DNA from: Spirochaetae bacterium HGW-Spirochaetae-1 | GTDB taxonomy: Bacteria; Spirochaetota; UBA4802; UBA5550 | Length of the DNA stretch: 64,000 nt | NCBI GenBank assembly: GCA_002839375.1 | Contig: PGXY01000001.1 | Span: 1-64,000, forward strand | Direction: 5' to 3' | Shown here: positions 1 to 64,000 of the stretch, one piece after another | Layout of the letters: each line of letters opens with the position of its first letter | Numbering within the stretch: the first letter of the stretch is position 1 | Program-made: the position numbers and the translations under genes | Notes under the pieces: model-generated | The model's input: only the letters and a program-made list of their open reading frames with translations | Told to the model about the DNA's origin: nothing | The model's database searches: none

Positions 1-1175
1 TCCGTAAAGAGCTGGCAGAGACTAAAATATCCGAAGATGAAGCCCGCGAATACGCCGAAAGCATCATCAACACCATCCGTGAACCATTAATCGTTCTTAA
101 TCAGGATTTAAGGGTTGTTTCCGTCAGCCGCTCCTTCTATGAAGTCTTTAAGGTAAATCCCGAAGAGACCGTGGGGCAGCTTATCTATGACCTGGGGAAT
201 AAACAGTGGAATATCCCCGGGCTGCGGGAACTGCTTGAAACCATCCTGCCCAAAAAAGCAACGTTTGATAATTATGAGGTTGAACACGATTTTGCTACAA
301 TTGGCCGGCGCATAATGCTTTTAGATGCCCGGCAGATTCAACGAGTGTCGGGAAAGGAACGGATAATCCTTCTGGCCATCGAGGATATCACGGATCGCAG
401 GAAGATAGAAATTGGTCTGGAGAGAGCCCATGAAGAATTAAAGGATCTTGCCGTTGAGCTAAAACGCACGGCCCGGGCAAAATCTGAATTCCTGGCCAAC
501 ATGTCGCATGAGCTCAGGACACCGCTTAACTCCATTAACGGTTTCTCCGAAGTGCTGTACGACGAGACTTTCGGACCGCTTAATGAGAAACAGAAGAAGT
601 ATGTTAATAATGTTTTAACCAGCGGAAAACACCTTCTCTTGCTGATAAATCAGATACTTGATATGGCGAAAGTTGAAGCCGGAAAGATGAAACTGGCTTT
701 ATCCAGTGTGCCCATGAAAAACTTACTAAATGATATATCGATGCTGGTAGAGAACATGGTGAGTAAAAAAAAGATAGAGATGCTGCTTGAAATAGATGAA
801 GATCTGCCGGATATCGAGGCCGATGAACTCAAGGTCAAGGAGATAATCTACAACCTTATCTCAAACGCAGTCAAGTTTACTCCCGAAGGCGGTAAAATTG
901 GAATGCGTGCCAGGAAAGCCGATTCCATGATAGAAGTAGAGGTCTGGGATACGGGAGTCGGTATTGCGCATGAAAACATGGAGAAAATCTTTGAAGGGTT
1001 TTTTCGTGTCGATACGCCCTATTCACGGGTAACCGAGGGAACCGGGCTCGGGTTACCGCTCTCAAAAAATCTGGTTGAGCTGCACGGCGGGAAGCTTTCT
1101 GTAAAATCTGCGGGGCTGGATAAAGGCACATTGGTCCGGTTTACGTTGCCAGTTGTATCAAAGATGGCGGTGTGA
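1..1175 (+). CDS. Sensor histidine kinase (PAS-HisKA-HATPase), 5' end outside window
   Basis: The reading frame is open from base 3, so the gene begins upstream of the window. What is visible is a PAS-like segment closely matching the PAS of the GGDEF protein at 1586, a short coiled coil, a HisKA dimerisation helix with the phospho-acceptor in MSHELRTP (His codon at 507), and an HATPase_c domain with the N box (NLISNAVKF), G1 (DTGVGI) and G2 (GTGLGLPLS) motifs. It ends one base before the receiver gene at 1177, so the two are probably co-translated and the receiver is the likely phosphorylation partner. By analogy with its paralogues the missing N-terminus probably carries a REC domain; that part is inference. 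Confidence 0.93.
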   Translation, partial: RKELAETKISEDEAREYAESIINTIREPLIVLNQDLRVVSVSRSFYEVFKVNPEETVGQLIYDLGNKQWNIPGLRELLETILPKKATFDNYEVEHDFATIGRRIMLLDARQIQRVSGKERIILLAIEDITDRRKIEIGLERAHEELKDLAVELKRTARAKSEFLANMSHELRTPLNSINGFSEVLYDETFGPLNEKQKKYVNNVLTSGKHLLLLINQILDMAKVEAGKMKLALSSVPMKNLLNDISMLVENMVSKKKIEMLLEIDEDLPDIEADELKVKEIIYNLISNAVKFTPEGGKIGMRARKADSMIEVEVWDTGVGIAHENMEKIFEGFFRVDTPYSRVTEGTGLGLPLSKNLVELHGGKLSVKSAGLDKGTLVRFTLPVVSKMAV

Positions 1176-1176
1176 G

Positions 1177-1542
1177 ATGAAAAAGAAAGCATTAATTATC
1201 GATGACAACAAAAACAATCTTTTGCTGGAAAAAGACCTTCTCGAGGTCGCCGGCTTTGAAGTATATGAAGCTGAAGACGCTGCCGGCGGAATTGCCATTG
1301 CCAGAAAAGAAAAACCCGATATTATAATTATGGATGTGAGGCTTCCCGATATGCGCGGTTCCGAAGCCGCCAGGATATTACGTCAGGAGAGAGAGATAGA
1401 CCATATTCCCATTGTTTTTGTGACTGCTTCGGTCATGGAAGAAGGCAGAGAAGAGATAAATGATATTGCTAATAGCGGATTCATAGGCAAGCCTATAGAT
1501 ACGCGTACTTTTGCGAAAGAAATAAGTCAATTTATCAGGTGA
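1177..1542 (+). CDS. Stand-alone response regulator receiver (REC only), copy 1
   Basis: A 121-residue single-domain receiver with the acidic pair (IIDDN), phospho-acceptor Asp in IIIMDVRLPD, Thr/Ser in FVTAS and the conserved Lys in IGKPID. There is no output domain, so it acts as a phosphotransfer intermediate or by protein contact, like CheY or DivK. The start at 1177 is chosen because it lies one base after the kinase stop and gives exactly the length of the second copy at 2949. The two copies differ at only 13 of 121 residues, which marks a recent duplication. Confidence 0.93.
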   Translation: MKKKALIIDDNKNNLLLEKDLLEVAGFEVYEAEDAAGGIAIARKEKPDIIIMDVRLPDMRGSEAARILRQEREIDHIPIVFVTASVMEEGREEINDIANSGFIGKPIDTRTFAKEISQFIR

Positions 1543-1585
1543 GTTGCCTGTTATGATAAAAAGTTAAATGTGATAGAAACAGGAA

Positions 1586-2911
1586 ATGAAAAAAAAACCG
1601 GTAATATTAGTCGCTGACGACCAGCCCCAGAACATTGAACTTTTTGAAGCATATCTTGTTCCGCAGGGTTATAAAATTATAAGGGCGTCAAACGGTAAAG
1701 AAGCGCTGGAGAAACTTTCCGGCAACCAGATCGATCTGATTCTGCTCGATGTAATGATGCCCGGCATGAATGGTTTTGAAATTACCCGAAGAGTAAGGAA
1801 GGATAAAACACACCGACTACTTCCCATAATCCTGGTTACTACATTGCGGGAGACTGAAGATCGTATTCGGGGATTTGAAGCCGGTTGTGATGATTTTATT
1901 TCCAAGCCTGTTGATAAGACTGAGCTTCTGGTCCGGGTCAGGTCTCTGCTAAAAGTCAAGAACTACAATGACTTGATGAGCAAATACCTCAAAGAACTGG
2001 AAACAGCCAAAATTTACGCACAAGAGGCGCGTGAATACGCCGAGAGCATCATCAACACCGTGCGTGAACCCTTAATCGTTCTGGATCAGGATCTGAGAGT
2101 AGTCAAGGCCAGCCGCTCCTTTTATGATGTCTTTAAAGTAAAACCTGAAGAGACTATGGGCCAGCTTATCTATGATCTGGGGAATAAACAGTGGGATATT
2201 CCCCGGCTGAGGGAATTGCTGGAAACCATCCTTCCGCAAGAGACAACCTTTGATGACTTTGAGGTTGACTACGAATTTGCCGTCATTGGCAGGCGTATAA
2301 TGCTTTTAAATGCCCGTCAGATTCAAAGCGGGCCGGAGAAGGATCGGCTGATTCTCCTGTCCATCGAGGACTTCACCGAACACAGGGAGTCGGAGAAAAG
2401 GATCCAGTATATGGCCTTCTATGATTCCCTGACGTGTCTGCCCAACCGGGACCTTTTCTCCGATCGCCTGGGCGTTGCACTGGTAAATGCCGGGAGAAAT
2501 AAAACTAAAGTAGGCATCATGATGCTGGATCTCGATAATTTCAAGGATGTGAATGACTCCCTTGGTCATAATGTAGGCGACGTCCTTCTCAAAAGAGCGG
2601 CAGAGCAGTTAAGTGCAGTGCTGAGGAAGGGTGATACGGTTGCGCGTTTCGGTGGTGATGAGTTTGTTATGATCTTCCCTGACCTGGAGGGAATAGAAGA
2701 TGCGATTCAGGTTGCACAGAAGATCATTGATAGGTTTAATAAGCCCTTCCTTGCTGATACCCATCAACTCTTTGTGACAACAAGCATCGGTATCGCCGTA
2801 TATCCCGACGATGGAATAGATGAAGGTACCCTTTTGAAAAATGCCGATATCGCCATGTATCAGGCCAAGCATGCAGGACGGGCCCAATACAAGCGTTATA
2901 AAAAAACCTGA
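1586..2911 (+). CDS. REC-PAS-GGDEF diguanylate cyclase response regulator
   Basis: 441 residues: REC (about 5-118, phospho-acceptor in LILLDVMMPG), a linking helix, a PAS domain (about 150-265) very similar to that of the kinase at the window start, and a GGDEF domain with an intact GGDEF signature at 356-360. An RxxD product-inhibition site (RKGD, 347-350) lies five residues before it, so the enzyme should make c-di-GMP under feedback control. AGGAA lies directly before the ATG. The gene sits between two near-identical receiver genes and shares its REC with the HD-GYP protein at 3358, so synthesis and breakdown of c-di-GMP may answer to related signals (inference). Confidence 0.93.
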   Translation: MKKKPVILVADDQPQNIELFEAYLVPQGYKIIRASNGKEALEKLSGNQIDLILLDVMMPGMNGFEITRRVRKDKTHRLLPIILVTTLRETEDRIRGFEAGCDDFISKPVDKTELLVRVRSLLKVKNYNDLMSKYLKELETAKIYAQEAREYAESIINTVREPLIVLDQDLRVVKASRSFYDVFKVKPEETMGQLIYDLGNKQWDIPRLRELLETILPQETTFDDFEVDYEFAVIGRRIMLLNARQIQSGPEKDRLILLSIEDFTEHRESEKRIQYMAFYDSLTCLPNRDLFSDRLGVALVNAGRNKTKVGIMMLDLDNFKDVNDSLGHNVGDVLLKRAAEQLSAVLRKGDTVARFGGDEFVMIFPDLEGIEDAIQVAQKIIDRFNKPFLADTHQLFVTTSIGIAVYPDDGIDEGTLLKNADIAMYQAKHAGRAQYKRYKKT

Positions 2912-2948
2912 AAATGCCATGTTGATAAATTCAGAATAGCGGTGTGAG

Positions 2949-3314
2949 ATGAGAAAGAAAGCATTAATTGTCGATGATAACGAAAACAATCTTTTGCTGG
3001 AAAAAGACCTTCTGGAGGTCGCCGGCTTTGAAGTATATGAAGCTGAAGACGCTGCAGGCGGAATTGCCATTGCAAGAAAAGAAAAACCGGATATTATAAT
3101 TATGGATGTGAGGCTTCCCGATATGCGCGGTTCTGAAGCAGCCAGGATATTACGTCAGGATAAAGAGACAGGCGATATTCCCATTGTTTTTGTGACCGCT
3201 TCGGTTATGGAAGAAGGCAGAGAAGAGTTGAAAGACATCTCTAATTCCGGATTTATAGGCAAGCCTATAAATACACGCACTTTTGCAAAAGAAATAAGTC
3301 AATTTATTAAGTGA
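2949..3314 (+). CDS. Stand-alone response regulator receiver (REC only), copy 2
   Basis: 121 residues, with all REC hallmarks (VDDN, IIIMDVRLPD, VTAS, GKPI). It differs from the receiver at 1177 at 13 positions, clustered in the alpha3-beta4 stretch (residues 71-76), alpha4 (94-98) and beside the conserved Lys, which are the surfaces that usually set partner choice. The preceding bases (gcggtgtgag before the ATG) match those before copy 1, so the duplication took the start region too. No output domain. Confidence 0.93.
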   Translation: MRKKALIVDDNENNLLLEKDLLEVAGFEVYEAEDAAGGIAIARKEKPDIIIMDVRLPDMRGSEAARILRQDKETGDIPIVFVTASVMEEGREELKDISNSGFIGKPINTRTFAKEISQFIK

Positions 3315-3357
3315 GAGAATTGTTATTTTGAAAAGTAAAGTGCAAAGGGGATAGGGA

Positions 3358-4401
3358 ATGAAAGACAAACCGGTACTATTAATCGTTGATGACCAGATTC
3401 AGAACATTGAACTTCTCGAAGCATATCTTCTCCCGCAGGGTTATGAAATTGTAGAAGCATCAAACGGCGCGGAAGCATTGGAAAAACTTTCCGGCAATCG
3501 GATTGATCTGGTTCTGCTCGATGTAATGATGCCCGGCATGGATGGTTTTGAAGTTACCCGGAGAGTCAGGGAGGATACTACTCTGGGACTGCTTCCGATA
3601 ATTCTGGTTACCGCATTGCGGGAGACTGAAGATCGTGTAAAGGGAATTGAAGCCGGTTGTGATGATTTTATTTCCAAGCCTGTTGAAAAGACTGAGCTTC
3701 TGGCCAGGGTCCGGTCTCTGTTAAAGGTCAAAGCCTACAACGACTTGATGAATAATTACCGGAAAGAGCTGGAATCTGAAGTGGCCAGAAGGACTGAGGA
3801 GCTGAAGCATGCCCTGGAAACAATTAAAATTGCTTCTCTGGACACGATTTACCGGCTCTCCATGGCCTCGGAATATAAGGACGAGAACACCGGCGAGCAT
3901 ATCAGACGCATGAGCCATTATTGCGCTGCCATTGCCCGCCGCATGGGGATGGACGAAAGTAATGTTGAAACTATTCTTTATGCAACACCCATGCATGACC
4001 TGGGTAAGCTGGGCATACCGGACCAGATACTGTTGAAACCGGGCAAACTTGAACCGGCTGAGTGGAATATTATGAAACAGCATACGATAATCGGCGCCCA
4101 GATCCTCAAGGGCTCTGATGCTGCATTTATTCGTTTAGGAGAGACTATAGCCCAGAACCATCATGAGAAGTGGGATGGAAGCGGATATCCAAATGGTCTG
4201 AAGGGCACAGAAATACCCATCGCCGGCCGCATTACGGCAGTTGCAGATGTATTCGATGCCATGATCTCCAGACGGCCCTATAAGAAACCATTCCCCGTGG
4301 AAACGTCACTGGAATTTATCCGGGAAGGTCGGGGGAGCCACTTTGATCCGGAGGTAGTGGATGCTTTCTTTGCCGTTAAGGATGAGATTCTCGCAATATA
4401 A
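3358..4401 (+). CDS. REC-HD-GYP c-di-GMP phosphodiesterase response regulator (RpfG-like)
   Basis: 347 residues: REC (about 4-118, DVMMPG phospho-acceptor) strongly resembling the REC at 1586, a coiled-coil linker (130-155) and an HD-GYP domain. The HD pair is at 213-214 (HDLGKLG), the downstream HH is in AQNHHEKWDG, and the GYP motif is intact at 276-278. The family hydrolyses c-di-GMP to pGpG or GMP. A purine-rich ribosome site (aggggataggga) precedes the ATG. It is the last gene of the duplicated signalling cassette. Confidence 0.94.
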   Translation: MKDKPVLLIVDDQIQNIELLEAYLLPQGYEIVEASNGAEALEKLSGNRIDLVLLDVMMPGMDGFEVTRRVREDTTLGLLPIILVTALRETEDRVKGIEAGCDDFISKPVEKTELLARVRSLLKVKAYNDLMNNYRKELESEVARRTEELKHALETIKIASLDTIYRLSMASEYKDENTGEHIRRMSHYCAAIARRMGMDESNVETILYATPMHDLGKLGIPDQILLKPGKLEPAEWNIMKQHTIIGAQILKGSDAAFIRLGETIAQNHHEKWDGSGYPNGLKGTEIPIAGRITAVADVFDAMISRRPYKKPFPVETSLEFIREGRGSHFDPEVVDAFFAVKDEILAI

Positions 4402-4486
4402 GAAGCAATATTCCTGCCTGTATTCTGCTGCTCTCATGGTGCTGTTGTTTTCAATGCCCGATGCTTCCCGGTGAATCCGGCCCCTA

Positions 4487-4735
4487 TTATTTTTTTATGA
4501 GCTTAATTATAAATAATAGGATAACAGCTCCAATGAGAGCGGTTATAGTAGAACCTATAAAGCCGCTGGTTGATATCCGGAGGAAATTAAATATATAACC
4601 GCCGATAATCGCTCCAATGACTCCTATGATAATGTTTCCCACAAGGCCGAATCCGCCGCTTTTCATGATTATTCCGGCAAGCCATCCGGCTATTGCTCCA
4701 ATCACCAAAAAAATTATCAAAGATGTAATGTCCAT
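4487..4735 (-). CDS. GlsB/YeaQ/YmgE-family small membrane protein
   Basis: 82 residues, nearly all hydrophobic, with three membrane segments and the family's Gly-rich pattern (AIAGWLAGIIMKSGG, then LVGNIIIGVIGAIIGGY). The family is called transglycosylase-associated or general-stress membrane protein, but its biochemical role is unknown. A consensus AGGAGG lies seven bases before the ATG. It converges on the HD-GYP gene; I found no clear terminator in the 85 bases between them. Confidence 0.88.
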   Translation of the reverse strand: MDITSLIIFLVIGAIAGWLAGIIMKSGGFGLVGNIIIGVIGAIIGGYIFNFLRISTSGFIGSTITALIGAVILLFIIKLIKK

Positions 4736-4795
4736 TCATTCCTCCTGTTTTAATGTTTAAAAATATATTCGCCAAATTAAAAATGTAAGGTAACT

Positions 4796-5194
4796 CTAGA
4801 TATCATTGTTGTCCGGTAGATTCTCCGTTGAGAGAATCCAGCGCATGGCCTTTTCATAGTCAGTGAAGGCATTTACCAAAAAACCCCTGTTGTGCGAACA
4901 TGTCTCAAAAAAACTGGCTTTGTCAAAGCTGATCCCCGGGAGGACAAGAAGAGCAACTTTTCTGCGGAAGGTGTCGCCATATTGGAAAAGCTCTGCCGCA
5001 AGTTGATACACATCAGTTATGGACAACTTGCTTCCTGAGTCACGGAAATCGACGAGCAGATCGTAGTCAGCCGGGGGAGGCTCGGCCATTGCTATATTTA
5101 TGAGGAGTTGTCTGCTTGTAGTGATATTGATGATCCCATCAGTGGTTACCTCGATAAAATCTTTTGCAGTGATGATTTTGATTTTTGTCGCCAT
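4796..5194 (-). CDS. STAS/SpoIIAA-like small cytoplasmic protein
   Basis: 132 residues, soluble, no signal peptide. The alternating beta/alpha pattern (LLVDFRDS near residue 45, VALLVLPG near 80, FTDYEKAMRWI at the C-terminus) resembles SpoIIAA-like/STAS folds, but no phospho-acceptor Ser can be assigned confidently, so the family call is tentative. A good Shine-Dalgarno (AAGGAGATATCCC) precedes the ATG. It lies 30 bases downstream of the adenylate cyclase on the same strand and is probably co-transcribed; a regulatory tie is inference. Confidence 0.6.
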   Translation of the reverse strand: MATKIKIITAKDFIEVTTDGIINITTSRQLLINIAMAEPPPADYDLLVDFRDSGSKLSITDVYQLAAELFQYGDTFRRKVALLVLPGISFDKASFFETCSHNRGFLVNAFTDYEKAMRWILSTENLPDNNDI

Positions 5195-5224
5195 GGGATA
5201 TCTCCTTAAACTAATTGCTTGTTG

Positions 5225-6835
5225 CTACTTGCTGACCTTCACGCCTGTTATAGAATAGACCTCTACCGGTTGTTCTTTTCCCTTCACTTTGATGGGATCA
5301 AGCTTCTTGCCCAGGAATTTTTTAGAAGTCATTTTTGATACAATAGCTTTTGAAGCAAGTATTGCTCCCGATTCAGCACGTGAGCACAGACGTGCAGCCA
5401 GGTTCACCGCATCGCCGATACAGGTGTTGTCCATCCTGTCACTCGATCCCATGCGTCCCTGAATAACATTGCCGAGATTGAGCCCAATACCTACATTCAT
5501 GTGCTGCATCCCAGTCTCGCCTTTGCTTATATTCAAACTTTCGATTTGCTTGATAATCTCGATGGAGCATGCAATGGCATTGTCGGCCTTTTCATCGCCG
5601 CTGAATACGGCCATTACCTCATCACCCACGTACTTGTCGATATCTCCATTATGTTTTTTAATTATATTCGCCTGTAAATTGAGGTATTCATTGAGTATTG
5701 TTACCACATCTTCAGGCTCCATTTTTTCTGACATGGCGGTAAATCCCCGTATGTCGGAGAAGAGGAATGCAAGGTTTTGTCTTATGCCGCCAACAACAAT
5801 TTCTCCCAGAGATGTTTGTTCATGAATCATAGAAACAGTTCTTTCAGAAACAAATTTCTGCATCTGAAGTTTTTCCCGGAGGTGAATTATCATATTGTTG
5901 AATTCATGGCTTAAATTTCCCAGTTCGTCATGTCTTCTGATATCCATTCTAATTTCCAGGTCGCCTTCTCTTACCCTGACCATCCCCTCAAAAAGATTCA
6001 TAATCGGCTGGACCATGCCTTTCGCAACGACCACTGTGATGCCGATCCCCATTATAAGCAGTCCGCAGCTGAACAAAAATATTATTCTCCTGGATTTTTG
6101 TACAGGTTCAAGTATTGATGCCTCGCTGAACAACAGCTCTACTATGCCCACCTTTGTACTAAAAAAATTCAGAGGAAGCCTGTATTGGAAACTGCTTACG
6201 TGTTTATTGTCTTTATCCAGATAATTCTTCTTTGTTTTCTGAAAATTTTCTATGTCTTTTATTTCATCGAATAAAGCAGCCGGTATTTTTTTCCCTCTTT
6301 TACTGCCATCTATATTTGCCGCGTAACAACCTTTTTTCCCAACGAGCATGCCCGTCAAATCATACACGGCGATACTTTGGAGACCGTTGATTTTGCTTTT
6401 TTCAAGACCATTCACAATATCCTGCAAAATAAGCGAGCGCATCGTGGGCCTTGTTTCAGCGGTCAATATGGATTCGGTTGCGGATATGTTTCCCGCTATT
6501 GCCTTGCAGAGTGTATCGTTCGCTGATACAAGGGCTCGGGATGACATCACGGTAAAGAGTGAAATAAACATGATGACCATGAGCAGCAGAATCATCGAAA
6601 TTACAAGAGCCCATTTAAATCGTATTCCGCCCCTTCGGAGCAGGTAATTTAACCGTTTGTTCCTGTCAATAAAAGTGTAACTGAATGACATAACCGTTGT
6701 TGTGAATTTAGTAAAAAAATTATTCTTTTTTTTTGTTGTGCTTTTCTTTAACCGTCTAATCCAGTCAATAAAAGTGTAACTGAATGACATCACAGCTTTT
6801 ATGAAATTGGTTAATAAATTATTCAATTTTTCCAT
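5225..6835 (-). CDS. Membrane adenylate/guanylate cyclase with HAMP domain
   Basis: 536 residues from the ATG at 6835, which has GGAAGG eight bases upstream; an upstream in-frame ATG at 6937 lacks such a site. Order: a cytoplasmic N-terminal region containing an internal repeat, TM1 (WALVISMILLLM), an extracytoplasmic sensor domain, TM2 (IIFLFSCGLLIMGIG), HAMP, and a class III nucleotide cyclase domain. The two metal-binding Asp lie in FSDIRGFT and KYVGDEVMAVF, followed by IGDAVNLAARL. The Lys and Asp/Thr pattern suits ATP, so cAMP is the likely product. The tandem cNMP-binding protein at 43738 is a plausible but unlinked receptor. Confidence 0.93.
   Translation of the reverse strand: MEKLNNLLTNFIKAVMSFSYTFIDWIRRLKKSTTKKKNNFFTKFTTTVMSFSYTFIDRNKRLNYLLRRGGIRFKWALVISMILLLMVIMFISLFTVMSSRALVSANDTLCKAIAGNISATESILTAETRPTMRSLILQDIVNGLEKSKINGLQSIAVYDLTGMLVGKKGCYAANIDGSKRGKKIPAALFDEIKDIENFQKTKKNYLDKDNKHVSSFQYRLPLNFFSTKVGIVELLFSEASILEPVQKSRRIIFLFSCGLLIMGIGITVVVAKGMVQPIMNLFEGMVRVREGDLEIRMDIRRHDELGNLSHEFNNMIIHLREKLQMQKFVSERTVSMIHEQTSLGEIVVGGIRQNLAFLFSDIRGFTAMSEKMEPEDVVTILNEYLNLQANIIKKHNGDIDKYVGDEVMAVFSGDEKADNAIACSIEIIKQIESLNISKGETGMQHMNVGIGLNLGNVIQGRMGSSDRMDNTCIGDAVNLAARLCSRAESGAILASKAIVSKMTSKKFLGKKLDPIKVKGKEQPVEVYSITGVKVSK
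6650..6835 (-). repeat. Imperfect in-frame 99-bp tandem repeat in the cyclase N-terminus
   Basis: Two copies of a 99-bp (33-codon) unit. The best core, gtcaataaaagtgtaactga plus the next seven bases, is identical at 6665-6691 and 6764-6790, and weaker similarity covers the rest of the unit. At protein level VMSFSYTFID appears twice, each time followed by basic residues, before the first membrane segment. Confidence 0.85.
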
Positions 6836-7335
6836 TATGTTTTCCTTCCCCCGGGTAGTAATGTAAACAAGAGTATTCAGGATGTCGTCTCTGATTGTTA
6901 TATTGTGACTCACAACACTGTATGCCGTGCCGTGCAAAATAGTAGATAATTAAAGAGAAATCAATGCCCAGGAATGGGAATGAAGGCAGTATTGTTGCTG
7001 CCGATTCTGCCCGTGAAACGATTGTAACCGCTCAGAACAAATACGCCTGTTTCAGTAAAAAACCCTATATAAGGGAACATCTATAAACCATGATTAAAAA
7101 TTATCGCTTCAAGCAGCGATCTGAATCGGTTAAATGATATTGGAGCCATATTAAAATTATAACAGAAATAATCGGGAATGCAAGGTTTTTTTATTATAAG
7201 CTTTACTGATACAACCCTATACATGCCACAACCCCGCCGACAGCTTAACCAAAAAATAATTATAATTTTCCGCAGGAAATGGATTGAATTATTCTCCCTG
7301 TTATGTAGTAATAATAACAGCACAGCGTACGGTGA
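6836..7335. other. 500-bp AT-rich intergenic region between divergent signalling genes
   Basis: It separates the cyclase (minus strand) from the REC-PAS-PAS-ATPase gene (plus strand) and should hold both promoters. I see no supportable protein gene. It contains one solo end of the dispersed element (7068-7087, TATAAGGGAACATCTATAAA). No clear -35/-10 pair or terminator could be assigned. Confidence 0.5.
7068..7087 (+). repeat. Solo end of the dispersed inverted-end element
   Basis: TATAAGGGAACATCTATAAA differs by only one or two bases from the left end of the complete copy at 31281. No matching right end is visible nearby, so this looks like a remnant. Confidence 0.6.
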
Positions 7336-9129
7336 ATGAAGTTGGATATGACGATGCCAGGGGACAAAAAAATAAAGATACTCATTGTTGAAGATTCCGT
7401 CGTGGAGGCGCGTCTTCTGCAGAAAATACTGGCAAATCTGGGCTATTCAGTAGTTGGCATCGCCCGTTCAGGCGAGGAGAGCATCCTGTTGGCCTTTAAG
7501 ACCAGGCCCGATCTCATACTCATGGATATTCTCCTCGAAGGGGAGCAGAACGGCATTGAGGCTTCCCGCAAGATCAAGAAGAAGCTCGATGTGCCCATCA
7601 TTTTCACTTCGTCCCTTTCTGACCGCGAAACCCTGGCCCGGCTTGAGATTACCGAATCCTATGGGTATATCCTGAAGCCCTTTGACAAAAAGGACATCTT
7701 TGTGGCCATCGAAATCGGGTTTCGCCGACATGAATTTGAGCAGCAGCTGGAAGAGAGCGAGGTTAAGTACAGCAATCTCTTTGAAAGATCCATGGATGCG
7801 ATTTTCATCAGTGACAGGGATGGAGTCTTCATTGATGTGAACGAAGCCATGCTGAAACTCTTCGGATACGGGCGGGAGGAGATGATAAGCCTGTCCCTGG
7901 AAAAACTGGCATCGAACCCAGAAGAGCTGAAGGAATATGACCGGGTCCTCATAATGGACGGCTTCGCCCGGGATTTTGAGATGTGCCTGCGAAAAAAAAA
8001 TGGCGCGGAAGTCCATACTCTCATATCAGCCAATGTTATCAAGAGCAGAACGGGGAAGATAAAAAATTACCAGGGATTCGTCAGGGATATAACGGCAAAG
8101 AAACAGGCGGAACTGGAAATTGAGCTGAGGATCCAGGAACTGGAAATCGCCATGGAGGAAATCGAATTTCTCAACCGCGACCTGCAGCAGAAAATTAATG
8201 ATCTCAATAAGGCCAACAGGATGATAAGCCTTTCGGAAGAGAAGTATCGGCGCCTCGTGGAAGGATCGACGGATATCATTTTTTCCCTTGATAACGATTG
8301 GCGTTTTATCACTGCCAACAAGGCCACGGCGTATCATCTCAATATAAATCCCGAGTCAATAAAAAGTAAATCGCTCCTTGATCTCATCTATGACAGCGAT
8401 GAAGAAAAGGCGGTCTCGCGGAAAATTATCCAGGAAAAACTGGAAACATTTTCCAGGAGCAAGGAACCGGTCAGCTTTAAGGCTGAATTCAAGTCGCCCC
8501 TGATAATTGAGCCCAGGGAGCTGCAGGTAAAGCTGGAGTATCTGAATATTGACGGCGATAATGAAATACTTGGAAAGGCCTTCCGTGTCATGGACGACAC
8601 CCTTCTCAAGTATTTCATCGCGGAAAAACAGCAGTTTATTATAGACAATTCACTTTCCACGGCTGATGAAATAACGCAGCGGATAACAAGGAACGTGGCA
8701 AAATACATTGGTGGCAACGATTTCAATATGCTGAGAATTGCTCTGCGCGAGATAATTATAAACGCCATTGAACACGGGAATCTCAATATTTCCTTTGAGG
8801 ATAAAACCGCGGCCATAATGGAGGACCGCTATTTCCAGTTTCTTGCCGAACGACGGGAGGACCCCCGGTATAACGGCAAGCGCGTACATATAGAATACAA
8901 TGTGGAGCCCGGCATGGTTTCCTACCTGGTGAGGGATGAAGGGGAGGGGTTCAATCCGGAGTTTGTACTGTCCAATGACCCGGTGCAGCTGAACCGGGAC
9001 ATGATGGCCCATGGCAGGGGAATCAGACTCACCATGGAATTTTTTGATGCCATAGAATACAATGAAAAAGGAAATGAGGTTGTCCTGAAGAAATATTTCA
9101 CGGACAATGATGAGAAAATTGTAAATTAG
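7336..9129 (+). CDS. REC-PAS-PAS protein with C-terminal RsbW-type ATPase domain
   Basis: 597 residues: REC (about 12-130, phospho-acceptor in LILMDILLEG), PAS1 (about 139-250), a coiled coil (about 255-295), PAS2 (about 300-420) and a C-terminal HATPase domain of the serine-kinase/anti-sigma type (REIIINAIEHGN N box, DEGEGFNP G1, HGRGIRLTMEFFD G2). There is no HisKA helix, so it is unlikely to autophosphorylate on His. The ATPase fold suggests control of a partner such as an anti-sigma-antagonist (family inference). The ribosome site before the ATG is weak (ggtga), and an in-frame ATG at 7348 is an alternative start. Confidence 0.9.
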   Translation: MKLDMTMPGDKKIKILIVEDSVVEARLLQKILANLGYSVVGIARSGEESILLAFKTRPDLILMDILLEGEQNGIEASRKIKKKLDVPIIFTSSLSDRETLARLEITESYGYILKPFDKKDIFVAIEIGFRRHEFEQQLEESEVKYSNLFERSMDAIFISDRDGVFIDVNEAMLKLFGYGREEMISLSLEKLASNPEELKEYDRVLIMDGFARDFEMCLRKKNGAEVHTLISANVIKSRTGKIKNYQGFVRDITAKKQAELEIELRIQELEIAMEEIEFLNRDLQQKINDLNKANRMISLSEEKYRRLVEGSTDIIFSLDNDWRFITANKATAYHLNINPESIKSKSLLDLIYDSDEEKAVSRKIIQEKLETFSRSKEPVSFKAEFKSPLIIEPRELQVKLEYLNIDGDNEILGKAFRVMDDTLLKYFIAEKQQFIIDNSLSTADEITQRITRNVAKYIGGNDFNMLRIALREIIINAIEHGNLNISFEDKTAAIMEDRYFQFLAERREDPRYNGKRVHIEYNVEPGMVSYLVRDEGEGFNPEFVLSNDPVQLNRDMMAHGRGIRLTMEFFDAIEYNEKGNEVVLKKYFTDNDEKIVN

Positions 9130-9210
9130 GAAAAGATTACTTGCAAAAATGAGGCTTATGGCAATTTCTGATTTTTATTGTTTGTGCAGTATAGTGTTAG
9201 GAGATATATC

Positions 9211-10245
9211 ATGGGCTTGACATACAGGGATTCCGGTGTTGATGTGGAAGGCGGGAACGCCTTCGTAAAAAAAATAGCACCACTGGTTAAAGAGACGTTT
9301 TCATCGCGGGTGATCACGGATATCGGGGGATTTGGCGCTCTTTTCAGAGGTTCCTTCCCGGAAATGAAGGACCCGGTCCTGGTGTCGGGAACCGACGGTG
9401 TGGGGACGAAACTCCAGATTGCCCAGAAAATGAATGTGCATGACACTATCGGCATTGATGCCGTGGCCATGTGCGTCAATGATATCGTAGTTTCCGGTGC
9501 CATGCCTCTATTTTTTCTCGATTATATCTCCTGCGGCCGATTGAACGAATCGGTCCTTGTCGATGTGATCAGGGGGATCGCCGAGGGATGCAAACTGGCA
9601 GGATGCAGTCTTGTGGGGGGAGAAACGGCGGAGCATCCCAACATTATGAACTCCGACGAATATGACATAGCCGGCTTCGCCGTGGGCGTCGTAGATCGTG
9701 AAAAGATCATCAACGGTTCACGGATCAAAGCGGGCGATAAAATTATTGGCCTTCCTTCCTCGGGCATCCATTCCAACGGCTATTCCATGGTGCGCAAACT
9801 TTTCCTGGAGATGATGGGATATGACCTTAACACGAAATTTCCTGAACTGTCCGATACCCTGGGCAGGGTACTGCTCAGGCCGACGAAGATATATGTGAAA
9901 AGCATACTCAATGCCCTGGGAAAAGGCTGTGACATTAAAGGCCTGGTGCATATCACTGGCGGCGGATTTTATGAAAACATACCGAGAATACTGCCCGAAT
10001 CAGCGGCCGTATCCATAGAAAAATCGGCTTTTGTCATTCCTGATATTTTCTCCCTGCTTCAGAGGGACGGAAAAGTTGAGGACCGGGAAATGTTTACGAC
10101 TTTCAATATGGGTATCGGCATGATGGCCTTTGTTCCGCGGGAAGAGGAATCATCTGTTGTGGAAGCGCTGAAAGAATCGGGAGAGGAACCCGTTGTTATA
10201 GGAGAAGTGATCCCCTTCGCTAAAGAAAAGGTAATCATCAAATAG
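9211..10245 (+). CDS. purM: Phosphoribosylformylglycinamidine cyclo-ligase (AIR synthetase)
   Basis: 344 residues beginning MGLTYRDSGVDVEGGNAFV, the typical PurM opening. It converts FGAM to AIR with ATP, the fifth step of purine synthesis. Signatures include VSGTDGVGTKL (ATP-grip Gly loop), GIDAVAMCVNDI, GGETAEHP and HITGGGFYENIPR. The start at 9211 has TTAGGAG nine bases upstream; an upstream TTG at 9178 does not. It is two bases from the next gene, so probably co-transcribed with it. purE and guaA lie 6 kb further on. Confidence 0.97.
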   Translation: MGLTYRDSGVDVEGGNAFVKKIAPLVKETFSSRVITDIGGFGALFRGSFPEMKDPVLVSGTDGVGTKLQIAQKMNVHDTIGIDAVAMCVNDIVVSGAMPLFFLDYISCGRLNESVLVDVIRGIAEGCKLAGCSLVGGETAEHPNIMNSDEYDIAGFAVGVVDREKIINGSRIKAGDKIIGLPSSGIHSNGYSMVRKLFLEMMGYDLNTKFPELSDTLGRVLLRPTKIYVKSILNALGKGCDIKGLVHITGGGFYENIPRILPESAAVSIEKSAFVIPDIFSLLQRDGKVEDREMFTTFNMGIGMMAFVPREEESSVVEALKESGEEPVVIGEVIPFAKEKVIIK

Positions 10246-10247
10246 CA

Positions 10248-11000
10248 ATGGGCGCAGCGAAGATTACACTCCTGGGAACTAACGGCTGGTATGATACGGA
10301 CACGGGTAACACCATTTCAATACTGGTTCAGGGTGGCGGAAATACCGTGGTCTTCGATGCGGGAAACGGCATCCACAAGCTGGACCGGCATCTCGATGGC
10401 GTAAAAGAGGTTTACTGCTTCCTCAGTCATTTCCATCTCGATCATATTATGGGACTCCACGTTCTGCCGAAATTTTTCAGTCTTGAGCGTTTTACCGTTA
10501 TTGGCCAGGCCGGTACGCGCGATATCCTGAAATCATTCCAAAGCTCTCCATTCACTGTGCCGCCATCTAAACTTCCTTTTGAATTTTCCATTCTGGAGGC
10601 TCCCCGCGAACTCCCAAGGCTTCCTTTTTCCATGGAAACATTGTCCCTGCTTCATTCCGATGCGACAATCGGCGCACGGATTGAAATCTGTGGAAAAATA
10701 ATAGCCTACTGCCCTGATACGGGTTACTGTGAAAATGCCGTTACCCTGGCGCGTGACGCCGATATGCTCCTGGCGGAATGTGCCTACCCGCCCGGTTTTA
10801 CCCGCAAGGAATGGCCCCACCTGAATCCCGAAACAGCGGCCCGGATAGCTCTCGAGGCCGGCGCAAAAAAACTTGTGCTGGTCCATTTCGATGCCCACAA
10901 TTATCGGGACCGGCAAAGCCGCCTTGAGGCCCAGGCTGTAGCGCGGACGATATTTCCCGAAACAGTTGCCGGCATGGATGACATGGAGTTTACGGTTTAA
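10248..11000 (+). CDS. Metallo-beta-lactamase-fold hydrolase
   Basis: 250 residues with the metal-binding HxHxDH motif at 61-66 (HFHLDH), a central region carrying further likely ligands (CPDTGY, LLAECAY) and a late His in LVLVHFDAHN. The opening ITLLGTNGWYDTDTGNT is like RNase Z/cAMP phosphodiesterase-type members, but length and sequence do not allow a substrate to be named. It follows purM by two bases. A 102-bp piece (10506-10607) is repeated downstream at 11624-11725 in degenerate form. Confidence 0.88.
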   Translation: MGAAKITLLGTNGWYDTDTGNTISILVQGGGNTVVFDAGNGIHKLDRHLDGVKEVYCFLSHFHLDHIMGLHVLPKFFSLERFTVIGQAGTRDILKSFQSSPFTVPPSKLPFEFSILEAPRELPRLPFSMETLSLLHSDATIGARIEICGKIIAYCPDTGYCENAVTLARDADMLLAECAYPPGFTRKEWPHLNPETAARIALEAGAKKLVLVHFDAHNYRDRQSRLEAQAVARTIFPETVAGMDDMEFTV

Positions 11001-11179
11001 AAAGTCCTGCCCGCCTTCAATCAATCCGCATATTTACTGCTCTGTGATTCATCGGAAAAATAAAATCATACATTCTGATAGAAAGCCCTCTCGTTAAACC
11101 ACCAGCTTCGTAAAATTAACGGTCTCTTATCAGTAAATTATTGGATGTTTCCACATGACAAGTAAAGGGAACCTGCTTG

Positions 11180-11600
11180 CCAAAGGAAGGGTACACGCAG
11201 TCGTTTCTGGCTGAAGCGGGTATCGGAAAAGAACGAATAAAAATGGTAAATGTATCGGCCGTGGGGCCGGTGTTCAGGCAATCGCCGAACGATATGAAAA
11301 GCCGGTATATGCCGGTCTCGATACTGAATTTATCGGTATACTTGAAGAAAGGGCAACCTGGACTGAAAAATGCACTTCATGCGGGAAGTGTGTGCTTCAT
11401 AATTACGGCGGCATATGCCCGGTGACCAGGTGCGCCAAACACATGCTCAACGGACCATGCAGCGGCTCAAACTTATCGGCGAGCTTGACAGGTTGAAAAA
11501 CATTAAGGAACCCAAGGATTGGAGTTACAGTCTCCATGGTGGATCGAGAATCATAATCCGCGAAGACCATAGGTTAGAAAAACGCCGGAGTCCGGTCTGA
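11180..11600 (+). pseudogene. Relic of a MetV-like methylenetetrahydrofolate reductase C-terminal-domain protein
   Basis: Three reading frames carry successive pieces of one family. Frame 2 (from 11180) reads FLAEAGIGKERIKMVNVSA, which resembles the end of MvhD-type hydrogenase subunits (less certain). Frame 1 (from about 11260) reads GVQAIAERY, then AGLDTEFIGILEERATW, then the Cys cluster KCTSCGKCVLHNYGGICP, VTRCAKHMLNGPCSG. Frame 3 (from about 11450) reads RLKLIGELDRLKN, IKEPKDWS. That order matches the zinc-ribbon MTHFR_C domain of MetV, but about 20 residues between the last Cys and the RLK motif are missing. At least two frame changes and one deletion make it non-functional. Confidence 0.75.
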
Positions 11601-11623
11601 ACAATGCGTCATGCATTGATGTT

Positions 11624-11725
11624 CAGGCCGGTACGCGCGATATCCTGCAAATATTCCAGTGCTCTCCATTCACTGCACCGCTGTTTAAACTTCCTTTTGA
11701 ATTTTATATTCTGGAAGCTCCCCGC
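11624..11725 (+). repeat. Degenerate 102-bp copy of an internal piece of the upstream MBL gene
   Basis: Ungapped match to 10506-10607, starting with the identical 24 bases caggccggtacgcgcgatat plus cctg, and again strong over acttccttttgaatttt. Roughly 85% identical by eye. The copy has no open frame of its own. Confidence 0.9.
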
Positions 11726-11988
11726 TTTTTCCGGTTTTTTTTGATAGAGTAATTTATAAGGAAAAAAAAATATATACATAATGTATAATATGTGTATAGT
11801 TAAAATTTGACCATGATTAAAAGCCATAGTGCTATTTGTCATACGGCAATTAATTTACAATAATTGTCTTAGAGATCATCACTGTGACCACCGGTTGCAG
11901 ATAATGATAAATGGTTAATACTATGGGGAAAAACCTTGAAGAATTTTTATATCAGCACCTTTTTGAGCGGCGGTTTCTGGGACGCCGG

Positions 11989-12095
11989 CGTCAGGTACGG
12001 AAAACCCAGAAGCTTGGAGCCGGTGGCTATATCAAGAAACCATACACTATTTATAAAATAGGGAGAGCTGTGAAAGATGAATTATTAAGATTAAG
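11989..12095 (+). pseudogene. Relic of a receiver-domain C-terminus
   Basis: The frame reads VRKTQKLGAGGYIKKPYTIY then KIGRAVKDELLR. This is the last third of a REC domain (beta5 Lys in IKKP, then alpha5), the usual end of hybrid histidine kinases. Nothing upstream in any frame supplies the acidic pair or phospho-acceptor. It runs straight into a solo end of the dispersed element (12091-12110). Confidence 0.65.
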
Positions 12096-12110
12096 GAACC
12101 TCTATAAATT
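12091..12110 (+). repeat. Solo end of the dispersed inverted-end element
   Basis: TTAAGGAACCTCTATAAATT matches the left end of the copy at 31281 with a G missing. It abuts the receiver-domain relic, consistent with insertion at or near the end of that gene. No right end was found. Confidence 0.6.
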
Positions 12111-12273
12111 TTATTTTAAATGTGGCCTAAAACCTTCTCTGGATGCAGACGGACATTGTCAACATTTTGTATTGACATTGTGAAATGGTGACGATCTTAT
12201 GCGGTAATGTTTTTGAGGCTCTGACCCCTTAATGAGAGATGTACAATCCTTTCAACACCGGAGAACCAGCTCA

Positions 12274-12936
12274 ATGGATACAGCAATTTTTACTTATGGA
12301 ACGATCGCCGTAACAGCAATAATTTCTATCATGGCTTTCAGGATTCCGTCAATGGCAGAGGATAATATATTTTCAACTTATTATATATTAGAAAAACACG
12401 AGTATTTCAGGATGATAAGCTCGATGTTTCTGCATGCGGACTGGGGTCACCTGCTGCTCAACATGTTCAGCTTCTACTCTTTTAGTCTCAGCATTGAAAT
12501 GGTGTATGGATTCAAAACAGCGGCGCTCATTTATTTGGTGAGCGGACTTGGCGGAGGATTGCTCTCATTGATACTTAACAGAAAAAATATGCAGTATCGT
12601 GCCCTTGGAGCGTCAGGTGCCGTAAGCGGAATCATATTTTCATCAGTATTTCTAATCCCCGGCGGATCAGTGCTTGTTTTTCCACTGCCCATCCCTATTC
12701 CATCGTGGGCCTTTGCCATGCTCTTCGTTCTTACGTCAATCTATGGATTGGGAAGAATGTCGGATAATATCGGTCATGATGCTCACCTGGGAGGAGCTCT
12801 GACCGGCATACTCCTATGTGTACTGCTCTATCCGGATATTATAAGCAGGCAGTATATTTTATTAGCGGGGATAGTCACACCCACAATTCTCTTTTTTCTG
12901 CTTAAAGATAAAATTGAAAAAATCATACGCAGGTAA
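12274..12936 (+). CDS. Rhomboid-family intramembrane serine protease
   Basis: 220 residues from the ATG at 12274, which has GGAGA about nine bases upstream; an in-frame ATG at 12232 would add 14 polar residues and lacks a good site. About six membrane helices. Rhomboid hallmarks: HADWGHLLLNMFSF (L1/TM2), catalytic Ser114 in GASGAVSG and catalytic His171 in HDAHLGGALTG. The enzyme cleaves single-pass membrane proteins within the bilayer; the substrate is unknown. It is the first intact gene after the relic region. Confidence 0.93.
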   Translation: MDTAIFTYGTIAVTAIISIMAFRIPSMAEDNIFSTYYILEKHEYFRMISSMFLHADWGHLLLNMFSFYSFSLSIEMVYGFKTAALIYLVSGLGGGLLSLILNRKNMQYRALGASGAVSGIIFSSVFLIPGGSVLVFPLPIPIPSWAFAMLFVLTSIYGLGRMSDNIGHDAHLGGALTGILLCVLLYPDIISRQYILLAGIVTPTILFFLLKDKIEKIIRR

Positions 12937-12983
12937 ATAAGGATCTGACATTTTTAAAAGAGAAGGATTTCTGAAATTTTCAA

Positions 12984-13655
12984 ATGATTAAATATATTCT
13001 ATGGGACAACGATGGTGTTCTGGTCGATACGGAAAAGTATTATTACCGGGCGATACGGGAGGTGATGCGTGATTGTGGTGTCACCATCACCGAAGAGCAA
13101 TACCGGCAAAACCTGCTCGTCCATTCCCGGGGTCTCTGGCACCTCCTGGAAGACCGGGGCTATTCCGGTGAGGAGATCAGCGGCTTCAGGAAAAGAAGGG
13201 ACTTCCTGTACCTGAAGTATATCGAGACAGAGGATATCGCCGTGCCAGGGGCTGCCGAGGCGCTGGAGGTATTGCAGGGCCGATACAAAATGTCTATCGT
13301 GACCAGTTCCCAGAGAGGTCACTTCGAGGCCATTCATCGTCGTACGGGATTCCTGCGGTATATGGAATTCGCCCTGACCAAGGGTGATTATGCAAAAAGC
13401 AAGCCGGACCCGGCGCCGTACCTGACGGCCCTAAGAAAGATGAATGCTCCTGCCAATGAGACGGTTGTGATAGAGGATTCCCTGCGCGGTCTCGAATCGG
13501 CCGTGGGTGCCGGTCTGCGGTGCATCGTTATTCCCACGGCCCTTACAGCGACCCAGGACTTTTCACGGGCTACGATGGTCCTGGATTCCGTCAATAAGGT
13601 CGGGGAAGCCATTAAAGAAATCCAGGCTGTACTTGAGTCAGGAGGATCTGTCTGA
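12984..13655 (+). CDS. HAD-superfamily hydrolase (beta-phosphoglucomutase/phosphatase-like)
   Basis: 223 residues. Motif I is WDNDGVLVDTE (nucleophile Asp8, acid/base Asp10), motif II lies in IVTSSQRGH, motif III Lys in KSKPDPAPYL, and motif IV in VVIEDSLRGLESA. A helical cap sits between motifs I and II (subclass I), as in small sugar-phosphate phosphatases and beta-PGM. The substrate cannot be named. It is followed closely by a short leader-like ORF and a DUF454 gene. Confidence 0.9.
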   Translation: MIKYILWDNDGVLVDTEKYYYRAIREVMRDCGVTITEEQYRQNLLVHSRGLWHLLEDRGYSGEEISGFRKRRDFLYLKYIETEDIAVPGAAEALEVLQGRYKMSIVTSSQRGHFEAIHRRTGFLRYMEFALTKGDYAKSKPDPAPYLTALRKMNAPANETVVIEDSLRGLESAVGAGLRCIVIPTALTATQDFSRATMVLDSVNKVGEAIKEIQAVLESGGSV

Positions 13656-13657
13656 TA

Positions 13658-13702
13658 ATGGCGTTCATGAGAAAAACCGTGGTATCGGTTGGCACACTAT
13701 GA
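13658..13702 (+). CDS. Possible 14-residue leader peptide coupled to the DUF454 gene
   Basis: ATG at 13658 lies downstream of a consensus AGGAGG (13640-13645). The frame encodes MAFMRKTVVSVGTL and its TGA (13700-13702) overlaps the ATG of the next gene at 13699 as ATGA. The next gene has no ribosome site of its own, so translational coupling is plausible. It could also be a decayed end of the HAD gene or chance. Confidence 0.35.
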   Translation: MAFMRKTVVSVGTL

Positions 13703-14118
13703 ATCGAATTAAGGTCCATAAAACACTGTTCGTTATAGTTGGATTATTGTGCCTTGCCCTGGGACTCATCGGTGTTGTGCTTCCTGTTCTTCCCACCACA
13801 CCTTTTGTGCTCCTGGCAGCGGCTCTTTTCATCCGGAGCTCCGACAGTCTCCATCGCCGCCTTCTGGCCAGCCCGCTCTTCGGGAAATACATCTCGGACT
13901 TCAGTGAAAAAAAAGGAATGACCATGAGGGGGAAGATATACGCCATATCTCTCATGTGGACCATGATAGGTCTTTCTATTGTGTACATTGATTCTTTCCC
14001 CTGGCGGGTGCTGCTGGTGCTCCTGGGATGCGTGGGCACGGCTGCCATGGGACTTATAGTGCGTACAGTTTCCCGGGAAGGAGGAGCGACCCGGGATGAA
14101 AATAAAGACCCGGAGTGA
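13699..14118 (+). CDS. DUF454 (YbaN-like) inner-membrane protein
   Basis: 139 residues. The N-terminal pattern LGLIGVVLPVLPTTPFVLLAAALF is the hallmark of the YbaN/DUF454 family, followed by RSSDSLHRRLLASPLFGKYI and two more membrane helices. Function is unknown. The start at 13699 follows the family N-terminus; a longer upstream frame overlaps the HAD gene and is not family-like. Confidence 0.88.
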   Translation: MNRIKVHKTLFVIVGLLCLALGLIGVVLPVLPTTPFVLLAAALFIRSSDSLHRRLLASPLFGKYISDFSEKKGMTMRGKIYAISLMWTMIGLSIVYIDSFPWRVLLVLLGCVGTAAMGLIVRTVSREGGATRDENKDPE

Positions 14119-14132
14119 TATTCCCCTTGGGG

Positions 14133-14567
14133 TCACCTGAATATTTTATTGTAATCAATAATATGCTGGATATATTTGTGGGCAATTATTAAAGAAGAAA
14201 ATCCCAGTATACAGATGATGTCTACCACCTTCTCCCTGGTCATATCAAAGATGGCGTCTTTTAGCAGGAAAAGGGAAGGCGTGATTGATAACAATGAAAA
14301 CATCAGTGATTCATAATCGGATCTATCGATTAAAAAGTGGAAGATGTTCACGATAGCCAGGTAATTGAGCAAAAAAATGATAAAGACCCAATATTTCAGC
14401 TTCAGTAAGCCGTAGGCGATGAACATTATAATTGTGATATCTATCAGCTTCCAAAATTTAAAATCAGTTATTATATCATTGATATAATAATAAGCAACAT
14501 ATCCGAAAACAATAACCGCAATTAACGATCGTATCGATATAGATGCGTTTTTAAAAACCTTCTTCAA
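14133..14567 (-). CDS. Small multi-pass membrane protein of unknown function
   Basis: 144 residues with four or five predicted membrane segments (SLIAVIVFGYVAYYY, IDITIIMFIAYGLL, VFIIFLLNYLAIV, LMFSLLSITPSLFLL). The frame begins with TTG at 14567, supported by AGAGGA five bases upstream. No family was recognised. It converges on the DUF454 gene, with 14 bases between them. Confidence 0.65.
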   Translation of the reverse strand: MKKVFKNASISIRSLIAVIVFGYVAYYYINDIITDFKFWKLIDITIIMFIAYGLLKLKYWVFIIFLLNYLAIVNIFHFLIDRSDYESLMFSLLSITPSLFLLKDAIFDMTREKVVDIICILGFSSLIIAHKYIQHIIDYNKIFR

Positions 14568-14657
14568 TAGTCCTCTTGGAGAATCATTATAATATCCCGC
14601 CAGTTTTGTTATGATATATAATTATTATCCTGTTCGTAGCGCATTTATGATCCGGTT

Positions 14658-16226
14658 TCATAAGCCCGCAATAATGGCATCGGCCACGCGGATCCCGTCC
14701 ACGGCGGAACTTACAATGCCTCCGGCATAACCAGCTCCCTCTCCTGCCGGGTATAGTCCCTTTACACTCACGGATTGAAAATTATCATCTCTCACAATAC
14801 GCAGCGGCGACGAGGTGCGCGTTTCGGCACCCATAAGGACCGCCTCTTCACTGATAAATCCCTTCATTTTCCTGTTGAATACGGGAAGGGCCGCACGCAG
14901 TTCTTCCATGATCCATTTCGGGAGATAGGATGATATGGAAGAGGCTCTGACCCCGGGTTTGTACGATACTCCGGGAAGCCCCGTGTCGGATCTGTCGGCC
15001 AGGAAGGATGTGACGCGCTGGGCCGGCGCTATAAAATTTCCGCCGCCGGAGATATATGCCGCCTTTTCAATCTGTCTCTGAAAATCTATTCCGCTCATGA
15101 TGTCTTCAGCCAGGTCATGGGGATGCACCGTTACCACCAGTGCCGCGTTGGAAAAGGGCGCGTTACGCCGCGAATTGCTCATGCCGTTTAGGCAGAGCAT
15201 CTCCTGTTCCGATGACGCATTGACCACCTGTCCGCCGGGGCACATGCAGAAAGAATAGGTCCCCCGGCCGGTCTGTTTATTGTTAAAGGTGAGAAGGTAT
15301 TCTGCCGCGGGAAGAATGTTTTTGAAGCGGGAATTTCCGTATTGAATATCGTTGATAAGCTGTGCGGGATGTTCTATCCGAACACCAATGGCGAATCCCT
15401 TTTTTCCCAGGGTTATATTCTGCTCATGAAGAAGCCCGTACATGTCCCGGGCCGAATGGCCCGTGGCCAGTACCACTGCCGCTCCGGAGAATTCTTTCCC
15501 GTTTGATGACCGCACACCTGCAACGGAAGAACGGGAAACCATGAGGTCGGAAACCCGTTCTTTAAAAAGAATATCCGATCCACTTGAAATTATAGTATTC
15601 CTGATGTCTTTAATGATGGCACGCAGCCGGTCCGTTCCGATATGGGGCCTGGCCTCATACAGAATGGATTCCGGTGCACCATGGTGGATCATTTGTCGGA
15701 AAAACCAGTGCGATTCTGGAAGCCGGGTCCTCGCCGTGAGTTTACCGTCGGAGTAGGTCCCGGCGCCGCCTTCACCAAAGAGTACATTGCTTTCCCCGTT
15801 GAGGGCGCCGCTTTTTTCCAGCAGGGAAATATCCTTCATCCGCTCATCAATGGGTTTTCCCCGTTCCAGTATTGTGACTTTTATACCCGCTTCCACGAGA
15901 CGCAGGGCGCAGAAAAGCCCGGCAGGTCCGGAACCAACGATGATTACGGGGCCTCCCGGTTTGTGTATTGCCGGTACGGATGAGGGATGCTCCTCGTACG
16001 GAGTTACCTCTTTATATTGTAAAAGGGTCAGAGCCTGGTTATCGCTGATATCTACAACGATACGGTAGCGGTAATGGATATTGCCCTTGTCGCGGGCATC
16101 GAGGGATTTCTTGATAATACGAAATTCCTGCAGGTCCGTGATATGATACCGCTCGGAGAGAATGCGGTGTATTTCATCTTCTTTCCAGTCCGGGGAGAGG
16201 GTTATATTGTCGATTTGAATTTTCAT
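14658..16226 (-). CDS. FAD-dependent oxidoreductase of the COG2509 type
   Basis: 522 residues. An N-terminal domain of about 85 residues precedes a Rossmann FAD site (IIVGSGPAGLFCALRLVEAG followed by VTILERG), then NVLFGEGGAGTYSDGKLTAR, the ATGHSARD segment, CMCPGGQVVNASSE and a C-terminal GLYPAGEGAGYAGGIVSSA. These are typical of the uncharacterised dehydrogenase group COG2509. Reaction and partner are unknown. The ribosome site before the ATG is weak. Confidence 0.9.
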   Translation of the reverse strand: MKIQIDNITLSPDWKEDEIHRILSERYHITDLQEFRIIKKSLDARDKGNIHYRYRIVVDISDNQALTLLQYKEVTPYEEHPSSVPAIHKPGGPVIIVGSGPAGLFCALRLVEAGIKVTILERGKPIDERMKDISLLEKSGALNGESNVLFGEGGAGTYSDGKLTARTRLPESHWFFRQMIHHGAPESILYEARPHIGTDRLRAIIKDIRNTIISSGSDILFKERVSDLMVSRSSVAGVRSSNGKEFSGAAVVLATGHSARDMYGLLHEQNITLGKKGFAIGVRIEHPAQLINDIQYGNSRFKNILPAAEYLLTFNNKQTGRGTYSFCMCPGGQVVNASSEQEMLCLNGMSNSRRNAPFSNAALVVTVHPHDLAEDIMSGIDFQRQIEKAAYISGGGNFIAPAQRVTSFLADRSDTGLPGVSYKPGVRASSISSYLPKWIMEELRAALPVFNRKMKGFISEEAVLMGAETRTSSPLRIVRDDNFQSVSVKGLYPAGEGAGYAGGIVSSAVDGIRVADAIIAGL

Positions 16227-16647
16227 ATAAAAATGGTTATGTCAAACAGGATATGGCTGTGCATGCTTCACTGTCGGGCCTGCTTGTGAAAACATCAATG
16301 AAAAATTTTGGAAATTTACATTATTATTTTTAATAAACGCGCAGCATCATCGTATTTATATATGAGATCTGTTTTACATCAGCCATAATGTTACAGCTCC
16401 TCCTGTCAATTGCCCTCTCACTTGTCGCGGGATAAGTGAGAGGGCTATACTTTTTCCTTGACTGGGAAATCCTCCATGAGGATAGATTCTTTTATTGCGT
16501 GAAAGGGCGCTATCCTCCAATATTGCAGACGTGTAAAAATATACGGTTGCTCCTCATATCGTGCTTGCATTTATGGTAAAAACATTGACAAAATACGGGC
16601 AGGAAAAGCAATTTTATCCTTAATCTTAAAAATGACAGGAGTATGGC
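16227..16647. other. 421-bp intergenic region upstream of purE
   Basis: It separates the divergent FAD-oxidoreductase and purE genes. The clearest structure is the strong hairpin at 16412-16445. I looked for a purine riboswitch core and did not find one. No protein gene is supportable here. Confidence 0.5.
16412..16450 (+). terminator. Strong hairpin with T-rich tail (terminator or attenuator)
   Basis: A perfect 12-bp stem, gccctctcactt (16412-16423) and aagtgagagggc (16434-16445), with a 10-base loop, then TATACTTTTT. No plus-strand gene ends just before it, so it may terminate a short leader or small RNA, or attenuate purE-guaA. Confidence 0.6.
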
Positions 16648-17178
16648 ATGAGCGATGTAGGTATCATTCTGGGAAGCGATTCCGACCTTCCTAAAGTCAG
16701 GGAATGCTTCGACATACTGGATGAATTCGGCATACCCTTTGAAATACTTGTTTCTTCGGCACACAGAACACCGGAAAAGACCCGCCAGTGGGTCAGTACT
16801 GCCCGGGACCGGGGTTTAAAGGTGATCATCGCCGTGGCAGGCGGGGCCGCCCACCTTCCCGGGGTCGTGGCGAGCCATACGACGCTGCCCGTCATCGGAG
16901 TTCCCATCGAGACAAATATTGCCGGGGGGCTCGATTCCATTCTCTCCATTCTCCAGATGCCCGGGGGAATCCCCGTGGCAACCATGCCTGCCGGTAAAGC
17001 GGGAGGAATCAATGCAGCACTCTTTGCCGTGAATATACTGTCACTCCTGGATAAAAAATATGCCGCTAAACTTGACGAATACCGGAAGAATGTGGCGGAA
17101 AAAATAAACGCGCGCAATGAGAAGCTGAATACGATGGGTTATAAAGAATATATATCTTCGCTTGAGGCAAAAAAATGA
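16648..17178 (+). CDS. purE: N5-carboxyaminoimidazole ribonucleotide mutase (class I PurE)
   Basis: 176 residues opening MSDVGIILGSDSDLPKVREC. The SAHRTPEK, AVAGGAAHLPGVVASHT and SILQMPGGIPVATM segments form the class I PurE active site, which converts N5-CAIR to CAIR in purine synthesis. Ribosome site GGAG lies seven bases before the ATG. Its stop overlaps the guaA start by four bases (ATGA), so the two are translationally coupled. A class I enzyme implies a purK elsewhere; none is in this window. Confidence 0.97.
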   Translation: MSDVGIILGSDSDLPKVRECFDILDEFGIPFEILVSSAHRTPEKTRQWVSTARDRGLKVIIAVAGGAAHLPGVVASHTTLPVIGVPIETNIAGGLDSILSILQMPGGIPVATMPAGKAGGINAALFAVNILSLLDKKYAAKLDEYRKNVAEKINARNEKLNTMGYKEYISSLEAKK

Positions 17179-18740
17179 TCGAACACGCCATAAATTTACC
17201 CCTGGAAAGGATTATCATCCTTGATTTCGGATCACAATATACGCAGCTCATAGCCCGCCGCATCCGGGAGATGAACGTCTATGCTGAGATCGTTCCTTTT
17301 TATCACGCCTTTGAAGACATCAAAAAGGAAAAACCGGCGGGAATAATCCTTTCGGGAGGGCCTTCTTCAATATATGCCAAGGGCGCTCCCCGGATCAGCG
17401 GCGATATCTTCAATCTGGGTGTCCCTGTCCTGGGCATCTGCTATGGCCTGAACGTTGTTGTTGATGCATTCAACGGGAAAATCGAGGGGGCCCATTCACG
17501 GGAATACGGTCCTGCCACGATTGTCATGTCGGAAAAGTCTCCCTTTTTTAAGGGACTGAAAAAGAAGGAGAAGGTGTGGATGAGCCATGGCGACAAGGTT
17601 ACTGCACCGCCGAAAGGGTTTAAAGTTCTGGCCTCGTCGGAGAATGCCGAGATTGCAGCCATCGCAAATGAGGATAGAAGGATCTACGGTGTCCAGTTTC
17701 ATCCCGAGGTTCATCATACGGAAAACGGCAATAAAGTTCTGCATAACTTTATTTTCGCTGTTTGCAAGGTGAAACCGACCTGGACCATGGACAATTTCAT
17801 TGAGTCGTCGGTAGAAGCCATCCGGAAGGAAGTGGGGGACGGCACGGTCCTCCTGGGCCTCTCGGGAGGAGTGGATTCCTCCGTGACAGCCGTTTTGCTC
17901 CAGAAGGCTATCGGCGATCGTTTGTATTGCGTTTTCGTGGACAACGGTGTTTTGCGTAAAAACGAGGCGAAACAGGTCGTAGACCGCTTTAAAAAACACA
18001 TGAAGCTGAACCTTATTCATGTCGACGCATCAAAGCGCTTTATTGATAAACTGAAAAAGGTGGAAGATCCTGAGAAAAAGCGGCGTATCATCGGAAGAGA
18101 ATTCATAAAGGTCTTTATGGAAGAGGCGAAAAAAATAGGCCGATTCGATTTCCTGGCCCAGGGGACCCTCTATCCCGATGTCATAGAATCGGTTTCCACC
18201 AAGGGGCCGTCGGATACCATCAAGAGTCATCATAACCGGGTGCCCGAGGTTCTCAAACTCATTAAATCGGGAAAAGTTATTGAGCCGCTGAAAGAGCTCT
18301 TCAAGGACGAGGTGCGTGAACTGGGCATACATCTGGGAATGCAGGAGGAGCTCATCCACCGCCACCCCTTCCCCGGACCGGGCCTGGCCATTCGCATTAT
18401 CGGTGAGGTGACGCCGGAGCGGATCAGGATTCTCCAGGAGGCCGATGATATCGTTATAGCCGAGGTTAAAAACGCCGGGATTTACCGGGAACTGTGGCAG
18501 ATATTCGCTGTGTTCCTTCCCGTTCGTTCCGTGGGGGTAATGGGAGACCAGCGCACCTATGAGAATGTCATAGCCATAAGGGGAGTTACCTCCGTGGATG
18601 CCATGACCGCTGACTGGGCTTATCTGCCCGAAGACATGCTGAGAAAAATATCCAACCGCATTATAAACGAGGTGAAGGGGATAAATCGTGTTGTTTTCGA
18701 TATTTCATCGAAACCGCCCTCAACGATCGAATGGGAATAG
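17175..18740 (+). CDS. guaA: GMP synthase (glutamine-hydrolysing)
   Basis: 521 residues, usual family length. The N-terminal glutamine amidotransferase has Cys89 in GICYG and the His/Glu pair in HPEVHHTENG. The ATP-pyrophosphatase P-loop is GLSGGVDSS (about 229-235), and the C-terminal dimerisation domain carries GPGLAIRIIG and the end SKPPSTIEWE. It aminates XMP to GMP. Coupled to purE by an ATGA overlap; convergent with manC, with only three bases between the stops. Confidence 0.98.
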   Translation: MIEHAINLPLERIIILDFGSQYTQLIARRIREMNVYAEIVPFYHAFEDIKKEKPAGIILSGGPSSIYAKGAPRISGDIFNLGVPVLGICYGLNVVVDAFNGKIEGAHSREYGPATIVMSEKSPFFKGLKKKEKVWMSHGDKVTAPPKGFKVLASSENAEIAAIANEDRRIYGVQFHPEVHHTENGNKVLHNFIFAVCKVKPTWTMDNFIESSVEAIRKEVGDGTVLLGLSGGVDSSVTAVLLQKAIGDRLYCVFVDNGVLRKNEAKQVVDRFKKHMKLNLIHVDASKRFIDKLKKVEDPEKKRRIIGREFIKVFMEEAKKIGRFDFLAQGTLYPDVIESVSTKGPSDTIKSHHNRVPEVLKLIKSGKVIEPLKELFKDEVRELGIHLGMQEELIHRHPFPGPGLAIRIIGEVTPERIRILQEADDIVIAEVKNAGIYRELWQIFAVFLPVRSVGVMGDQRTYENVIAIRGVTSVDAMTADWAYLPEDMLRKISNRIINEVKGINRVVFDISSKPPSTIEWE

Positions 18741-18743
18741 CCT

Positions 18744-19820
18744 TCAGTCCTTTTTCTCGCGCACGATATCAACAACCTTCCGCACATCCTGGGCCGCATC
18801 CTTGTTCATGACAAGGATGTCGCTGCCCGACTGAACAACCACAATGTTCGAAAGCCCCACAATGGCCACACGGCTTTCATCGGTGAAAACGGAACAGTCC
18901 TGTGAGTCGACGAAGATGGCGTTTTCAGCAACGGGAGTGCGGTTGCCCCTGGCGTCGCCGTCAAGGATGTCATCAATGGCTTTCCAGCTTCCCAGGTCGG
19001 CCCAGCCGAAATCGCCGGGAATGACCACACGGTTTTTCGCCCGCTCCATGATTCCCTTGTCGACCGAAACGGATTGGACGGCATCAAAAACCTTTTTTTT
19101 GTGCTCCCAGATCTCCGCCGATGAGGATTTGATTTTATCTGCCGAGAGGCTGTGTAAAGGTTCAAAGGCCTGCATGATATCGGGGAGGAAGTCCCGGAAG
19201 GCTTGGATGATCGCCGATGTTTTCCAGGCGAAAATGCCACTATTCCAGTAGTAGTGGCCCGATTCAACATATTTCTTTGCCGTTTTAAAGTCGGGTTTTT
19301 CCACGAAACGGTCAACGTCCATGATCTCGCCCGATGCGTCTTTCACAGCCTTGATGTAGCCGTAACCCGTTTCAGGGTACGTGGGCTTGATGCCGATGGT
19401 AACCATCTTTCCCTTCGAAGCCTCGGTCACGGCCATGGAAAGGATCTCGCCGAAACGGACCCGGTTTTTTATATAATGATCAGCGGGGAGAACGATCATT
19501 ATGGAGTCATCGGGATAAAGCCTGTCAAGATAAATGGCGGCATAGAGAACGGCCGCTGCCGTATTGCGGGGCCGCGGTTCGGCCAGGATGGTCCCCGGAA
19601 GTCCGGCCTTGTGTATTTCCTCCAGGGATATATCCTCGTATTTTTTTGCCGTTACAACAACACACTGTTCAGGCGAGAGGGGTTTCAGCCGTTTGACCGT
19701 TTCTTCGAGAAGGGAGCCCTTGCCGGAAAGATTGTGGTACTGCTTCGGTTTTTCTTCATTGCTGAGGGGCCAGAGCCTGGTTCCGGCGCCGCCGGCCATG
19801 ATAACGGGTATTACTTTCAT
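18744..19820 (-). CDS. manC: Mannose-1-phosphate guanylyltransferase
   Basis: 358 residues with the nucleotidyltransferase signature AGGAGTRLWPLSNEEKPKQY, then PRNTAAAVLYAA, VLPADHYI, FVEKPDFKTA, YYWNSGIFAWK and DFGWADLGSW. It makes GDP-mannose for surface polysaccharide. At 358 residues it lacks the C-terminal phosphomannose isomerase domain of bifunctional enzymes. Its ATG shares one base with the stop of the WHy-domain gene upstream, so they are co-translated. Confidence 0.95.
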   Translation of the reverse strand: MKVIPVIMAGGAGTRLWPLSNEEKPKQYHNLSGKGSLLEETVKRLKPLSPEQCVVVTAKKYEDISLEEIHKAGLPGTILAEPRPRNTAAAVLYAAIYLDRLYPDDSIMIVLPADHYIKNRVRFGEILSMAVTEASKGKMVTIGIKPTYPETGYGYIKAVKDASGEIMDVDRFVEKPDFKTAKKYVESGHYYWNSGIFAWKTSAIIQAFRDFLPDIMQAFEPLHSLSADKIKSSSAEIWEHKKKVFDAVQSVSVDKGIMERAKNRVVIPGDFGWADLGSWKAIDDILDGDARGNRTPVAENAIFVDSQDCSVFTDESRVAIVGLSNIVVVQSGSDILVMNKDAAQDVRKVVDIVREKKD

Positions 19821-20785
19821 CAGAGGTTGAACCTGCCTGTTTCATCAAATTTAAGTTTCAGGGGAGTTTTTTTTACCGACGGCGGAAGCTCCATCTGGGC
19901 TTCTCCCTGGAGCCCGTAATCGCCGTTTTTATTCTGGAATGCCTTTAGTATGGACTTGCTCATGGTCTTGGTGCTGAATTCGGTGATAATTTTCAATATG
20001 GATTTGTTGCCATCATTTTTAATATCCGTTGTACTTCCGTCAACAAGTTTGCTGCCGTTGACCAAAAAGTTATAATCGAGCCGCTTGAAATTAAGCTTTG
20101 CCCTTGTCTCGTTTTTCATTTCAATATCGAAGCTGACTTTCAGCTTCAGGTCCAGCGACGCCGGGTCAATGACCTGCTGCGGTTTTTTTCCTGAAAGAAT
20201 ATCCTCAAACATGCCGTATATTTTGTCGCTGTTCGCCAGGCTCTTGCCACTTTTTTTCAGCGCATCGGCGATGTCCTTTTCTGTGGGCATCTGCACATGA
20301 AAATTGGCGATTTTTATCGATGGTTTGATGGCGGGAATCTGTTTTTTCAGTTTATAGGTGAGGGTGATATTTTTCTCCAGGCCCGGGATGTCGGGCAGGG
20401 GAATGCTTATCACCGTGTCCACAACGCAATCGAGATAATCCTTGTTAGTGTAATCCTGCACGATTTTTATGATATCGGTATATTTCAAATTCACGGTGAA
20501 GCTCGAAATTTTTTTATCCATAGCCGCGATTTTCAGTCCCTTTGCCGTACTGGTTTTCAGGAACTGTTTGTTTTCAATGTAAAAGGTAAAACCGATATCA
20601 TCGAGTTTCAAACCTACGGGATAGGGGTTGCCGATCTCGATATCGAAGATAAGGGTGATATCGTGGAGCGAGATCGATTCGATGTCAAAATTGGCGATTG
20701 TTGCCGTGGGTTTTTTCTTTATCTGGATTCCCTGGCAGGTTGATAATAAAAGTGCCAGCAGCAGTATGGGTAGTAATTTTTTCAT
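19820..20785 (-). CDS. LEA14/WHy-domain exported protein, probable lipoprotein
   Basis: 321 residues from the ATG at 20785, which has GGGGGA upstream. A signal peptide (MKKLLPILLLALLLSTC) ends in a loose lipobox, consistent with spirochaetal rules. Two related beta-sandwich halves follow: IANFDIESISLHDITLIFDI and IANFHVQMPTEKDI, the second continuing with KLKVSFDIEMKNETRAKLNF. This pattern is that of WHy/LEA14 repeats. Probably faces the periplasm or outer membrane; function unknown. Co-translated with manC. Confidence 0.8.
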   Translation of the reverse strand: MKKLLPILLLALLLSTCQGIQIKKKPTATIANFDIESISLHDITLIFDIEIGNPYPVGLKLDDIGFTFYIENKQFLKTSTAKGLKIAAMDKKISSFTVNLKYTDIIKIVQDYTNKDYLDCVVDTVISIPLPDIPGLEKNITLTYKLKKQIPAIKPSIKIANFHVQMPTEKDIADALKKSGKSLANSDKIYGMFEDILSGKKPQQVIDPASLDLKLKVSFDIEMKNETRAKLNFKRLDYNFLVNGSKLVDGSTTDIKNDGNKSILKIITEFSTKTMSKSILKAFQNKNGDYGLQGEAQMELPPSVKKTPLKLKFDETGRFNL

Positions 20786-20857
20786 ATTTGTCTCCCCCGA
20801 GCCATGACCGGTGCGGTTCATGTGATGCATATTTTATTAATAAATGGTATAGTAAAT

Positions 20858-20885
20858 ATTGTATTGTATAATGGGCAGGTGTCAA
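20858..20885 (-). promoter_or_regulatory. Sigma70-type promoter for the WHy-domain gene and manC
   Basis: On the minus strand TTGACA (20885-20880), a 16-base spacer and TACAAT (20863-20858), lying 73 bases before the ATG at 20785. Confidence 0.6.
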
Positions 20886-21052
20886 TTCTATTAAATTTAA
20901 AAAAGCATTGCATGCCCAACAAATTCTGTCAAAAGTAATCATTTGGGTTGCCTAAAACAGGTTCGGACAAAATTCATTCACTTTTATAGACCGGTTTCTG
21001 ACGGCGGAAATATCAGGATATCGAAACCCTATTCCGGGTACGGTAGGTAATA

Positions 21053-21301
21053 ATGGCACGAATAATGAAATTCTTTTCCCGCAGGAAGTTCTCAGAATAC
21101 CGCTCCGTTTTTGAGATGGAATTTGACAGGGAGATCATGCGGAGCGAACGGAAACGGGCCTTTCTCGTTGCCGTGCTTTCTCTTTTTCTGATCGGGTGGT
21201 TCTTCGCTGTACAAATCTTCTTCGGGGGTTATTTCTTCCTGTTTCTGATTGTCTCGAGCAATGAATGGACCCGCGACCGGTTTTTCTCGGATCCAATGTA
21301 G
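21053..21301 (+). pseudogene. Possible truncated membrane-protein N-terminus
   Basis: 82 residues: a charged N-terminal part (FEMEFDREIMRSERKRAF) and one or two membrane segments, then the frame runs into antisense of the crotonase gene and stops. The basic stretch before a membrane helix recalls N-termini of membrane cyclases or kinases from spirochaetes, but no domain follows. The last 73 bases overlap the 3' end of the oppositely oriented crotonase. Best read as a decayed gene start; a real small protein is possible. Confidence 0.4.
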
Positions 21302-21993
21302 TCCCTGAAGAGCAAATCGTGGGTTTTCATCGACCCGTCGAGACTGTTGTGCAGAACGTCAATGCTCATTCTTTTAGTATCGACCAGCGTCGAGCGGTCA
21401 TAGGCTGCCATTCTAAGGGCGATTTCCGTCACTTCCTTTACTACTGTTCCCTCGGGAAAAATCCGGGTCACGAATCCAGTGCGATATGCCTCCTGCACGT
21501 CGATGTCCCTGCCTGAAAGGGCCCACTCCAGCGCCGGGCCGAAACCAATGATGCGCCAGAGGGGATCGAGAACCGGAATTATCGAGAGAACTACCTCGCG
21601 TTGGCCGAACTTTGCCCGCTCCGAAGCATAACGAATATCACACATCTGTGTGAGGTCGAAGCCGCCGGCCATGGCAGGACCGCCTATCGCCGCTATGACG
21701 GGCTGAGCGCAGAACCGGATCGATCGGTATACCCGCCAGAAAAGATCGACAAAAGGCCCATTGTTTTCCATTTTCAGTTCTTTAACGAAATCGAGGTCGA
21801 AGCCGGCTGAGAATATTTTTTCACCACCGGTCAGAATGATTACCGTTATATCCTTTCGTGTGCTCAGGTTTGTGAAGAGATCGCCTATCTCCCCGAGCAT
21901 GTCGGGAGACAGGGAATTGCCCTTTTCAGGTCTGTTCAATATAACTGTCGCAACACCATTTTCTTCCGTAAGCTTTACATATTGCAGATCCAT
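21229..21993 (-). CDS. Enoyl-CoA hydratase/isomerase family protein (crotonase)
   Basis: 254 residues. Crotonase hallmarks are FSAGFDLDFVKEL (oxyanion hole 1), IGGPAMAGGFDLTQMCDIRYAS (oxyanion hole 2) and FGQREVVLSIIP. A catalytic Glu at the usual second position is not obvious (VVLSIIPVLDP), so the exact reaction cannot be given. A very strong ribosome site (GGAGGAGG) precedes the ATG. Monocistronic. Confidence 0.9.
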   Translation of the reverse strand: MDLQYVKLTEENGVATVILNRPEKGNSLSPDMLGEIGDLFTNLSTRKDITVIILTGGEKIFSAGFDLDFVKELKMENNGPFVDLFWRVYRSIRFCAQPVIAAIGGPAMAGGFDLTQMCDIRYASERAKFGQREVVLSIIPVLDPLWRIIGFGPALEWALSGRDIDVQEAYRTGFVTRIFPEGTVVKEVTEIALRMAAYDRSTLVDTKRMSIDVLHNSLDGSMKTHDLLFRDYIGSEKNRSRVHSLLETIRNRKK

Positions 21994-22172
21994 GTTTCCT
22001 CCTCCGTGGTATCCCGGTCGTCACCGGTCAGCCGGATAATAAGTGGTTTAAAATAAAAAAAGCCTTGCCTGTCCCGGGCTCCCTGTCAATAGTAAAATAT
22101 TATGAGAATAAAGGATACCGTATAAAATGCTTCGACAAGCTCATCACAAGTACTTTTTCTGTTAACAATAGT

Positions 22173-22430
22173 ATGCAGCATTCACGGTATAAAATTATCG
22201 GCATTGCAGCTATGATGAGTACGGCCTTTCTGTGGAGTATCGCCGGCCTGTTCATCAAAGTCATTGACGGGAATCCCTTTGCCATAGCCGGGGCCCGCAG
22301 TTTCATTGCCTCCCTGGTGATCCTTCTGTACCTGAAAAAACCCGACATCCATCTCTCTTTCCCGCAGGTTGCCGCCGCCGTAACCGGTGCATCTATAATA
22401 AGTACGCAAAGAAGATCATCGGGGGGATAA
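22173..22430 (+). pseudogene. Truncated EamA-type transporter
   Basis: From ATG 22173 the frame reads two membrane helices typical of the EamA/DMT N-terminus (IGIAAMMSTAFLWSIAGLFI, then AIAGARSFIASLVILLYL) and then breaks into a few out-of-family residues and a stop at 85 residues. Intact members have about 290. Just after the break another frame reads AKKIIGGIMVIG, perhaps the tail of the same gene after an internal deletion. Confidence 0.65.
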
Positions 22431-22526
22431 TGGTAATAGGGCCAGATAGAAGGGGTCTGTTGCATGTACCGTGTTTTGAGTAAGCAAATTACATAATTTT
22501 AATAAAATACAAAAGGATAACGAATA

Positions 22527-23273
22527 ATGAACATGAAAAAAGCATGCATTATCGCAGTACTCTGTTTTGTTTCAGCTTGTCTTATAACCGGATGTACAAT
22601 AGCGCAGTTAGCATTTCCTAAAGGGAGCGATAAAACTGTATTCGATCAGTATGATGTGAAGGGGCGCAGGGCATTTGCAATCTTCTCGGGAAAATATTCC
22701 TTTGGTCCGTACACTGTTGACTGGACTCGCGGTGCCGTTCTTTCAAAGCCATCAGGACATAAAACAATGTTTGGTGATGAAAAGTCAACAATCTCAACTG
22801 AGACATATACCGTGGCCGTTTCGGAAAACGGCGCCGCTTCATGGAAGGCTGAGTGCAGGTCCGAAGCCGAATTCATAAAAGAGACAAAATCGTCCAGAAA
22901 GGTTACAACTACATCAACAGTGATTATCAGTAATACACTCACCTGTACCATGAAGTCCGCGGATAAACAGACCTGTGAATTTAAAATGAAGCAGGATACG
23001 GGGAGCATGATGATCAGCGGCAAAAAGACTGCTGCAATTACCTGGAGGAACAGCAGTTTTGAAATACAAGGTTCACGCAGGCTTGAGGGTGCGGCATGGG
23101 ATGTACAGAACGATGCGGGATATTACATCACAGAAGCGGGAAAACTTGTCGCTGTGGTTGACGTTGTCAATGATGGCAAAGTATATATCGCAAAAGAACT
23201 GGGCAGGGAAAAGACCTCGCTGCTTGTTATGATTTCGGCAGCGCTGCTGAGTTATAAGGATATTATGCAATAA
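22527..23273 (+). CDS. Lipoprotein of unknown function
   Basis: 248 residues. Signal peptide with a clear lipobox LITGC (acylated Cys about residue 23). The mature part is beta-rich, with many Thr/Ser and charged residues, and two Cys near the middle (LTCTMK, QTCEFK) that could pair. No family recognised. AAGGA lies upstream of the ATG. Lies alone between the EamA relic and the ribosomal protein operon. Confidence 0.8.
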   Translation: MNMKKACIIAVLCFVSACLITGCTIAQLAFPKGSDKTVFDQYDVKGRRAFAIFSGKYSFGPYTVDWTRGAVLSKPSGHKTMFGDEKSTISTETYTVAVSENGAASWKAECRSEAEFIKETKSSRKVTTTSTVIISNTLTCTMKSADKQTCEFKMKQDTGSMMISGKKTAAITWRNSSFEIQGSRRLEGAAWDVQNDAGYYITEAGKLVAVVDVVNDGKVYIAKELGREKTSLLVMISAALLSYKDIMQ

Positions 23274-23369
23274 CCGGTGTATATTTTTTTATTGATAATG
23301 ACTCATTTCAGTGTATCTGAATAGGGTGATTTTTATGAAAAACCGTCTAAAAAATTAATAATTAATGTA

Positions 23370-23397
23370 TTGACAGAAAACAGGTGATTTGTAGTGC
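23370..23397 (+). promoter_or_regulatory. Candidate promoter of the rplM-rpsI operon
   Basis: TTGACA (23370-23375), 16-base spacer, TAGTGC (23392-23397); the -10 is weak. It would give a leader of roughly 90 bases before rplM. Confidence 0.4.
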
Positions 23398-23494
23398 TAT
23401 TCACTTAGCCCAATCATTGATCCCAATCATTTTTCGGTTATTTAATATTTTGTGTCATTATGTGAGTTGATAATTCGTAAGAGGAGTCTGAACG

Positions 23495-23932
23495 ATGAGT
23501 ATTCAGAAAACGTATAGTATAAAAGAGTCCCAGGTTGAAAAAAACTGGGTCCTGATTGATGCGGAAGGCAAGATTCTTGGACGGCTTGCTACCAAAGTTG
23601 CCGATATTTTAAGAGGAAAAAACAAACCCACCTTTACTTCCCACATGGATATGGGTGATAATGTAATTATTATAAACGCCGAGAAGGTAGTCCTGACCGG
23701 TAAAAAATCCGAAGATAAGGATTATTTTACGCATTCCAAGTTCCCGGGAGGGGACAAGTTCATCAATATCAAGAAAATTATGGCTGAACAACCCGAGTAT
23801 GTCATCATGCACGCCGTAAAAGGCATGCTTCCCAAGAGTAAACTGGGCAAGCAGCAGATCACCAACCTCAGGGTATATGCAGGCCCGGAACATCCTCACG
23901 ATGCTCAACAGCCTGTCAAGGTCGAGATATAG
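23495..23932 (+). CDS. rplM: 50S ribosomal protein L13
   Basis: 145 residues with the L13 signatures NWVLIDAEGKILGRLATKVA, DNVIIINAEKVVLTGKK and AVKGMLPKSKLGKQQ. Family-typical length. AGAGG lies before the ATG. First gene of the universal L13-S9 pair; a terminator follows rpsI. Confidence 0.98.
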   Translation: MSIQKTYSIKESQVEKNWVLIDAEGKILGRLATKVADILRGKNKPTFTSHMDMGDNVIIINAEKVVLTGKKSEDKDYFTHSKFPGGDKFINIKKIMAEQPEYVIMHAVKGMLPKSKLGKQQITNLRVYAGPEHPHDAQQPVKVEI

Positions 23933-23950
23933 GATAAAGGAGTAAGATAA

Positions 23951-24343
23951 ATGGCTGACACTAGAGTATACGCAACAGGCAGAAGAAAAACCTCCGTGGC
24001 TCGGGTCTGGATAAAACCCGGTTCCGGTAATATTGTGGTTAACAAACAACCGATCAATGAATATTTCAGAAGGATGACCCTGGGACTTGTGGTCCGGCAG
24101 CCTCTTGAATATGTTGGTCAGCTGGAAAAATTTGACGTATTCGCCACGGTTCTGGGCGGCGGCTGGTCCGGCCAGGCTGGAGCTATCAAGATGGCCATTG
24201 CCCGATGCCTTGTTAAGGTCGATGAGGCCCATAAAAAAACACTTCGCCAGGGTGGATTCCTTACCCGTGATGCACGGGAAGTTGAAAGGAAAAAGCCGGG
24301 ACAAAAGAAAGCAAGGAAAAGATTCCAGTTTTCGAAACGTTAA
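23951..24343 (+). CDS. rpsI: 30S ribosomal protein S9
   Basis: 130 residues: [20 protein letters not shown] at the start, NEYFRRMTL, and the basic tail ending [10 protein letters not shown], which contacts P-site tRNA. 18 bases after rplM with AAAGGAG upstream. Complete and normal. Confidence 0.98.
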
Positions 24344-24362
24344 ATCGATTATTATATATTGC

Positions 24363-24397
24363 AAAAAAGGATGCCGGCAGGCATCCTTTTTTATTTT
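24363..24397 (+). terminator. Rho-independent terminator of rplM-rpsI
   Basis: Stem aaaaaaggatgcc (24363-24375) with ggcatcctttttt (24380-24392), loop ggca, then a T-rich run. It lies 20 bases after rpsI. Confidence 0.93.
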
Positions 24398-24496
24398 ATT
24401 GTTCAAAAGTTGATCATATTTTTGGTTCCAGTGTCTTTCAGAAGTTAATGTGTGTGGATAAATAATCCACTGCTTGCAATACCTGCAAACGGTTCG

Positions 24497-25129
24497 ATGA
24501 AAATGACCTGTATTATCAAAATACATTACAAGAATGACCGCATTAAAGTAGAATTCGATACGGGAGAAGAGATTGTTCTTCCTCCCGAAGCCCTGGGCAA
24601 ATACGGGCTAGAAACCGGGAAAGAATTCTCCGGTGAGCTCCTGACTGAAATTGTGCTGGAGTCACAGCGTTACCAATGCTGGCAGAAATCCCTTCATTAT
24701 CTTTCTTTCCGCAATAGATCTACCCGTGAAATGAGACAGTATCTGACAAGGAAGGGTTTTTCCCCGGAAATAATTGACGGTACTGCAAAAAGACTGCTTG
24801 AATACAGGTACCTTGATGATCTACATTTTTCCATAAAGTATATTGAAGGCAGGCTTCAGCAGGGGAAAAGGGGCATCAACCTGGTAAAAAGGGAGCTGAT
24901 AGTAAAAGGGATACCGGGAGAAATAATACAACAGGCAATTGACGAAGCTGAAATAGATACGAATGCGGAAGAACTCTTCCGGCTTGCCGAGAGGAAACTG
25001 AAATCACTCCAGGGGAAAACAAATATACAGTATCGTCTTTCGGCATATCTGTACCAGAGGGGATTTACGAGAGAGGATATTCGGGATGTGCTGAAAAAAT
25101 TGGAAATGGTGAACGATGAGGTTGAGTGA
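24497..25129 (+). CDS. recX: RecX-family regulator of RecA
   Basis: 210 residues from ATG 24497; an upstream GTG at 24452 and ATG 24503 are alternatives, none with a strong ribosome site. Three-helix RecX repeats are visible: ALHYLSFRNRSTREMRQYLT-like (residues about 70-110), RLLEYRYLDDLHFSIKYIEG, and the C-terminal RLSAYLYQRGFTREDIRDVL. RecX binds the RecA filament and limits recombination. recA is not in this window. An N-terminal extension of about 60 residues (KNDRIKVEFDTGEEIVL) is common in some lineages. Confidence 0.85.
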   Translation: MKMTCIIKIHYKNDRIKVEFDTGEEIVLPPEALGKYGLETGKEFSGELLTEIVLESQRYQCWQKSLHYLSFRNRSTREMRQYLTRKGFSPEIIDGTAKRLLEYRYLDDLHFSIKYIEGRLQQGKRGINLVKRELIVKGIPGEIIQQAIDEAEIDTNAEELFRLAERKLKSLQGKTNIQYRLSAYLYQRGFTREDIRDVLKKLEMVNDEVE

Positions 25130-25306
25130 TTGTTCGTTTTATTGAGGCACAATTTTCCTTGAAAAAATAATTACCTTTTCCACAATGCCTTTAAAAGAAA
25201 GAAATCAGCAATGCCGGTAATACAGGACCCTGTTTTTCTGAGAGGATCTAGTATAGACAATCTATCGGCAGATATTTTTATATTTTCCTAACGAAAGAGG
25301 CCTGAC

Positions 25307-27937
25307 ATGCAGAAAGTAATGGACTTGAGACATTCATTTATAGAATTTTTCCGGGAAAAAAACCATCGCATCGTGCCTTCAAGTTCCCTGGTGCCGAAGG
25401 ATGATCCCACGCTGCTCTTTACGACGGCCGGCATGGTCCAGTTCAAACCCATGTTTGCCGGCACCGTTGACCTGGAATATACCAGGGCTGCCTCGGTCCA
25501 GAAGTGTTTCCGAACCAGTGACCTGGAAAATGTGGGTAAAACAAAACGGCACCTGACCTTGTTCGAGATGCTGGGGAATTTCTCCTTCGGTGATTATTTC
25601 AAAAAGGAGGCCATAGAATTCGCCTGGGAATATTCAACATCAGTGATAGGGTTTTCCCCGGAGAAAATATGGGTCTCCATTTATCAGGATGATGACGAGG
25701 CATTTGATATATGGCACCGGCATATCGGTGTGCCGGCTGAAAAAATAGTACGGCTGGGGAAGGAGGACAATTTCTGGGGGCCCGCCGGAGACAGCGGAGC
25801 ATGTGGTCCCTGCTCAGAACTCTATCTCGACCGCGGAGCGGAATTTGGCTGTGGGGCAAGTGACTGTAAACCGGGATGTGAGTGTGAACGCTTCCTCGAA
25901 TACTGGAACCTGGTATTCAACCAGTTTAACCAGGACATTAATGGAAAACTCCACCCCCTCCCCCGTACCGGTATTGATACCGGCATGGGCCTGGAACGGC
26001 TTGCCACCCTCGTGCAGAATGTCGATTCCATATATGAGACCGATGAATTCAGGGGGCTCATTGAATTTATCACTGAAAAAACCGGTGTTTCTTATACAGG
26101 AGAAAATATCGTTCCCATGCGGGTCATGGCTGAACATGCCAGGGCACTGACCTTTGCCATGTCCGACGGCATTTATCCCTCCAATGACGGAAGGGGATAT
26201 GTTCTTCGTCGTATACTGCGACGGGCCCTCAGGTACAGCAGGCAGATAGGCATTAAAGATCCCTTCATTTACAGCATGGCTGATCCTGTTGTCCGCATAA
26301 TGGGAGACTTTTATCCGGAAATTAAGGGCTCGGTGAAAAACGTCAAGGCCGTCATCGAATCGGAGGAAAAGCGCTTCCTGGAAACCATTGAAAACGGCAT
26401 GGACCGACTTGAGGAGATTATAAAATCGGCCAGGAAAAAGGGCGACGCCGTCATTTCCGGCAAGGATGTTTTTGTTCTTTACGACACATTCGGATTTCCA
26501 CTGGAGATGACCGAGGAGATCGTCCTTGAACAGGGATTAAAAGCGGACAGGGATGGATTTGAACAAGAGATGGAGGCCCAGCGGAAACGCGGCAAGGAAA
26601 GCTGGAAGGGAGCCGAAGCGGGCCTGGAAAAACTCTTTGAGGACGGGGCCCGGAAGGCCGGTGATACCGTATTCAGGGGATACGACGAAAATGAAACGGA
26701 AAGTGTTATCCAATTACTCTATGACCACAACGAGGAAAAGGAAATTCTGAGTCAGGGGGAGAAGGGGCTTGTCATACTTAAAGAAACGTCCTTTTACGGT
26801 GAGTCCGGCGGCCAGGTAGGTGATGTAGGCGAAATAATCACTGATTCCGGTGCTGTTTTCCGGGTAGACGATACGAAAAAATATAATAAGACCATTATTC
26901 ATGTGGGCGAAATAACACGGGGCGAGCTCAGGAAGGGCGGGGCTGCCATAGCGCGGATAGACACGGTGAACCGGAATCTTATCAGGGCGAACCATACGGC
27001 CACGCATCTCCTTCAGGCGGCGCTCCGATTCGTTCTGGGAGAGCACGTCAAGCAGGCCGGCTCCATTGTTGATCCGGAAAGGCTCAGGTTTGATTTTTCC
27101 CACTTCAACGCCATGTCCGATGAAGAGATACAGCGGGTGGAATCCTTAGTCAATGAGAAGATATGGGAAAATGTCGAGGTCGCTACGGAAAAAATGAAGC
27201 TTGATGACGCGGTAAAAAGCGGGGCCATGGCCGTTTTTGATGAAAAGTATGAGGATGCGGTCCGTGTCATCACCGTCGATAAATTCAGTAAAGAACTCTG
27301 CGGCGGCACGCATGTGGACAACACGGGTAAAATCGGCGTTTTCAAGATCGTACGGGAATCTTCACCGGGGGCCGGCGTGCGGAGAGTCGAGGCCACGACG
27401 CTGAAGGGAGTCCTTGACCGGTATGCGGTGCAGGAAAAACTGCTTGCCGGTGTCGTGGAAAAACTTAATGTTACGGAAGGAGATGTTCTGAAAAGACTTG
27501 AGGATGTAGTGGAAAAGTCCCGGTCTCTTGAAAAGGAACTGGAGAAAATAAAGAAACAGAATCTCAACTCGGGCATCGATGAGATAATGGCTTCAGGATC
27601 AGTTGTAAAAGGCGTCAAAATTATTACGCATCACTTTACCGGCGTGGAAACGGCACAGCTCCGGGAACTGTCCGACGCAATCCGGGAGAGGGAGCAGAAT
27701 GCCCTGGTTTGCCTGGGCTCCGAAGTGGAAGGCAAGGCTGTTCTGCTCTATGCCGCCACGAAGAAGGCCGTGGATGCAGGCATCGACTGCGGGGCGCTTA
27801 TAAAGGAAACGGTGAAACTTGTGGGCGGCGGCGGCGGCGGCCGCAAGGACATGGCACAGGCCGGCGGAAAGACGCCTGCGGGACTGAAGAACGCCCTTGA
27901 TGAGGCCCTGAAGCTGGCGTCATCAATGATTAAATAG
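25307..27937 (+). CDS. alaS: Alanine--tRNA ligase
   Basis: 876 residues, full length. Class II catalytic core from MDLRHSFIEFFREKNHRIVP, with TLLFTTAGMVQFKP and GDNFWG-like ATP-site segments; the editing domain has the zinc-binding HTATHLL and CGGTHV motifs; the C-Ala domain ends with VGGGGGGRKDMAQAGG. It charges tRNA-Ala and clears mischarged Ser/Gly. GAGG lies upstream of the ATG. Convergent with the LtaS-like gene. Confidence 0.98.
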   Translation: MQKVMDLRHSFIEFFREKNHRIVPSSSLVPKDDPTLLFTTAGMVQFKPMFAGTVDLEYTRAASVQKCFRTSDLENVGKTKRHLTLFEMLGNFSFGDYFKKEAIEFAWEYSTSVIGFSPEKIWVSIYQDDDEAFDIWHRHIGVPAEKIVRLGKEDNFWGPAGDSGACGPCSELYLDRGAEFGCGASDCKPGCECERFLEYWNLVFNQFNQDINGKLHPLPRTGIDTGMGLERLATLVQNVDSIYETDEFRGLIEFITEKTGVSYTGENIVPMRVMAEHARALTFAMSDGIYPSNDGRGYVLRRILRRALRYSRQIGIKDPFIYSMADPVVRIMGDFYPEIKGSVKNVKAVIESEEKRFLETIENGMDRLEEIIKSARKKGDAVISGKDVFVLYDTFGFPLEMTEEIVLEQGLKADRDGFEQEMEAQRKRGKESWKGAEAGLEKLFEDGARKAGDTVFRGYDENETESVIQLLYDHNEEKEILSQGEKGLVILKETSFYGESGGQVGDVGEIITDSGAVFRVDDTKKYNKTIIHVGEITRGELRKGGAAIARIDTVNRNLIRANHTATHLLQAALRFVLGEHVKQAGSIVDPERLRFDFSHFNAMSDEEIQRVESLVNEKIWENVEVATEKMKLDDAVKSGAMAVFDEKYEDAVRVITVDKFSKELCGGTHVDNTGKIGVFKIVRESSPGAGVRRVEATTLKGVLDRYAVQEKLLAGVVEKLNVTEGDVLKRLEDVVEKSRSLEKELEKIKKQNLNSGIDEIMASGSVVKGVKIITHHFTGVETAQLRELSDAIREREQNALVCLGSEVEGKAVLLYAATKKAVDAGIDCGALIKETVKLVGGGGGGRKDMAQAGGKTPAGLKNALDEALKLASSMIK

Positions 27938-27973
27938 GCAGAATTTAATTTACCTGTCGGCGGGGAAGGGCGG

Positions 27974-29755
27974 TTACATCCGTGCCTTGTCTTCCCGTGA
28001 TGATGTTGATGCGGCGACCTTGTTGATGTATTCAGAAAAATAGTTGCTTCGAATGATAAGATCGCCGATATCAAAAGCGGTTTTCCTGTGCATAAGCTCC
28101 TTCGGACTTACCTTGGCATCGTCGCTTAAATATTCATCGGGATATGTAAGCGCGTAACTATCCCTTGTGGTAATCATGTTTTTTCCCATTATGTGGCCGG
28201 CATATTTTCCCGGATCAATACCCATGATGTATGCAATGGCGGGATAGGCATCGACCTGTGCAGTGATCCTTGATATGACGGCAGGTGCAACGCCGGGGAT
28301 ATGCATGATAAAGGGGACTTCCCGTCCCGGCTTCTGTATCCAGGCCAGGGAAGTATCACGCCTGACAATTTCTCCGTATTTCAGGTAGGGTATGTGGTCC
28401 CCGTAAAGTATGATGATACTGTCATCATATAATCCACTCTGTTTCAGGTTGGCAATGAATTTTCCCAGCGAAGCATCGAGTTTATGGATTGCCTCAAAAT
28501 AGCCGTTGATATTAAGGAGATCCGCTCCCAGGTGTGTTTCAATGGTGATGATTATGCTGAAAAAAGGCTTCTCAAGACTCTTCATGATTGATATGCTCTT
28601 GTCAAAAACCTTCTCGTCATCATTGATCCATTCTTTTTTACCAAACATTTTTTCCGCATCATAGAACTCATCTATGCCCAGGGACGGATAACTCTCCCCC
28701 CTGTTCCAGAAACTTTTCTGGTTGCCGTGAAATGCCGCTGTAGTGTATCCCTCATCTTTCAGCAGACTGGGCAGGGCCGTGTAATAATTACCGGGATATC
28801 GGAAAAAAGTGCTGCCCTTCATGAGCGGGAAAATCGATGTTAAAAGAATTAATTCGGCATCGGAGGTTCCGCCATGGAAATTCTGACAATGGTGATGGCT
28901 GAAGTACATACTTTCTTTTATTAAGCGGTTAACATTGGGAGTCAGTTCCCGGTTGTTATGTTTTCTGTTGATGACAAAATTACCCAGGGCTTCACACTGG
29001 ATGACTATGATATTTTTCTTTTTACCGACACCGAAAAGCTCATCACGATATTGAAATGAATTGTATTGTTTATTATCCTCAAGCCAATGCTTGATTTGGT
29101 CCTGGTCATGAGTGTTCAGGCTCAGCCTGGTTCTGCTGGTGACGGTGATAAAGAAATCGATGAACTGGTATTCCACAATATTATAATGAATCAGATTTTC
29201 CCACTCCCTCCAGGGATAGAGAAGAGGCTTGTTTTGAACGAATTTCATGTGAACCGGCACAATAAGCATTAAAATCATGCCGATTGAGAAGGCCATGGAA
29301 GACAGAGCTTTTTTCCTTTCTATGATCTGCTTTTTTATCCCGGGCAGTAAAAACAGCAGAATGAAGGGCACATCAAACAGCATTACCAGGTCCGAAAAGG
29401 ACATAAGCGACCAGATGGAATTGCCCAGGCCCTGCAGGTTCGCAAGCTGGAGCAGGGCATACAGGCTCACGGGACGGGTAAAATACCGGATGTACACGAT
29501 CTGTGTCACGATGAGCAGGGACGACAGCGCATATACGGTAAAGGCATAGATGAACCGGTTGCGGTTCTGTCTGAAGAGGAACCAGACTGAATAAAGAACA
29601 AGGATAGTGCCGATGATGTTCAGACCGTAGGCAGCTGAGGGTCTGTACTGAATTTCCATGAAAGAGGGGCTGATAATGAGTTTTATCGACAAAAGAAGTC
29701 CCAGCACGGGCATGTAATAGTTCTGTCGTATGTTCTGGATTGATTGTCTGATCAT
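27974..29755 (-). CDS. LTA-synthase-like membrane sulfatase-fold phosphotransferase
   Basis: 593 residues: five N-terminal membrane helices (to about residue 175), then an extracytoplasmic alkaline-phosphatase-fold domain. NIIVIQCEALGNF supplies the metal-binding Glu, HGGTSDAEL the nucleophile Thr, and GDHIPYL the distal metal ligands. Relatives transfer glycerol phosphate or phosphoethanolamine from phospholipid to surface polymers or glucans. A Gram-negative cell would not make true lipoteichoic acid, so a periplasmic glucan or LPS-like acceptor is more likely (inference). The FN3 protein gene lies just upstream on the same strand. Confidence 0.9.
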   Translation of the reverse strand: MIRQSIQNIRQNYYMPVLGLLLSIKLIISPSFMEIQYRPSAAYGLNIIGTILVLYSVWFLFRQNRNRFIYAFTVYALSSLLIVTQIVYIRYFTRPVSLYALLQLANLQGLGNSIWSLMSFSDLVMLFDVPFILLFLLPGIKKQIIERKKALSSMAFSIGMILMLIVPVHMKFVQNKPLLYPWREWENLIHYNIVEYQFIDFFITVTSRTRLSLNTHDQDQIKHWLEDNKQYNSFQYRDELFGVGKKKNIIVIQCEALGNFVINRKHNNRELTPNVNRLIKESMYFSHHHCQNFHGGTSDAELILLTSIFPLMKGSTFFRYPGNYYTALPSLLKDEGYTTAAFHGNQKSFWNRGESYPSLGIDEFYDAEKMFGKKEWINDDEKVFDKSISIMKSLEKPFFSIIITIETHLGADLLNINGYFEAIHKLDASLGKFIANLKQSGLYDDSIIILYGDHIPYLKYGEIVRRDTSLAWIQKPGREVPFIMHIPGVAPAVISRITAQVDAYPAIAYIMGIDPGKYAGHIMGKNMITTRDSYALTYPDEYLSDDAKVSPKELMHRKTAFDIGDLIIRSNYFSEYINKVAASTSSREDKARM

Positions 29756-29851
29756 AATGATACCGTTGATATGCGGAATGAATTAATAGGTGATACCGTC
29801 ATAAATTGGGCGGTTTTTCTGTCAATACTTCTTATAAAAAATATATAAATA

Positions 29852-31207
29852 TTAGCCTTTTTTTTCAGCCTTTTCCATCTCTTTTTGCAGCTTTTTATCA
29901 CTGGTACTGAGCATGATAGTGTTGGAACGCCAGTTTGAATAGTTTTTAAAGTACTCCGTGGACATGCCGATGGCTTCATAATAGGGAATGAAGATAACGG
30001 TCCCATCTTTGCGGGTGATCGGTTTATCCCCGCGGGGAATGCAGTAAAAAATTGCGTTATTCATAAGACGGGTGAAAAGATCCTGGGTAAAGATACGTTC
30101 TGACAGGGTCAGCGTTTTAAAGGCTACGGTGCTTGGCTTATTATACATCTCGAGATTGGTTTGTGCATCGGGAAAAGAAAATTGCAATCGAAGTTTGTTC
30201 CCCGTGATATTGGATTGCGGTATAAGCAGACGATATTTGCCGGCTCGGGGAATGGACAGTTTTTGAATTTGTGCATCATTTGTTGAAACGGTAATACGTC
30301 TGAAAGGATATGTTTCCTTGCCATAGTAGGGGTTCAGGGTCATGTCCAGGAGCAGATCACTGTCTGCCTGGGGCAATGATACTTCGATGGAAGCTTCACC
30401 GCCGTTATTCCATTGCTGTTCTTTTTCTTTGATGCCAAGGCCCGATATGGTATATTGGCCGGCATTTCCCGCTGTCCCGAAAGAAATTTTTGTAAGTACA
30501 TGATGCAAGGGTGTGCTGCCGTCATAAATGCGGAATAATTTTTTGGAATAAAATTTGACCATGTATTTCTCATTTTTTGTGAAAAACACCTGTCTGTTCC
30601 CGTAATCAATGGTATGCCGGTCAAAATCATTCAGAATGATAAGTGTGCCGTTTTTTATATAGGAGCCGGCTATAAACATGATAATCGAGAGTTCGATGCG
30701 GTTCATGTGATATTTTTCAAGAAAGGCCAGTTCTTTAACTGCGGCATCTTTCTGCTTCAGGTCGGAGATTACGGGCATATTTCTGTTTTTCGAACGCAAA
30801 ATGGCGTTTAAGTTCTCTCCTTTCAGGGGACCTATTTTCCTGTAACCCCATTCCGGAACGGTCATAATCGGTGGCGTGTTCCCTTTTACCATCTGTATTC
30901 TGTACCAGTATTTAATTCCGGGTTCGGCTGTTTTATCAATATATGAATTGCTAGTGCTTTCACCTATAAAATCCCATGGTCCGCGGGTAAGGGTTGAGCG
31001 GAAAATTCGGGATCTTGTACCGGAATTGATATTCTCCCAGTTGAGTTTGACAGCCTGATTTGTATCGCCCCTGGAAATTTTGATTTCATTCTTGCCGGGA
31101 CTTTTCCCTGTTTGAGTCACTACCGGAGTGTCATCGGCCGAAAGGGGAATTATGAGGGCGATTATGGAAAAAAAGGATATTATGAATATATTGCTGCTCG
31201 TTTTCAT
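29852..31207 (-). CDS. Exported protein with a fibronectin type III-like domain
   Basis: 451 residues. Signal peptide to about residue 24 (FSIIALIIPLSA). Residues about 48-107 fit an FN3 domain (AVKLNWENINSGTRSRIFRS, then GIKYWYRIQMVKG). The rest has no recognised family: a helical part (IELSIIMFIAGSYIKN), a beta-rich region, and a C-terminal Lys/Glu-rich helix. Probably periplasmic or surface. 96 bases upstream of the LtaS-like gene on the same strand. Confidence 0.75.
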   Translation of the reverse strand: MKTSSNIFIISFFSIIALIIPLSADDTPVVTQTGKSPGKNEIKISRGDTNQAVKLNWENINSGTRSRIFRSTLTRGPWDFIGESTSNSYIDKTAEPGIKYWYRIQMVKGNTPPIMTVPEWGYRKIGPLKGENLNAILRSKNRNMPVISDLKQKDAAVKELAFLEKYHMNRIELSIIMFIAGSYIKNGTLIILNDFDRHTIDYGNRQVFFTKNEKYMVKFYSKKLFRIYDGSTPLHHVLTKISFGTAGNAGQYTISGLGIKEKEQQWNNGGEASIEVSLPQADSDLLLDMTLNPYYGKETYPFRRITVSTNDAQIQKLSIPRAGKYRLLIPQSNITGNKLRLQFSFPDAQTNLEMYNKPSTVAFKTLTLSERIFTQDLFTRLMNNAIFYCIPRGDKPITRKDGTVIFIPYYEAIGMSTEYFKNYSNWRSNTIMLSTSDKKLQKEMEKAEKKG

Positions 31208-31280
31208 AGGTACAATATAGTTAAAAAAGATTTTCCGGCAAGCACTTTTATATTACCTGTTTTCTTGAATCATGCTTCTG

Positions 31281-31400
31281 TTATAAGGGAACCTCTATAA
31301 ATTAGATTTTGGAAGTTCCCTTGTGGGCACAAGCATAGGAAAAATCAGGTTTTTTCATTTTTTGGTTAATGAAAAACCTGATTTTTAGAGGTGCCCATAA
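31281..31400. repeat. Complete 120-bp inverted-end element
   Basis: Left end TTATAAGGGAACCTCTATAA, right end read inward TTATGGGCACCTCTAAAAAT, an imperfect terminal inverted repeat of about 28 bases. An inner pair ggaagttcccttgtgggcac and the palindrome around aatcaggtttttt/aaaaaacctgatt can fold. No ORF. Closely related copies are at 32979, 49372 and 61541. Confidence 0.8.
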
Positions 31401-31477
31401 ATAATTTTATATTCATGAGGGAGTGATGTGCTGGATAATATATATTGTCTTACAGTACTTGCGGGTTCAATTTATAT

Positions 31478-32761
31478 TTATCGTGAAACATGCCAGTCAA
31501 AGACTTTCTCGGTCCTGTTTTTCCCTTTTTTCCTGGCGTTAAAGAGGAGAGAATCTGCTTTTTTTATAAGCTCATTGGCGGTCTCCCCCTCGAATTGTAC
31601 GGCGCCTGCGCTGAGGGTAATGGTGTTGTCTTTAATTTTGATTCTGTTTGCTGCTTTGCGGATACTCTCGGCAATACTAAAAGCATTATCAAAAGAAACA
31701 TCGGGGAGAATAACAAGGAAAGAGGCGCCGCTGTAACGTCCCAGTATAGCATTTTTACTGATTCCGCTTCTAATTATATCGGCGATGGTAATGATAACCT
31801 TATCGCCGGTCTGATGACCGAATGCATCGTTGATGAACATGAAATGATCTATCCCGAAGAGAAGAAGCGAAAGGCTGCCTTTTACGGACTTTGTTTTTCT
31901 TATCTCTTCCTCGAGTTGCTCGAACAGGTACTGATGATTATAGACGCCCGTGAGTTGATCCGTGCTGACTACGGTCTCAAGCCTGGAGTTCTTTCTTTCA
32001 ATTTCCTGCAGGAGCACATATGTCCTGGCATTGGCTATTAAACGGGCCATGAATATGCTCTGGTTGAAGGGCTTCAGCATGTAATCATCGGCACCGGATA
32101 GAAGGATGCTGGATATGACCTTGTAGTTATCAATTCCCGAGATGGCAATGATGACTGAATCGGGGAATCTCTTCCGGATTTCAATGATGACCTGCTCCCC
32201 TGAAATTCCCGGCAGAATGAGGTCGATAAAATAGATGTGATACTGCTTTTCGCTATCCAGCAGTTTTTCCGCCTTTGAAAAAAAATCAACCTTTGTAATG
32301 CCATTGAGCCGCAACAGGTTTTCAACGATGCTCAGTTCCATCCTGCTGTCATCGAGGACGGCCACTTCCATATTTTTAAGCTGTTCCCGGATCCCGCTCT
32401 TTTCTGTCAATGTGTCCACGAATGAAAGCAATTGGTCTCTGAATGTAGGGTCCTTGGGGATGTAATCAATAACGCCAAGAGAAAACATTTTTTTCCGTAC
32501 TTCCATGGAATCATTGCCGGTGATCATGACAATGGGGATGTTTTTATAGGGACTATTGTTAATGTCGCGTATCAGCTTTTCACCACCGCCTCCCCTGATT
32601 TCAAGAGCCGTGATTATAAGATCGATCTTTCTGTCCCGGATAATTTCCATGGCCGTGGAAACATCGTCGGCGGAATAACAGGTGAACCCGTTTCTGGAAA
32701 AAATATCCTTCACTATATGCTTGAAAAACGAGCTGTTGTCGACATGAAGTATGGCGAACAT
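31478..32761 (-). CDS. REC-REC-GGDEF response regulator with degenerate catalytic motif
   Basis: 427 residues, the PleD-like order. REC1 (1-120) has VDNSS at the acidic site, but the phospho-acceptor strand reads LIITALEIRG, so Ala stands where Asp is expected. REC2 (about 130-245) keeps the acceptor in YFIDLILPG and the Lys in LKPFN. The GGDEF domain (about 265-420) reads RYSGASFLVILPD where RxGGDEF belongs, so GGDEF is SGASF and cyclase activity should be lost. It may bind nucleotide or act through protein contact. Confidence 0.92.
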   Translation of the reverse strand: MFAILHVDNSSFFKHIVKDIFSRNGFTCYSADDVSTAMEIIRDRKIDLIITALEIRGGGGEKLIRDINNSPYKNIPIVMITGNDSMEVRKKMFSLGVIDYIPKDPTFRDQLLSFVDTLTEKSGIREQLKNMEVAVLDDSRMELSIVENLLRLNGITKVDFFSKAEKLLDSEKQYHIYFIDLILPGISGEQVIIEIRKRFPDSVIIAISGIDNYKVISSILLSGADDYMLKPFNQSIFMARLIANARTYVLLQEIERKNSRLETVVSTDQLTGVYNHQYLFEQLEEEIRKTKSVKGSLSLLLFGIDHFMFINDAFGHQTGDKVIITIADIIRSGISKNAILGRYSGASFLVILPDVSFDNAFSIAESIRKAANRIKIKDNTITLSAGAVQFEGETANELIKKADSLLFNARKKGKNRTEKVFDWHVSR

Positions 32762-32793
32762 ATTGATACCCTGTTTGTCATGAATTAACCTTT

Positions 32794-32853
32794 ATATCTC
32801 ATCGCGGGAGATGAGATATGGCGATCAGGAATGCCTGTCTGCAATGAGACAGG
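32794..32853. promoter_or_regulatory. Two adjacent perfect hairpins
   Basis: Stem 1: atatctcatc (32794-32803) with gatgagatat (32810-32819), 10 bp. Stem 2: cctgtct (32834-32840) with agacagg (32847-32853), 7 bp. Neither has a T tail. They fall in the 5' region of the minus-strand regulator gene; role unknown. Confidence 0.5.
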
Positions 32854-32978
32854 ACAGAGACGGTCTTGTAAAGGACTTTTATTATATGCATGAGATATGG
32901 TGTGGGAATATTACGAATGTGACATAAAAATGTTGTTGCATTTTTTAAAACCCGTGTTTATACCTGTTGTAAATATTC

Positions 32979-33073
32979 TTATGGGCAGCTCTAAAAATAA
33001 GGTATTTAATTATTTAAACCTTGAAAAAACTTGATTTTTCCAATGTTCGTGTCTACAAGGGAACATTCATAAT
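32979..33073. repeat. Copy of the inverted-end element, reverse orientation
   Basis: Starts TTATGGGCAGCTCTAAAAAT and ends tacaagggaacattcataa, so it carries the GGGCA end on the left and the GGGAAC end on the right, about 95 bp. It lies 33 bases before the cheX start. Confidence 0.7.
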
Positions 33074-33105
33074 AAGAAACAGATTAATATTTTCCGGAGT
33101 TTCAT

Positions 33106-33564
33106 ATGAGCAGCAGTGACAGATATTCAAAATTAATTGTCCGGTCCGTAAATCATATTTTCAAAAAGTTTCTGGGCGATCAGAATATCTCCGAGGTATA
33201 CGAGATGCAGTCCGACGGGAATGATCACCAGGTAGCCGTGGAGATAAACGGCACTCTGAAGGGTGAAATAATAATCAACCTTCCCGAAACCACGCTTAAC
33301 CTTCTGACAAAGAAATTTGTCGGTTCAGGCAACTCACGATCCATCAAAAAGCATTATGGTGATGTGGCCGGTGAAATCGCCAATCTGATCACCGGGACTT
33401 TCGCAAATCAGATGCAATTCGACAATCATGATATCATTCTTTCTCCGCCGGAATTCAATGATGACCCCATCTCCATGAAGGCTCTCTACGATAATATCAA
33501 CATCTCTTTTACGTCTAGTTATGGCGGATTTGATGTGGATCTTTATTACAAGGAAGACCTGTAA
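33106..33564 (+). CDS. CheX-like chemotaxis phosphatase
   Basis: 152 residues with the CheC/CheX alpha-helix motif DVAGEIANLITGTFANQM, in which the Glu and Asn of the ExxN pair dephosphorylate CheY-P in the family. The beta core EINGTLKGEIIINLPE is typical of CheX. CCGGAG upstream of the ATG. The nearest receivers lie on the other strand (REC-REC at 31478); no che cluster is in the window. Confidence 0.85.
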   Translation: MSSSDRYSKLIVRSVNHIFKKFLGDQNISEVYEMQSDGNDHQVAVEINGTLKGEIIINLPETTLNLLTKKFVGSGNSRSIKKHYGDVAGEIANLITGTFANQMQFDNHDIILSPPEFNDDPISMKALYDNINISFTSSYGGFDVDLYYKEDL

Positions 33565-33587
33565 GACGCTTCCCGCGTGAGAATCCG

Positions 33588-35342
33588 ATGCAGCTGATCG
33601 ATATCCTCATAATATCCGCATATTTTGCCGTGAGTATCGGCATTGCTTTTTTATTTTCACGGCGTGCCGGCCAAAGCAGGGAAGAGTACTTCCTGTCGGG
33701 CCGGAAACTTCCCTGGTGGATTGCCGGGACCGCCATGGTGGCCACGACTTTTGCCGCTGATACGCCTTTGGCCGTAACCGAACTGGTGGCCACTAAGGGA
33801 ATCGCCGGCAACTGGCTCTGGTGGAACATGGTGGCGGGCAATGTCCTGACGGTTTTTTTCTTCGCAAAATTATGGAGGCGTGCAGGTATACTGACCGATG
33901 TGGAATTCATCGAGCTCAGGTACAGCGGTAAACCTGCCGCTTTTCTTCGCGGCTTCAGGGCATTGTACCTGGGGATTTTCATGAATATCATCATCATGGG
34001 ATGGGTAAACGTGGCCCTGGCGGAAATACTGAAAAACATCTTCGGTATTTCCCGCGAGGAGGTTTATATCTGGATATTCGCTGCCATGATTTTTGTGGGC
34101 ATCTATTCGGCCGTGTCAGGACTCTGGGGTATTGCTTTCACAGACATTTTTCAATTTATACTGGCCATGGCGGGATGCATCATACTCGCCGTTGTCATAC
34201 TTAACCTGCCCCAGATTGGCGGGATTGATGGATTGAAAAAGTCCCTGCCCGGCGAAGTCTTTTCTTTTTTCCCAAAGGTCCAGTGGAATGCGGGCACCGT
34301 TGCGACGGGAGTGCTCAGCCTCTCATTTTCTGCATTTATGGCACACATAGCAATCCAATGGTGGTCTTCATGGTATCCTGGTGCAGAACCGGGCGGCGGG
34401 GGATATGTTGCCCAGCGGATGATGTCGGCCCGTGATGAGCGCCATTCACAACTTGCAACACTCTGGTTTACCATCGCCCATTACGCGATACGGCCATGGC
34501 CTTGGATTATTGTCGCCCTGGCATCAATGGTGCTCTATCCCGATCTTGCAGCCGATGAAAAAAAAGCGGGTTACATTATGGCAATGAGGGACCACCTTCC
34601 TCCGGGATTACTGGGGCTTCTCGTGGCGGCCTTTCTTGCCGCCTATATGTCAACCATAGCAACTCACCTGAACTGGGGGAGTTCCTATATTATGAATGAT
34701 TTTTACCGACGCTTTGTGAAGAAGGAAGCGTCTGAAAAGCACTATGTACTGGTATCGAGAATCGTTACCATGATCCTCGTTGTTTTATCAACTATCATGG
34801 TTTTGTTTATAAATTCAATCTCCGGGGCCTGGGCCTTTATTATCGAATGCGGAGCCGGGCTCGGCCTGGTCCTTATCCTGCGGTGGTTCTGGTGGAGGAT
34901 AAATGCCTGGTCGGAAATTGCGGCTATGATTGTTCCTTTTATCGGATTTTCATTGAGCAAATGGGTGTTACTGATAGAGTTTCCTGAAAGCATGTTTTTT
35001 ATTGTAGGAATAACAACTGTTGTATGGCTTATCGTTACATGGTTTACCAGGCCGGAAGATCACGAAACGTTGATTCGGTTTTATCGGCGTGTACGGCCGG
35101 GAGGGCCCGGGTGGAAAAAAATCAGAGCCGAATTGCCTGACGTGGCCCACGGGGAACCGCTTACCGGGCTTTTTGTTAACTGGATACTGGGAGTAGCCCT
35201 GGTTTATTTATCTTTATTTTCTATCGGCTACCTGGTGATGAAAGAATATGTGAAAGGTGGTGTTTTGCTCACCCTGGCGGTTATAGTTTTCCTGGTCATG
35301 AGCCGCTTTCTCGGAAAAGAAAATCCCGCCGAATTGCAATAG
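33588..35342 (+). CDS. Sodium:solute symporter family transporter
   Basis: 584 residues, about 13 membrane helices, LeuT-like fold of the SSS family. Visible landmarks: FLFSRRAGQSREEYFLSGRK, WWIAGTAMVATTFAADTPLA, and ATHLNWGSSYIMNDFY near helix 9. Sodium-dependent uptake is the family role; the substrate cannot be read from sequence. 23 bases after cheX, so possibly in one transcript. Confidence 0.9.
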   Translation: MQLIDILIISAYFAVSIGIAFLFSRRAGQSREEYFLSGRKLPWWIAGTAMVATTFAADTPLAVTELVATKGIAGNWLWWNMVAGNVLTVFFFAKLWRRAGILTDVEFIELRYSGKPAAFLRGFRALYLGIFMNIIIMGWVNVALAEILKNIFGISREEVYIWIFAAMIFVGIYSAVSGLWGIAFTDIFQFILAMAGCIILAVVILNLPQIGGIDGLKKSLPGEVFSFFPKVQWNAGTVATGVLSLSFSAFMAHIAIQWWSSWYPGAEPGGGGYVAQRMMSARDERHSQLATLWFTIAHYAIRPWPWIIVALASMVLYPDLAADEKKAGYIMAMRDHLPPGLLGLLVAAFLAAYMSTIATHLNWGSSYIMNDFYRRFVKKEASEKHYVLVSRIVTMILVVLSTIMVLFINSISGAWAFIIECGAGLGLVLILRWFWWRINAWSEIAAMIVPFIGFSLSKWVLLIEFPESMFFIVGITTVVWLIVTWFTRPEDHETLIRFYRRVRPGGPGWKKIRAELPDVAHGEPLTGLFVNWILGVALVYLSLFSIGYLVMKEYVKGGVLLTLAVIVFLVMSRFLGKENPAELQ

Positions 35343-35568
35343 ATCGTCCTGTCATTGATTCCTGGGAAAAAGTGCCGCAGTGATATGCCCGGTGAATGTT
35401 TATCACCGCTCTTCCGCATTGGGTAAACCAGGTTTTTTTCAATTTGCGGCAAACCTTGTCGGGCAACAGGCTGAAATTAATTACTTGTATTAAATGATAA
35501 AAAGGTATATTGTACTTAATTAGATATACCATATTCATGAATTTTACCGATGTCGGAAAGGACTGGAA

Positions 35569-36903
35569 ATGTCACCCCGTGAGGATCTGAAAAAAATTTA
35601 CACGGCTGCCATAGATGCCGTCAATCCTGAGAACGCCGTAAGGGCAAACCTGAAACGGAAAAAAGACAGTATATTTGTTCGCGATCAGGCGGGAAAAATT
35701 GAGGAGTATGATCTAACAAGATATAAAAACATTTATGTTGTCGGTGCAGGTAAAGCAACCTCTCTCATGACAAAAGCCGTAGAGGAAATCCTGGGTGACA
35801 GAATAACCGCGGGTATCATCTGCGTAAAATATGGATATACGACGGAATTAACAAAAATAAGGATGATCGAAGGCGCACACCCCGTGCCTGACGAGATGGG
35901 CGCACAGGGCGCAAAAGAAATTCACGATCTTCTAAGCAAGGCCGGAGAGGACGACCTGGTAATTTCTCTCATCTCGGGAGGTGGATCATCATTGCTCCCT
36001 CTGCCGCCGGAATCGATAACTCTTGGTGAAAAAAAAACAGTTACGGATCTACTCTTGAAGAGCGGTGCTGCAATACATGAAGTCAATGCGATCCGCAAGC
36101 ATATCTCGCGGACCAAGGGAGGAAACCTGGCCAGGGCTGCCTGGCCTGCCACGGTTGTAAATATGATGATATCGGACGTGGTAGGTGACAATATGGATGT
36201 AATAGCCTCAGGTCCCTTTGTGCCTGACAGTTCCACCTTTCATGAAGCACGGGAAATACTGGAAAAATATCATCTGATCGGGAAGGTTCCGGCCTCCATA
36301 TCGGGATATATAGCCAAAGGGGAGGCCGGGGAAATACCTGAAAATCCCGGTATTGAAAGTAAAATTTTCAGAAATACAAAGAATAGCATCATTGCATCGA
36401 ATATTACTGCGCTAAAAGCGGCCATGGAACGGGCCCGTAAACTGGGGTACAATGCCTGTATTCTTTCCTCGCTCATTGAGGGGGATACGGGGGATGCGGC
36501 ACTATGGCATGCCAGGATAGCACGCGAAATAGTGGCTACATCAAATCCCCTGCCTGCTCCGGCCTGTATTTTGAGTGGAGGAGAAACAACGGTTGTAGTC
36601 AGCGGTCAGGGGAAGGGAGGGAGAAACATGGAATTTGCATTGCAGGCAGCCCCCCATATTCACGGCTTAAATACGGTCATCATGGCCAGTATAGGTACTG
36701 ACGGAACCGATGGTCCTACTGATGCAGCAGGGGCTCTTGCCGATGGGACAACCGTTGAACGTGCAGTACGGAAAAATTTGAATATAGATAATTTTATCGG
36801 GAATAATGATTCCTATTCATTTTTCAGCAATCTCGGGGATCTTATTATTACCGGACCGACAAACACAAATGTTATGGATGTGAGAATCATTCTCGTTTCT
36901 TGA
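35569..36903 (+). CDS. Glycerate 2-kinase (type 2, GckA/TtuD-like)
   Basis: 444 residues, both domains present. The N-terminal DUF4147 domain has VVGAGKATSLMTKAVEE, GAHPVPDE and LISGGGSSLLPLPPE; the C-terminal MOFRL domain has LSGGETTVVVSGQGKGGRNM and GTDGTDGPTDAAGA. The family phosphorylates D-glycerate to 2-phosphoglycerate, feeding glycolysis. AAAGGAC lies before the ATG. Monocistronic, with a long AT-rich stretch after it. Confidence 0.93.
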   Translation: MSPREDLKKIYTAAIDAVNPENAVRANLKRKKDSIFVRDQAGKIEEYDLTRYKNIYVVGAGKATSLMTKAVEEILGDRITAGIICVKYGYTTELTKIRMIEGAHPVPDEMGAQGAKEIHDLLSKAGEDDLVISLISGGGSSLLPLPPESITLGEKKTVTDLLLKSGAAIHEVNAIRKHISRTKGGNLARAAWPATVVNMMISDVVGDNMDVIASGPFVPDSSTFHEAREILEKYHLIGKVPASISGYIAKGEAGEIPENPGIESKIFRNTKNSIIASNITALKAAMERARKLGYNACILSSLIEGDTGDAALWHARIAREIVATSNPLPAPACILSGGETTVVVSGQGKGGRNMEFALQAAPHIHGLNTVIMASIGTDGTDGPTDAAGALADGTTVERAVRKNLNIDNFIGNNDSYSFFSNLGDLIITGPTNTNVMDVRIILVS

Positions 36904-37107
36904 TGAGGGGAAATGTCTTTCATTCTCAACTTATATGTTCAATTTGTTTATATGAAATAAATCATAAATTAATTTTATTAAATTAAAAAAATAAGTTGCT
37001 TATATGTAAGAAGTTATTTATAATAACCTATATAATATATTTTTATGGGCATGGAAGCCTTAATGTGCAAGAATCAATAATACTTGATTACTATGAGGAG
37101 TTGAATT

Positions 37108-37890
37108 ATGAAGATGAGGAAAATGTTAAAAGTGTTTTCTCTTATTCTGATCACCGTGTTTGCCGTATCAACGCTGGTATCAGGCCAGGAAGAGAAAAAA
37201 GAAGATGTATCTATGAATGCAGACGGGACTTACAGCAGCACAAAATATAATGAGGCTGAAAGACCGGAAGACTCATATCTTGCCAAATTTCATGCACAGG
37301 ATGTGGTAGCTAAACTGATGAAGAAAAATCTGGATCAGATTTATCTTCTGAAGGTGATTGTATCGAATTTTAAGGACAAAGGCTGGGAAGAGGAATATAA
37401 GAAATGTTATGCCGGATATAAAAAGGCCATGGACCTTTATTATAAACGGAATATTATTTATTCCAGAGTAGAGTTCGAAAATAATAAGAAAGATATTTCC
37501 GATCTGTTGAAAAAAATCACCGATGAATATAAGAAAGATACGCAGACCATGTTGAATGACTGTGCCGATAAAATACTCCTTCTTCATCTGGATGAAAAAA
37601 CAAGATCTGATCCAAATAAAAATAGAGAGCTCCATCTCAACCAGATGAGGCTAAGAATATCCTACGGTCAGTTCGATGATGCACTTTCTTCAAGCATTGA
37701 CAAGAACTACGAAACGGCAGTTTATCATTACCGCGTTTCCAAAACGTATGCCATAAAAATTATTGAAGAACTGGCAACTCCCAACGAAACCCAGGGTGTT
37801 AAGGATAAATACAAGATTCATAAGGCTGATAATCTGAACAGAATTTTTGAAACATCGTCTTCGGCCGGTGGAACGAAAACACCACAGTAA
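37108..37890 (+). CDS. Exported helical protein of unknown function
   Basis: 260 residues. Signal peptide (MLKVFSLILITVFAVSTLVSG) followed by an acidic, Lys-rich and mainly helical protein with charged segments (DKGWEEEYKKCYAGYKKAMD; EYKKDTQTMLNDCADK). Possibly helical-repeat, but no family is recognised. Good ribosome site GAGGAG. A terminator follows, so it is a single-gene unit. Confidence 0.75.
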   Translation: MKMRKMLKVFSLILITVFAVSTLVSGQEEKKEDVSMNADGTYSSTKYNEAERPEDSYLAKFHAQDVVAKLMKKNLDQIYLLKVIVSNFKDKGWEEEYKKCYAGYKKAMDLYYKRNIIYSRVEFENNKKDISDLLKKITDEYKKDTQTMLNDCADKILLLHLDEKTRSDPNKNRELHLNQMRLRISYGQFDDALSSSIDKNYETAVYHYRVSKTYAIKIIEELATPNETQGVKDKYKIHKADNLNRIFETSSSAGGTKTPQ

Positions 37891-37914
37891 ATATATTCTT
37901 ATCGCGATAGAATA

Positions 37915-37946
37915 ATTAAAAAAAGGGGAAAGATTATTCCCCTTTT
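37915..37946 (+). terminator. Rho-independent terminator after the exported helical protein
   Basis: Stem built from aaaaaaaggggaa and ttccccttttttaa around a six-base loop (agatta), with flanking A and T runs extending it. It works on either strand but lies 25 bases after the plus-strand stop. Confidence 0.9.
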
Positions 37947-37973
37947 TTAATTAATTGCCGGTATTTTATCATT

Positions 37974-39353
37974 ATGCTAAAAAACATCCTGGAATATCTA
38001 CTCAGATTTTTTTTCAGATCAATACAGCCCGCATTAATATTTTTTATCCTTTTTCATCCAACACACCTGGCGGAATATGAATTCCCCACTTTCAGGCTTG
38101 TTCTTGACCCCGGACATGGGGGAGTCTGCATGTTTCCCCGATCCGTGCATGGAGACAGATATGATCCCATATCAAAAACATATCTTGATGAATTCCGTGA
38201 CGGGGCCAGCAGAAGGAATATTTACGAACATGAAATTGTCTACAGTATTGCCCGGAAAGTTCAAAAGCTGCTGGGATACTGCGCTCCGGGAGGTGATTTT
38301 GAATCCTTTAAACAGATATTGGAGAAATATACTGATGGGGATGTAAAACAGATAAATATTATAGTGAAAATGAGCAGGGAAAAATCCATGTCCGAAGAAA
38401 AAGCTGAAAAAATGGAGGATCCAAATGCAGGATACCGGCTCTTTGATTTCCCCGATGAAAATGATAATAAACAATACGGCCGAATTTCAAAAATAAACAG
38501 TTTCAGACCTCATCTTGTTGTTTCTCTTCATCTGGCAGGGGCTGCACCGGATGAATACAAGGGAATGAATCCAGTACTGGCGGCACCTTACAGGTTGCTG
38601 GAGAATGGGTTAAAATATCTGAGACATGAAATCACCGATCAGGAATATTTTCATGAGGACCCCCTGAGCGACTGGTTCTGTGAATCGAACAGGCGAACAC
38701 CATTTCAGTGGCACCTCTCGGACGTTTCACAGTATTTTACGGGCTTCCCCCTGGACCGGCATCTAAATATTGAAAAGAAGGAATTCAAGGGATATCGGCA
38801 GAACATGGTGACCTGGAGGTATAATGATTCTCCCGGATGGGAACAGATCGCAATTTATCACTTCCCTTATTCGCGGTATTCCATGGATTATAATGATGTG
38901 GTCCCGGAAGGTAGATTCTGGGAACGGGAACAATCCGTTTATGAAAGCTATCGCCGTGACGGCGGTTATGAGGGGTTTGGAGGAGATAATTCATTTGCTT
39001 CATATGAGTTGATACGGTATATACTTTACTCGCTGAATATCAGCGGAAACAGTCATCCCAAGCAGGTACCCGGTAAATCCTATGTTTCAATATGGATTTT
39101 ACCCATGCATATTAATGCCATAAATGCCTTTATTGAACTGGGCTACCTGAACCGGCAAAGGGACCGGTATATCCTGCTTAACAAACAGGAAGAGATAGCT
39201 GAAGGGATAGCTGTGGGTATTTATTCCCTGTTCGCAGGTCTTACTCCGCGGGAGAAATCCGTTAAAAATTCTCCTCTGGGAAAAAAGATTGACCTCGATA
39301 AATACAAAATAAGTAATGATACAAGCTATTTTGACCTGGTATGGGATGAATGA
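37974..39353 (+). CDS. N-acetylmuramoyl-L-alanine amidase (Amidase_3 type) with large insertions
   Basis: 459 residues, N-terminal membrane/signal segment. Zinc-site order of the Amidase_3 family: His48 in DPGHGG, Glu87 in YEHEIVYSIARKV, His186 in VVSLHLAG, catalytic Glu388 in FIELGYLNRQRDR. It should cleave the amide linking MurNAc to the stem peptide. Spacing between the ligands is far longer than in the compact family (about 180 residues in all), so two insertions, at about 95-180 and 195-380, are present. Overlaps the following htrA-like gene by four bases (ATGA). Confidence 0.88.
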   Translation: MLKNILEYLLRFFFRSIQPALIFFILFHPTHLAEYEFPTFRLVLDPGHGGVCMFPRSVHGDRYDPISKTYLDEFRDGASRRNIYEHEIVYSIARKVQKLLGYCAPGGDFESFKQILEKYTDGDVKQINIIVKMSREKSMSEEKAEKMEDPNAGYRLFDFPDENDNKQYGRISKINSFRPHLVVSLHLAGAAPDEYKGMNPVLAAPYRLLENGLKYLRHEITDQEYFHEDPLSDWFCESNRRTPFQWHLSDVSQYFTGFPLDRHLNIEKKEFKGYRQNMVTWRYNDSPGWEQIAIYHFPYSRYSMDYNDVVPEGRFWEREQSVYESYRRDGGYEGFGGDNSFASYELIRYILYSLNISGNSHPKQVPGKSYVSIWILPMHINAINAFIELGYLNRQRDRYILLNKQEEIAEGIAVGIYSLFAGLTPREKSVKNSPLGKKIDLDKYKISNDTSYFDLVWDE

Positions 39354-40660
39354 TGTTGCAAAAAATAAAAACAGTACTAATCATTATACCGTTTATCATT
39401 TTGAATTCAGCGCACCTGTATTCTTCACCCGATGAATTTAATCGTTTTTTTATTGAAGCAGCAGGGAAGGCCAAACCCTCCGTAGTTAATATTATCATCT
39501 ATAAGAAAAGCGGCAGGGGAGGGTCCTATAATCTTAAAAAGGTGGCTGATGGCACAGGGACAATCATTACCCAGGACGGCATGGTAGTAACCAATTATCA
39601 TGTTGTGTCCCGGGGCGATCTGTACCAATTTATCACCAGCAATGGCTCACGCCATGATGCAGTCGCCTTTAAAGACGGTTCTTACTATATTGCCGATATA
39701 AAAACAGATATCGCTATATTGAGGATGGAAAACCGTCATGGACAGACCTTTGTACCCATAACCATCGCTTCATCGAATGATCTGAGCGAGGGGGAATGGG
39801 TTCTTGCCATCGGAAATCCCTATGGCCTTAAACAATCTATCACTAGCGGTATAGTCTCTTCAAAAGGGCGGAACAACATTGGATTTGCCGATATAGAAGA
39901 TTTTATCCAGTCCGATGTCTCGATCAACCCGGGTAATTCCGGGGGACCCCTGGTCAATCTTCACGGAGAAATGGTTGGGCTGAATACGGCCATCAGGACC
40001 GTTTCAGGCGGTTCCCAGGGTATTAGTTTTGCCATTCCTTCCCAGATAGTCAAGCATGTCTGCTATGAATTGAACAGGCATGGCAGAGTAAGAAGGGGAT
40101 GGCTGGGATTCCTTGCAAGGGAAAAGAGACTCAATAAAACTGGAAACAACAGTTATGTTGAGATATTTTCTATAATAAGGAACTCTCCGGCTGAACACTC
40201 GGGACTCCGTGAAGGGGACCTTGTCAGGAAAATGGATGGCAAGGCAATCACCTCTCTTGGCATGGTCATTGCCCTGATAGGCAAAAAACCTGTGGGAGAA
40301 ACGATATCCATTACTGTTTCCCGTGACGGGAAGCTGTATGATTTTTCCATGCCTCTCAGGGAAAAGAACGAATATCAAAAAATAAGGAAGGTTCTTCAAT
40401 CACTGTTTATCCGGTATGGCATTGAGATTGATGAGAATGTAAATTCCGGGAATGTCGTTATATCCTCCATCTCTCCAAGAAGTGCCGGCAGTGATATTGC
40501 CGCCGGGGATATAATCCTTGCACTTAACGGTATAAGAATCAGCAATGTGGATGATTTTATACGTGTTTTTTCTAAAAATGCCTTGAGCATATCAAGGATG
40601 GAAATATATCGTGAAAATATGCTTCATGAAGTATTTTTCCCGGATGATAATTCACGATAG
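39350..40660 (+). CDS. HtrA/DegP-like trypsin-fold serine protease with two PDZ domains
   Basis: 436 residues with a signal peptide (to about residue 25). Catalytic triad His84 (TNYHVVS), Asp120 (KTDIAILRM) and Ser197 (NPGNSGGPL). PDZ1 is at about 260-330 (NSPAEHSGLREGDLVRKMDG) and PDZ2 at about 350-425 (SAGSDIAAGDIILALNGI). A periplasmic quality-control protease, here translated with an amidase, so a role in envelope maintenance is inferred. The start gives MM and lies inside the amidase stop. Confidence 0.93.
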   Translation: MMLQKIKTVLIIIPFIILNSAHLYSSPDEFNRFFIEAAGKAKPSVVNIIIYKKSGRGGSYNLKKVADGTGTIITQDGMVVTNYHVVSRGDLYQFITSNGSRHDAVAFKDGSYYIADIKTDIAILRMENRHGQTFVPITIASSNDLSEGEWVLAIGNPYGLKQSITSGIVSSKGRNNIGFADIEDFIQSDVSINPGNSGGPLVNLHGEMVGLNTAIRTVSGGSQGISFAIPSQIVKHVCYELNRHGRVRRGWLGFLAREKRLNKTGNNSYVEIFSIIRNSPAEHSGLREGDLVRKMDGKAITSLGMVIALIGKKPVGETISITVSRDGKLYDFSMPLREKNEYQKIRKVLQSLFIRYGIEIDENVNSGNVVISSISPRSAGSDIAAGDIILALNGIRISNVDDFIRVFSKNALSISRMEIYRENMLHEVFFPDDNSR

Positions 40661-40672
40661 AATTTTAAACAC

Positions 40673-41128
40673 ATGAAAAGATTGTTATACATCATCTTCC
40701 TTATGCTCATATCCTGGGATTTCAGTTCCAGTGCTGCGCCACGTGATGAAAGGGGAGAAGCGATACTCATACTGGATAAGGCCTTTTATTACGAGCTCTA
40801 TGCAACACCCCTGGTTCACCGGGAGCAATACCTGGAAAAAAAAATAAACATGATAGTTCAGGGACATGCCGTTGTTACTGTTATTGACCGTCTCAGCAGA
40901 TACAGAAAACAATATCGGGTGCAGCTCGAAGATAATGCGGCACAGCGATATAAGCTGACAATCATATATAATATTTTTTTTGACAATGAGGACTCATTGA
41001 AGATGTTGAACCAGAATGAAATATTTGAATTCAAGGGACAGTTCATGTCCTGCACATCGCTCAATACAAATCAGAATGCCTTTATTATTGACATCGTTCT
41101 TGAGGAAGGAGCGATTCTGATTGAATGA
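40673..41128 (+). CDS. Small exported protein, possible OB-fold
   Basis: 151 residues, signal peptide ending near SSSAAP. The mature part (KINMIVQGHAVVTVIDRLSR, YRVQLEDNAAQRYKLTIIYN, FEFKGQFMSC) has the strand pattern of tRNA_anti-like OB domains seen in some exported proteins. Tentative. 12 bases after the HtrA-like gene; third gene of an envelope operon. Confidence 0.65.
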   Translation: MKRLLYIIFLMLISWDFSSSAAPRDERGEAILILDKAFYYELYATPLVHREQYLEKKINMIVQGHAVVTVIDRLSRYRKQYRVQLEDNAAQRYKLTIIYNIFFDNEDSLKMLNQNEIFEFKGQFMSCTSLNTNQNAFIIDIVLEEGAILIE

Positions 41129-41221
41129 TATATATTATTGATAATGATTAAAGCTGTGAAACCGGGTACAAATCGATACTGGTGTTTATAATGAATGAAT
41201 ATTCCATCAAAGAGGTAAAAT

Positions 41222-42508
41222 ATGAAAGATTTAAAAAATGCCTATAAGACAGTCATGGACGACCATTTCCCCGATGATATGACGATAACTTTCGGCGATC
41301 AGAAACTTGTATATAAGAAGCGCGCATGGAAAATCGATGAGGACGGAACCCTCATAGAGAAGGGACTGAGGTATGGCGAGAATCCCGGTCAGGAGTCGGC
41401 CATGTATGAACTGGTGAACGGAAATCTTGTTCTTGGCAAGTGTCATTTTATACAACCGGGCAATTCTCTGGTAAGTGGCATTTCGGAAGAAATGATGATA
41501 CAGTCGGGAAAACATCCCGGGAAAATAAACCTGACCGACATTGATAATTCCCTGAATGTGATGAAGTATCTAATGGCGAAGCCGGCCGCAGTCATTGTGA
41601 AGCATAATAATCCCTGTGGTGTTGCCTATGGATCGACTATAGCTGAGGCATTCAACCGGTCCTTCCGTGCCGACAGGATTGCGGCCTTTGGCGGTTGTGT
41701 TGCCCTCAACAAAACAGTCGACAAGGAAACGGCCCAACTCATAGCAGACCAGTACCTGGAGGTCGTGGTGGCGCCCGATTATTCCGGCGAGGCGGTGGAC
41801 ATCCTGAAGACCAGGAAAAACCTGAGGATAATAAAAATTGGACGGATAGATGAGCTGGAAAAATACAGTAACTTTCAGTTTGTAGATATCAAATCCATGG
41901 TGGATGGAGGAATTATTGTTCAGCAGTCACCGCTCAATATTGTAAAGACAAGGGATGATCTGAAACCAGCCGAATCGGAATACAAGGGACAGATATATAA
42001 AATTGACCGTCTGCCATCGGACAGGGAATATGATGACCTCCTCTTCGGCTGGTTCGTGGAACAGGGCGTTACATCCAACTCCGTTATCTATGTGAAAGAC
42101 GGTGTCACCGTTGGTATAGGAACAGGTGAGCAGGACCGTGTTGGTGTGGCTGAAATCGCCGTTTACAAGGCATACACAAAATATGCAGACCTTATGTGTT
42201 TCGATAAACACGGGATTTCGCTGAAGGAACTGGAGCTCGCAGTAGATAAGGGAGAACGGAAACAAGCTGAACTGGCTGATATTAATGAGGCCACCACGGA
42301 AGCCAAAGGCGGGCTCATCGGCTCAGCTGCTGTTTCTGACGCATTCTTCCCCTTCCGTGACGGCGTTGATGTATGCATTAAAGAAGGAATTACCTCCATT
42401 GTGCAACCGGGTGGATCAATGAGGGATTTTGAAACTATCATGGCGTGTAATGAAGCAAATCCCCGTGTTGCCATGGTATTTACGGGACAGAGGGCCTTCA
42501 AGCACTGA
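41222..42508 (+). CDS. Stand-alone AICAR formyltransferase (PurH C-terminal type)
   Basis: 428 residues with PurH transformylase signatures: LRYGENPGQESA, VKHNNPCGVAYG, RADRIAAFGGCVALN, GIGTGEQDRVGVAEIA, SDAFFPFRDGVD and TSIVQPGGSMRD. The MGS-like IMP cyclohydrolase domain of ordinary PurH (about 200 N-terminal residues) is absent, replaced by a short leader. The enzyme should formylate AICAR to FAICAR; IMP cyclohydrolase must come from another gene. AGAGG precedes the ATG. Confidence 0.92.
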   Translation: MKDLKNAYKTVMDDHFPDDMTITFGDQKLVYKKRAWKIDEDGTLIEKGLRYGENPGQESAMYELVNGNLVLGKCHFIQPGNSLVSGISEEMMIQSGKHPGKINLTDIDNSLNVMKYLMAKPAAVIVKHNNPCGVAYGSTIAEAFNRSFRADRIAAFGGCVALNKTVDKETAQLIADQYLEVVVAPDYSGEAVDILKTRKNLRIIKIGRIDELEKYSNFQFVDIKSMVDGGIIVQQSPLNIVKTRDDLKPAESEYKGQIYKIDRLPSDREYDDLLFGWFVEQGVTSNSVIYVKDGVTVGIGTGEQDRVGVAEIAVYKAYTKYADLMCFDKHGISLKELELAVDKGERKQAELADINEATTEAKGGLIGSAAVSDAFFPFRDGVDVCIKEGITSIVQPGGSMRDFETIMACNEANPRVAMVFTGQRAFKH

Positions 42509-42536
42509 TCCTCAGTTTGATGGAACGGTAAGCGTT

Positions 42537-42953
42537 ATGGCGACATACACCGATTATATATCAGTCTCCTCCAGAGGTAATCGTGATGTAATCGATCTCA
42601 CGCCGTTTATAGCGGACATCATTGAAAAGAATCAAATTACCGATGGAATTGTCGCCGTCTTTTGCCCAGGTTCAACGGCGGCTATCACCACAATAGAATA
42701 TGAACCTGGCCTCAGGAAAGACATTGATGTTTTTCTTGAGCGCCTTTTCCCCTATGGGGAACACTATCATCATCATGAAACATGGAATGATGATAATGGT
42801 TCCTCGCATATCCAGGCTGCCATACTGGGCCCCGGGATAACGGTTCCCCTGGTGAACGGGAAGCTGACTCTGGGCACCTGGCAGCAAATAGTACTCGTGG
42901 ATTGCGACACCCGACCCAGAAAGCGGAAAGTTGTCATTCAGATTGTGTATTGA
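42537..42953 (+). CDS. YjbQ/UPF0047 family protein
   Basis: 138 residues from ATG 42537, chosen by the family N-terminus. Hallmarks: DGIVAVFCPGSTAAITTIEYEPG, YHHHETWNDDNGSSHIQAAI (metal-binding His cluster), GPGITVPLVNGKLTLGTWQQ and VVIQI at the end. Some members have weak thiamin phosphate synthase activity; the true role is unclear. 28 bases after the AICAR formyltransferase. Confidence 0.92.
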   Translation: MATYTDYISVSSRGNRDVIDLTPFIADIIEKNQITDGIVAVFCPGSTAAITTIEYEPGLRKDIDVFLERLFPYGEHYHHHETWNDDNGSSHIQAAILGPGITVPLVNGKLTLGTWQQIVLVDCDTRPRKRKVVIQIVY

Positions 42954-43005
42954 TAGCATGGTCTTTCCCGTAAAAACAGGGATGACATGAAAGCAATTGT
43001 TCCGG

Positions 43006-43641
43006 CTACTTCTGTTTTCGCTGCTCGTATTCCTTGATGTATTCATCAATCAGGCTTCTTTTCTGCGGCTCTGCCGGATGTTCTTGTTCCCGGACCGGTT
43101 TCACACGGTCTGCAAAGAAATTAACCAGGGCTTTGGCAGGTTTGAGGAAAAAGTTTTTAAGGGAATAGAAGAAATCAGAAAAGAAATTCACCAGGATTTT
43201 GAGAATTGACCGCTTTCCACCTGCTCCGGAGAGCGGTTTCCGGGGAGGACTGACGAAGCTCTTGACGGTTTCAGTAGTTGCTTTAGCCGCTGAGCTAATG
43301 GCAGCCGATGGAGACGATTCGGCAACACGGCCATACATGGCCGGTATTGGATTCGGAACATTGGGTATGTGAACTCTTGGTACTGAGGAGGACCGGGTAG
43401 GTATCTTTCGGAATAGGCGTGTTGACTGGGTCTCTTCCGCGCCGCGGTCTATGACAAAAAGCAAAAGATAATATACATACATAAACATATTATAGAATAT
43501 CAGGAAAAAGGCCTGCCATATCTCGAAAAAGGACCAGAATGCCTCGAGTAGTACTTTACCGAAATCAACCCATTTAAAAACAAAATTATATATATTATCC
43601 AGCGCTCCGTTGGAAAATTGTTTGACCATGCTGTATCTCAT
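43006..43641 (-). CDS. Membrane-anchored protein of unknown function
   Basis: 211 residues from ATG 43641, which has GGGAGG seven bases upstream. Two amphipathic/hydrophobic segments near the N-terminus (WQAFFLIFYNMFMYVYYLLL), a Pro/Ser-rich middle (PRVHIPNVPNPIPAMYG), then a basic helical C-terminus (SLIDEYIKEYEQRKQK). No family recognised. Alone on its strand, convergent with yjbQ. Confidence 0.65.
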   Translation of the reverse strand: MRYSMVKQFSNGALDNIYNFVFKWVDFGKVLLEAFWSFFEIWQAFFLIFYNMFMYVYYLLLFVIDRGAEETQSTRLFRKIPTRSSSVPRVHIPNVPNPIPAMYGRVAESSPSAAISSAAKATTETVKSFVSPPRKPLSGAGGKRSILKILVNFFSDFFYSLKNFFLKPAKALVNFFADRVKPVREQEHPAEPQKRSLIDEYIKEYEQRKQK

Positions 43642-43737
43642 GCAAAACCTCCCGGGATTTAAACGACTATATTCTCTGACCATTCCTGTATCAATTAATG
43701 GAAAGAGTCAATTAAAATCTGAAATGAAACTATGGCC

Positions 43738-45075
43738 TCAATCGGGAATATCTTCCAGTTCATGCATTTCATCAAGGATGGACATGGATTCCCCGTTTTG
43801 TGATGAGGATTTAGTATCTTCTGTGAATATTTTCGGTTTTGCCCGTGTATTACTTTCATTTTTTTGTGCCGATGATATGTCTTCTTCCGTAGAAATATGG
43901 TCGCGGGAGCGATAGTACTGAGTTTTTGCCGAGAGTGTTTTTATCCCTGCAATGGTTATTTTACCGAAATTGAAATGAAGATTGGAATCATTCATCAAAA
44001 CTTCCATGGAGCTTTTATTTTTTTCCGATGATAGTTCCACCATCTTCAAAAGTTCATCAATACCGAAATTGAGGGTATAGGCCATTTCTGTCTTGAGTGA
44101 AATATTTTCTTCCAAAAGTTTGTTCTCAAGAAAAACGTAAATTCGTGTCAGCGGCTGTTTATATGTTTTAGCGTCAAGGCGGATATGGGTGAACCATGCT
44201 CTCTGGCTGATAGATGAAAATATCCTTTTAAGAATTTGCGGGGATCGCTTGATAAGCTTTGTCAGGGAATCGCGATTTATGGGGAGCAGTATGATATTAC
44301 CGTAAGCCACTGCCGTGGCATTTCGCGGTTTGTCAGAAACGAGGGCCATTTCACCGAAAATATCACCCTCTTTCAATACTGAAAGCAATATCTCTGTGCC
44401 ATGATTGTATTTGACAATTTTTACCTTGCCCTCTTTTATAACAAAAAGTTCATCACCGGGTTCGTCTTCACAGAAGATGACCTGCCGGTCTGAATATTTG
44501 TTGTAAATACCTTCCCTGAGCGGTTCGGTTATCGATCTGAATCCCGAGCTTTCAATATTTGAAATACAGGTACGCGTCTCTTCCGCCCTGCTGTTTTGGG
44601 GATAGAGCTGCATCAATTTTACAAGAATGTAGTAGGCCATCTCATAAGAATCGGCTTCGTAGTAATAATGACCCATATTGAATAATCGCGTTTCAACAGG
44701 GAGAGAATCTTCTTTATAATCGCCGGGGAATATCATGTCGTCATAGGACCTCAGATACTCGGAGAAATAGTTTATCACTTTGAATGCCAGGGCTGAATTA
44801 TCCTGCAATTGATTCAGGAACTGGTCCCGACCCATCATTAGTATGCTTGTATCCCGGAGCGTGACAGCGCTTTCAGTGCGGGGATGGTTGCTCAGAGCGG
44901 AAATGAAGCCGAAAATATCGCCTTCACTGAGGATATTTTTATAGTTAGGAATGTTTTGGTTGATCTGTGTAAGCTGGATTTCGCCTTTTTCCAGGATAAA
45001 TACGCTCTCTACATCTTCATCGCCTTCAACATAAATGTATGATCCCTTTTTAAAGGTGTATTTTTTGTCCTTCAT
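43738..45075 (-). CDS. Protein with two cyclic-nucleotide-binding domains
   Basis: 445 residues. First cNMP domain about 8-115 (YVEGDEDVESVFILEKGEIQ), a linker of about 60 residues with a helical repeat-like stretch (MAYYILVKLMQLYPQN), second cNMP domain about 195-300 with a full phosphate-binding cassette (GDIFGEMALVSDKPRNATAV), and a C-terminal helical and Ser-rich tail. The second PBC has Glu and Arg in the canonical places; the first (GDIFGFISALSNHPRTESAV) lacks the Glu. No DNA-binding helix-turn-helix was seen. A likely cAMP receptor. Confidence 0.9.
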   Translation of the reverse strand: MKDKKYTFKKGSYIYVEGDEDVESVFILEKGEIQLTQINQNIPNYKNILSEGDIFGFISALSNHPRTESAVTLRDTSILMMGRDQFLNQLQDNSALAFKVINYFSEYLRSYDDMIFPGDYKEDSLPVETRLFNMGHYYYEADSYEMAYYILVKLMQLYPQNSRAEETRTCISNIESSGFRSITEPLREGIYNKYSDRQVIFCEDEPGDELFVIKEGKVKIVKYNHGTEILLSVLKEGDIFGEMALVSDKPRNATAVAYGNIILLPINRDSLTKLIKRSPQILKRIFSSISQRAWFTHIRLDAKTYKQPLTRIYVFLENKLLEENISLKTEMAYTLNFGIDELLKMVELSSEKNKSSMEVLMNDSNLHFNFGKITIAGIKTLSAKTQYYRSRDHISTEEDISSAQKNESNTRAKPKIFTEDTKSSSQNGESMSILDEMHELEDIPD

Positions 45076-45078
45076 GAA

Positions 45079-45627
45079 TCACATCCAGTATACCTGCATC
45101 CCTTCTTTCAGATCATCCGATGTTTTTTTATCTTTGATTAGTTCAACAAGTTTTAATGCAAAGGGAAGGGCGCAGCCGGCTCCCCTCCCGGTTACAATAT
45201 TGCCATCCGCCACGACGGGTTCATTCCTGCATTGCGCGCCCTTCATTGTTGCTTCAAATCCGGGGTAGCAGGTAGCGTTTTTATTTTGCAGCAGTCCCGC
45301 ATGCCCCAGTACCAGGGGCGCAGCACATATGGCTGCTACAATTCCTCCCGATGCGTTGATTTTCTGAATGAGCGATATAATCTCGGTATTATTTTTAAGA
45401 TTTTCACTGCCGGGCATTCCACCGGGAAGGACTATGCATTGGAAATCAGCGGCACTAACGGTTTTTATATCAATGTCGGCACTAATGGTTATGTTATGCG
45501 ATCCAGTTACGGGACTGCCCGAAAGGTGTGCCGTGGTTACGGTGATGGATGCCCGGCGCAGTACATCAATAATGGTAACGGCCTCTATTTCTTCAAACCC
45601 GGGTGCCAGGGGTACCAGTACTTTCAT
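45079..45627 (-). CDS. DJ-1/PfpI family protein
   Basis: 182 residues. DJ-1 fold with the reactive Cys in AAICAAPLVLG, the Glu in APGFEEIEA and GGMPGSENL. Family members act as deglycase/chaperone-like or cysteine-oxidation sensors. AAGGAG precedes the ATG. Three bases upstream of the cNMP-binding gene on the same strand, so probably co-transcribed. Confidence 0.93.
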   Translation of the reverse strand: MKVLVPLAPGFEEIEAVTIIDVLRRASITVTTAHLSGSPVTGSHNITISADIDIKTVSAADFQCIVLPGGMPGSENLKNNTEIISLIQKINASGGIVAAICAAPLVLGHAGLLQNKNATCYPGFEATMKGAQCRNEPVVADGNIVTGRGAGCALPFALKLVELIKDKKTSDDLKEGMQVYWM

Positions 45628-45639
45628 GGGTAGATCTCC

Positions 45640-46737
45640 TTATAATGTTGATGATGAGCTTGCCTTTACCGCCGAGAGCTTTGCCTTCAGATCATCTTCG
45701 AGTCGTATTAGTTCCACTTCTGCCTCTTTCCTTTTAGTCTTTCCTTCCTCCTGGATCTTGAGTGTTTCCTCGATGGTGGAAATGAGATCTCCATGGACCT
45801 TTTTCAGGGTCTCGATTTCAACGATACCCTTCTCCGATTCGCGCGCCGTTTCCAGGGTCCCTTCCTTCAGCATTTCGGCGTTTTTCTTCAGGAGTTCATT
45901 GGTGGTCTCGGAAACCTCTTTCTGGAGCTTCAACGCTTTCTGTTGACGGAAGAGACTGATGGCGATGATAATCTGGTTTTTCCACAGTGGAATGGTATTA
46001 AGGATTGAACTTTGTATTTTTTCCACCAGCAGCTGGTCATTGTTCTGGATCAGGCGGATCTGGGGAAGCGTCTGGAGGGAAACCATACGGCTCAGTTTCA
46101 GGTCATGGAGCTTTTTCTCGAAACGGTTAATCATCTGGACCATGTCCTGCACCTTCTGTGCATCCAGGGCGTCTTTCGATTCTTCAGCCTTTTTACGCAC
46201 TTCGGGAAGTATTTTTTCATTGATCTCCTGAAGTTTCATTTCACCGGCAAGGATGAAGAGGTCCAGCTGTTTCAGGTAATCATGATTTTTTTCATATAAG
46301 TTATCGAGCAGGGTGATATCTTTAAGCAGCTGCATGCGGGCCTTGGTCAGCTCATCGGTGATCCGTTCAATCTCAACGCTGATCTTATTATACTGAGCAA
46401 CGAATTTTTTAACTTCGTCAATCAGATTGCCAAGGATAGGAACCTTTGAGAGAAAGCTTCCCGAGGGTCCGAGCTTGTCAACTTTGAGCTCCCTGACGGT
46501 CACCATAAGGTCCGTGAGAACTTCACCGGCGTGGCCTGCGTCCTTGGCCCGTATCTGCTGCAGTATGGTATCGGCAAAACCGGATATATTGCTCTGGGCT
46601 CCTACACCATACTGGATGATTCCCTGTGAATCATTAATGTCAATCTGGTTTGCAATAGATACAACCTGTTTCTGTTCTTCAGGTGTCAGCCGCGATAGGG
46701 TCAATTCCTGGGCATTATTTGCTTGTTCAAGTGCCAT
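45640..46737 (-). CDS. TelA-like toxic anion resistance family protein
   Basis: 365 residues from ATG 46737, which has AAGGAGAC upstream. Almost wholly helical/coiled coil. TelA (PF05816) landmarks: FADTILQQIRAKDAGHAGEV, GNLIDEVKKFVAQYNKISVE, LDLFILAGEMKLQEINEKIL and MVSLQTLPQIRLIQNNDQLL, then SSILNTIPLWKNQIIIAISL. Family members are linked to tellurite or membrane stress; biochemical role unknown. 12 bases upstream of the DJ-1 gene. Confidence 0.92.
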   Translation of the reverse strand: MALEQANNAQELTLSRLTPEEQKQVVSIANQIDINDSQGIIQYGVGAQSNISGFADTILQQIRAKDAGHAGEVLTDLMVTVRELKVDKLGPSGSFLSKVPILGNLIDEVKKFVAQYNKISVEIERITDELTKARMQLLKDITLLDNLYEKNHDYLKQLDLFILAGEMKLQEINEKILPEVRKKAEESKDALDAQKVQDMVQMINRFEKKLHDLKLSRMVSLQTLPQIRLIQNNDQLLVEKIQSSILNTIPLWKNQIIIAISLFRQQKALKLQKEVSETTNELLKKNAEMLKEGTLETARESEKGIVEIETLKKVHGDLISTIEETLKIQEEGKTKRKEAEVELIRLEDDLKAKLSAVKASSSSTL

Positions 46738-46880
46738 AGTTGTCTCCTTGCAATACGATAGTATTAATAATTGTGAATGTTTTTCCTGCAGGGCACCTTT
46801 CCGGTGCACTACTGTCTGTAGTGTACTATATTATTTTGAAGAAATGCAAGAATTATTTTCACCGTGAACCGGCGAATGGT

Positions 46881-48122
46881 TCAGCCCATGCTTTGATTGA
46901 GAAGAAATTGCTTAAAACGTACGGCCTGTTTAAAATCAGGTTTGAGTGCTATGGCCTTGTCACAATCTTCCAGAGCGGCCTGTATATTCCCCATATCATA
47001 GAATGTGAGGGCCCTGCCATAAAATGTATCGGGCCACAGGGGATTAAGATCCAGGGACTTGTTGAAGTCCACCAGCGCTTTTTCATAGTCTTTCAACATC
47101 CGATGGGTGAGTCCCCGGTTGGTGTAAATCCGTGTATCGCCCCGTTCGATTTCGATGGCCTTGTTGAAATCATCCAGGGCCATTTCATACTGTGAGAGCG
47201 AAAAGTATACCAGTCCCCGGTGATTGAAAAGATAATGGTTCGGCGAAATAAGCAGAAGGTGCGTATATAATTCCAGCGCCTTATCCAGGTTATTGCTGAT
47301 ATGGGCGTTCAGCGCTTCCACAACGAGGTCATTGAGTTCCGTATCAAAATTGATTATGGGAGGAATAATTTCTCCGGCAGAATTTCGGATATCTTTGCCC
47401 GGGTTCCTGTACGCATTTCCCATTTTTTCCGGTACCGTTGATACCTTATCGAGCAGGCGGGTATGCCTTTCTTCCAGTTCCAGTATTCGCTTTCGCTGGT
47501 AATCGCGTATTTCCTGAAATGTAATATCGGCCAGGGAGAGGGTTGCATTGAGGGCTACGAGCTTGCGTCGGATGGTAGTTTCCACTTTGTCAATATTGGT
47601 CTTATAAACCAGTTCATGTTCAACTTCGGCCCAGGCATCCTGCAGGATTGTTCTCAGTTGTATTTCGCAGACCAGGGTTTCTTTCATGCGCATTTTTGAA
47701 AGAATTTCTATGGGAAATTCGATAATCAGGTGTGTTGAGTCGTAGCCGAATTCCTTTATGGAAAGCTCCTGATGTTTGTATTTTGTCTCGAGAACTTCGC
47801 AGCAGCGCTTCATGATGCCCTCAATTACCTGGATATCCTCCAGGAAAGGAACGATAATGCGGATGCCGATCAGATCGTTTATGGCCTCAAAGGGGTTTTC
47901 GATATGCTGTTTCTGACTTTTTACGAGAAGTTTGCGGTAAAATGCTTCAAAATCTTTAACACGGCCTTTTATCATAGCTGTTTTTGAGGATTCCGCTAGC
48001 TGGGAATCTATGTGGTCTATAAGGATATCCAGCGCCTTTATCAGCTTGCCATGGCGCCGTCCATATTCCTTTTGCAGGATACTTTTACTGTCTATCCAGT
48101 AGTTTACCGATTTCTGATTCAT
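46881..48122 (-). CDS. Small alarmone synthetase fused to TPR repeats
   Basis: 413 residues. Residues about 1-250 are a RelA/SpoT synthetase domain with the usual active-site set: R54/K56 in KGRVKDFEAFYRK, D83 and R88 in INDLIGIRII, Y127 and H131 in FGYDSTHLII, and E153, R157, E168/H169 in CEIQLRTILQDAWAEVEHE. It should make (p)ppGpp or a related pyrophosphorylated nucleotide. There is no HD hydrolase domain. Residues about 270-413 carry four TPR units (DKALELYTHLLLISPN; YEMALDDFNKAIEIE; YEKALVDFNKSLDLN; IQAALEDCDKAIALK). Divergent from a hydrolase-like HD gene. Confidence 0.92.
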   Translation of the reverse strand: MNQKSVNYWIDSKSILQKEYGRRHGKLIKALDILIDHIDSQLAESSKTAMIKGRVKDFEAFYRKLLVKSQKQHIENPFEAINDLIGIRIIVPFLEDIQVIEGIMKRCCEVLETKYKHQELSIKEFGYDSTHLIIEFPIEILSKMRMKETLVCEIQLRTILQDAWAEVEHELVYKTNIDKVETTIRRKLVALNATLSLADITFQEIRDYQRKRILELEERHTRLLDKVSTVPEKMGNAYRNPGKDIRNSAGEIIPPIINFDTELNDLVVEALNAHISNNLDKALELYTHLLLISPNHYLFNHRGLVYFSLSQYEMALDDFNKAIEIERGDTRIYTNRGLTHRMLKDYEKALVDFNKSLDLNPLWPDTFYGRALTFYDMGNIQAALEDCDKAIALKPDFKQAVRFKQFLLNQSMG

Positions 48123-48266
48123 GAGGGGTTCTTTTATGAGGAATCCTCTTTATGTGCTAAATATGCCGGTTAAAAGTATAAAAAGTCAAGATAAAAAGTT
48201 TGAACGAATGAAGGAATACTGGTTACACTACAGGACATAATTAAATCATGGAAACAGGTGAATATG

Positions 48267-48803
48267 ATGTGGACACAGGATGCATACATAAAGGCCATGA
48301 ATTACGCGGCAGAGGCCCATGGCGAACAGAAGGTACAGGGGAAGCCTTACTCGTATTTGTATCATATTTCTCTTGTCAGTATGGAGATCATGGCCTGTCT
48401 TCAGCATGAGAAGCATGAAAAAGGGGATTTTATCCTGCAATGCGCCATCCTTCATGATGTTCTTGAGGATACGGAAACGAGTTCAGAGCACCTGCTTTTT
48501 TATTTTTCACGGGAAGTTCTTGATGGAGTGCTGGCTCTTACCAAGAATACCTCAATTAAGGCCGATATACGCATGAAGGAGTGTCTGGAAAGGATAAAAA
48601 TGCAGCCCCGGGAGATATGGATGGTGAAAATGGCCGACAGGATAAGCAATCTCCAGGAACCGCCTGCTCACTGGGACAGGGAAAAAATACATCATTATTT
48701 CGGGGAATCACAGGTCATTTATGATGAGCTCCATGAAGCCAGCCCCTATCTTGCCCAAAGACTGGCTAAAAAAATTGAAGCATATCGGAACTATCTTACT
48801 TAA
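48267..48803 (+). CDS. Small alarmone hydrolase-like HD-domain protein
   Basis: 178 residues from ATG 48267 (in-frame starts GTG 48258 and ATG 48264 are also possible; AGGTG spacing favours 48267). HD-domain metal ligands in the order of Rel/Mesh1 hydrolases: H18 in AAEAHGEQK, H33 in YLYHISLVS, H63-D64 with E67-D68 in AILHDVLEDTE, and Asp in VKMADRISNLQ. The family removes pyrophosphate from ppGpp. Divergent from the synthetase at 46881 with 144 bases between. Its stop overlaps that of the opposite gamma-carbonic anhydrase gene. Confidence 0.85.
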   Translation: MWTQDAYIKAMNYAAEAHGEQKVQGKPYSYLYHISLVSMEIMACLQHEKHEKGDFILQCAILHDVLEDTETSSEHLLFYFSREVLDGVLALTKNTSIKADIRMKECLERIKMQPREIWMVKMADRISNLQEPPAHWDREKIHHYFGESQVIYDELHEASPYLAQRLAKKIEAYRNYLT

Positions 48804-49333
48804 TAATCACCGTCAATCTGTCGGAATCCCTTGCGGTACTGGCTGGTGAGGTCAACATATATCTTTTTTGCCAGGCCCCATTCCGTCGTATGTCGTTCCA
48901 GCACATCCCCTTTTTCCACGGCCGGTGCTCCGGCAAAAACCTTGTAGCCCGGTACTTTCTGGTTTCTTTTGATAAGAGACTGCTCGGCAATAATGGCCCA
49001 TTCACCGATTTCAGAAAAATCGCTTATCATGCACTGCATGCCGATGACAGCATAGTCGTTGATCGTTGCGTTATGTATCATGGCCATATGTCCAATAGTA
49101 ACAGCCCTGCCTATTTCAGCTTTCCCCAGGGGGCGGGCATGAATGATGACTCCCTCTTCCACGGCGGATTCATCGCCGATTATAATGGTGCCATAGTCTC
49201 CCCGCAGTATAGCCCCGAACCCGATATAACAGTTTTTGCCAATACGGACATCACCGATGATCTCTGCTGTTGGCGCCACCCATGAACCTTCGCCCAGGGT
49301 TGGTCTTCGTTCATTTATTTCATAAATAGGCAT
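48800..49333 (-). CDS. Gamma-carbonic-anhydrase-like hexapeptide-repeat protein
   Basis: 177 residues, left-handed beta-helix with hexapeptide repeats (IIGDVRIGKNCYIGFGAILR). The three His zinc ligands of the gamma-CA family appear in VIIHARPLG and GHMAMIHNA. Closest in pattern to PaaY/YrdA-type proteins, whose activity is often unproven. Ends within four bases of the SAH stop on the opposite strand. Confidence 0.88.
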   Translation of the reverse strand: MPIYEINERRPTLGEGSWVAPTAEIIGDVRIGKNCYIGFGAILRGDYGTIIIGDESAVEEGVIIHARPLGKAEIGRAVTIGHMAMIHNATINDYAVIGMQCMISDFSEIGEWAIIAEQSLIKRNQKVPGYKVFAGAPAVEKGDVLERHTTEWGLAKKIYVDLTSQYRKGFRQIDGDY

Positions 49334-49371
49334 ATTTGACTCCTGAAAATGACGTTAATAATTTTCCCTAA

Positions 49372-49413
49372 TTATGGGCACCTCTAAAATTTAATTTTTA
49401 AAGGCTCCCTTAT
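49372..49413. repeat. Minimal copy of the inverted-end element
   Basis: TTATGGGCACCTCTAAAATT joined almost directly to tttttaaaggctcccttatt, so the two ends lie back to back with no core, about 42 bp. Supports the inverted-end structure seen in longer copies. Confidence 0.7.
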
Positions 49414-49475
49414 TAAAAATAAAATAATGGTTACGTCAAGTAGATAACAAAAAAGAAAAAATTTTACTCTCCCTA

Positions 49476-49504
49476 TTGACGTTTTTTGAGTATTTTAGTA
49501 AATT
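49476..49504 (+). promoter_or_regulatory. Sigma70-type promoter upstream of the sRNA/leader
   Basis: TTGACG (49476-49481), 17-base spacer, TAAATT (49499-49504). Start expected near 49511. Confidence 0.55.
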
Positions 49505-49510
49505 AAGAAT

Positions 49511-49607
49511 CACTAAAAGAGTTTTGTTTTTACCTCCTATATCCCAAATGATTAAGCTTTATTAGAAGAGAGGAAGGTTATCTCTCCCCAAACACCTTCC
49601 TCTTTTC
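49511..49607 (+). ncRNA. Candidate small RNA or attenuated leader of the selenoprotein gene
   Basis: About 97 nt from the promoter above to a terminator made of agaggaaggt (49569-49578) and accttcctct (49594-49603) followed by TTTT. The body has a CCTCCT stretch (anti-Shine-Dalgarno-like, near 49532-49537) that could also pair with the terminator's left arm. With the selenoprotein gene 80 bases on, it may be an attenuator; an independent sRNA is equally open. Confidence 0.45.
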
Positions 49608-49688
49608 CATTTCTTTTTAAAATCCGATTAAGAATTAGTATTGAATAATCTTGACCTGCATAGCAAGCCCTGCTAAAGAGGAGTATAA

Positions 49689-50231
49689 ATGACTTTAAAT
49701 GAGGTAACTATCATGGACATGTACCTGCCAACGTTTTATTCTCTGAGCGATTTTTTCAGACGGTTTCTCGGCCTTTTCAGCGGGCCCTTATTTCTTTCAG
49801 CTTTCAGGGGAATCGATCCGGTATTCAGGGAAAAACTCCTTTTGACCGTTTCTATGACCAATAATTGTGCCGGTTGAGTATCGGCACATTCTGCCGTGGG
49901 CAGAAAAGCGGGCATAACAAAGGATGAATATCTCTCGCTTATAAAACTGGATAAGAAGGATTTTCCCTTCCGGGAATGGGTGGCCCTTGTCTATGCGCGA
50001 GAATGGACCTTTGAAAGAGGAAATGATCCCCATGGAGAATACGGTGAGGAATTCGCGAGGCACTTTTCGAAGAAGGAACGGGCACGCATTAAAAAACTGT
50101 TACGCATGATGCTCTTTGCCAATTATTGCGGAAACGGATTTTTTAAAGTGCCCTGGAGGGGACAGAACGAACCGCAGGTCTGTGATATATCGCGGGAACA
50201 ACCGGGAAAGGAAAGTAGTGATGAAGAATGA
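49689..50231 (+). CDS. AhpD-like (carboxymuconolactone decarboxylase) protein with in-frame TGA, probable selenoprotein
   Basis: Reading through the TGA at 49875-49877 gives 180 residues; both halves lie in one frame. The join reads TVSMTNNCAG, then the TGA codon, then VSAHSAVGRKAG. That is CxxUxxxH (Cys60, Sec63, His67), exactly the AhpD/CMD redox motif CxxCxxxH with Sec for the second Cys. The downstream half continues as the family does (GITKDEYLSLI... FPFREWVALVYAREWTFERG). AGAGGAG lies five bases before the ATG. Other genes here use TGA as stop. Alternative: a nonsense mutation. Confidence 0.8.
49889..49905 (+). promoter_or_regulatory. SECIS-like hairpin after the in-frame TGA
   Basis: Perfect 7-bp stem ttctgcc (49889-49895) with ggcagaa (49899-49905) and a GTG loop. 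The loop begins 18 nt after the TGA and has G first, within the spacing (about 16-37 nt) and loop rule generally given for bacterial SECIS elements. Confidence 0.65.
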
Positions 50232-51399
50232 TTTTGATTCTGTAATATCCCGCCGGGGTACCGCTTCAGTCAAATGGGACATGGCTGACAGCATTTACGG
50301 TACCGGGGATATCCTCCCTCTCTGGGTTGCCGATATGGATTTTCCCGTTCCCGCAGCGGTGCAGGAAGCGGTGATGAAAAGAGCCGCTCATGGCATATAC
50401 GGATATTCGGCCGTTATGCCGTCCTGTTATGAGTCGATCATTACATGGTTGCGCGAGCGGCATGACTGGAATGTGGAAAGGGAATGGCTGGTAATCACGC
50501 CCGGTGTTGTTCCCGCCATCAATATGATGATACAGGAGTTTTCCCGGCAGGGGGACGGTGTCATCATACAGGAGCCGGTCTATTATCCCTTCCGGAACGC
50601 CGTGCTGAACAATAACCGGACCCTGGTGAACAATCCTCTTCGTCTGGATAAAGGAAGATATGTCATGGATCTCCGGGATCTCGAAGAAAAGATAGGCCGG
50701 GAAGGGGCGGCCATGATGATACTCTGCAGCCCCCATAACCCCGTGGGTCGTGTATGGACCCGGCAGGAGCTTGATGATCTTTCCGCTCTCTGCAACGCCA
50801 ATAATATCCTTGTCGTCTCCGATGAGATACATTCCGATCTGGTATTCAGCGGTAAGAAACACTTCCCCTATACCGCCCTGTCCGGTGAAAGCAACATTCG
50901 GTCCATTGTCTGCCATGCCCCCAGTAAGACGTTCAATATGCCGGGGCTCCAGGTTTCCTATGCGGTTATTCCCGACAGCGATCTGCGGAAGCAGTTCAGG
51001 CGGCGCCTTGCCATGAACGGAATTTTTCTTTCCAATACATTCGGTCCCCTGGCCATGGAAGCGGCCTACCAGTGCGGAATGGAATGGCTTGATGAGGTTA
51101 TGACTTACATTGAAGAAAATTTTCGTTATCTCAGCCGTTTTATGAAGGAGAAGCTTCCCTCTGTAACTATTATCGAGCCCGATGCCACATACCTGGTCTG
51201 GATGGATTTTAGGGCCCTTGGTCTGGATCGTGATTCTTTAAGAATTTTACTAAGGCAGAAGGCAGGCGTAGCTCTTGACGAGGGTGATATTTTTGGCGAA
51301 GGTGGAGAGGGCTTTGTGCGTATTAATATTGCCTGTCCACGTTCAATTCTCGCCGAGGCGCTGCAGCGTATCGAATCGGCCCTGAACAGAGAGCAATAA
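50221..51399 (+). CDS. MalY/PatB-type PLP-dependent C-S lyase/aminotransferase
   Basis: 392 residues from ATG 50221, with AAAGGAAAG upstream. Fold type I PLP enzyme: opening DFDSVISRRGTASVKWD and LPLWVADMDFPVP typical of MalY/PatB, CSPHNPVGRVW, VVSDEIHSDLVF, and the PLP Lys in APSKTFNMPGLQ. The group splits cystathionine or cysteine to pyruvate, ammonia and a thiol (beta-lyase). Overlaps the end of the AhpD-like gene by 11 bases, so co-translated. Confidence 0.92.
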   Translation: MKNDFDSVISRRGTASVKWDMADSIYGTGDILPLWVADMDFPVPAAVQEAVMKRAAHGIYGYSAVMPSCYESIITWLRERHDWNVEREWLVITPGVVPAINMMIQEFSRQGDGVIIQEPVYYPFRNAVLNNNRTLVNNPLRLDKGRYVMDLRDLEEKIGREGAAMMILCSPHNPVGRVWTRQELDDLSALCNANNILVVSDEIHSDLVFSGKKHFPYTALSGESNIRSIVCHAPSKTFNMPGLQVSYAVIPDSDLRKQFRRRLAMNGIFLSNTFGPLAMEAAYQCGMEWLDEVMTYIEENFRYLSRFMKEKLPSVTIIEPDATYLVWMDFRALGLDRDSLRILLRQKAGVALDEGDIFGEGGEGFVRINIACPRSILAEALQRIESALNREQ

Positions 51400-51422
51400 T
51401 AAAGGTAACATGAGGATGTGTT

Positions 51423-52043
51423 ATGAAAAAATCAGTTTTTGATGAAAGAGCCCTGCAATGGGATACTCCGCAGCGTGTAAAACTGGCGGAAATTGCCGTG
51501 ACAGCCATGCGTGGGCATGTCAGCTTCAATAAAATGATGACAGTGCTTGATTTTGCCGCGGGAACGGGTCTTATAACCATGGCCCTGCAAAACGATGTTG
51601 AGCGTATTGTCTCCCTGGATAGTTCACAGGGGATGCTGGATATACTGAAAAAAAAACTGGACCTGTATAACGCGTTAAATATCGACATCATACATGGTGA
51701 TGAAGGGGTTCTGGGAAATATACATACGAAATTCGATTGTATTGTCAGTTCCATGGCCCTGCATCACGTAGAGGATTATAAGGCCCTGTTAAAATTATTT
51801 CATTCGGTGCTGAAAGATAATGGAACAGTGCTTATAACAGATCTGGCGAAAGAAGATGGGGATTTTCATGCCGATAATACAGGTGTATACCATTTTGGAT
51901 TTGAAGAACAGGAAATAGTTTCCGGTTTCAAGGCAGCCGGGTTTGGCAGTGTGACATACGATATAATCCATGTTCTCAACAGGGAAGTAAAGGGCGGCAT
52001 TCACAAGGATTTTCCCATCTTTATAACCGCAGCGAAAAAATAA
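51423..52043 (+). CDS. Class I SAM-dependent methyltransferase
   Basis: 206 residues. SAM-binding motif I VLDFAAGTGLITMAL, motif II ERIVSLDSSQGMLD, and IVSSMALHHVEDYKALL as the post-I region. Opening FDERALQWDTPQRVKLAEIA is typical of a widespread small methyltransferase group of unknown substrate. GAGGA upstream of the ATG. Confidence 0.9.
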   Translation: MKKSVFDERALQWDTPQRVKLAEIAVTAMRGHVSFNKMMTVLDFAAGTGLITMALQNDVERIVSLDSSQGMLDILKKKLDLYNALNIDIIHGDEGVLGNIHTKFDCIVSSMALHHVEDYKALLKLFHSVLKDNGTVLITDLAKEDGDFHADNTGVYHFGFEEQEIVSGFKAAGFGSVTYDIIHVLNREVKGGIHKDFPIFITAAKK

Positions 52044-52086
52044 AAGGGCAGTACGTTTGTGAAATTTCAACAGGCGGCGATATACC

Positions 52087-52284
52087 ATGGGATTTATTGA
52101 AGTTCCCGGTTTAACCGGTAAGTTGTATGTTCCCGATGAGGACCAGAAGCCGAAAAGAAAGCATAATTGCCGAGATTGTTTTTACTGCCAGCATTGCAGC
52201 GATGACCGGTGCGCCCTGTGTTTGAAACGGTCCGCTATGATTAATAAAAACGTAATTAAAAAGAAAGATACCTCCTCTTCATGA
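52087..52284 (+). CDS. Small Cys-rich protein of unknown function
   Basis: 65 residues with Cys at 28, 31, 34, 37, 42 and 45 (CRDCFYCQHCSDDRCALCLK), enough for one zinc or iron-sulfur cluster, flanked by a basic segment and a Ser/Lys tail. An N-terminal VPGLTGKLYVPD stretch. No family recognised. It lies between the methyltransferase and flavin reductase genes. Confidence 0.65.
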   Translation: MGFIEVPGLTGKLYVPDEDQKPKRKHNCRDCFYCQHCSDDRCALCLKRSAMINKNVIKKKDTSSS

Positions 52285-52366
52285 TCGCTGCATCGGAAAA
52301 TCTCTTTACAAATATATAATGACGGGGATAATAACCTCCTGCAGAAATCAACATAGCGGGGGCTCG

Positions 52367-52876
52367 ATGGATCATTTAACTGAAATACGGCCGAAGGATA
52401 TCAGTGACAATATCTTTAAAATGGTAGGATCGGACTGGATGCTGGTTTCTGCCGGAGACAGAACCGGCTTCAATACCATGACGGCATCGTGGGGCGGCTT
52501 TGGAATCCTCTGGCATAAAAACGTATGCTTTATATTTATCAGGCCGCAGAGATATACCTTTGAATTTATCGAAAAGCACGATATTTTTACTCTCTCCTTT
52601 TTTAGCGAGGACTACCGCGATGTACTGAAAATCTGCGGCTCCTGTTCCGGGAGAGATGTGGACAAAATAGAAAAAACAGGCATTACACCCGTCTTTACCG
52701 ACAACGGGGGAATATATTTTTCTGAAGCCCGTACGGTTATGGAATGCCGCAAAATATATTATCAGGACATCAACCCGCAGAATTTCCTCGACGCTCAAAT
52801 TGAAGAAAACTATCCGGGAAGGGACTATCACCGTATGTATATCGGGGAAATACTATCCTGTCATGTATCACGGTGA
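52367..52876 (+). CDS. Flavin reductase family (FMN-binding) protein
   Basis: 169 residues from ATG 52367. The split-barrel pattern is WMLVSAGDRTGFNTMTASWG, ILWHKNVCFIFIRPQRYTFE, IFTLSFFSEDYRDVLKICG and RTVMECRKIYYQD. Such proteins bind FMN and reduce it or act as electron carriers. Its stop overlaps the start of the next gene as GTGA. Confidence 0.88.
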   Translation: MDHLTEIRPKDISDNIFKMVGSDWMLVSAGDRTGFNTMTASWGGFGILWHKNVCFIFIRPQRYTFEFIEKHDIFTLSFFSEDYRDVLKICGSCSGRDVDKIEKTGITPVFTDNGGIYFSEARTVMECRKIYYQDINPQNFLDAQIEENYPGRDYHRMYIGEILSCHVSR

Positions 52877-54297
52877 AAAGGACAATATCCCCGCCGGCCA
52901 TGAACACAGATAAACGGCAATTAGATACCATCTTTGATGACGGATCTGAATATAAAAGGGATCTTGGTCTCACCGAGGCTATTTCAATCGTCATCGGCAG
53001 GATAATCGGTTCGGGAATATTCAGAACACCGGGACCCATAATGGCCCTGGTGGGTTCCACGGGGCTTTTCGGCCTGGTCTGGGTTATCGGCGGGATAGTA
53101 ACCATATTCGGCGCCGTGTGCTATGCCGAGCTTGTGTCTATGATGCCCAAGTCCGGCGGTCCTTATGTGTATCTGCGTGCGGCATATAACCCCGTGTGGG
53201 CCTTTCTCCGGGGATGGGCCATGTTTTTTGTATCGGAAACCGGATCGATTGTAGCTGTTGCCCTTGTTTTCGCGGAATATTTTAACGCCCTGTGGTCCAT
53301 TCTATTTGGTGCCCCCTTTTCGCATCTAACGCTCATCATGATTTCTCTTGCCACCATATGGCTTTTAACGGCTGTCAATCTTTTTGGTGTATTCCTGAGC
53401 GGCATGGTTCAGAATTTTTTCAGCTCGGTCAAGATACTGGCCCTGGGAGCCATCATCGGCATCGCCTTAACAGGGAAAGGCAGTCTTTCCCATTTTACCT
53501 CGCCCCTCTGGCCGGAGACATTTACCTGGGAAACGGTACTTGCCGTGGGAGCCGCGCTCAGACTGAGTTTTTTCGCATTTAGTGGCTGGGAAGGGGCAAC
53601 CTATATTGCTGAAGAGGTAAAGGAACCACGGAAGAATCTCCCCCTTTCTCTGCTTCTGGGAATTGTGGGGGTCATGTTTCTCTATGCCGGTGCCAATGCG
53701 GCCTATCTCTATATTTTACCCGTCGAGGTTATTAAAGACTCTAAATGGATCGCCGCCGATGCCATGAATGTTGTGCTGGGGAGCACGGGCGGTATCCTCA
53801 TCTCGGCAGCGGTTATGATGAATACCTTCGGTAATGTGAGCACTCAAATATTGTGCAAAGCCAGGTCGTGGCAGGCCATGGCCCGGGACGGACTCTTTTT
53901 TAAAAGGCTTGCCGTTATACATCCGAGGTACAAGACACCAAATAACGCACTTATCATGCAGGGACTATGGGCCACGGTTCTTCTTTTTGTGGCGGCAAAT
54001 GCACAAAGCTCCTACGAGGCTATCATCGATTTTTTTTCTGCAACGGGAACCATATTTAACATCATGACTTTCGCATCGGTCTTTGTTCTCAGGAAAAAAT
54101 ATCCTGATATCGCGAGACCTTATAAGGCCTGGTTTTACCCGTACAGCGTCATTCTTGTCCTGATGATATATGTGGCCTTTCTGATCTTTACCCTGTTAAC
54201 GGCCTTTATTCCTTCTATGATGGGCCTCCTGTTGACTGCAACGGGACTCATATACTATTACCGGCTGCAAAGACAGGAAAAAAGAGAAAAGGAATAG
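52873..54297 (+). CDS. APC-family amino-acid permease
   Basis: 474 residues, 12 membrane helices. Family landmarks: LGLTEAISIVIGRIIGSGIF (helix 1 with the GSG motif), GGPYVYLRAAYNPVWAFLRGW, and FFAFSGWEGATYIAEEVKEP. Closest in pattern to the LAT/L-type or serine/threonine antiporter subgroup; substrate not readable. The GTG at 52873 overlaps the preceding stop; ATG 52900 is an alternative start. Confidence 0.9.
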   Translation: MKRTISPPAMNTDKRQLDTIFDDGSEYKRDLGLTEAISIVIGRIIGSGIFRTPGPIMALVGSTGLFGLVWVIGGIVTIFGAVCYAELVSMMPKSGGPYVYLRAAYNPVWAFLRGWAMFFVSETGSIVAVALVFAEYFNALWSILFGAPFSHLTLIMISLATIWLLTAVNLFGVFLSGMVQNFFSSVKILALGAIIGIALTGKGSLSHFTSPLWPETFTWETVLAVGAALRLSFFAFSGWEGATYIAEEVKEPRKNLPLSLLLGIVGVMFLYAGANAAYLYILPVEVIKDSKWIAADAMNVVLGSTGGILISAAVMMNTFGNVSTQILCKARSWQAMARDGLFFKRLAVIHPRYKTPNNALIMQGLWATVLLFVAANAQSSYEAIIDFFSATGTIFNIMTFASVFVLRKKYPDIARPYKAWFYPYSVILVLMIYVAFLIFTLLTAFIPSMMGLLLTATGLIYYYRLQRQEKREKE

Positions 54298-54381
54298 TAA
54301 CGATTTATCTGACCTTCTTGCCCGATATGCTTCATATACTTCTCTTTGCGCAGCTGCACCATGCTGCTGTATTAATGTATA

Positions 54382-55143
54382 TTACAGAATGAATGGTATG
54401 AGAGCCTTCCGGTTCTGAGGATAGTCGGGAAACTGATCCCTGTACCAGCGATGATTGCTTATGGCTCGCGGCGCCAGGTTGGCAATGGTCCATATGGCAA
54501 AAACGGCGCCGGCAAGCGACCAGGTGGCCAGGGCCCATCCGATCCAGGTTAGTATTTCACCGAAATAATTGGGACATGAAATAAATTGATAGAGTCCGCC
54601 CCGGGGTATTTTATATCCTGTTTCACCAGGTTTGCGCAGATTCGTTAAAACATGATCAGCATGTTTATTTATTGCATACCCGCAATAAAAAAGCAGGACT
54701 CCCATGATGAATCGGATATCGGTAAACCATGCAGTTTGATAGTTTTCCAGGGGTGAGAAATGAAAAAGCCATTGACCCTGAATATAGGTATTGATGATAT
54801 TAAACATGATGCCGAAAAGTATTATGGAGAAAGGCATGGAAGCGGCCTTTTTCAGGCTGAAGGGATACACGAAAGCCCTGTGCAGGTAATGACTCTGCCA
54901 GATTATCAGGAAAATAATCATAATCGGCTCTGTTATTCGGTCTCCGGCTATGAAATAGAAAAAAAACAATAAAGATGCCGGTGCCTCCATGAGTATCCAC
55001 CCTATCCGTCCCGGGACAAGAGGACCCCAGCCTTTTTTAGCGTGTCTCCCATATGGTGCTGGAATAAAAAACAGTGTAATGAAGACGATTACGGCAACTA
55101 TGGTTATAATTATTAGAAAGATAGAAAAGTGTTGGGCGGTCAT
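54382..55143 (-). CDS. Steroid 5-alpha-reductase/isoprenylcysteine methyltransferase-family membrane enzyme
   Basis: 253 residues from ATG 55143, with AGGAG upstream; about six or seven membrane helices. Signatures of the 3-oxo-5-alpha-steroid 4-dehydrogenase C-terminal domain: PAPYGRHAKKGWGPLVPGRI, LHRAFVYPFSLKKAASMPFS, GGLYQFISCPNYFGEILTWI, NLAPRAISNHRWYRDQFPDY and the tail PQNRKALIPFIL. It would reduce an enone with NADPH; the natural lipid or steroid substrate in this bacterium is unknown. Confidence 0.9.
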   Translation of the reverse strand: MTAQHFSIFLIIITIVAVIVFITLFFIPAPYGRHAKKGWGPLVPGRIGWILMEAPASLLFFFYFIAGDRITEPIMIIFLIIWQSHYLHRAFVYPFSLKKAASMPFSIILFGIMFNIINTYIQGQWLFHFSPLENYQTAWFTDIRFIMGVLLFYCGYAINKHADHVLTNLRKPGETGYKIPRGGLYQFISCPNYFGEILTWIGWALATWSLAGAVFAIWTIANLAPRAISNHRWYRDQFPDYPQNRKALIPFIL

Positions 55144-55427
55144 AGCGTATGTACTCCTGATTCTATGCATAAAATGCAAAATGTTTAAGCAGAGTCCTTC
55201 ATATCAATAATCAGCGGGCATGTCAAGATTATTGTCTGAGGAAACCGGCTGTTTCTATTTTTAATGGCAGTGATCGGACTCTCTTTAAATATACGCTGTT
55301 ATACGACGGGATGATTTTTTATCATAAAATGAAGTTATTGCAAAATTATTATTGAAAAGAAAGTATTCCATTTTAAAATTGTACTCTCAGTTTTTAGCTA
55401 AATTTAAGCAATAGGTTGGACAAGCAT

Positions 55428-55718
55428 ATGGAACCGAAAAAAGTATCATTGAAAACACTGGAGCAGGTCCTGGAAGATCTCGGAAATTCTTCAGACGAGG
55501 CCATCGGTAATTATTTATACAAGGGTTACAGGATTCAGGTAAGCAGATATAAATCTTCCGGCACCGAGAGATATATGCGTCTTTATAAAAAGAGAAGAGA
55601 GCAGGGGTTGTGTGTTAGGTGCGGAGAAAAGGTCACGAAGAAAAATCCAAATACCGGTAAATTCTATCGCCTCTGTGATTTTCATCGTGAGGTTACTGAC
55701 AGGAAAAAAGACAAATAA
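55428..55718 (+). CDS. Small zinc-binding-like protein of unknown function
   Basis: 96 residues from ATG 55428. A helical N-terminal half (LKTLEQVLEDLGNSSDEAIG) and a C-terminal CxxC...CxxH (LCVRCGEKVTKKNPNTG, then RLCDFHRE), suited to one zinc ion. Basic end. AGGTTGG before the ATG. No family recognised; likely a lineage-specific regulator or RNA-binding protein (guess). Confidence 0.65.
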   Translation: MEPKKVSLKTLEQVLEDLGNSSDEAIGNYLYKGYRIQVSRYKSSGTERYMRLYKKRREQGLCVRCGEKVTKKNPNTGKFYRLCDFHREVTDRKKDK

Positions 55719-55789
55719 AAAATTCCGGTATTTTTACTTAATATTGAAATTATACTGCAAAAATCAGCAGATCGGGGAAGTTGGAATGG

Positions 55790-55821
55790 AATGGCGGCAT
55801 GAAAAGGCCGCCATTTTTATT
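55790..55821. terminator. Bidirectional terminator between convergent genes
   Basis: Stem aatggcggc (55790-55798) with gccgccatt (55807-55815), loop of eight, then a T run on the plus strand. It lies between the stops of the zinc-binding-like gene and the cyclophilin gene. Confidence 0.85.
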
Positions 55822-56377
55822 TTTTATCTATTCTTTTAATACTGATAATGGTTATGTGTTCAACGGGAACATTCTGATGAAATCCTACGGTCTGGACCGG
55901 TGTCATACGGATGGCGTCTACAACATCCATTCCGCCGATAACTCTGCCGAAAACGCAATAACCGAAATCACGCTTGCCATGATCAAGGAAAGGGTTATCA
56001 GCCACATTAATAAAAAATTGGGATGTGGCACTGTTAATCTCATGGGTTCTTGCCATGGCAAGTGTACCTCTTTTATTTGACAGGCCATTGTCTGCTTCAT
56101 TTTTGATAGGGGCACCTGTTTCCTTTTCCATCATTTCTGAAGTCAACCCTCCGCCCTGGACCATGAAATTTTCAATGACACGGTGAAAAATGGTTCCGTC
56201 ATAAAACCCCCGGTCTACATAGGAAAGAAAATTTTTCACGGTACCGGGCGCATCGTTTGTAAAAAGCTCTACGGTAATATCACCCATGGAGGTTTCTATG
56301 AGGATTCTGGTATTTTCCTTTTTGCACGAAGAAGCTCCGAGGATCAACATCAGGATGATTAAACAATACTTTTTCAT
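55817..56377 (-). CDS. Cyclophilin-type peptidyl-prolyl isomerase, lipoprotein
   Basis: 186 residues. Signal peptide with lipobox GASSC (Cys18). Core landmarks: MGDITVELFTNDAPGTVKNF, FYDGTIFHRVIENFMVQGGG, GTLAMARTHEINSATSQFFI and FGRVIGGMDVVDAI. It catalyses proline cis/trans isomerisation in exported proteins. The short form lacks extensions. Ends at a shared bidirectional terminator. Confidence 0.95.
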   Translation of the reverse strand: MKKYCLIILMLILGASSCKKENTRILIETSMGDITVELFTNDAPGTVKNFLSYVDRGFYDGTIFHRVIENFMVQGGGLTSEMMEKETGAPIKNEADNGLSNKRGTLAMARTHEINSATSQFFINVADNPFLDHGKRDFGYCVFGRVIGGMDVVDAIRMTPVQTVGFHQNVPVEHITIISIKRIDKK

Positions 56378-56441
56378 GTAATTACCTCGTCTTGAATAGT
56401 GGCAATGATATATTCTCTATCGGATAAAACAATAAAAATAC

Positions 56442-57296
56442 TTATACGGTTCTGAATTTCATGGAAAGATCGAAGGCCCTGACGGAATGGGTCAGGGCGC
56501 CGCTGGAGATATAGGTTACCTTAAGATCCTTAAGGGAATCTATAGTATCCAGTTCAACGTTTCCCGAAATTTCAATTTCAGCCTTTTCATTGATAAGTTG
56601 TATTGCCTGCCCCATTGTTTCTCTGTCCATGTTGTCGAGCATGATGACATCAGCCTTCGATTCCAGGGCTTCCCGTACTTCGCTGAGATTAGCTGCTTCA
56701 ACTTCTACGCGGTATTGAGAGCCGTGACAGACCCTGATTTTTCTCACTGCAGCGGTTATGCTGCCGGCGGCCTTTATGTGATTGTCCTTGATCATAACCA
56801 TGTCATAAAGCCCCATGCGATGGTTTTTGCCGCCGCCGGTCATCACTGCGTATTTGTCCAGGGCCCTGAAGCCCGGAAGGGTTTTTCTTGTATCAAGAAT
56901 TTGTATTGATGTTCCCAGGAGTGCCCGGGCATACCGGTTTGTTTCTGTTGCAATTCCTGAAAGGCGCTGCAGAAAATTAAGCACGATGCGTTCTCCCCTG
57001 AGCAGTGAAATGGTCGGTCCTGTAAATTTCAATATTTCCGTACCGGGGGAGACTACAGTTCCGTCGTTGATGAGAATTTCGGTGTTGATACCGGGATCAA
57101 TTATCTGATAAATGAGACGTGCGATCTCTCCGCCGCAGAAAATTCCGCTGTCCTTTGAAATTATGAGGCACTCTGATTCGTGCCCGGGGTTGAAGATGGC
57201 ATCGGAGGTTATATCTCCCGGACCAATATCCTCCAGTATTGCCAGCTCTATCAGGTTTATAATCATGCGACGGTGTTTTTCTAAATATTTATCCAT
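56442..57296 (-). CDS. nadC: Nicotinate-nucleotide pyrophosphorylase (quinolinate phosphoribosyltransferase)
   Basis: 284 residues: [76 protein letters not shown], and the C-terminal barrel [20 protein letters not shown]. Converts quinolinate and PRPP to NaMN in NAD synthesis. Its start overlaps the uvrB stop by eight bases. nadA and nadB are not in the window. Confidence 0.97.
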
Positions 57297-59304
57297 TCTT
57301 TTTCACCTTCTCAAGCAGGCTGATTTTATTTTCAATATCCTGCATCTGGTCCCGAAGTGCCGCTGCCTTTTCAAACTCTAGATTGTCGGCGGACTGGAGC
57401 ATATCATCCTTGAGCCTGTCACGAAAAGCCTTCATGTCGGAAAGATTGTTTGACTTGTATTCCGATGAATATTCGGCCACATAGCTGATAAAGCGGTTGT
57501 CCTCGATATAATCTCTTTCAATTATATCGACAATGTCTTTCCTGATGCTTTCCGGAGTGATGCCGTGCCTGTTGTTATACTCCTCTTGAATTTTGCGGCG
57601 TCGCGTAGTTTCATTGATGGCAGTCTGCATCGAATCGGTAATTTTATCTCCGTACATGATAACCATGCCGTTGATATTTCTGGCCGCCCTTCCCGCAGTC
57701 TGTATGAGGGATCGGGCTGATCGGAGAAAGCCTTCCTTGTCAGCGTCCAGGATAGCCACCAGGGACACCTCGGGGATGTCCAGTCCCTCACGGAGAAGAT
57801 TGATGCCGATAAGACAATCGAATTCGCCTTTCCTCAGGTCGCGGATGATTTCCACTCGTTCGATGGTGTTGATTTCCGAATGAAGGTAGCGGGACCGTAT
57901 CCCGATTTCAATGAAGTATTCGGACAGATCCTCGGACATTTTTTTCGTGAGGGTGGTGATCAGGACTCTTTCGTTGGCCTCGGCTCGTTTTTTTATTTCA
58001 CCGATGAGGTCGTCTACCTGGTTTTCCGCAGGACGGACCGATATGGCCGGATCGAGAAGTCCCGTGGGCCTGATAACCTGTTCCACGATGGCCTGGCTTT
58101 TATCCAGCTCATATTCGGCAGGTGTGGCCGAAACGTACACAACGTTTTTTATCATGCCGTCAAATTCCTCGAAGAAGAGGGGACGGTTGTCCAGGGCCGA
58201 CGGGAGCCTGAACCCGTAATTAACCAGGTTTTCCTTGCGGGAGCGGTCTCCGCCGAACATGCCCCTGACCTGGGGGAGTGTGACATGCGATTCATCGATA
58301 AACATGAGAAAGTTGCCCTTGAAGTAGTCGAGGAGACATGAGGGACGTTCACCGGGCTTTCGCCGCGCGATTATGCGGGAATAATTTTCAATGCCGCTGC
58401 AGTAGCCCATTTCCATGAGCATCTCCATATCATAACGGGTTTTACTTTCCAGGCGCTGTGCCTCGAGGAGCTTCCCATGGCTTCGGAAATACTCCAGGCG
58501 TTCATTCAATTCCGCCTCGATGAGTTCAACGGTTTCCTTCATTTCGTCCATGGATGAGACAAAGTGTTTTGCCGGGTAAATAAAGCAGCTTTCGGGGCGG
58601 GCGATGATAGTTCCGGAGATGGGATTAACCGAGGAGATGGAATCAACCTCATCGCCGAAAAATTCTATCCGGAAGGCCTCCTGGTGCAGGTAGGCCGGAT
58701 AAACCTCAACTATGTCGCCTCGTACACGAAAAGTTCCGCGTATGAAGGAGATATCGTTGCGTTCATAATAAATGGATACCAGCTTTTTAAGGAGCTCGTC
58801 CCGGTCTAATGGGTCTCCTTTTTTTATGCGGACATGACGGCGCTCGAACTCATCGGGAGTACCAAGGCCGTAGATGCATGACACGGATGAAACCACGATA
58901 ACGTCATTTCGCTCCAGGATGGATGAAGTGGCCTTGAGCCGCAGCCGGTCAATCTCATCATTTATAGATGCATCTTTTTCGATATACAGATCCGATGATA
59001 CGACGTAGGCCTCGGGCTGATAATAATCGTAGTAGGAAACAAAATATTCTACGGCGTTCTCGGGGAAAAATTCCGAAAACTCCCGATAAAGCTGGGCTGC
59101 CAGTGTTTTATTGTGGGTGAGTACCAGCGTCGGTCTCTGGATCTTCTCAATGACTTTTGCCATGGTGAAGGTCTTCCCGGAACCGGTCACGCCGAGTAGA
59201 GTCTGATGTTTCATTCCTTCCCCGATTCCCCGGGCAAGCTTAAAAACGGCCTCTTCCTGGTCGCCCGAAGGTTTGAATCGCGAGATAATTTTAAATTGCG
59301 GCAT
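57289..59304 (-). CDS. uvrB: Excinuclease ABC subunit B
   Basis: 671 residues, full length. Helicase motif I (GVTGSGKTF), beta-hairpin [16 protein letters not shown]-like box (FIDESHV), domain 4 and the C-terminal UVR motif ([20 protein letters not shown]) that binds UvrC. Nucleotide-excision repair. It is the first gene of a short operon with nadC. Confidence 0.98.
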
Positions 59305-59337
59305 GGTATGTTTACCGGTTATGCGATACTGTTTTGT

Positions 59338-59784
59338 CTATGGCCTGGAACTGACTTTATTTTTGAGATTAGATTCCCTTATCTCAAAAATGATATCGCA
59401 GTTGTTTGTATCAGGATTGAAATTCTTTTCAACCACTTCACCATTCCTGATGAATCCGGAAAATGCGGTTTCATCCACTCCCTTCTCTCTGTTTTTGATT
59501 TTGATGGATGCCGTATCGGATTCTCCCAGTTCAAGCATGGCTTTTGCCATGGCGCTCAATTTGGCCGCAGTACAGGCCAATTCCTGCCGCTGAACCTGGG
59601 GTTTATCAAGGTTTTTTTCCCCGGCAAAACCTGTGGCTGAAATCCTCCATGCATCATTATCAACCCAATAGCCTTCACTCTGAACAGGCTGAAAACCGAC
59701 GGATACGACAGGATCGGCCTCTTCCTTGGAACAGCCGGAAAAAGCGAGAAACAGGATTACGATCGATGCTGTTACTGGTTTCAT
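59338..59784 (-). CDS. LPP20-like lipoprotein, paralogue of the gene at 63553
   Basis: 148 residues, signal peptide with lipobox AFSGC (Cys18). The middle reads WVDNDAWRISATGF, and the helix LACTAAKLSAMAKAMLEL with CDIIFEIRESNLKNKV at the end; the window-edge gene has WIDENTYRIAAAGV and CEIIYEVKAKGLKKKV at the same places. LPP20/FlgP-type lipoproteins are outer-membrane components. AGGAAGG precedes the ATG. Confidence 0.8.
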   Translation of the reverse strand: MKPVTASIVILFLAFSGCSKEEADPVVSVGFQPVQSEGYWVDNDAWRISATGFAGEKNLDKPQVQRQELACTAAKLSAMAKAMLELGESDTASIKIKNREKGVDETAFSGFIRNGEVVEKNFNPDTNNCDIIFEIRESNLKNKVSSRP

Positions 59785-59927
59785 AGTGTCAACCTTCCTT
59801 ATAATTATTTATTCATCGATAAATACCAATTCTATGCAATGACTCCGGGGTTGGAAAGTAAAAATTTTGTAGTAAGCCTGATAATATGTGATTTACGTGA
59901 GAAATATCCAAACAAAGGTTTATAAAA

Positions 59928-59948
59928 AAAGGGCCTTTAAGGCCCTTT
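59928..59948 (-). terminator. Terminator of the START-domain gene
   Basis: Dyad aaagggcc (59928-59935) with ggccctt (59941-59947) around a five-base loop. On the minus strand it is followed by seven T residues (antisense of the A run at 59923-59930), 31 bases after the stop. Confidence 0.85.
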
Positions 59949-59979
59949 CCGTATTCACGAACAGGGATATGTTACGTTT

Positions 59980-60681
59980 CTATCTATTTTCTTCAACTTT
60001 TTTCTTAACCCCTTCCATGTATTCGTTGAGGCTGCTTTTTGACAGCTGTCTTTCAATCCAGGCCGGAACGGGTGCTGAAACCTCCACAATGGGAGCGTAA
60101 TAGTAGATGGTTTTTGATCCGTCATCATAGGGCTCAATATATTCGAACCCACGGATGTTTTTAAGTGATGAACTTGCTTCCGTAAGGATAATGTTTTGCT
60201 GTTTCAGGTTTTTAATTTCATCGGCATTCACGAGCTTCCATTCCTGACTCATGGAAGCCTTGTCAAAAGAGACATGCAGTGTATACAGAATAGAAAGAAA
60301 GGCGACTTTCAGTTTTCCTTCAATGTACGATTCTCCCACGGTATTGTCTGATATGGGTTTGATAATATGCCTTGTCTTGTAGTACTCCAGGCTGGGAACA
60401 TATTTTCCCATGGCATCCCAGTTTTCCAGGACCTTCCAGACTTTTTCCGGTGCTGCGTTGATGAGCATGATGCCTACAACCCGTTTCCCTTCACCGCCCT
60501 TTTCCAGGGGGTATGTATAGGTGAAAACCTGCAATTCCCCCGATTCCAGTTTCTTCTTGTCATAGGTTATGTTCAGTTTTTTGGCAGCACGGAGATAGTC
60601 CTTCTGCATGTATGATCCAGCAGTAGCAATACATAGTACAACAAAAATTAAAATAATTATACGGTGCGTTTTTAATGTCAT
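59980..60681 (-). CDS. START/SRPBCC-domain exported protein
   Basis: 233 residues from ATG 60681, with AAGGAG upstream. An N-terminal signal/anchor (IIILIFVVLCIATAGSY), then the SRPBCC fold: RVVGIMLINAAPEKVWKVLE, YVPSLEYYKTRHIIKPISD, LHVSFDKASMSQEWKLV and IYYYAPIVEVSAPVPAWIER. These domains hold hydrophobic ligands such as lipids or polyketides. A perfect 13-bp dyad lies about 70 bases upstream; the TetR gene is the next one on the same strand. Confidence 0.85.
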   Translation of the reverse strand: MTLKTHRIIILIFVVLCIATAGSYMQKDYLRAAKKLNITYDKKKLESGELQVFTYTYPLEKGGEGKRVVGIMLINAAPEKVWKVLENWDAMGKYVPSLEYYKTRHIIKPISDNTVGESYIEGKLKVAFLSILYTLHVSFDKASMSQEWKLVNADEIKNLKQQNIILTEASSSLKNIRGFEYIEPYDDGSKTIYYYAPIVEVSAPVPAWIERQLSKSSLNEYMEGVKKKVEENR

Positions 60682-60750
60682 TTTTTTTCTCCTTGATGAC
60701 CCTGATTTTTCCATGGCATACCTCAAATATACAATATAGGCATATAGGGT

Positions 60751-60781
60751 ACATAATATATACTTTGAGTATATATTATGT
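60751..60781. promoter_or_regulatory. Perfect 13-bp inverted repeat, probable TetR operator
   Basis: acataatatatac (60751-60763), spacer tttga, gtatatattatgt (60769-60781). It lies between the TetR gene stop and the START-domain gene, 70 bases upstream of the latter's ATG. The size and symmetry suit a dimeric TetR-family repressor. Confidence 0.65.
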
Positions 60782-60874
60782 TTAAAAGAAAACCAAAAAT
60801 CGTCAAGTTGTTTTCAAAAAATACGGAGGAAGATGTAAAGGCAATAAGGTTCTTGGACAGTTCGGGATGTATGC

Positions 60875-61507
60875 TTATTTCTCAGCAAGAATGCCATAAA
60901 GGTAAATATCGAGCATGTTTTTTATTGCCTGCACGGTATCGATATTTTCTCCAAGAACGGCCCAACGGTAGACTATTTCCTTCACGCTGCCGATGATGCA
61001 GATAGATGCTGTCACCGGATCTATGCTTTTAATTATACGCCCATCCTTCTGGGCCTGTAAAATATAGTCGGCTGACATGCCCACAATGCGGTCGTAAAAA
61101 TCATTTATTTTCAACTGGATAGTGTTGTCGAGACCAATAACATCGCTGAGCATAATTTTCGAGAATTGTCTGAATTCCGGTACCTTGGCCAGAAGGAGAG
61201 CAACACTGACGTATATATCCTTAATCTCATCTATGGGTCTGGGTGATGAAATATCAAGAACACTGAAGTAATTATACAGGGTTTCTAGGTTTGAATCAAC
61301 GATTTTATCGAGGATATCAAGCTTTCCCTCAAAGTGAAGATAGAAGGTGCCTTTTGCTATTCCTGCCGTGCTGATGATCTCATCAACAGACGCGGAATGG
61401 TATCCCTTTTCTGCAAATAATTTAAGGGCCAGACTCATTATCTGCGCCTGACGTTTCAGGCCGTCTTTCCGTTTTTGTTTATTTTTTGGTTTTGCCTGGG
61501 TGTTCAT
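60875..61507 (-). CDS. TetR-family transcriptional regulator
   Basis: 210 residues from ATG 61507, which has AGGA eight bases upstream; ATG 61537 lies next to the dispersed element and lacks such a site. HTH: LALKLFAEKGYHSASVDEII, AGIAKGTFYLHFEGKLDIL. The ligand-binding half (about 75-205) is less conserved, as usual. The START-domain gene downstream is the likely target. Confidence 0.9.
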   Translation of the reverse strand: MNTQAKPKNKQKRKDGLKRQAQIMSLALKLFAEKGYHSASVDEIISTAGIAKGTFYLHFEGKLDILDKIVDSNLETLYNYFSVLDISSPRPIDEIKDIYVSVALLLAKVPEFRQFSKIMLSDVIGLDNTIQLKINDFYDRIVGMSADYILQAQKDGRIIKSIDPVTASICIIGSVKEIVYRWAVLGENIDTVQAIKNMLDIYLYGILAEK

Positions 61508-61540
61508 TTCTGTATCCTGATTGATTGTATTCGTCATATG

Positions 61541-61708
61541 ATAAGGGAACCGTGAAAAATTAAATTTAAAATGTTCCCTTGTGGTCGAAGCCTTTTTGTA
61601 CATCCTGTGCGGTTTCGAACTTCGTGTTCAGCAGGCACAAACAGCAAAAAAATCAGGTTTTTTAGTTTGTTGATAATGAAAAAACTGATTTTTAGAAGTG
61701 CCCGTAAT
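61541..61708. repeat. Longer copy of the inverted-end element (168 bp)
   Basis: Left end ATAAGGGAACCGTGAAAAAT, right end reading inward ATTACGGGCACTTCTAAAAA. It shares the inner gttcccttgtgg and aatcaggtttttt blocks with 31281 but has about 48 extra bases in the middle (61585-61640 region). It lies just upstream of the TetR gene. Confidence 0.75.
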
Positions 61709-61963
61709 ACATATAACAAACGTTTTATATTTGCCGGAAAAACAATAGTTTATCTGCCTGCAGGTAAATTACTGTCTATATAAGCATATTTCATAATAGT
61801 GCATATAAGTGCAAGTAAAATATTAAACGGTCTGCAGTCGTGATATTCCCAGATTTATTGTATAAAAAGCAGCCTTTTAATAAAAAAAGGAATAATTCTG
61901 TATAGCAGGTTTGCTGTTATAATGGAAAGATAAAAACAACAAACGGGTGTTATCTGTATAATG
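61709..61963. other. 255-bp AT-rich stretch downstream of the GAF-GGDEF gene
   Basis: Between the element copy and the end of the GAF-GGDEF gene. A weak dyad ccttttaataaaaaaagg lies near 61873, possibly a terminator for the minus-strand gene. No protein gene seen. Confidence 0.4.
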
Positions 61964-63133
61964 TCATGCAGGAGTATCTCCGCTATAAAAAGTTATCCTG
62001 TTTCTGCCATTTTCCTTTGATTGGTATAATGCCCTGTCGGCCATCGTGATGAACTCCTCGGCGTCACCAGGGTCCAGTTCCGGAATGGAGGAATATCCTG
62101 CCGAGACAGTAACATGAAGTGATGTGCCGCTATACTCAATATGCATTAGATCAATCTTTTGCCGGATTCGCTCCATAAAAATTATGGCATCATTTTGTGA
62201 TGTTTCAGGAAGTATGACGGCAAACTCCTCTCCTCCATAGCGGCAGGGGATGTCCATGGATCTGCAGTTGTCCTCGATAACGGCCGCGACCTCCTTGAGT
62301 ACACGGTCTCCTGCCTGGTGGCCATAGGTGTCATTGAATACTTTGAAATGGTCAATGTCAAACATTGCCAGGGTGAGTGGATGTTTATATCGTCGTGATC
62401 GCTTCAGCTCTTCAACCAGGCGTTCCTTGAAATATTTATGGATAAAGAGCCTGGTCATGCCGTCCTTAATTGCCATGGTGTAGAGATCAGCATTTTTAAT
62501 GGCAATTGCCGATTGCGTGGAAATATATTGGAGAATTATCAAATCAAAATGAGTAAATTTTCCATTGATTTTATTGATAGCTTCAATAACGCCGATGATT
62601 TCACCGTCAACGGTAAGAGGAACGGCGAGAATGGAAGATGTCCGCATATGAGATTTTTTATCTGCTATATTGGAAAATCGGGGATCATTGAGAGGATCAT
62701 TGATAATCATGGGAGTACCGTTGCTCCAGACTGTTCCGGCAATTCCTTCCCCTTTTTTCAGGCGGGTGTCCTTCAGCATTTCACCCTCGTCATCCTTGCT
62801 GAGAATAGCAAATTTTAGCTGATTTACCTCAACATCGACCAAAAGCATGCTGCTTCTCTCGCATTGGAGGAGGTCCTTTATTTGCTGGAGGATCCTTTTG
62901 AGGATTTCCTCCTTTTCGAGGGAATTAGTGATGTAGGTGTTTATTTCGATGAGTTGGCGGAATTTTCGGATATGCTCCTTCCTGATCAGCTGATCCTTTT
63001 TTAGCCTGTTATAGGTTATTTTTAAGGACTGAAGGCCGGCTTCTTTTTTAGTATGCTTATTGTTACTGCTCATAAATCTTTGATAATTGTATATATTGCC
63101 GGTTTTGATGAAATCAAACTTTTTCTGGGACAT
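61964..63133 (-). CDS. GAF-GGDEF diguanylate cyclase
   Basis: 389 residues: a helical N-terminal part (about 30-80), a GAF domain (about 80-215; AIAGTVWSNG-like and SILAVPLTVDGEIIGVIEAI) and GGDEF (about 225-385) with an intact GGEEF core in RYGGEEFAVILPE. The RxxD inhibition site (RSMD) lies five residues before it. A soluble, probably active cyclase responding to a small ligand. GAGG before the ATG. Confidence 0.93.
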   Translation of the reverse strand: MSQKKFDFIKTGNIYNYQRFMSSNNKHTKKEAGLQSLKITYNRLKKDQLIRKEHIRKFRQLIEINTYITNSLEKEEILKRILQQIKDLLQCERSSMLLVDVEVNQLKFAILSKDDEGEMLKDTRLKKGEGIAGTVWSNGTPMIINDPLNDPRFSNIADKKSHMRTSSILAVPLTVDGEIIGVIEAINKINGKFTHFDLIILQYISTQSAIAIKNADLYTMAIKDGMTRLFIHKYFKERLVEELKRSRRYKHPLTLAMFDIDHFKVFNDTYGHQAGDRVLKEVAAVIEDNCRSMDIPCRYGGEEFAVILPETSQNDAIIFMERIRQKIDLMHIEYSGTSLHVTVSAGYSSIPELDPGDAEEFITMADRALYQSKENGRNRITFYSGDTPA

Positions 63134-63253
63134 GGTGTATTTACCTCACGGATTACCGGTCAGGCTCATCGGGCATATAAATCAGTTTAATGTAATAAAA
63201 TTCAAAAAAAAATCCAGCAAATAAAAATATTTTTTTATTTTTATAATTTTATA

Positions 63254-63282
63254 TTGACAGAAAATAACCACCAGTCTATATG
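63254..63282 (+). promoter_or_regulatory. Strong promoter of the 5S rRNA gene
   Basis: TTGACA (63254-63259), 17-base spacer, TATATG (63277-63282), with an A/T-rich stretch upstream like an UP element. Confidence 0.85.
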
Positions 63283-63308
63283 GTTACTTACATTGATGAA
63301 AATGATTT

Positions 63309-63426
<118 letters not shown>

Positions 63427-63446
63427 TTGGCATCATACATAATTAT

Positions 63447-63478
63447 AAAAAAAGGACATCGAAAGATGTCCTTTTTTA
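63447..63478 (+). terminator. Terminator of the 5S rRNA gene
   Basis: Stem aaaaaaaggacatc (63447-63460) with gatgtcctttttt (63465-63477), GAAA tetraloop, T run. Confidence 0.93.
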
Positions 63479-63502
63479 TTTTGCAAAATGTATGAATAAA
63501 AA

Positions 63503-63527
63503 AAAAGGCGACTAAAAGTCGCCTTTT
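63503..63527 (-). terminator. Terminator of the minus-strand lipoprotein gene
   Basis: Stem aaaaggcgact (63503-63513) with agtcgcctttt (63517-63527). The minus-strand T run is the A run before it. It lies 25 bases after the stop at 63553. Confidence 0.88.
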
Positions 63528-63552
63528 CCGGTTTTAAGGGAAATTAAATCAG

Positions 63553-64000
63553 TTATTCCCAATCAGCAGCAGATACTTTCTTTTTAAGGCCCTTTGCTTT
63601 TACTTCATAGATTATTTCACAGTTATCTTCCGCATCATAAGTCACTTTATATACAGACCCACCTTTAATAGTGCCCTGTATTTCCTGAGCAATGGCAATT
63701 CCGGTCATTTCGAAATTAGACATACCAGCAGCGCCCTCAATTTTAGATCCTTTGAATTTCTCAAGAACCTGATACTGAGCATTAAGAATAGCAGCGCGTT
63801 TGGCAGCTTCTCTTCTCTGAACCTGATTTGTCAGCGTGCGGGTGGGGACACCAGCTGCGGCAATGCGATAGGTATTCTCGTCTATCCAGCCCTCAGTTTT
63901 AAAAGTTTCGCCTTTTACGGTTCCACCCATTTTGCTACCGCCGCATGCGGTCAATGAGAAAAGAATGCCAAAAGAAAGTACCATGGCAACTGCAACAAAT
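63553..64000 (-). CDS. LPP20-like lipoprotein, 5' end outside window
   Basis: At least 148 residues. The frame stays open to the window edge; before the ATG at 63984 it reads FVAVA, part of the same signal peptide, so the true start is beyond 64000. Lipobox LFSLTAC. The mature region shares WIDENTYRIAAAGV, the NAQYQVLEKF-like helix and CEIIYEVKAKGLKKKV with the protein at 59338. Outer-membrane location is likely from the family. Confidence 0.82.
   Translation of the reverse strand, partial: FVAVAMVLSFGILFSLTACGGSKMGGTVKGETFKTEGWIDENTYRIAAAGVPTRTLTNQVQRREAAKRAAILNAQYQVLEKFKGSKIEGAAGMSNFEMTGIAIAQEIQGTIKGGSVYKVTYDAEDNCEIIYEVKAKGLKKKVSAADWE

Follow-up and report, generated by a model that had tools for sequence, protein, structure and literature searches.

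The window, by which we mean the whole stretch of DNA analysed, comprises 64,000 nucleotides of Spirochaetae bacterium HGW-Spirochaetae-1 (contig PGXY01000001.1, forward strand). It contains an AhpD/CMD-like gene interrupted by an in-frame TGA and followed by an overlapping aminotransferase gene, with these features:

49678-49683, + strand: GAGGAG, a Shine-Dalgarno-like motif by its sequence, 5 nt upstream of ATG 49689
49689-50231, + strand: predicted AhpD/CMD-like selenoprotein gene, 180 aa with Sec63; 16 orthologues, PF02627 and TIGR00778
49713, + strand: alternative start ATG (Met9), from comparison with the N-terminus of the nearest orthologue
49830-49889, + strand: predicted catalytic core E48-x11-C60-x2-U63-x3-H67, invariant across 16/16 orthologues
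49875-49877, + strand: TGA at the second position of CxxC, predicted to be read as selenocysteine; TGA in 16/16 orthologues, Cys in paralogues
49889-49905, + strand: SECIS-like hairpin TTCTGCC-GTG-GGCAGAA, 7 bp with a 3-nt loop, G first, the loop 18 nt after the TGA
50181-50183, + strand: Cys165, a third cysteine in the C-terminal tail; some tail Cys in 16/16 orthologues
50221-51399, + strand: class I/II aminotransferase (PF00155, 149 bits; MalY/PatB-like by eye)

The frame that runs from ATG 49689 to the terminal TGA at 50229-50231 has TGA 49875-49877, codon 63, as its sole in-frame interruption, and readthrough of this codon fuses 62 and 117 codons into an AhpD/CMD-like protein of 180 residues. 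The first-pass annotation had described the two flanking frames as continuous and together full-length, a description borne out by the readthrough frame, which scores 36.4 bits on TIGR00778, the AhpD core domain (cut-off 27.8), and 35.3 bits on PF02627, the Pfam CMD family (cut-off 23). Both models are also matched by all 16 orthologues (E up to 0.1), and the gene is the one CMD-domain match found in the host genome. Translation may instead begin at the in-frame ATG 49713, the codon with which the N-terminus of the closest orthologue aligns. Around codon 63 the translation reads N-C-A-G-U-V-S-A-H, the TGA occupying the second Cys of E-x11-C-x2-C-x3-H. Nine further TGA read-through frames within the window were judged by eye, and none was selenoprotein-like.

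The aminotransferase gene has its ATG within the final codons of the selenoprotein gene, and this 11-nt overlap suggests translational coupling in the host genome. The aminotransferase adjoins the gene in the host and is absent beside the orthologues in the other carriers examined. Neighbourhoods differ between genera and are conserved among close relatives only, so that they do not indicate a partner or pathway; an operon-based function was considered and dropped, as no shared neighbourhood was found beyond close relatives. Downstream of the nearest orthologue, at a distance of ~0.5 kb, lie genes for a glutaredoxin and the catalytic chain of a ferredoxin-thioredoxin reductase (L087, 4112-4743), which offer a lead to the reductant.

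Orthologues were found in 16 of the 46 genomes of the order, the host included, the other members being 41-60% identical to the window protein and spread over many genera. Each contains a single internal TGA, located in 16/16 at the same aligned codon, and E48, C60, U63 and H67 are invariant throughout. A profile search of 393 Spirochaetota genomes returned the 16 orthologues at 210-253 bits, with the next match, at 68 bits, being free of stops; no Cys version of the subfamily was found in these genomes. The lower-scoring paralogues examined carry E-x11-C-x2-C-x3-H, with Cys where the orthologues have TGA, which upholds the earlier placement of the TGA exactly at the second Cys of CxxCxxxH and answers the question of whether homologues carry Cys or TGA at this codon. 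In a maximum-likelihood tree, one branch separates the Sec set from the Cys set with 100/100 support, and there are no decayed copies. A single-sequence search of genome contigs recovered the nearest relative only, the nearest named relative being the Spirochaetae metagenome-assembled genome HGW-Spirochaetae-5. Viral contigs and phages gave zero matches, and a plasmid search yielded one distant CMD protein (34% identity).

As signs against a selenoprotein, the first-pass annotation had named a plain stop with a decayed second half in close relatives and a loss of codon conservation after the TGA. The second half proved to be conserved in all 16 orthologues, and pN was well below pS on both sides of the TGA in every comparison (after the TGA, pN 0.10-0.47 and pS 0.27-0.99). 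For close pairs, the region after the TGA gave dN values of 0.10-0.27 against dS values of 0.33-1.27. These sequence comparisons indicate that purifying selection is acting before as well as after the TGA.

The host genome (5.2 Mb in 14 contigs, 96% complete) was searched for sel genes, and tRNA-Sec, selA, selB and selD each scored above the curated cut-off. The tRNA-Sec with anticodon UCA (72.1 bits, cut-off 47), selA (494.6 bits, cut-off 267.9) and selB (312.3 bits, cut-off 242.3) lie side by side at C1:263.6-266 kb, and selD (L018, G000:C1:297760-298683) scored 366 bits (cut-off 125). Because host selD has a single in-frame TGA at its active-site position (context SG-U-ASK), the selenophosphate synthetase SelD is probably itself a selenoprotein. 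Among the carrier genomes, selA is present in 15/16, the lone exception (G039) being 69% complete; in G042 the selA gene (C59:16968-18549) falls into three pieces in different frames, probably through assembly frameshifts. The host also contains two formate-dehydrogenase-like molybdopterin oxidoreductase genes (L103 and L106, on G000:C5 and C9) with an in-frame TGA as U-H-S, in the contexts RLUHSS and RIUHSA. Both have a nearly identical hairpin of the GTCGCC-GGTCT-GGCGGC type, its loop starting 18 nt after the TGA.

The window gene shows the same loop spacing as these TGA-containing genes of the host. Its 5′ stem, TTCTGCC, occupies 49889-49895 and begins 11 nt past the TGA, and the loop GTG occupies 49896-49898; of the hairpin first reported, the 7 bp and the G-first loop are confirmed, and the start at 18 nt after the TGA applies to the loop and not to the stem. 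Taken by itself, the window hairpin stands out only marginally, being matched in stability by 24 of 500 synonymous shuffles. Across the family, hairpins are more stable than synonymous shuffles (500 per gene), with a Stouffer combined z of about -4.3 that is somewhat inflated because the genes tested are related. The window's 7-bp register is paired in 73% of alignment cells and drifts between genomes, which fits a loose bacterial SECIS that doubles as coding sequence. RNAalifold, applied to the aligned stretch 3′ of the TGA, gave a consensus of 3 pairs only, and the case for a SECIS therefore draws on single-sequence stability relative to synonymous shuffles and not on covariation. Three orthologues (L029, L032, L033) are without a clear simple hairpin by the rule applied, and Rfam contains no element that matches the hairpin site. 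The hairpin is weaker evidence than the conservation of the codon.

The AlphaFold2 model of the protein is helical, with residues 10-159 confident and an overall pLDDT of 84. Its best structural matches are to the Pseudomonas AhpD PA0269 (PDB codes 7xw1, Z = 16.6, and 2o4d, Z = 15.9, by VIA; Foldseek probability 1.00), followed by other peroxidase-related CMD proteins, in a Foldseek/VIA list that supports the AhpD fold only and from which absences are uninformative. The proton relay of the M. tuberculosis AhpD consists of Glu118, Cys130, Cys133 and His137 (PMC3141380), to which E48, C60, U63 and H67 correspond with equal spacing. From these catalytic residues and the modelled fold, we infer that the protein functions as a selenol/thiol peroxidase or as a disulfide-exchange enzyme.

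Within this range, there is a substantial minority chance that the selenoprotein is no peroxidase at all and performs disulfide or selenenylsulfide exchange, or reductive dehalogenation, as other CMD-fold enzymes do. The fold is common to the debrominase Bmp8 (6ohi/6ohj, Z = 12.8; 25.6 bits by sequence), the nearest relative has its two reductant-type genes close by, and a peroxiredoxin-type gene (PF10417) elsewhere in the host genome makes an AhpC-reducing adaptor role possible. Against this, the AhpD relay is fully conserved and the top structural match, PA0269, has been described as a weak peroxidase (PMC3141380).

Stopping at the TGA and restarting at an internal start such as GTG 49896 would instead produce two proteins, an arrangement that the presence of this codon inside the window gene permits and that we nevertheless regard as very improbable. 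The GTG is not conserved, constraint extends over the stretch that separates the TGA from any internal start, and H67, an invariant active-site residue, lies 4 codons past the TGA; the catalytic relay would thus be divided between the two halves. Still less credible is a pseudogene or sequencing error in which the TGA terminates translation and the second half decays. Standard annotation would place the stop there, and GTG 49896 is an ordinary start that opens a downstream ORF of 111 aa, but the shared TGA and conserved second half of 16 diverged orthologues, and a well-supported Sec clade free of decayed copies, speak against decay. That UGA is read as Trp or another amino acid, through an altered genetic code or general readthrough, is just as implausible: no supporting points were found for recoding as Trp, TGA terminates ordinary host genes and the selenoprotein gene itself, the paralogues examined have Cys, not Trp, at the aligned position, and the host has a complete Sec system. 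Pseudogene, sequencing error and Trp recoding are effectively excluded.

The gene is best explained as a whole, and with high confidence, as encoding a selenoprotein, an AhpD/CMD-fold redox enzyme with SelB-dependent decoding at the TGA. The evidence for Sec decoding is comparative, and the redox role follows from the fold and the residues. The original proposal of a selenoprotein and not a pseudogene is thus supported by the Sec machinery, the TGA in 16/16 orthologues and the purifying selection before and after that codon. In the proposed mechanism, SelB and Sec-tRNA(UCA) would decode UGA 49875-49877 as selenocysteine, aided by the hairpin just downstream, to give an all-helical AhpD/CMD-fold enzyme of 172-180 residues in which Sec63 replaces the second Cys of the AhpD CxxC within the E-x11-C-x2-U-x3-H relay. 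Most likely, the selenol would attack the substrate, a peroxide or a disulfide, and be resolved by Cys60 as a selenenylsulfide. A thioredoxin- or glutaredoxin-type reductant may receive electrons from the tail Cys; the model leaves the tail disordered, so that a redox role for this residue is a guess.

AhpD-like CxxU selenoproteins had been said to be already reported, and this is correct: a 2005 paper on the Sargasso Sea metagenome (PMC1088965) described AhpD-family and CMD-family members, and a 2026 review lists CxxU AhpD/CMD selenoproteins under several models (PMC13188914). The Sargasso AhpD-like (COG2128/TIGR01926) and CMD-like (PF02627) proteins share with the window protein an AhpD/CMD domain, CxxU and a downstream SECIS-like hairpin. 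The window subfamily differs in its conservation within Spirochaetota, in the ~100 residues that follow CxxU and in the tail Cys, and the window protein reaches 12.1 bits on TIGR01926 (peroxidase-related enzyme; cut-off 81.8). The GSU3128 family (seleno)protein NF041047, a 'distant AhpD homolog', likewise has CxxU and an AhpD-type core, but its model covers just 84 positions and the window protein scores 18.8 bits against it (cut-off 110). The YciW-related (seleno)protein NF053654 is the nearest curated seleno-family, since each of the 16 orthologues gives a weak match to it (best E 1.6e-8); the score of the window protein is 15.9 bits (cut-off 310), and a literature search on a YciW-related selenoprotein turned up no paper. 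AhpD of M. tuberculosis and PA0269 of P. aeruginosa resemble the window protein in their helical fold and in the spacing of their E/C/C/H proton relay, but both carry Cys in place of Sec, and identity to the window protein is 24-26% for PA0269 and ~8%, by structure, for the M. tuberculosis enzyme.

None of the curated NCBIfam seleno-AhpD models tested (NF041047, NF053654, TIGR01926) was matched at its cut-off, and because the scores lie far below these values the orthologues form a new subfamily within the known CxxU AhpD/CMD selenoproteins, to which the four Sargasso 'CMD-like' sequences may or may not belong. A bolder version, which we hold to be rather doubtful, would make this an undescribed family of one Spirochaetota order, Sec-only in the sampled genomes and lacking a Cys orthologue, whose members are selenol peroxidases with a third redox Cys on a mobile tail that passes electrons on to a glutaredoxin/ferredoxin-thioredoxin reductase system.

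On the comparative evidence, a gene that appears broken by a stop almost certainly yields a full-length AhpD-like redox enzyme with an active-site selenocysteine. The absence of a Cys orthologue from the 393 genomes suggests that Sec is important for its function. Routine annotation would split such genes or label them pseudogenes, and their recognition adds a conserved selenoprotein subfamily for uncultivated Spirochaetota.
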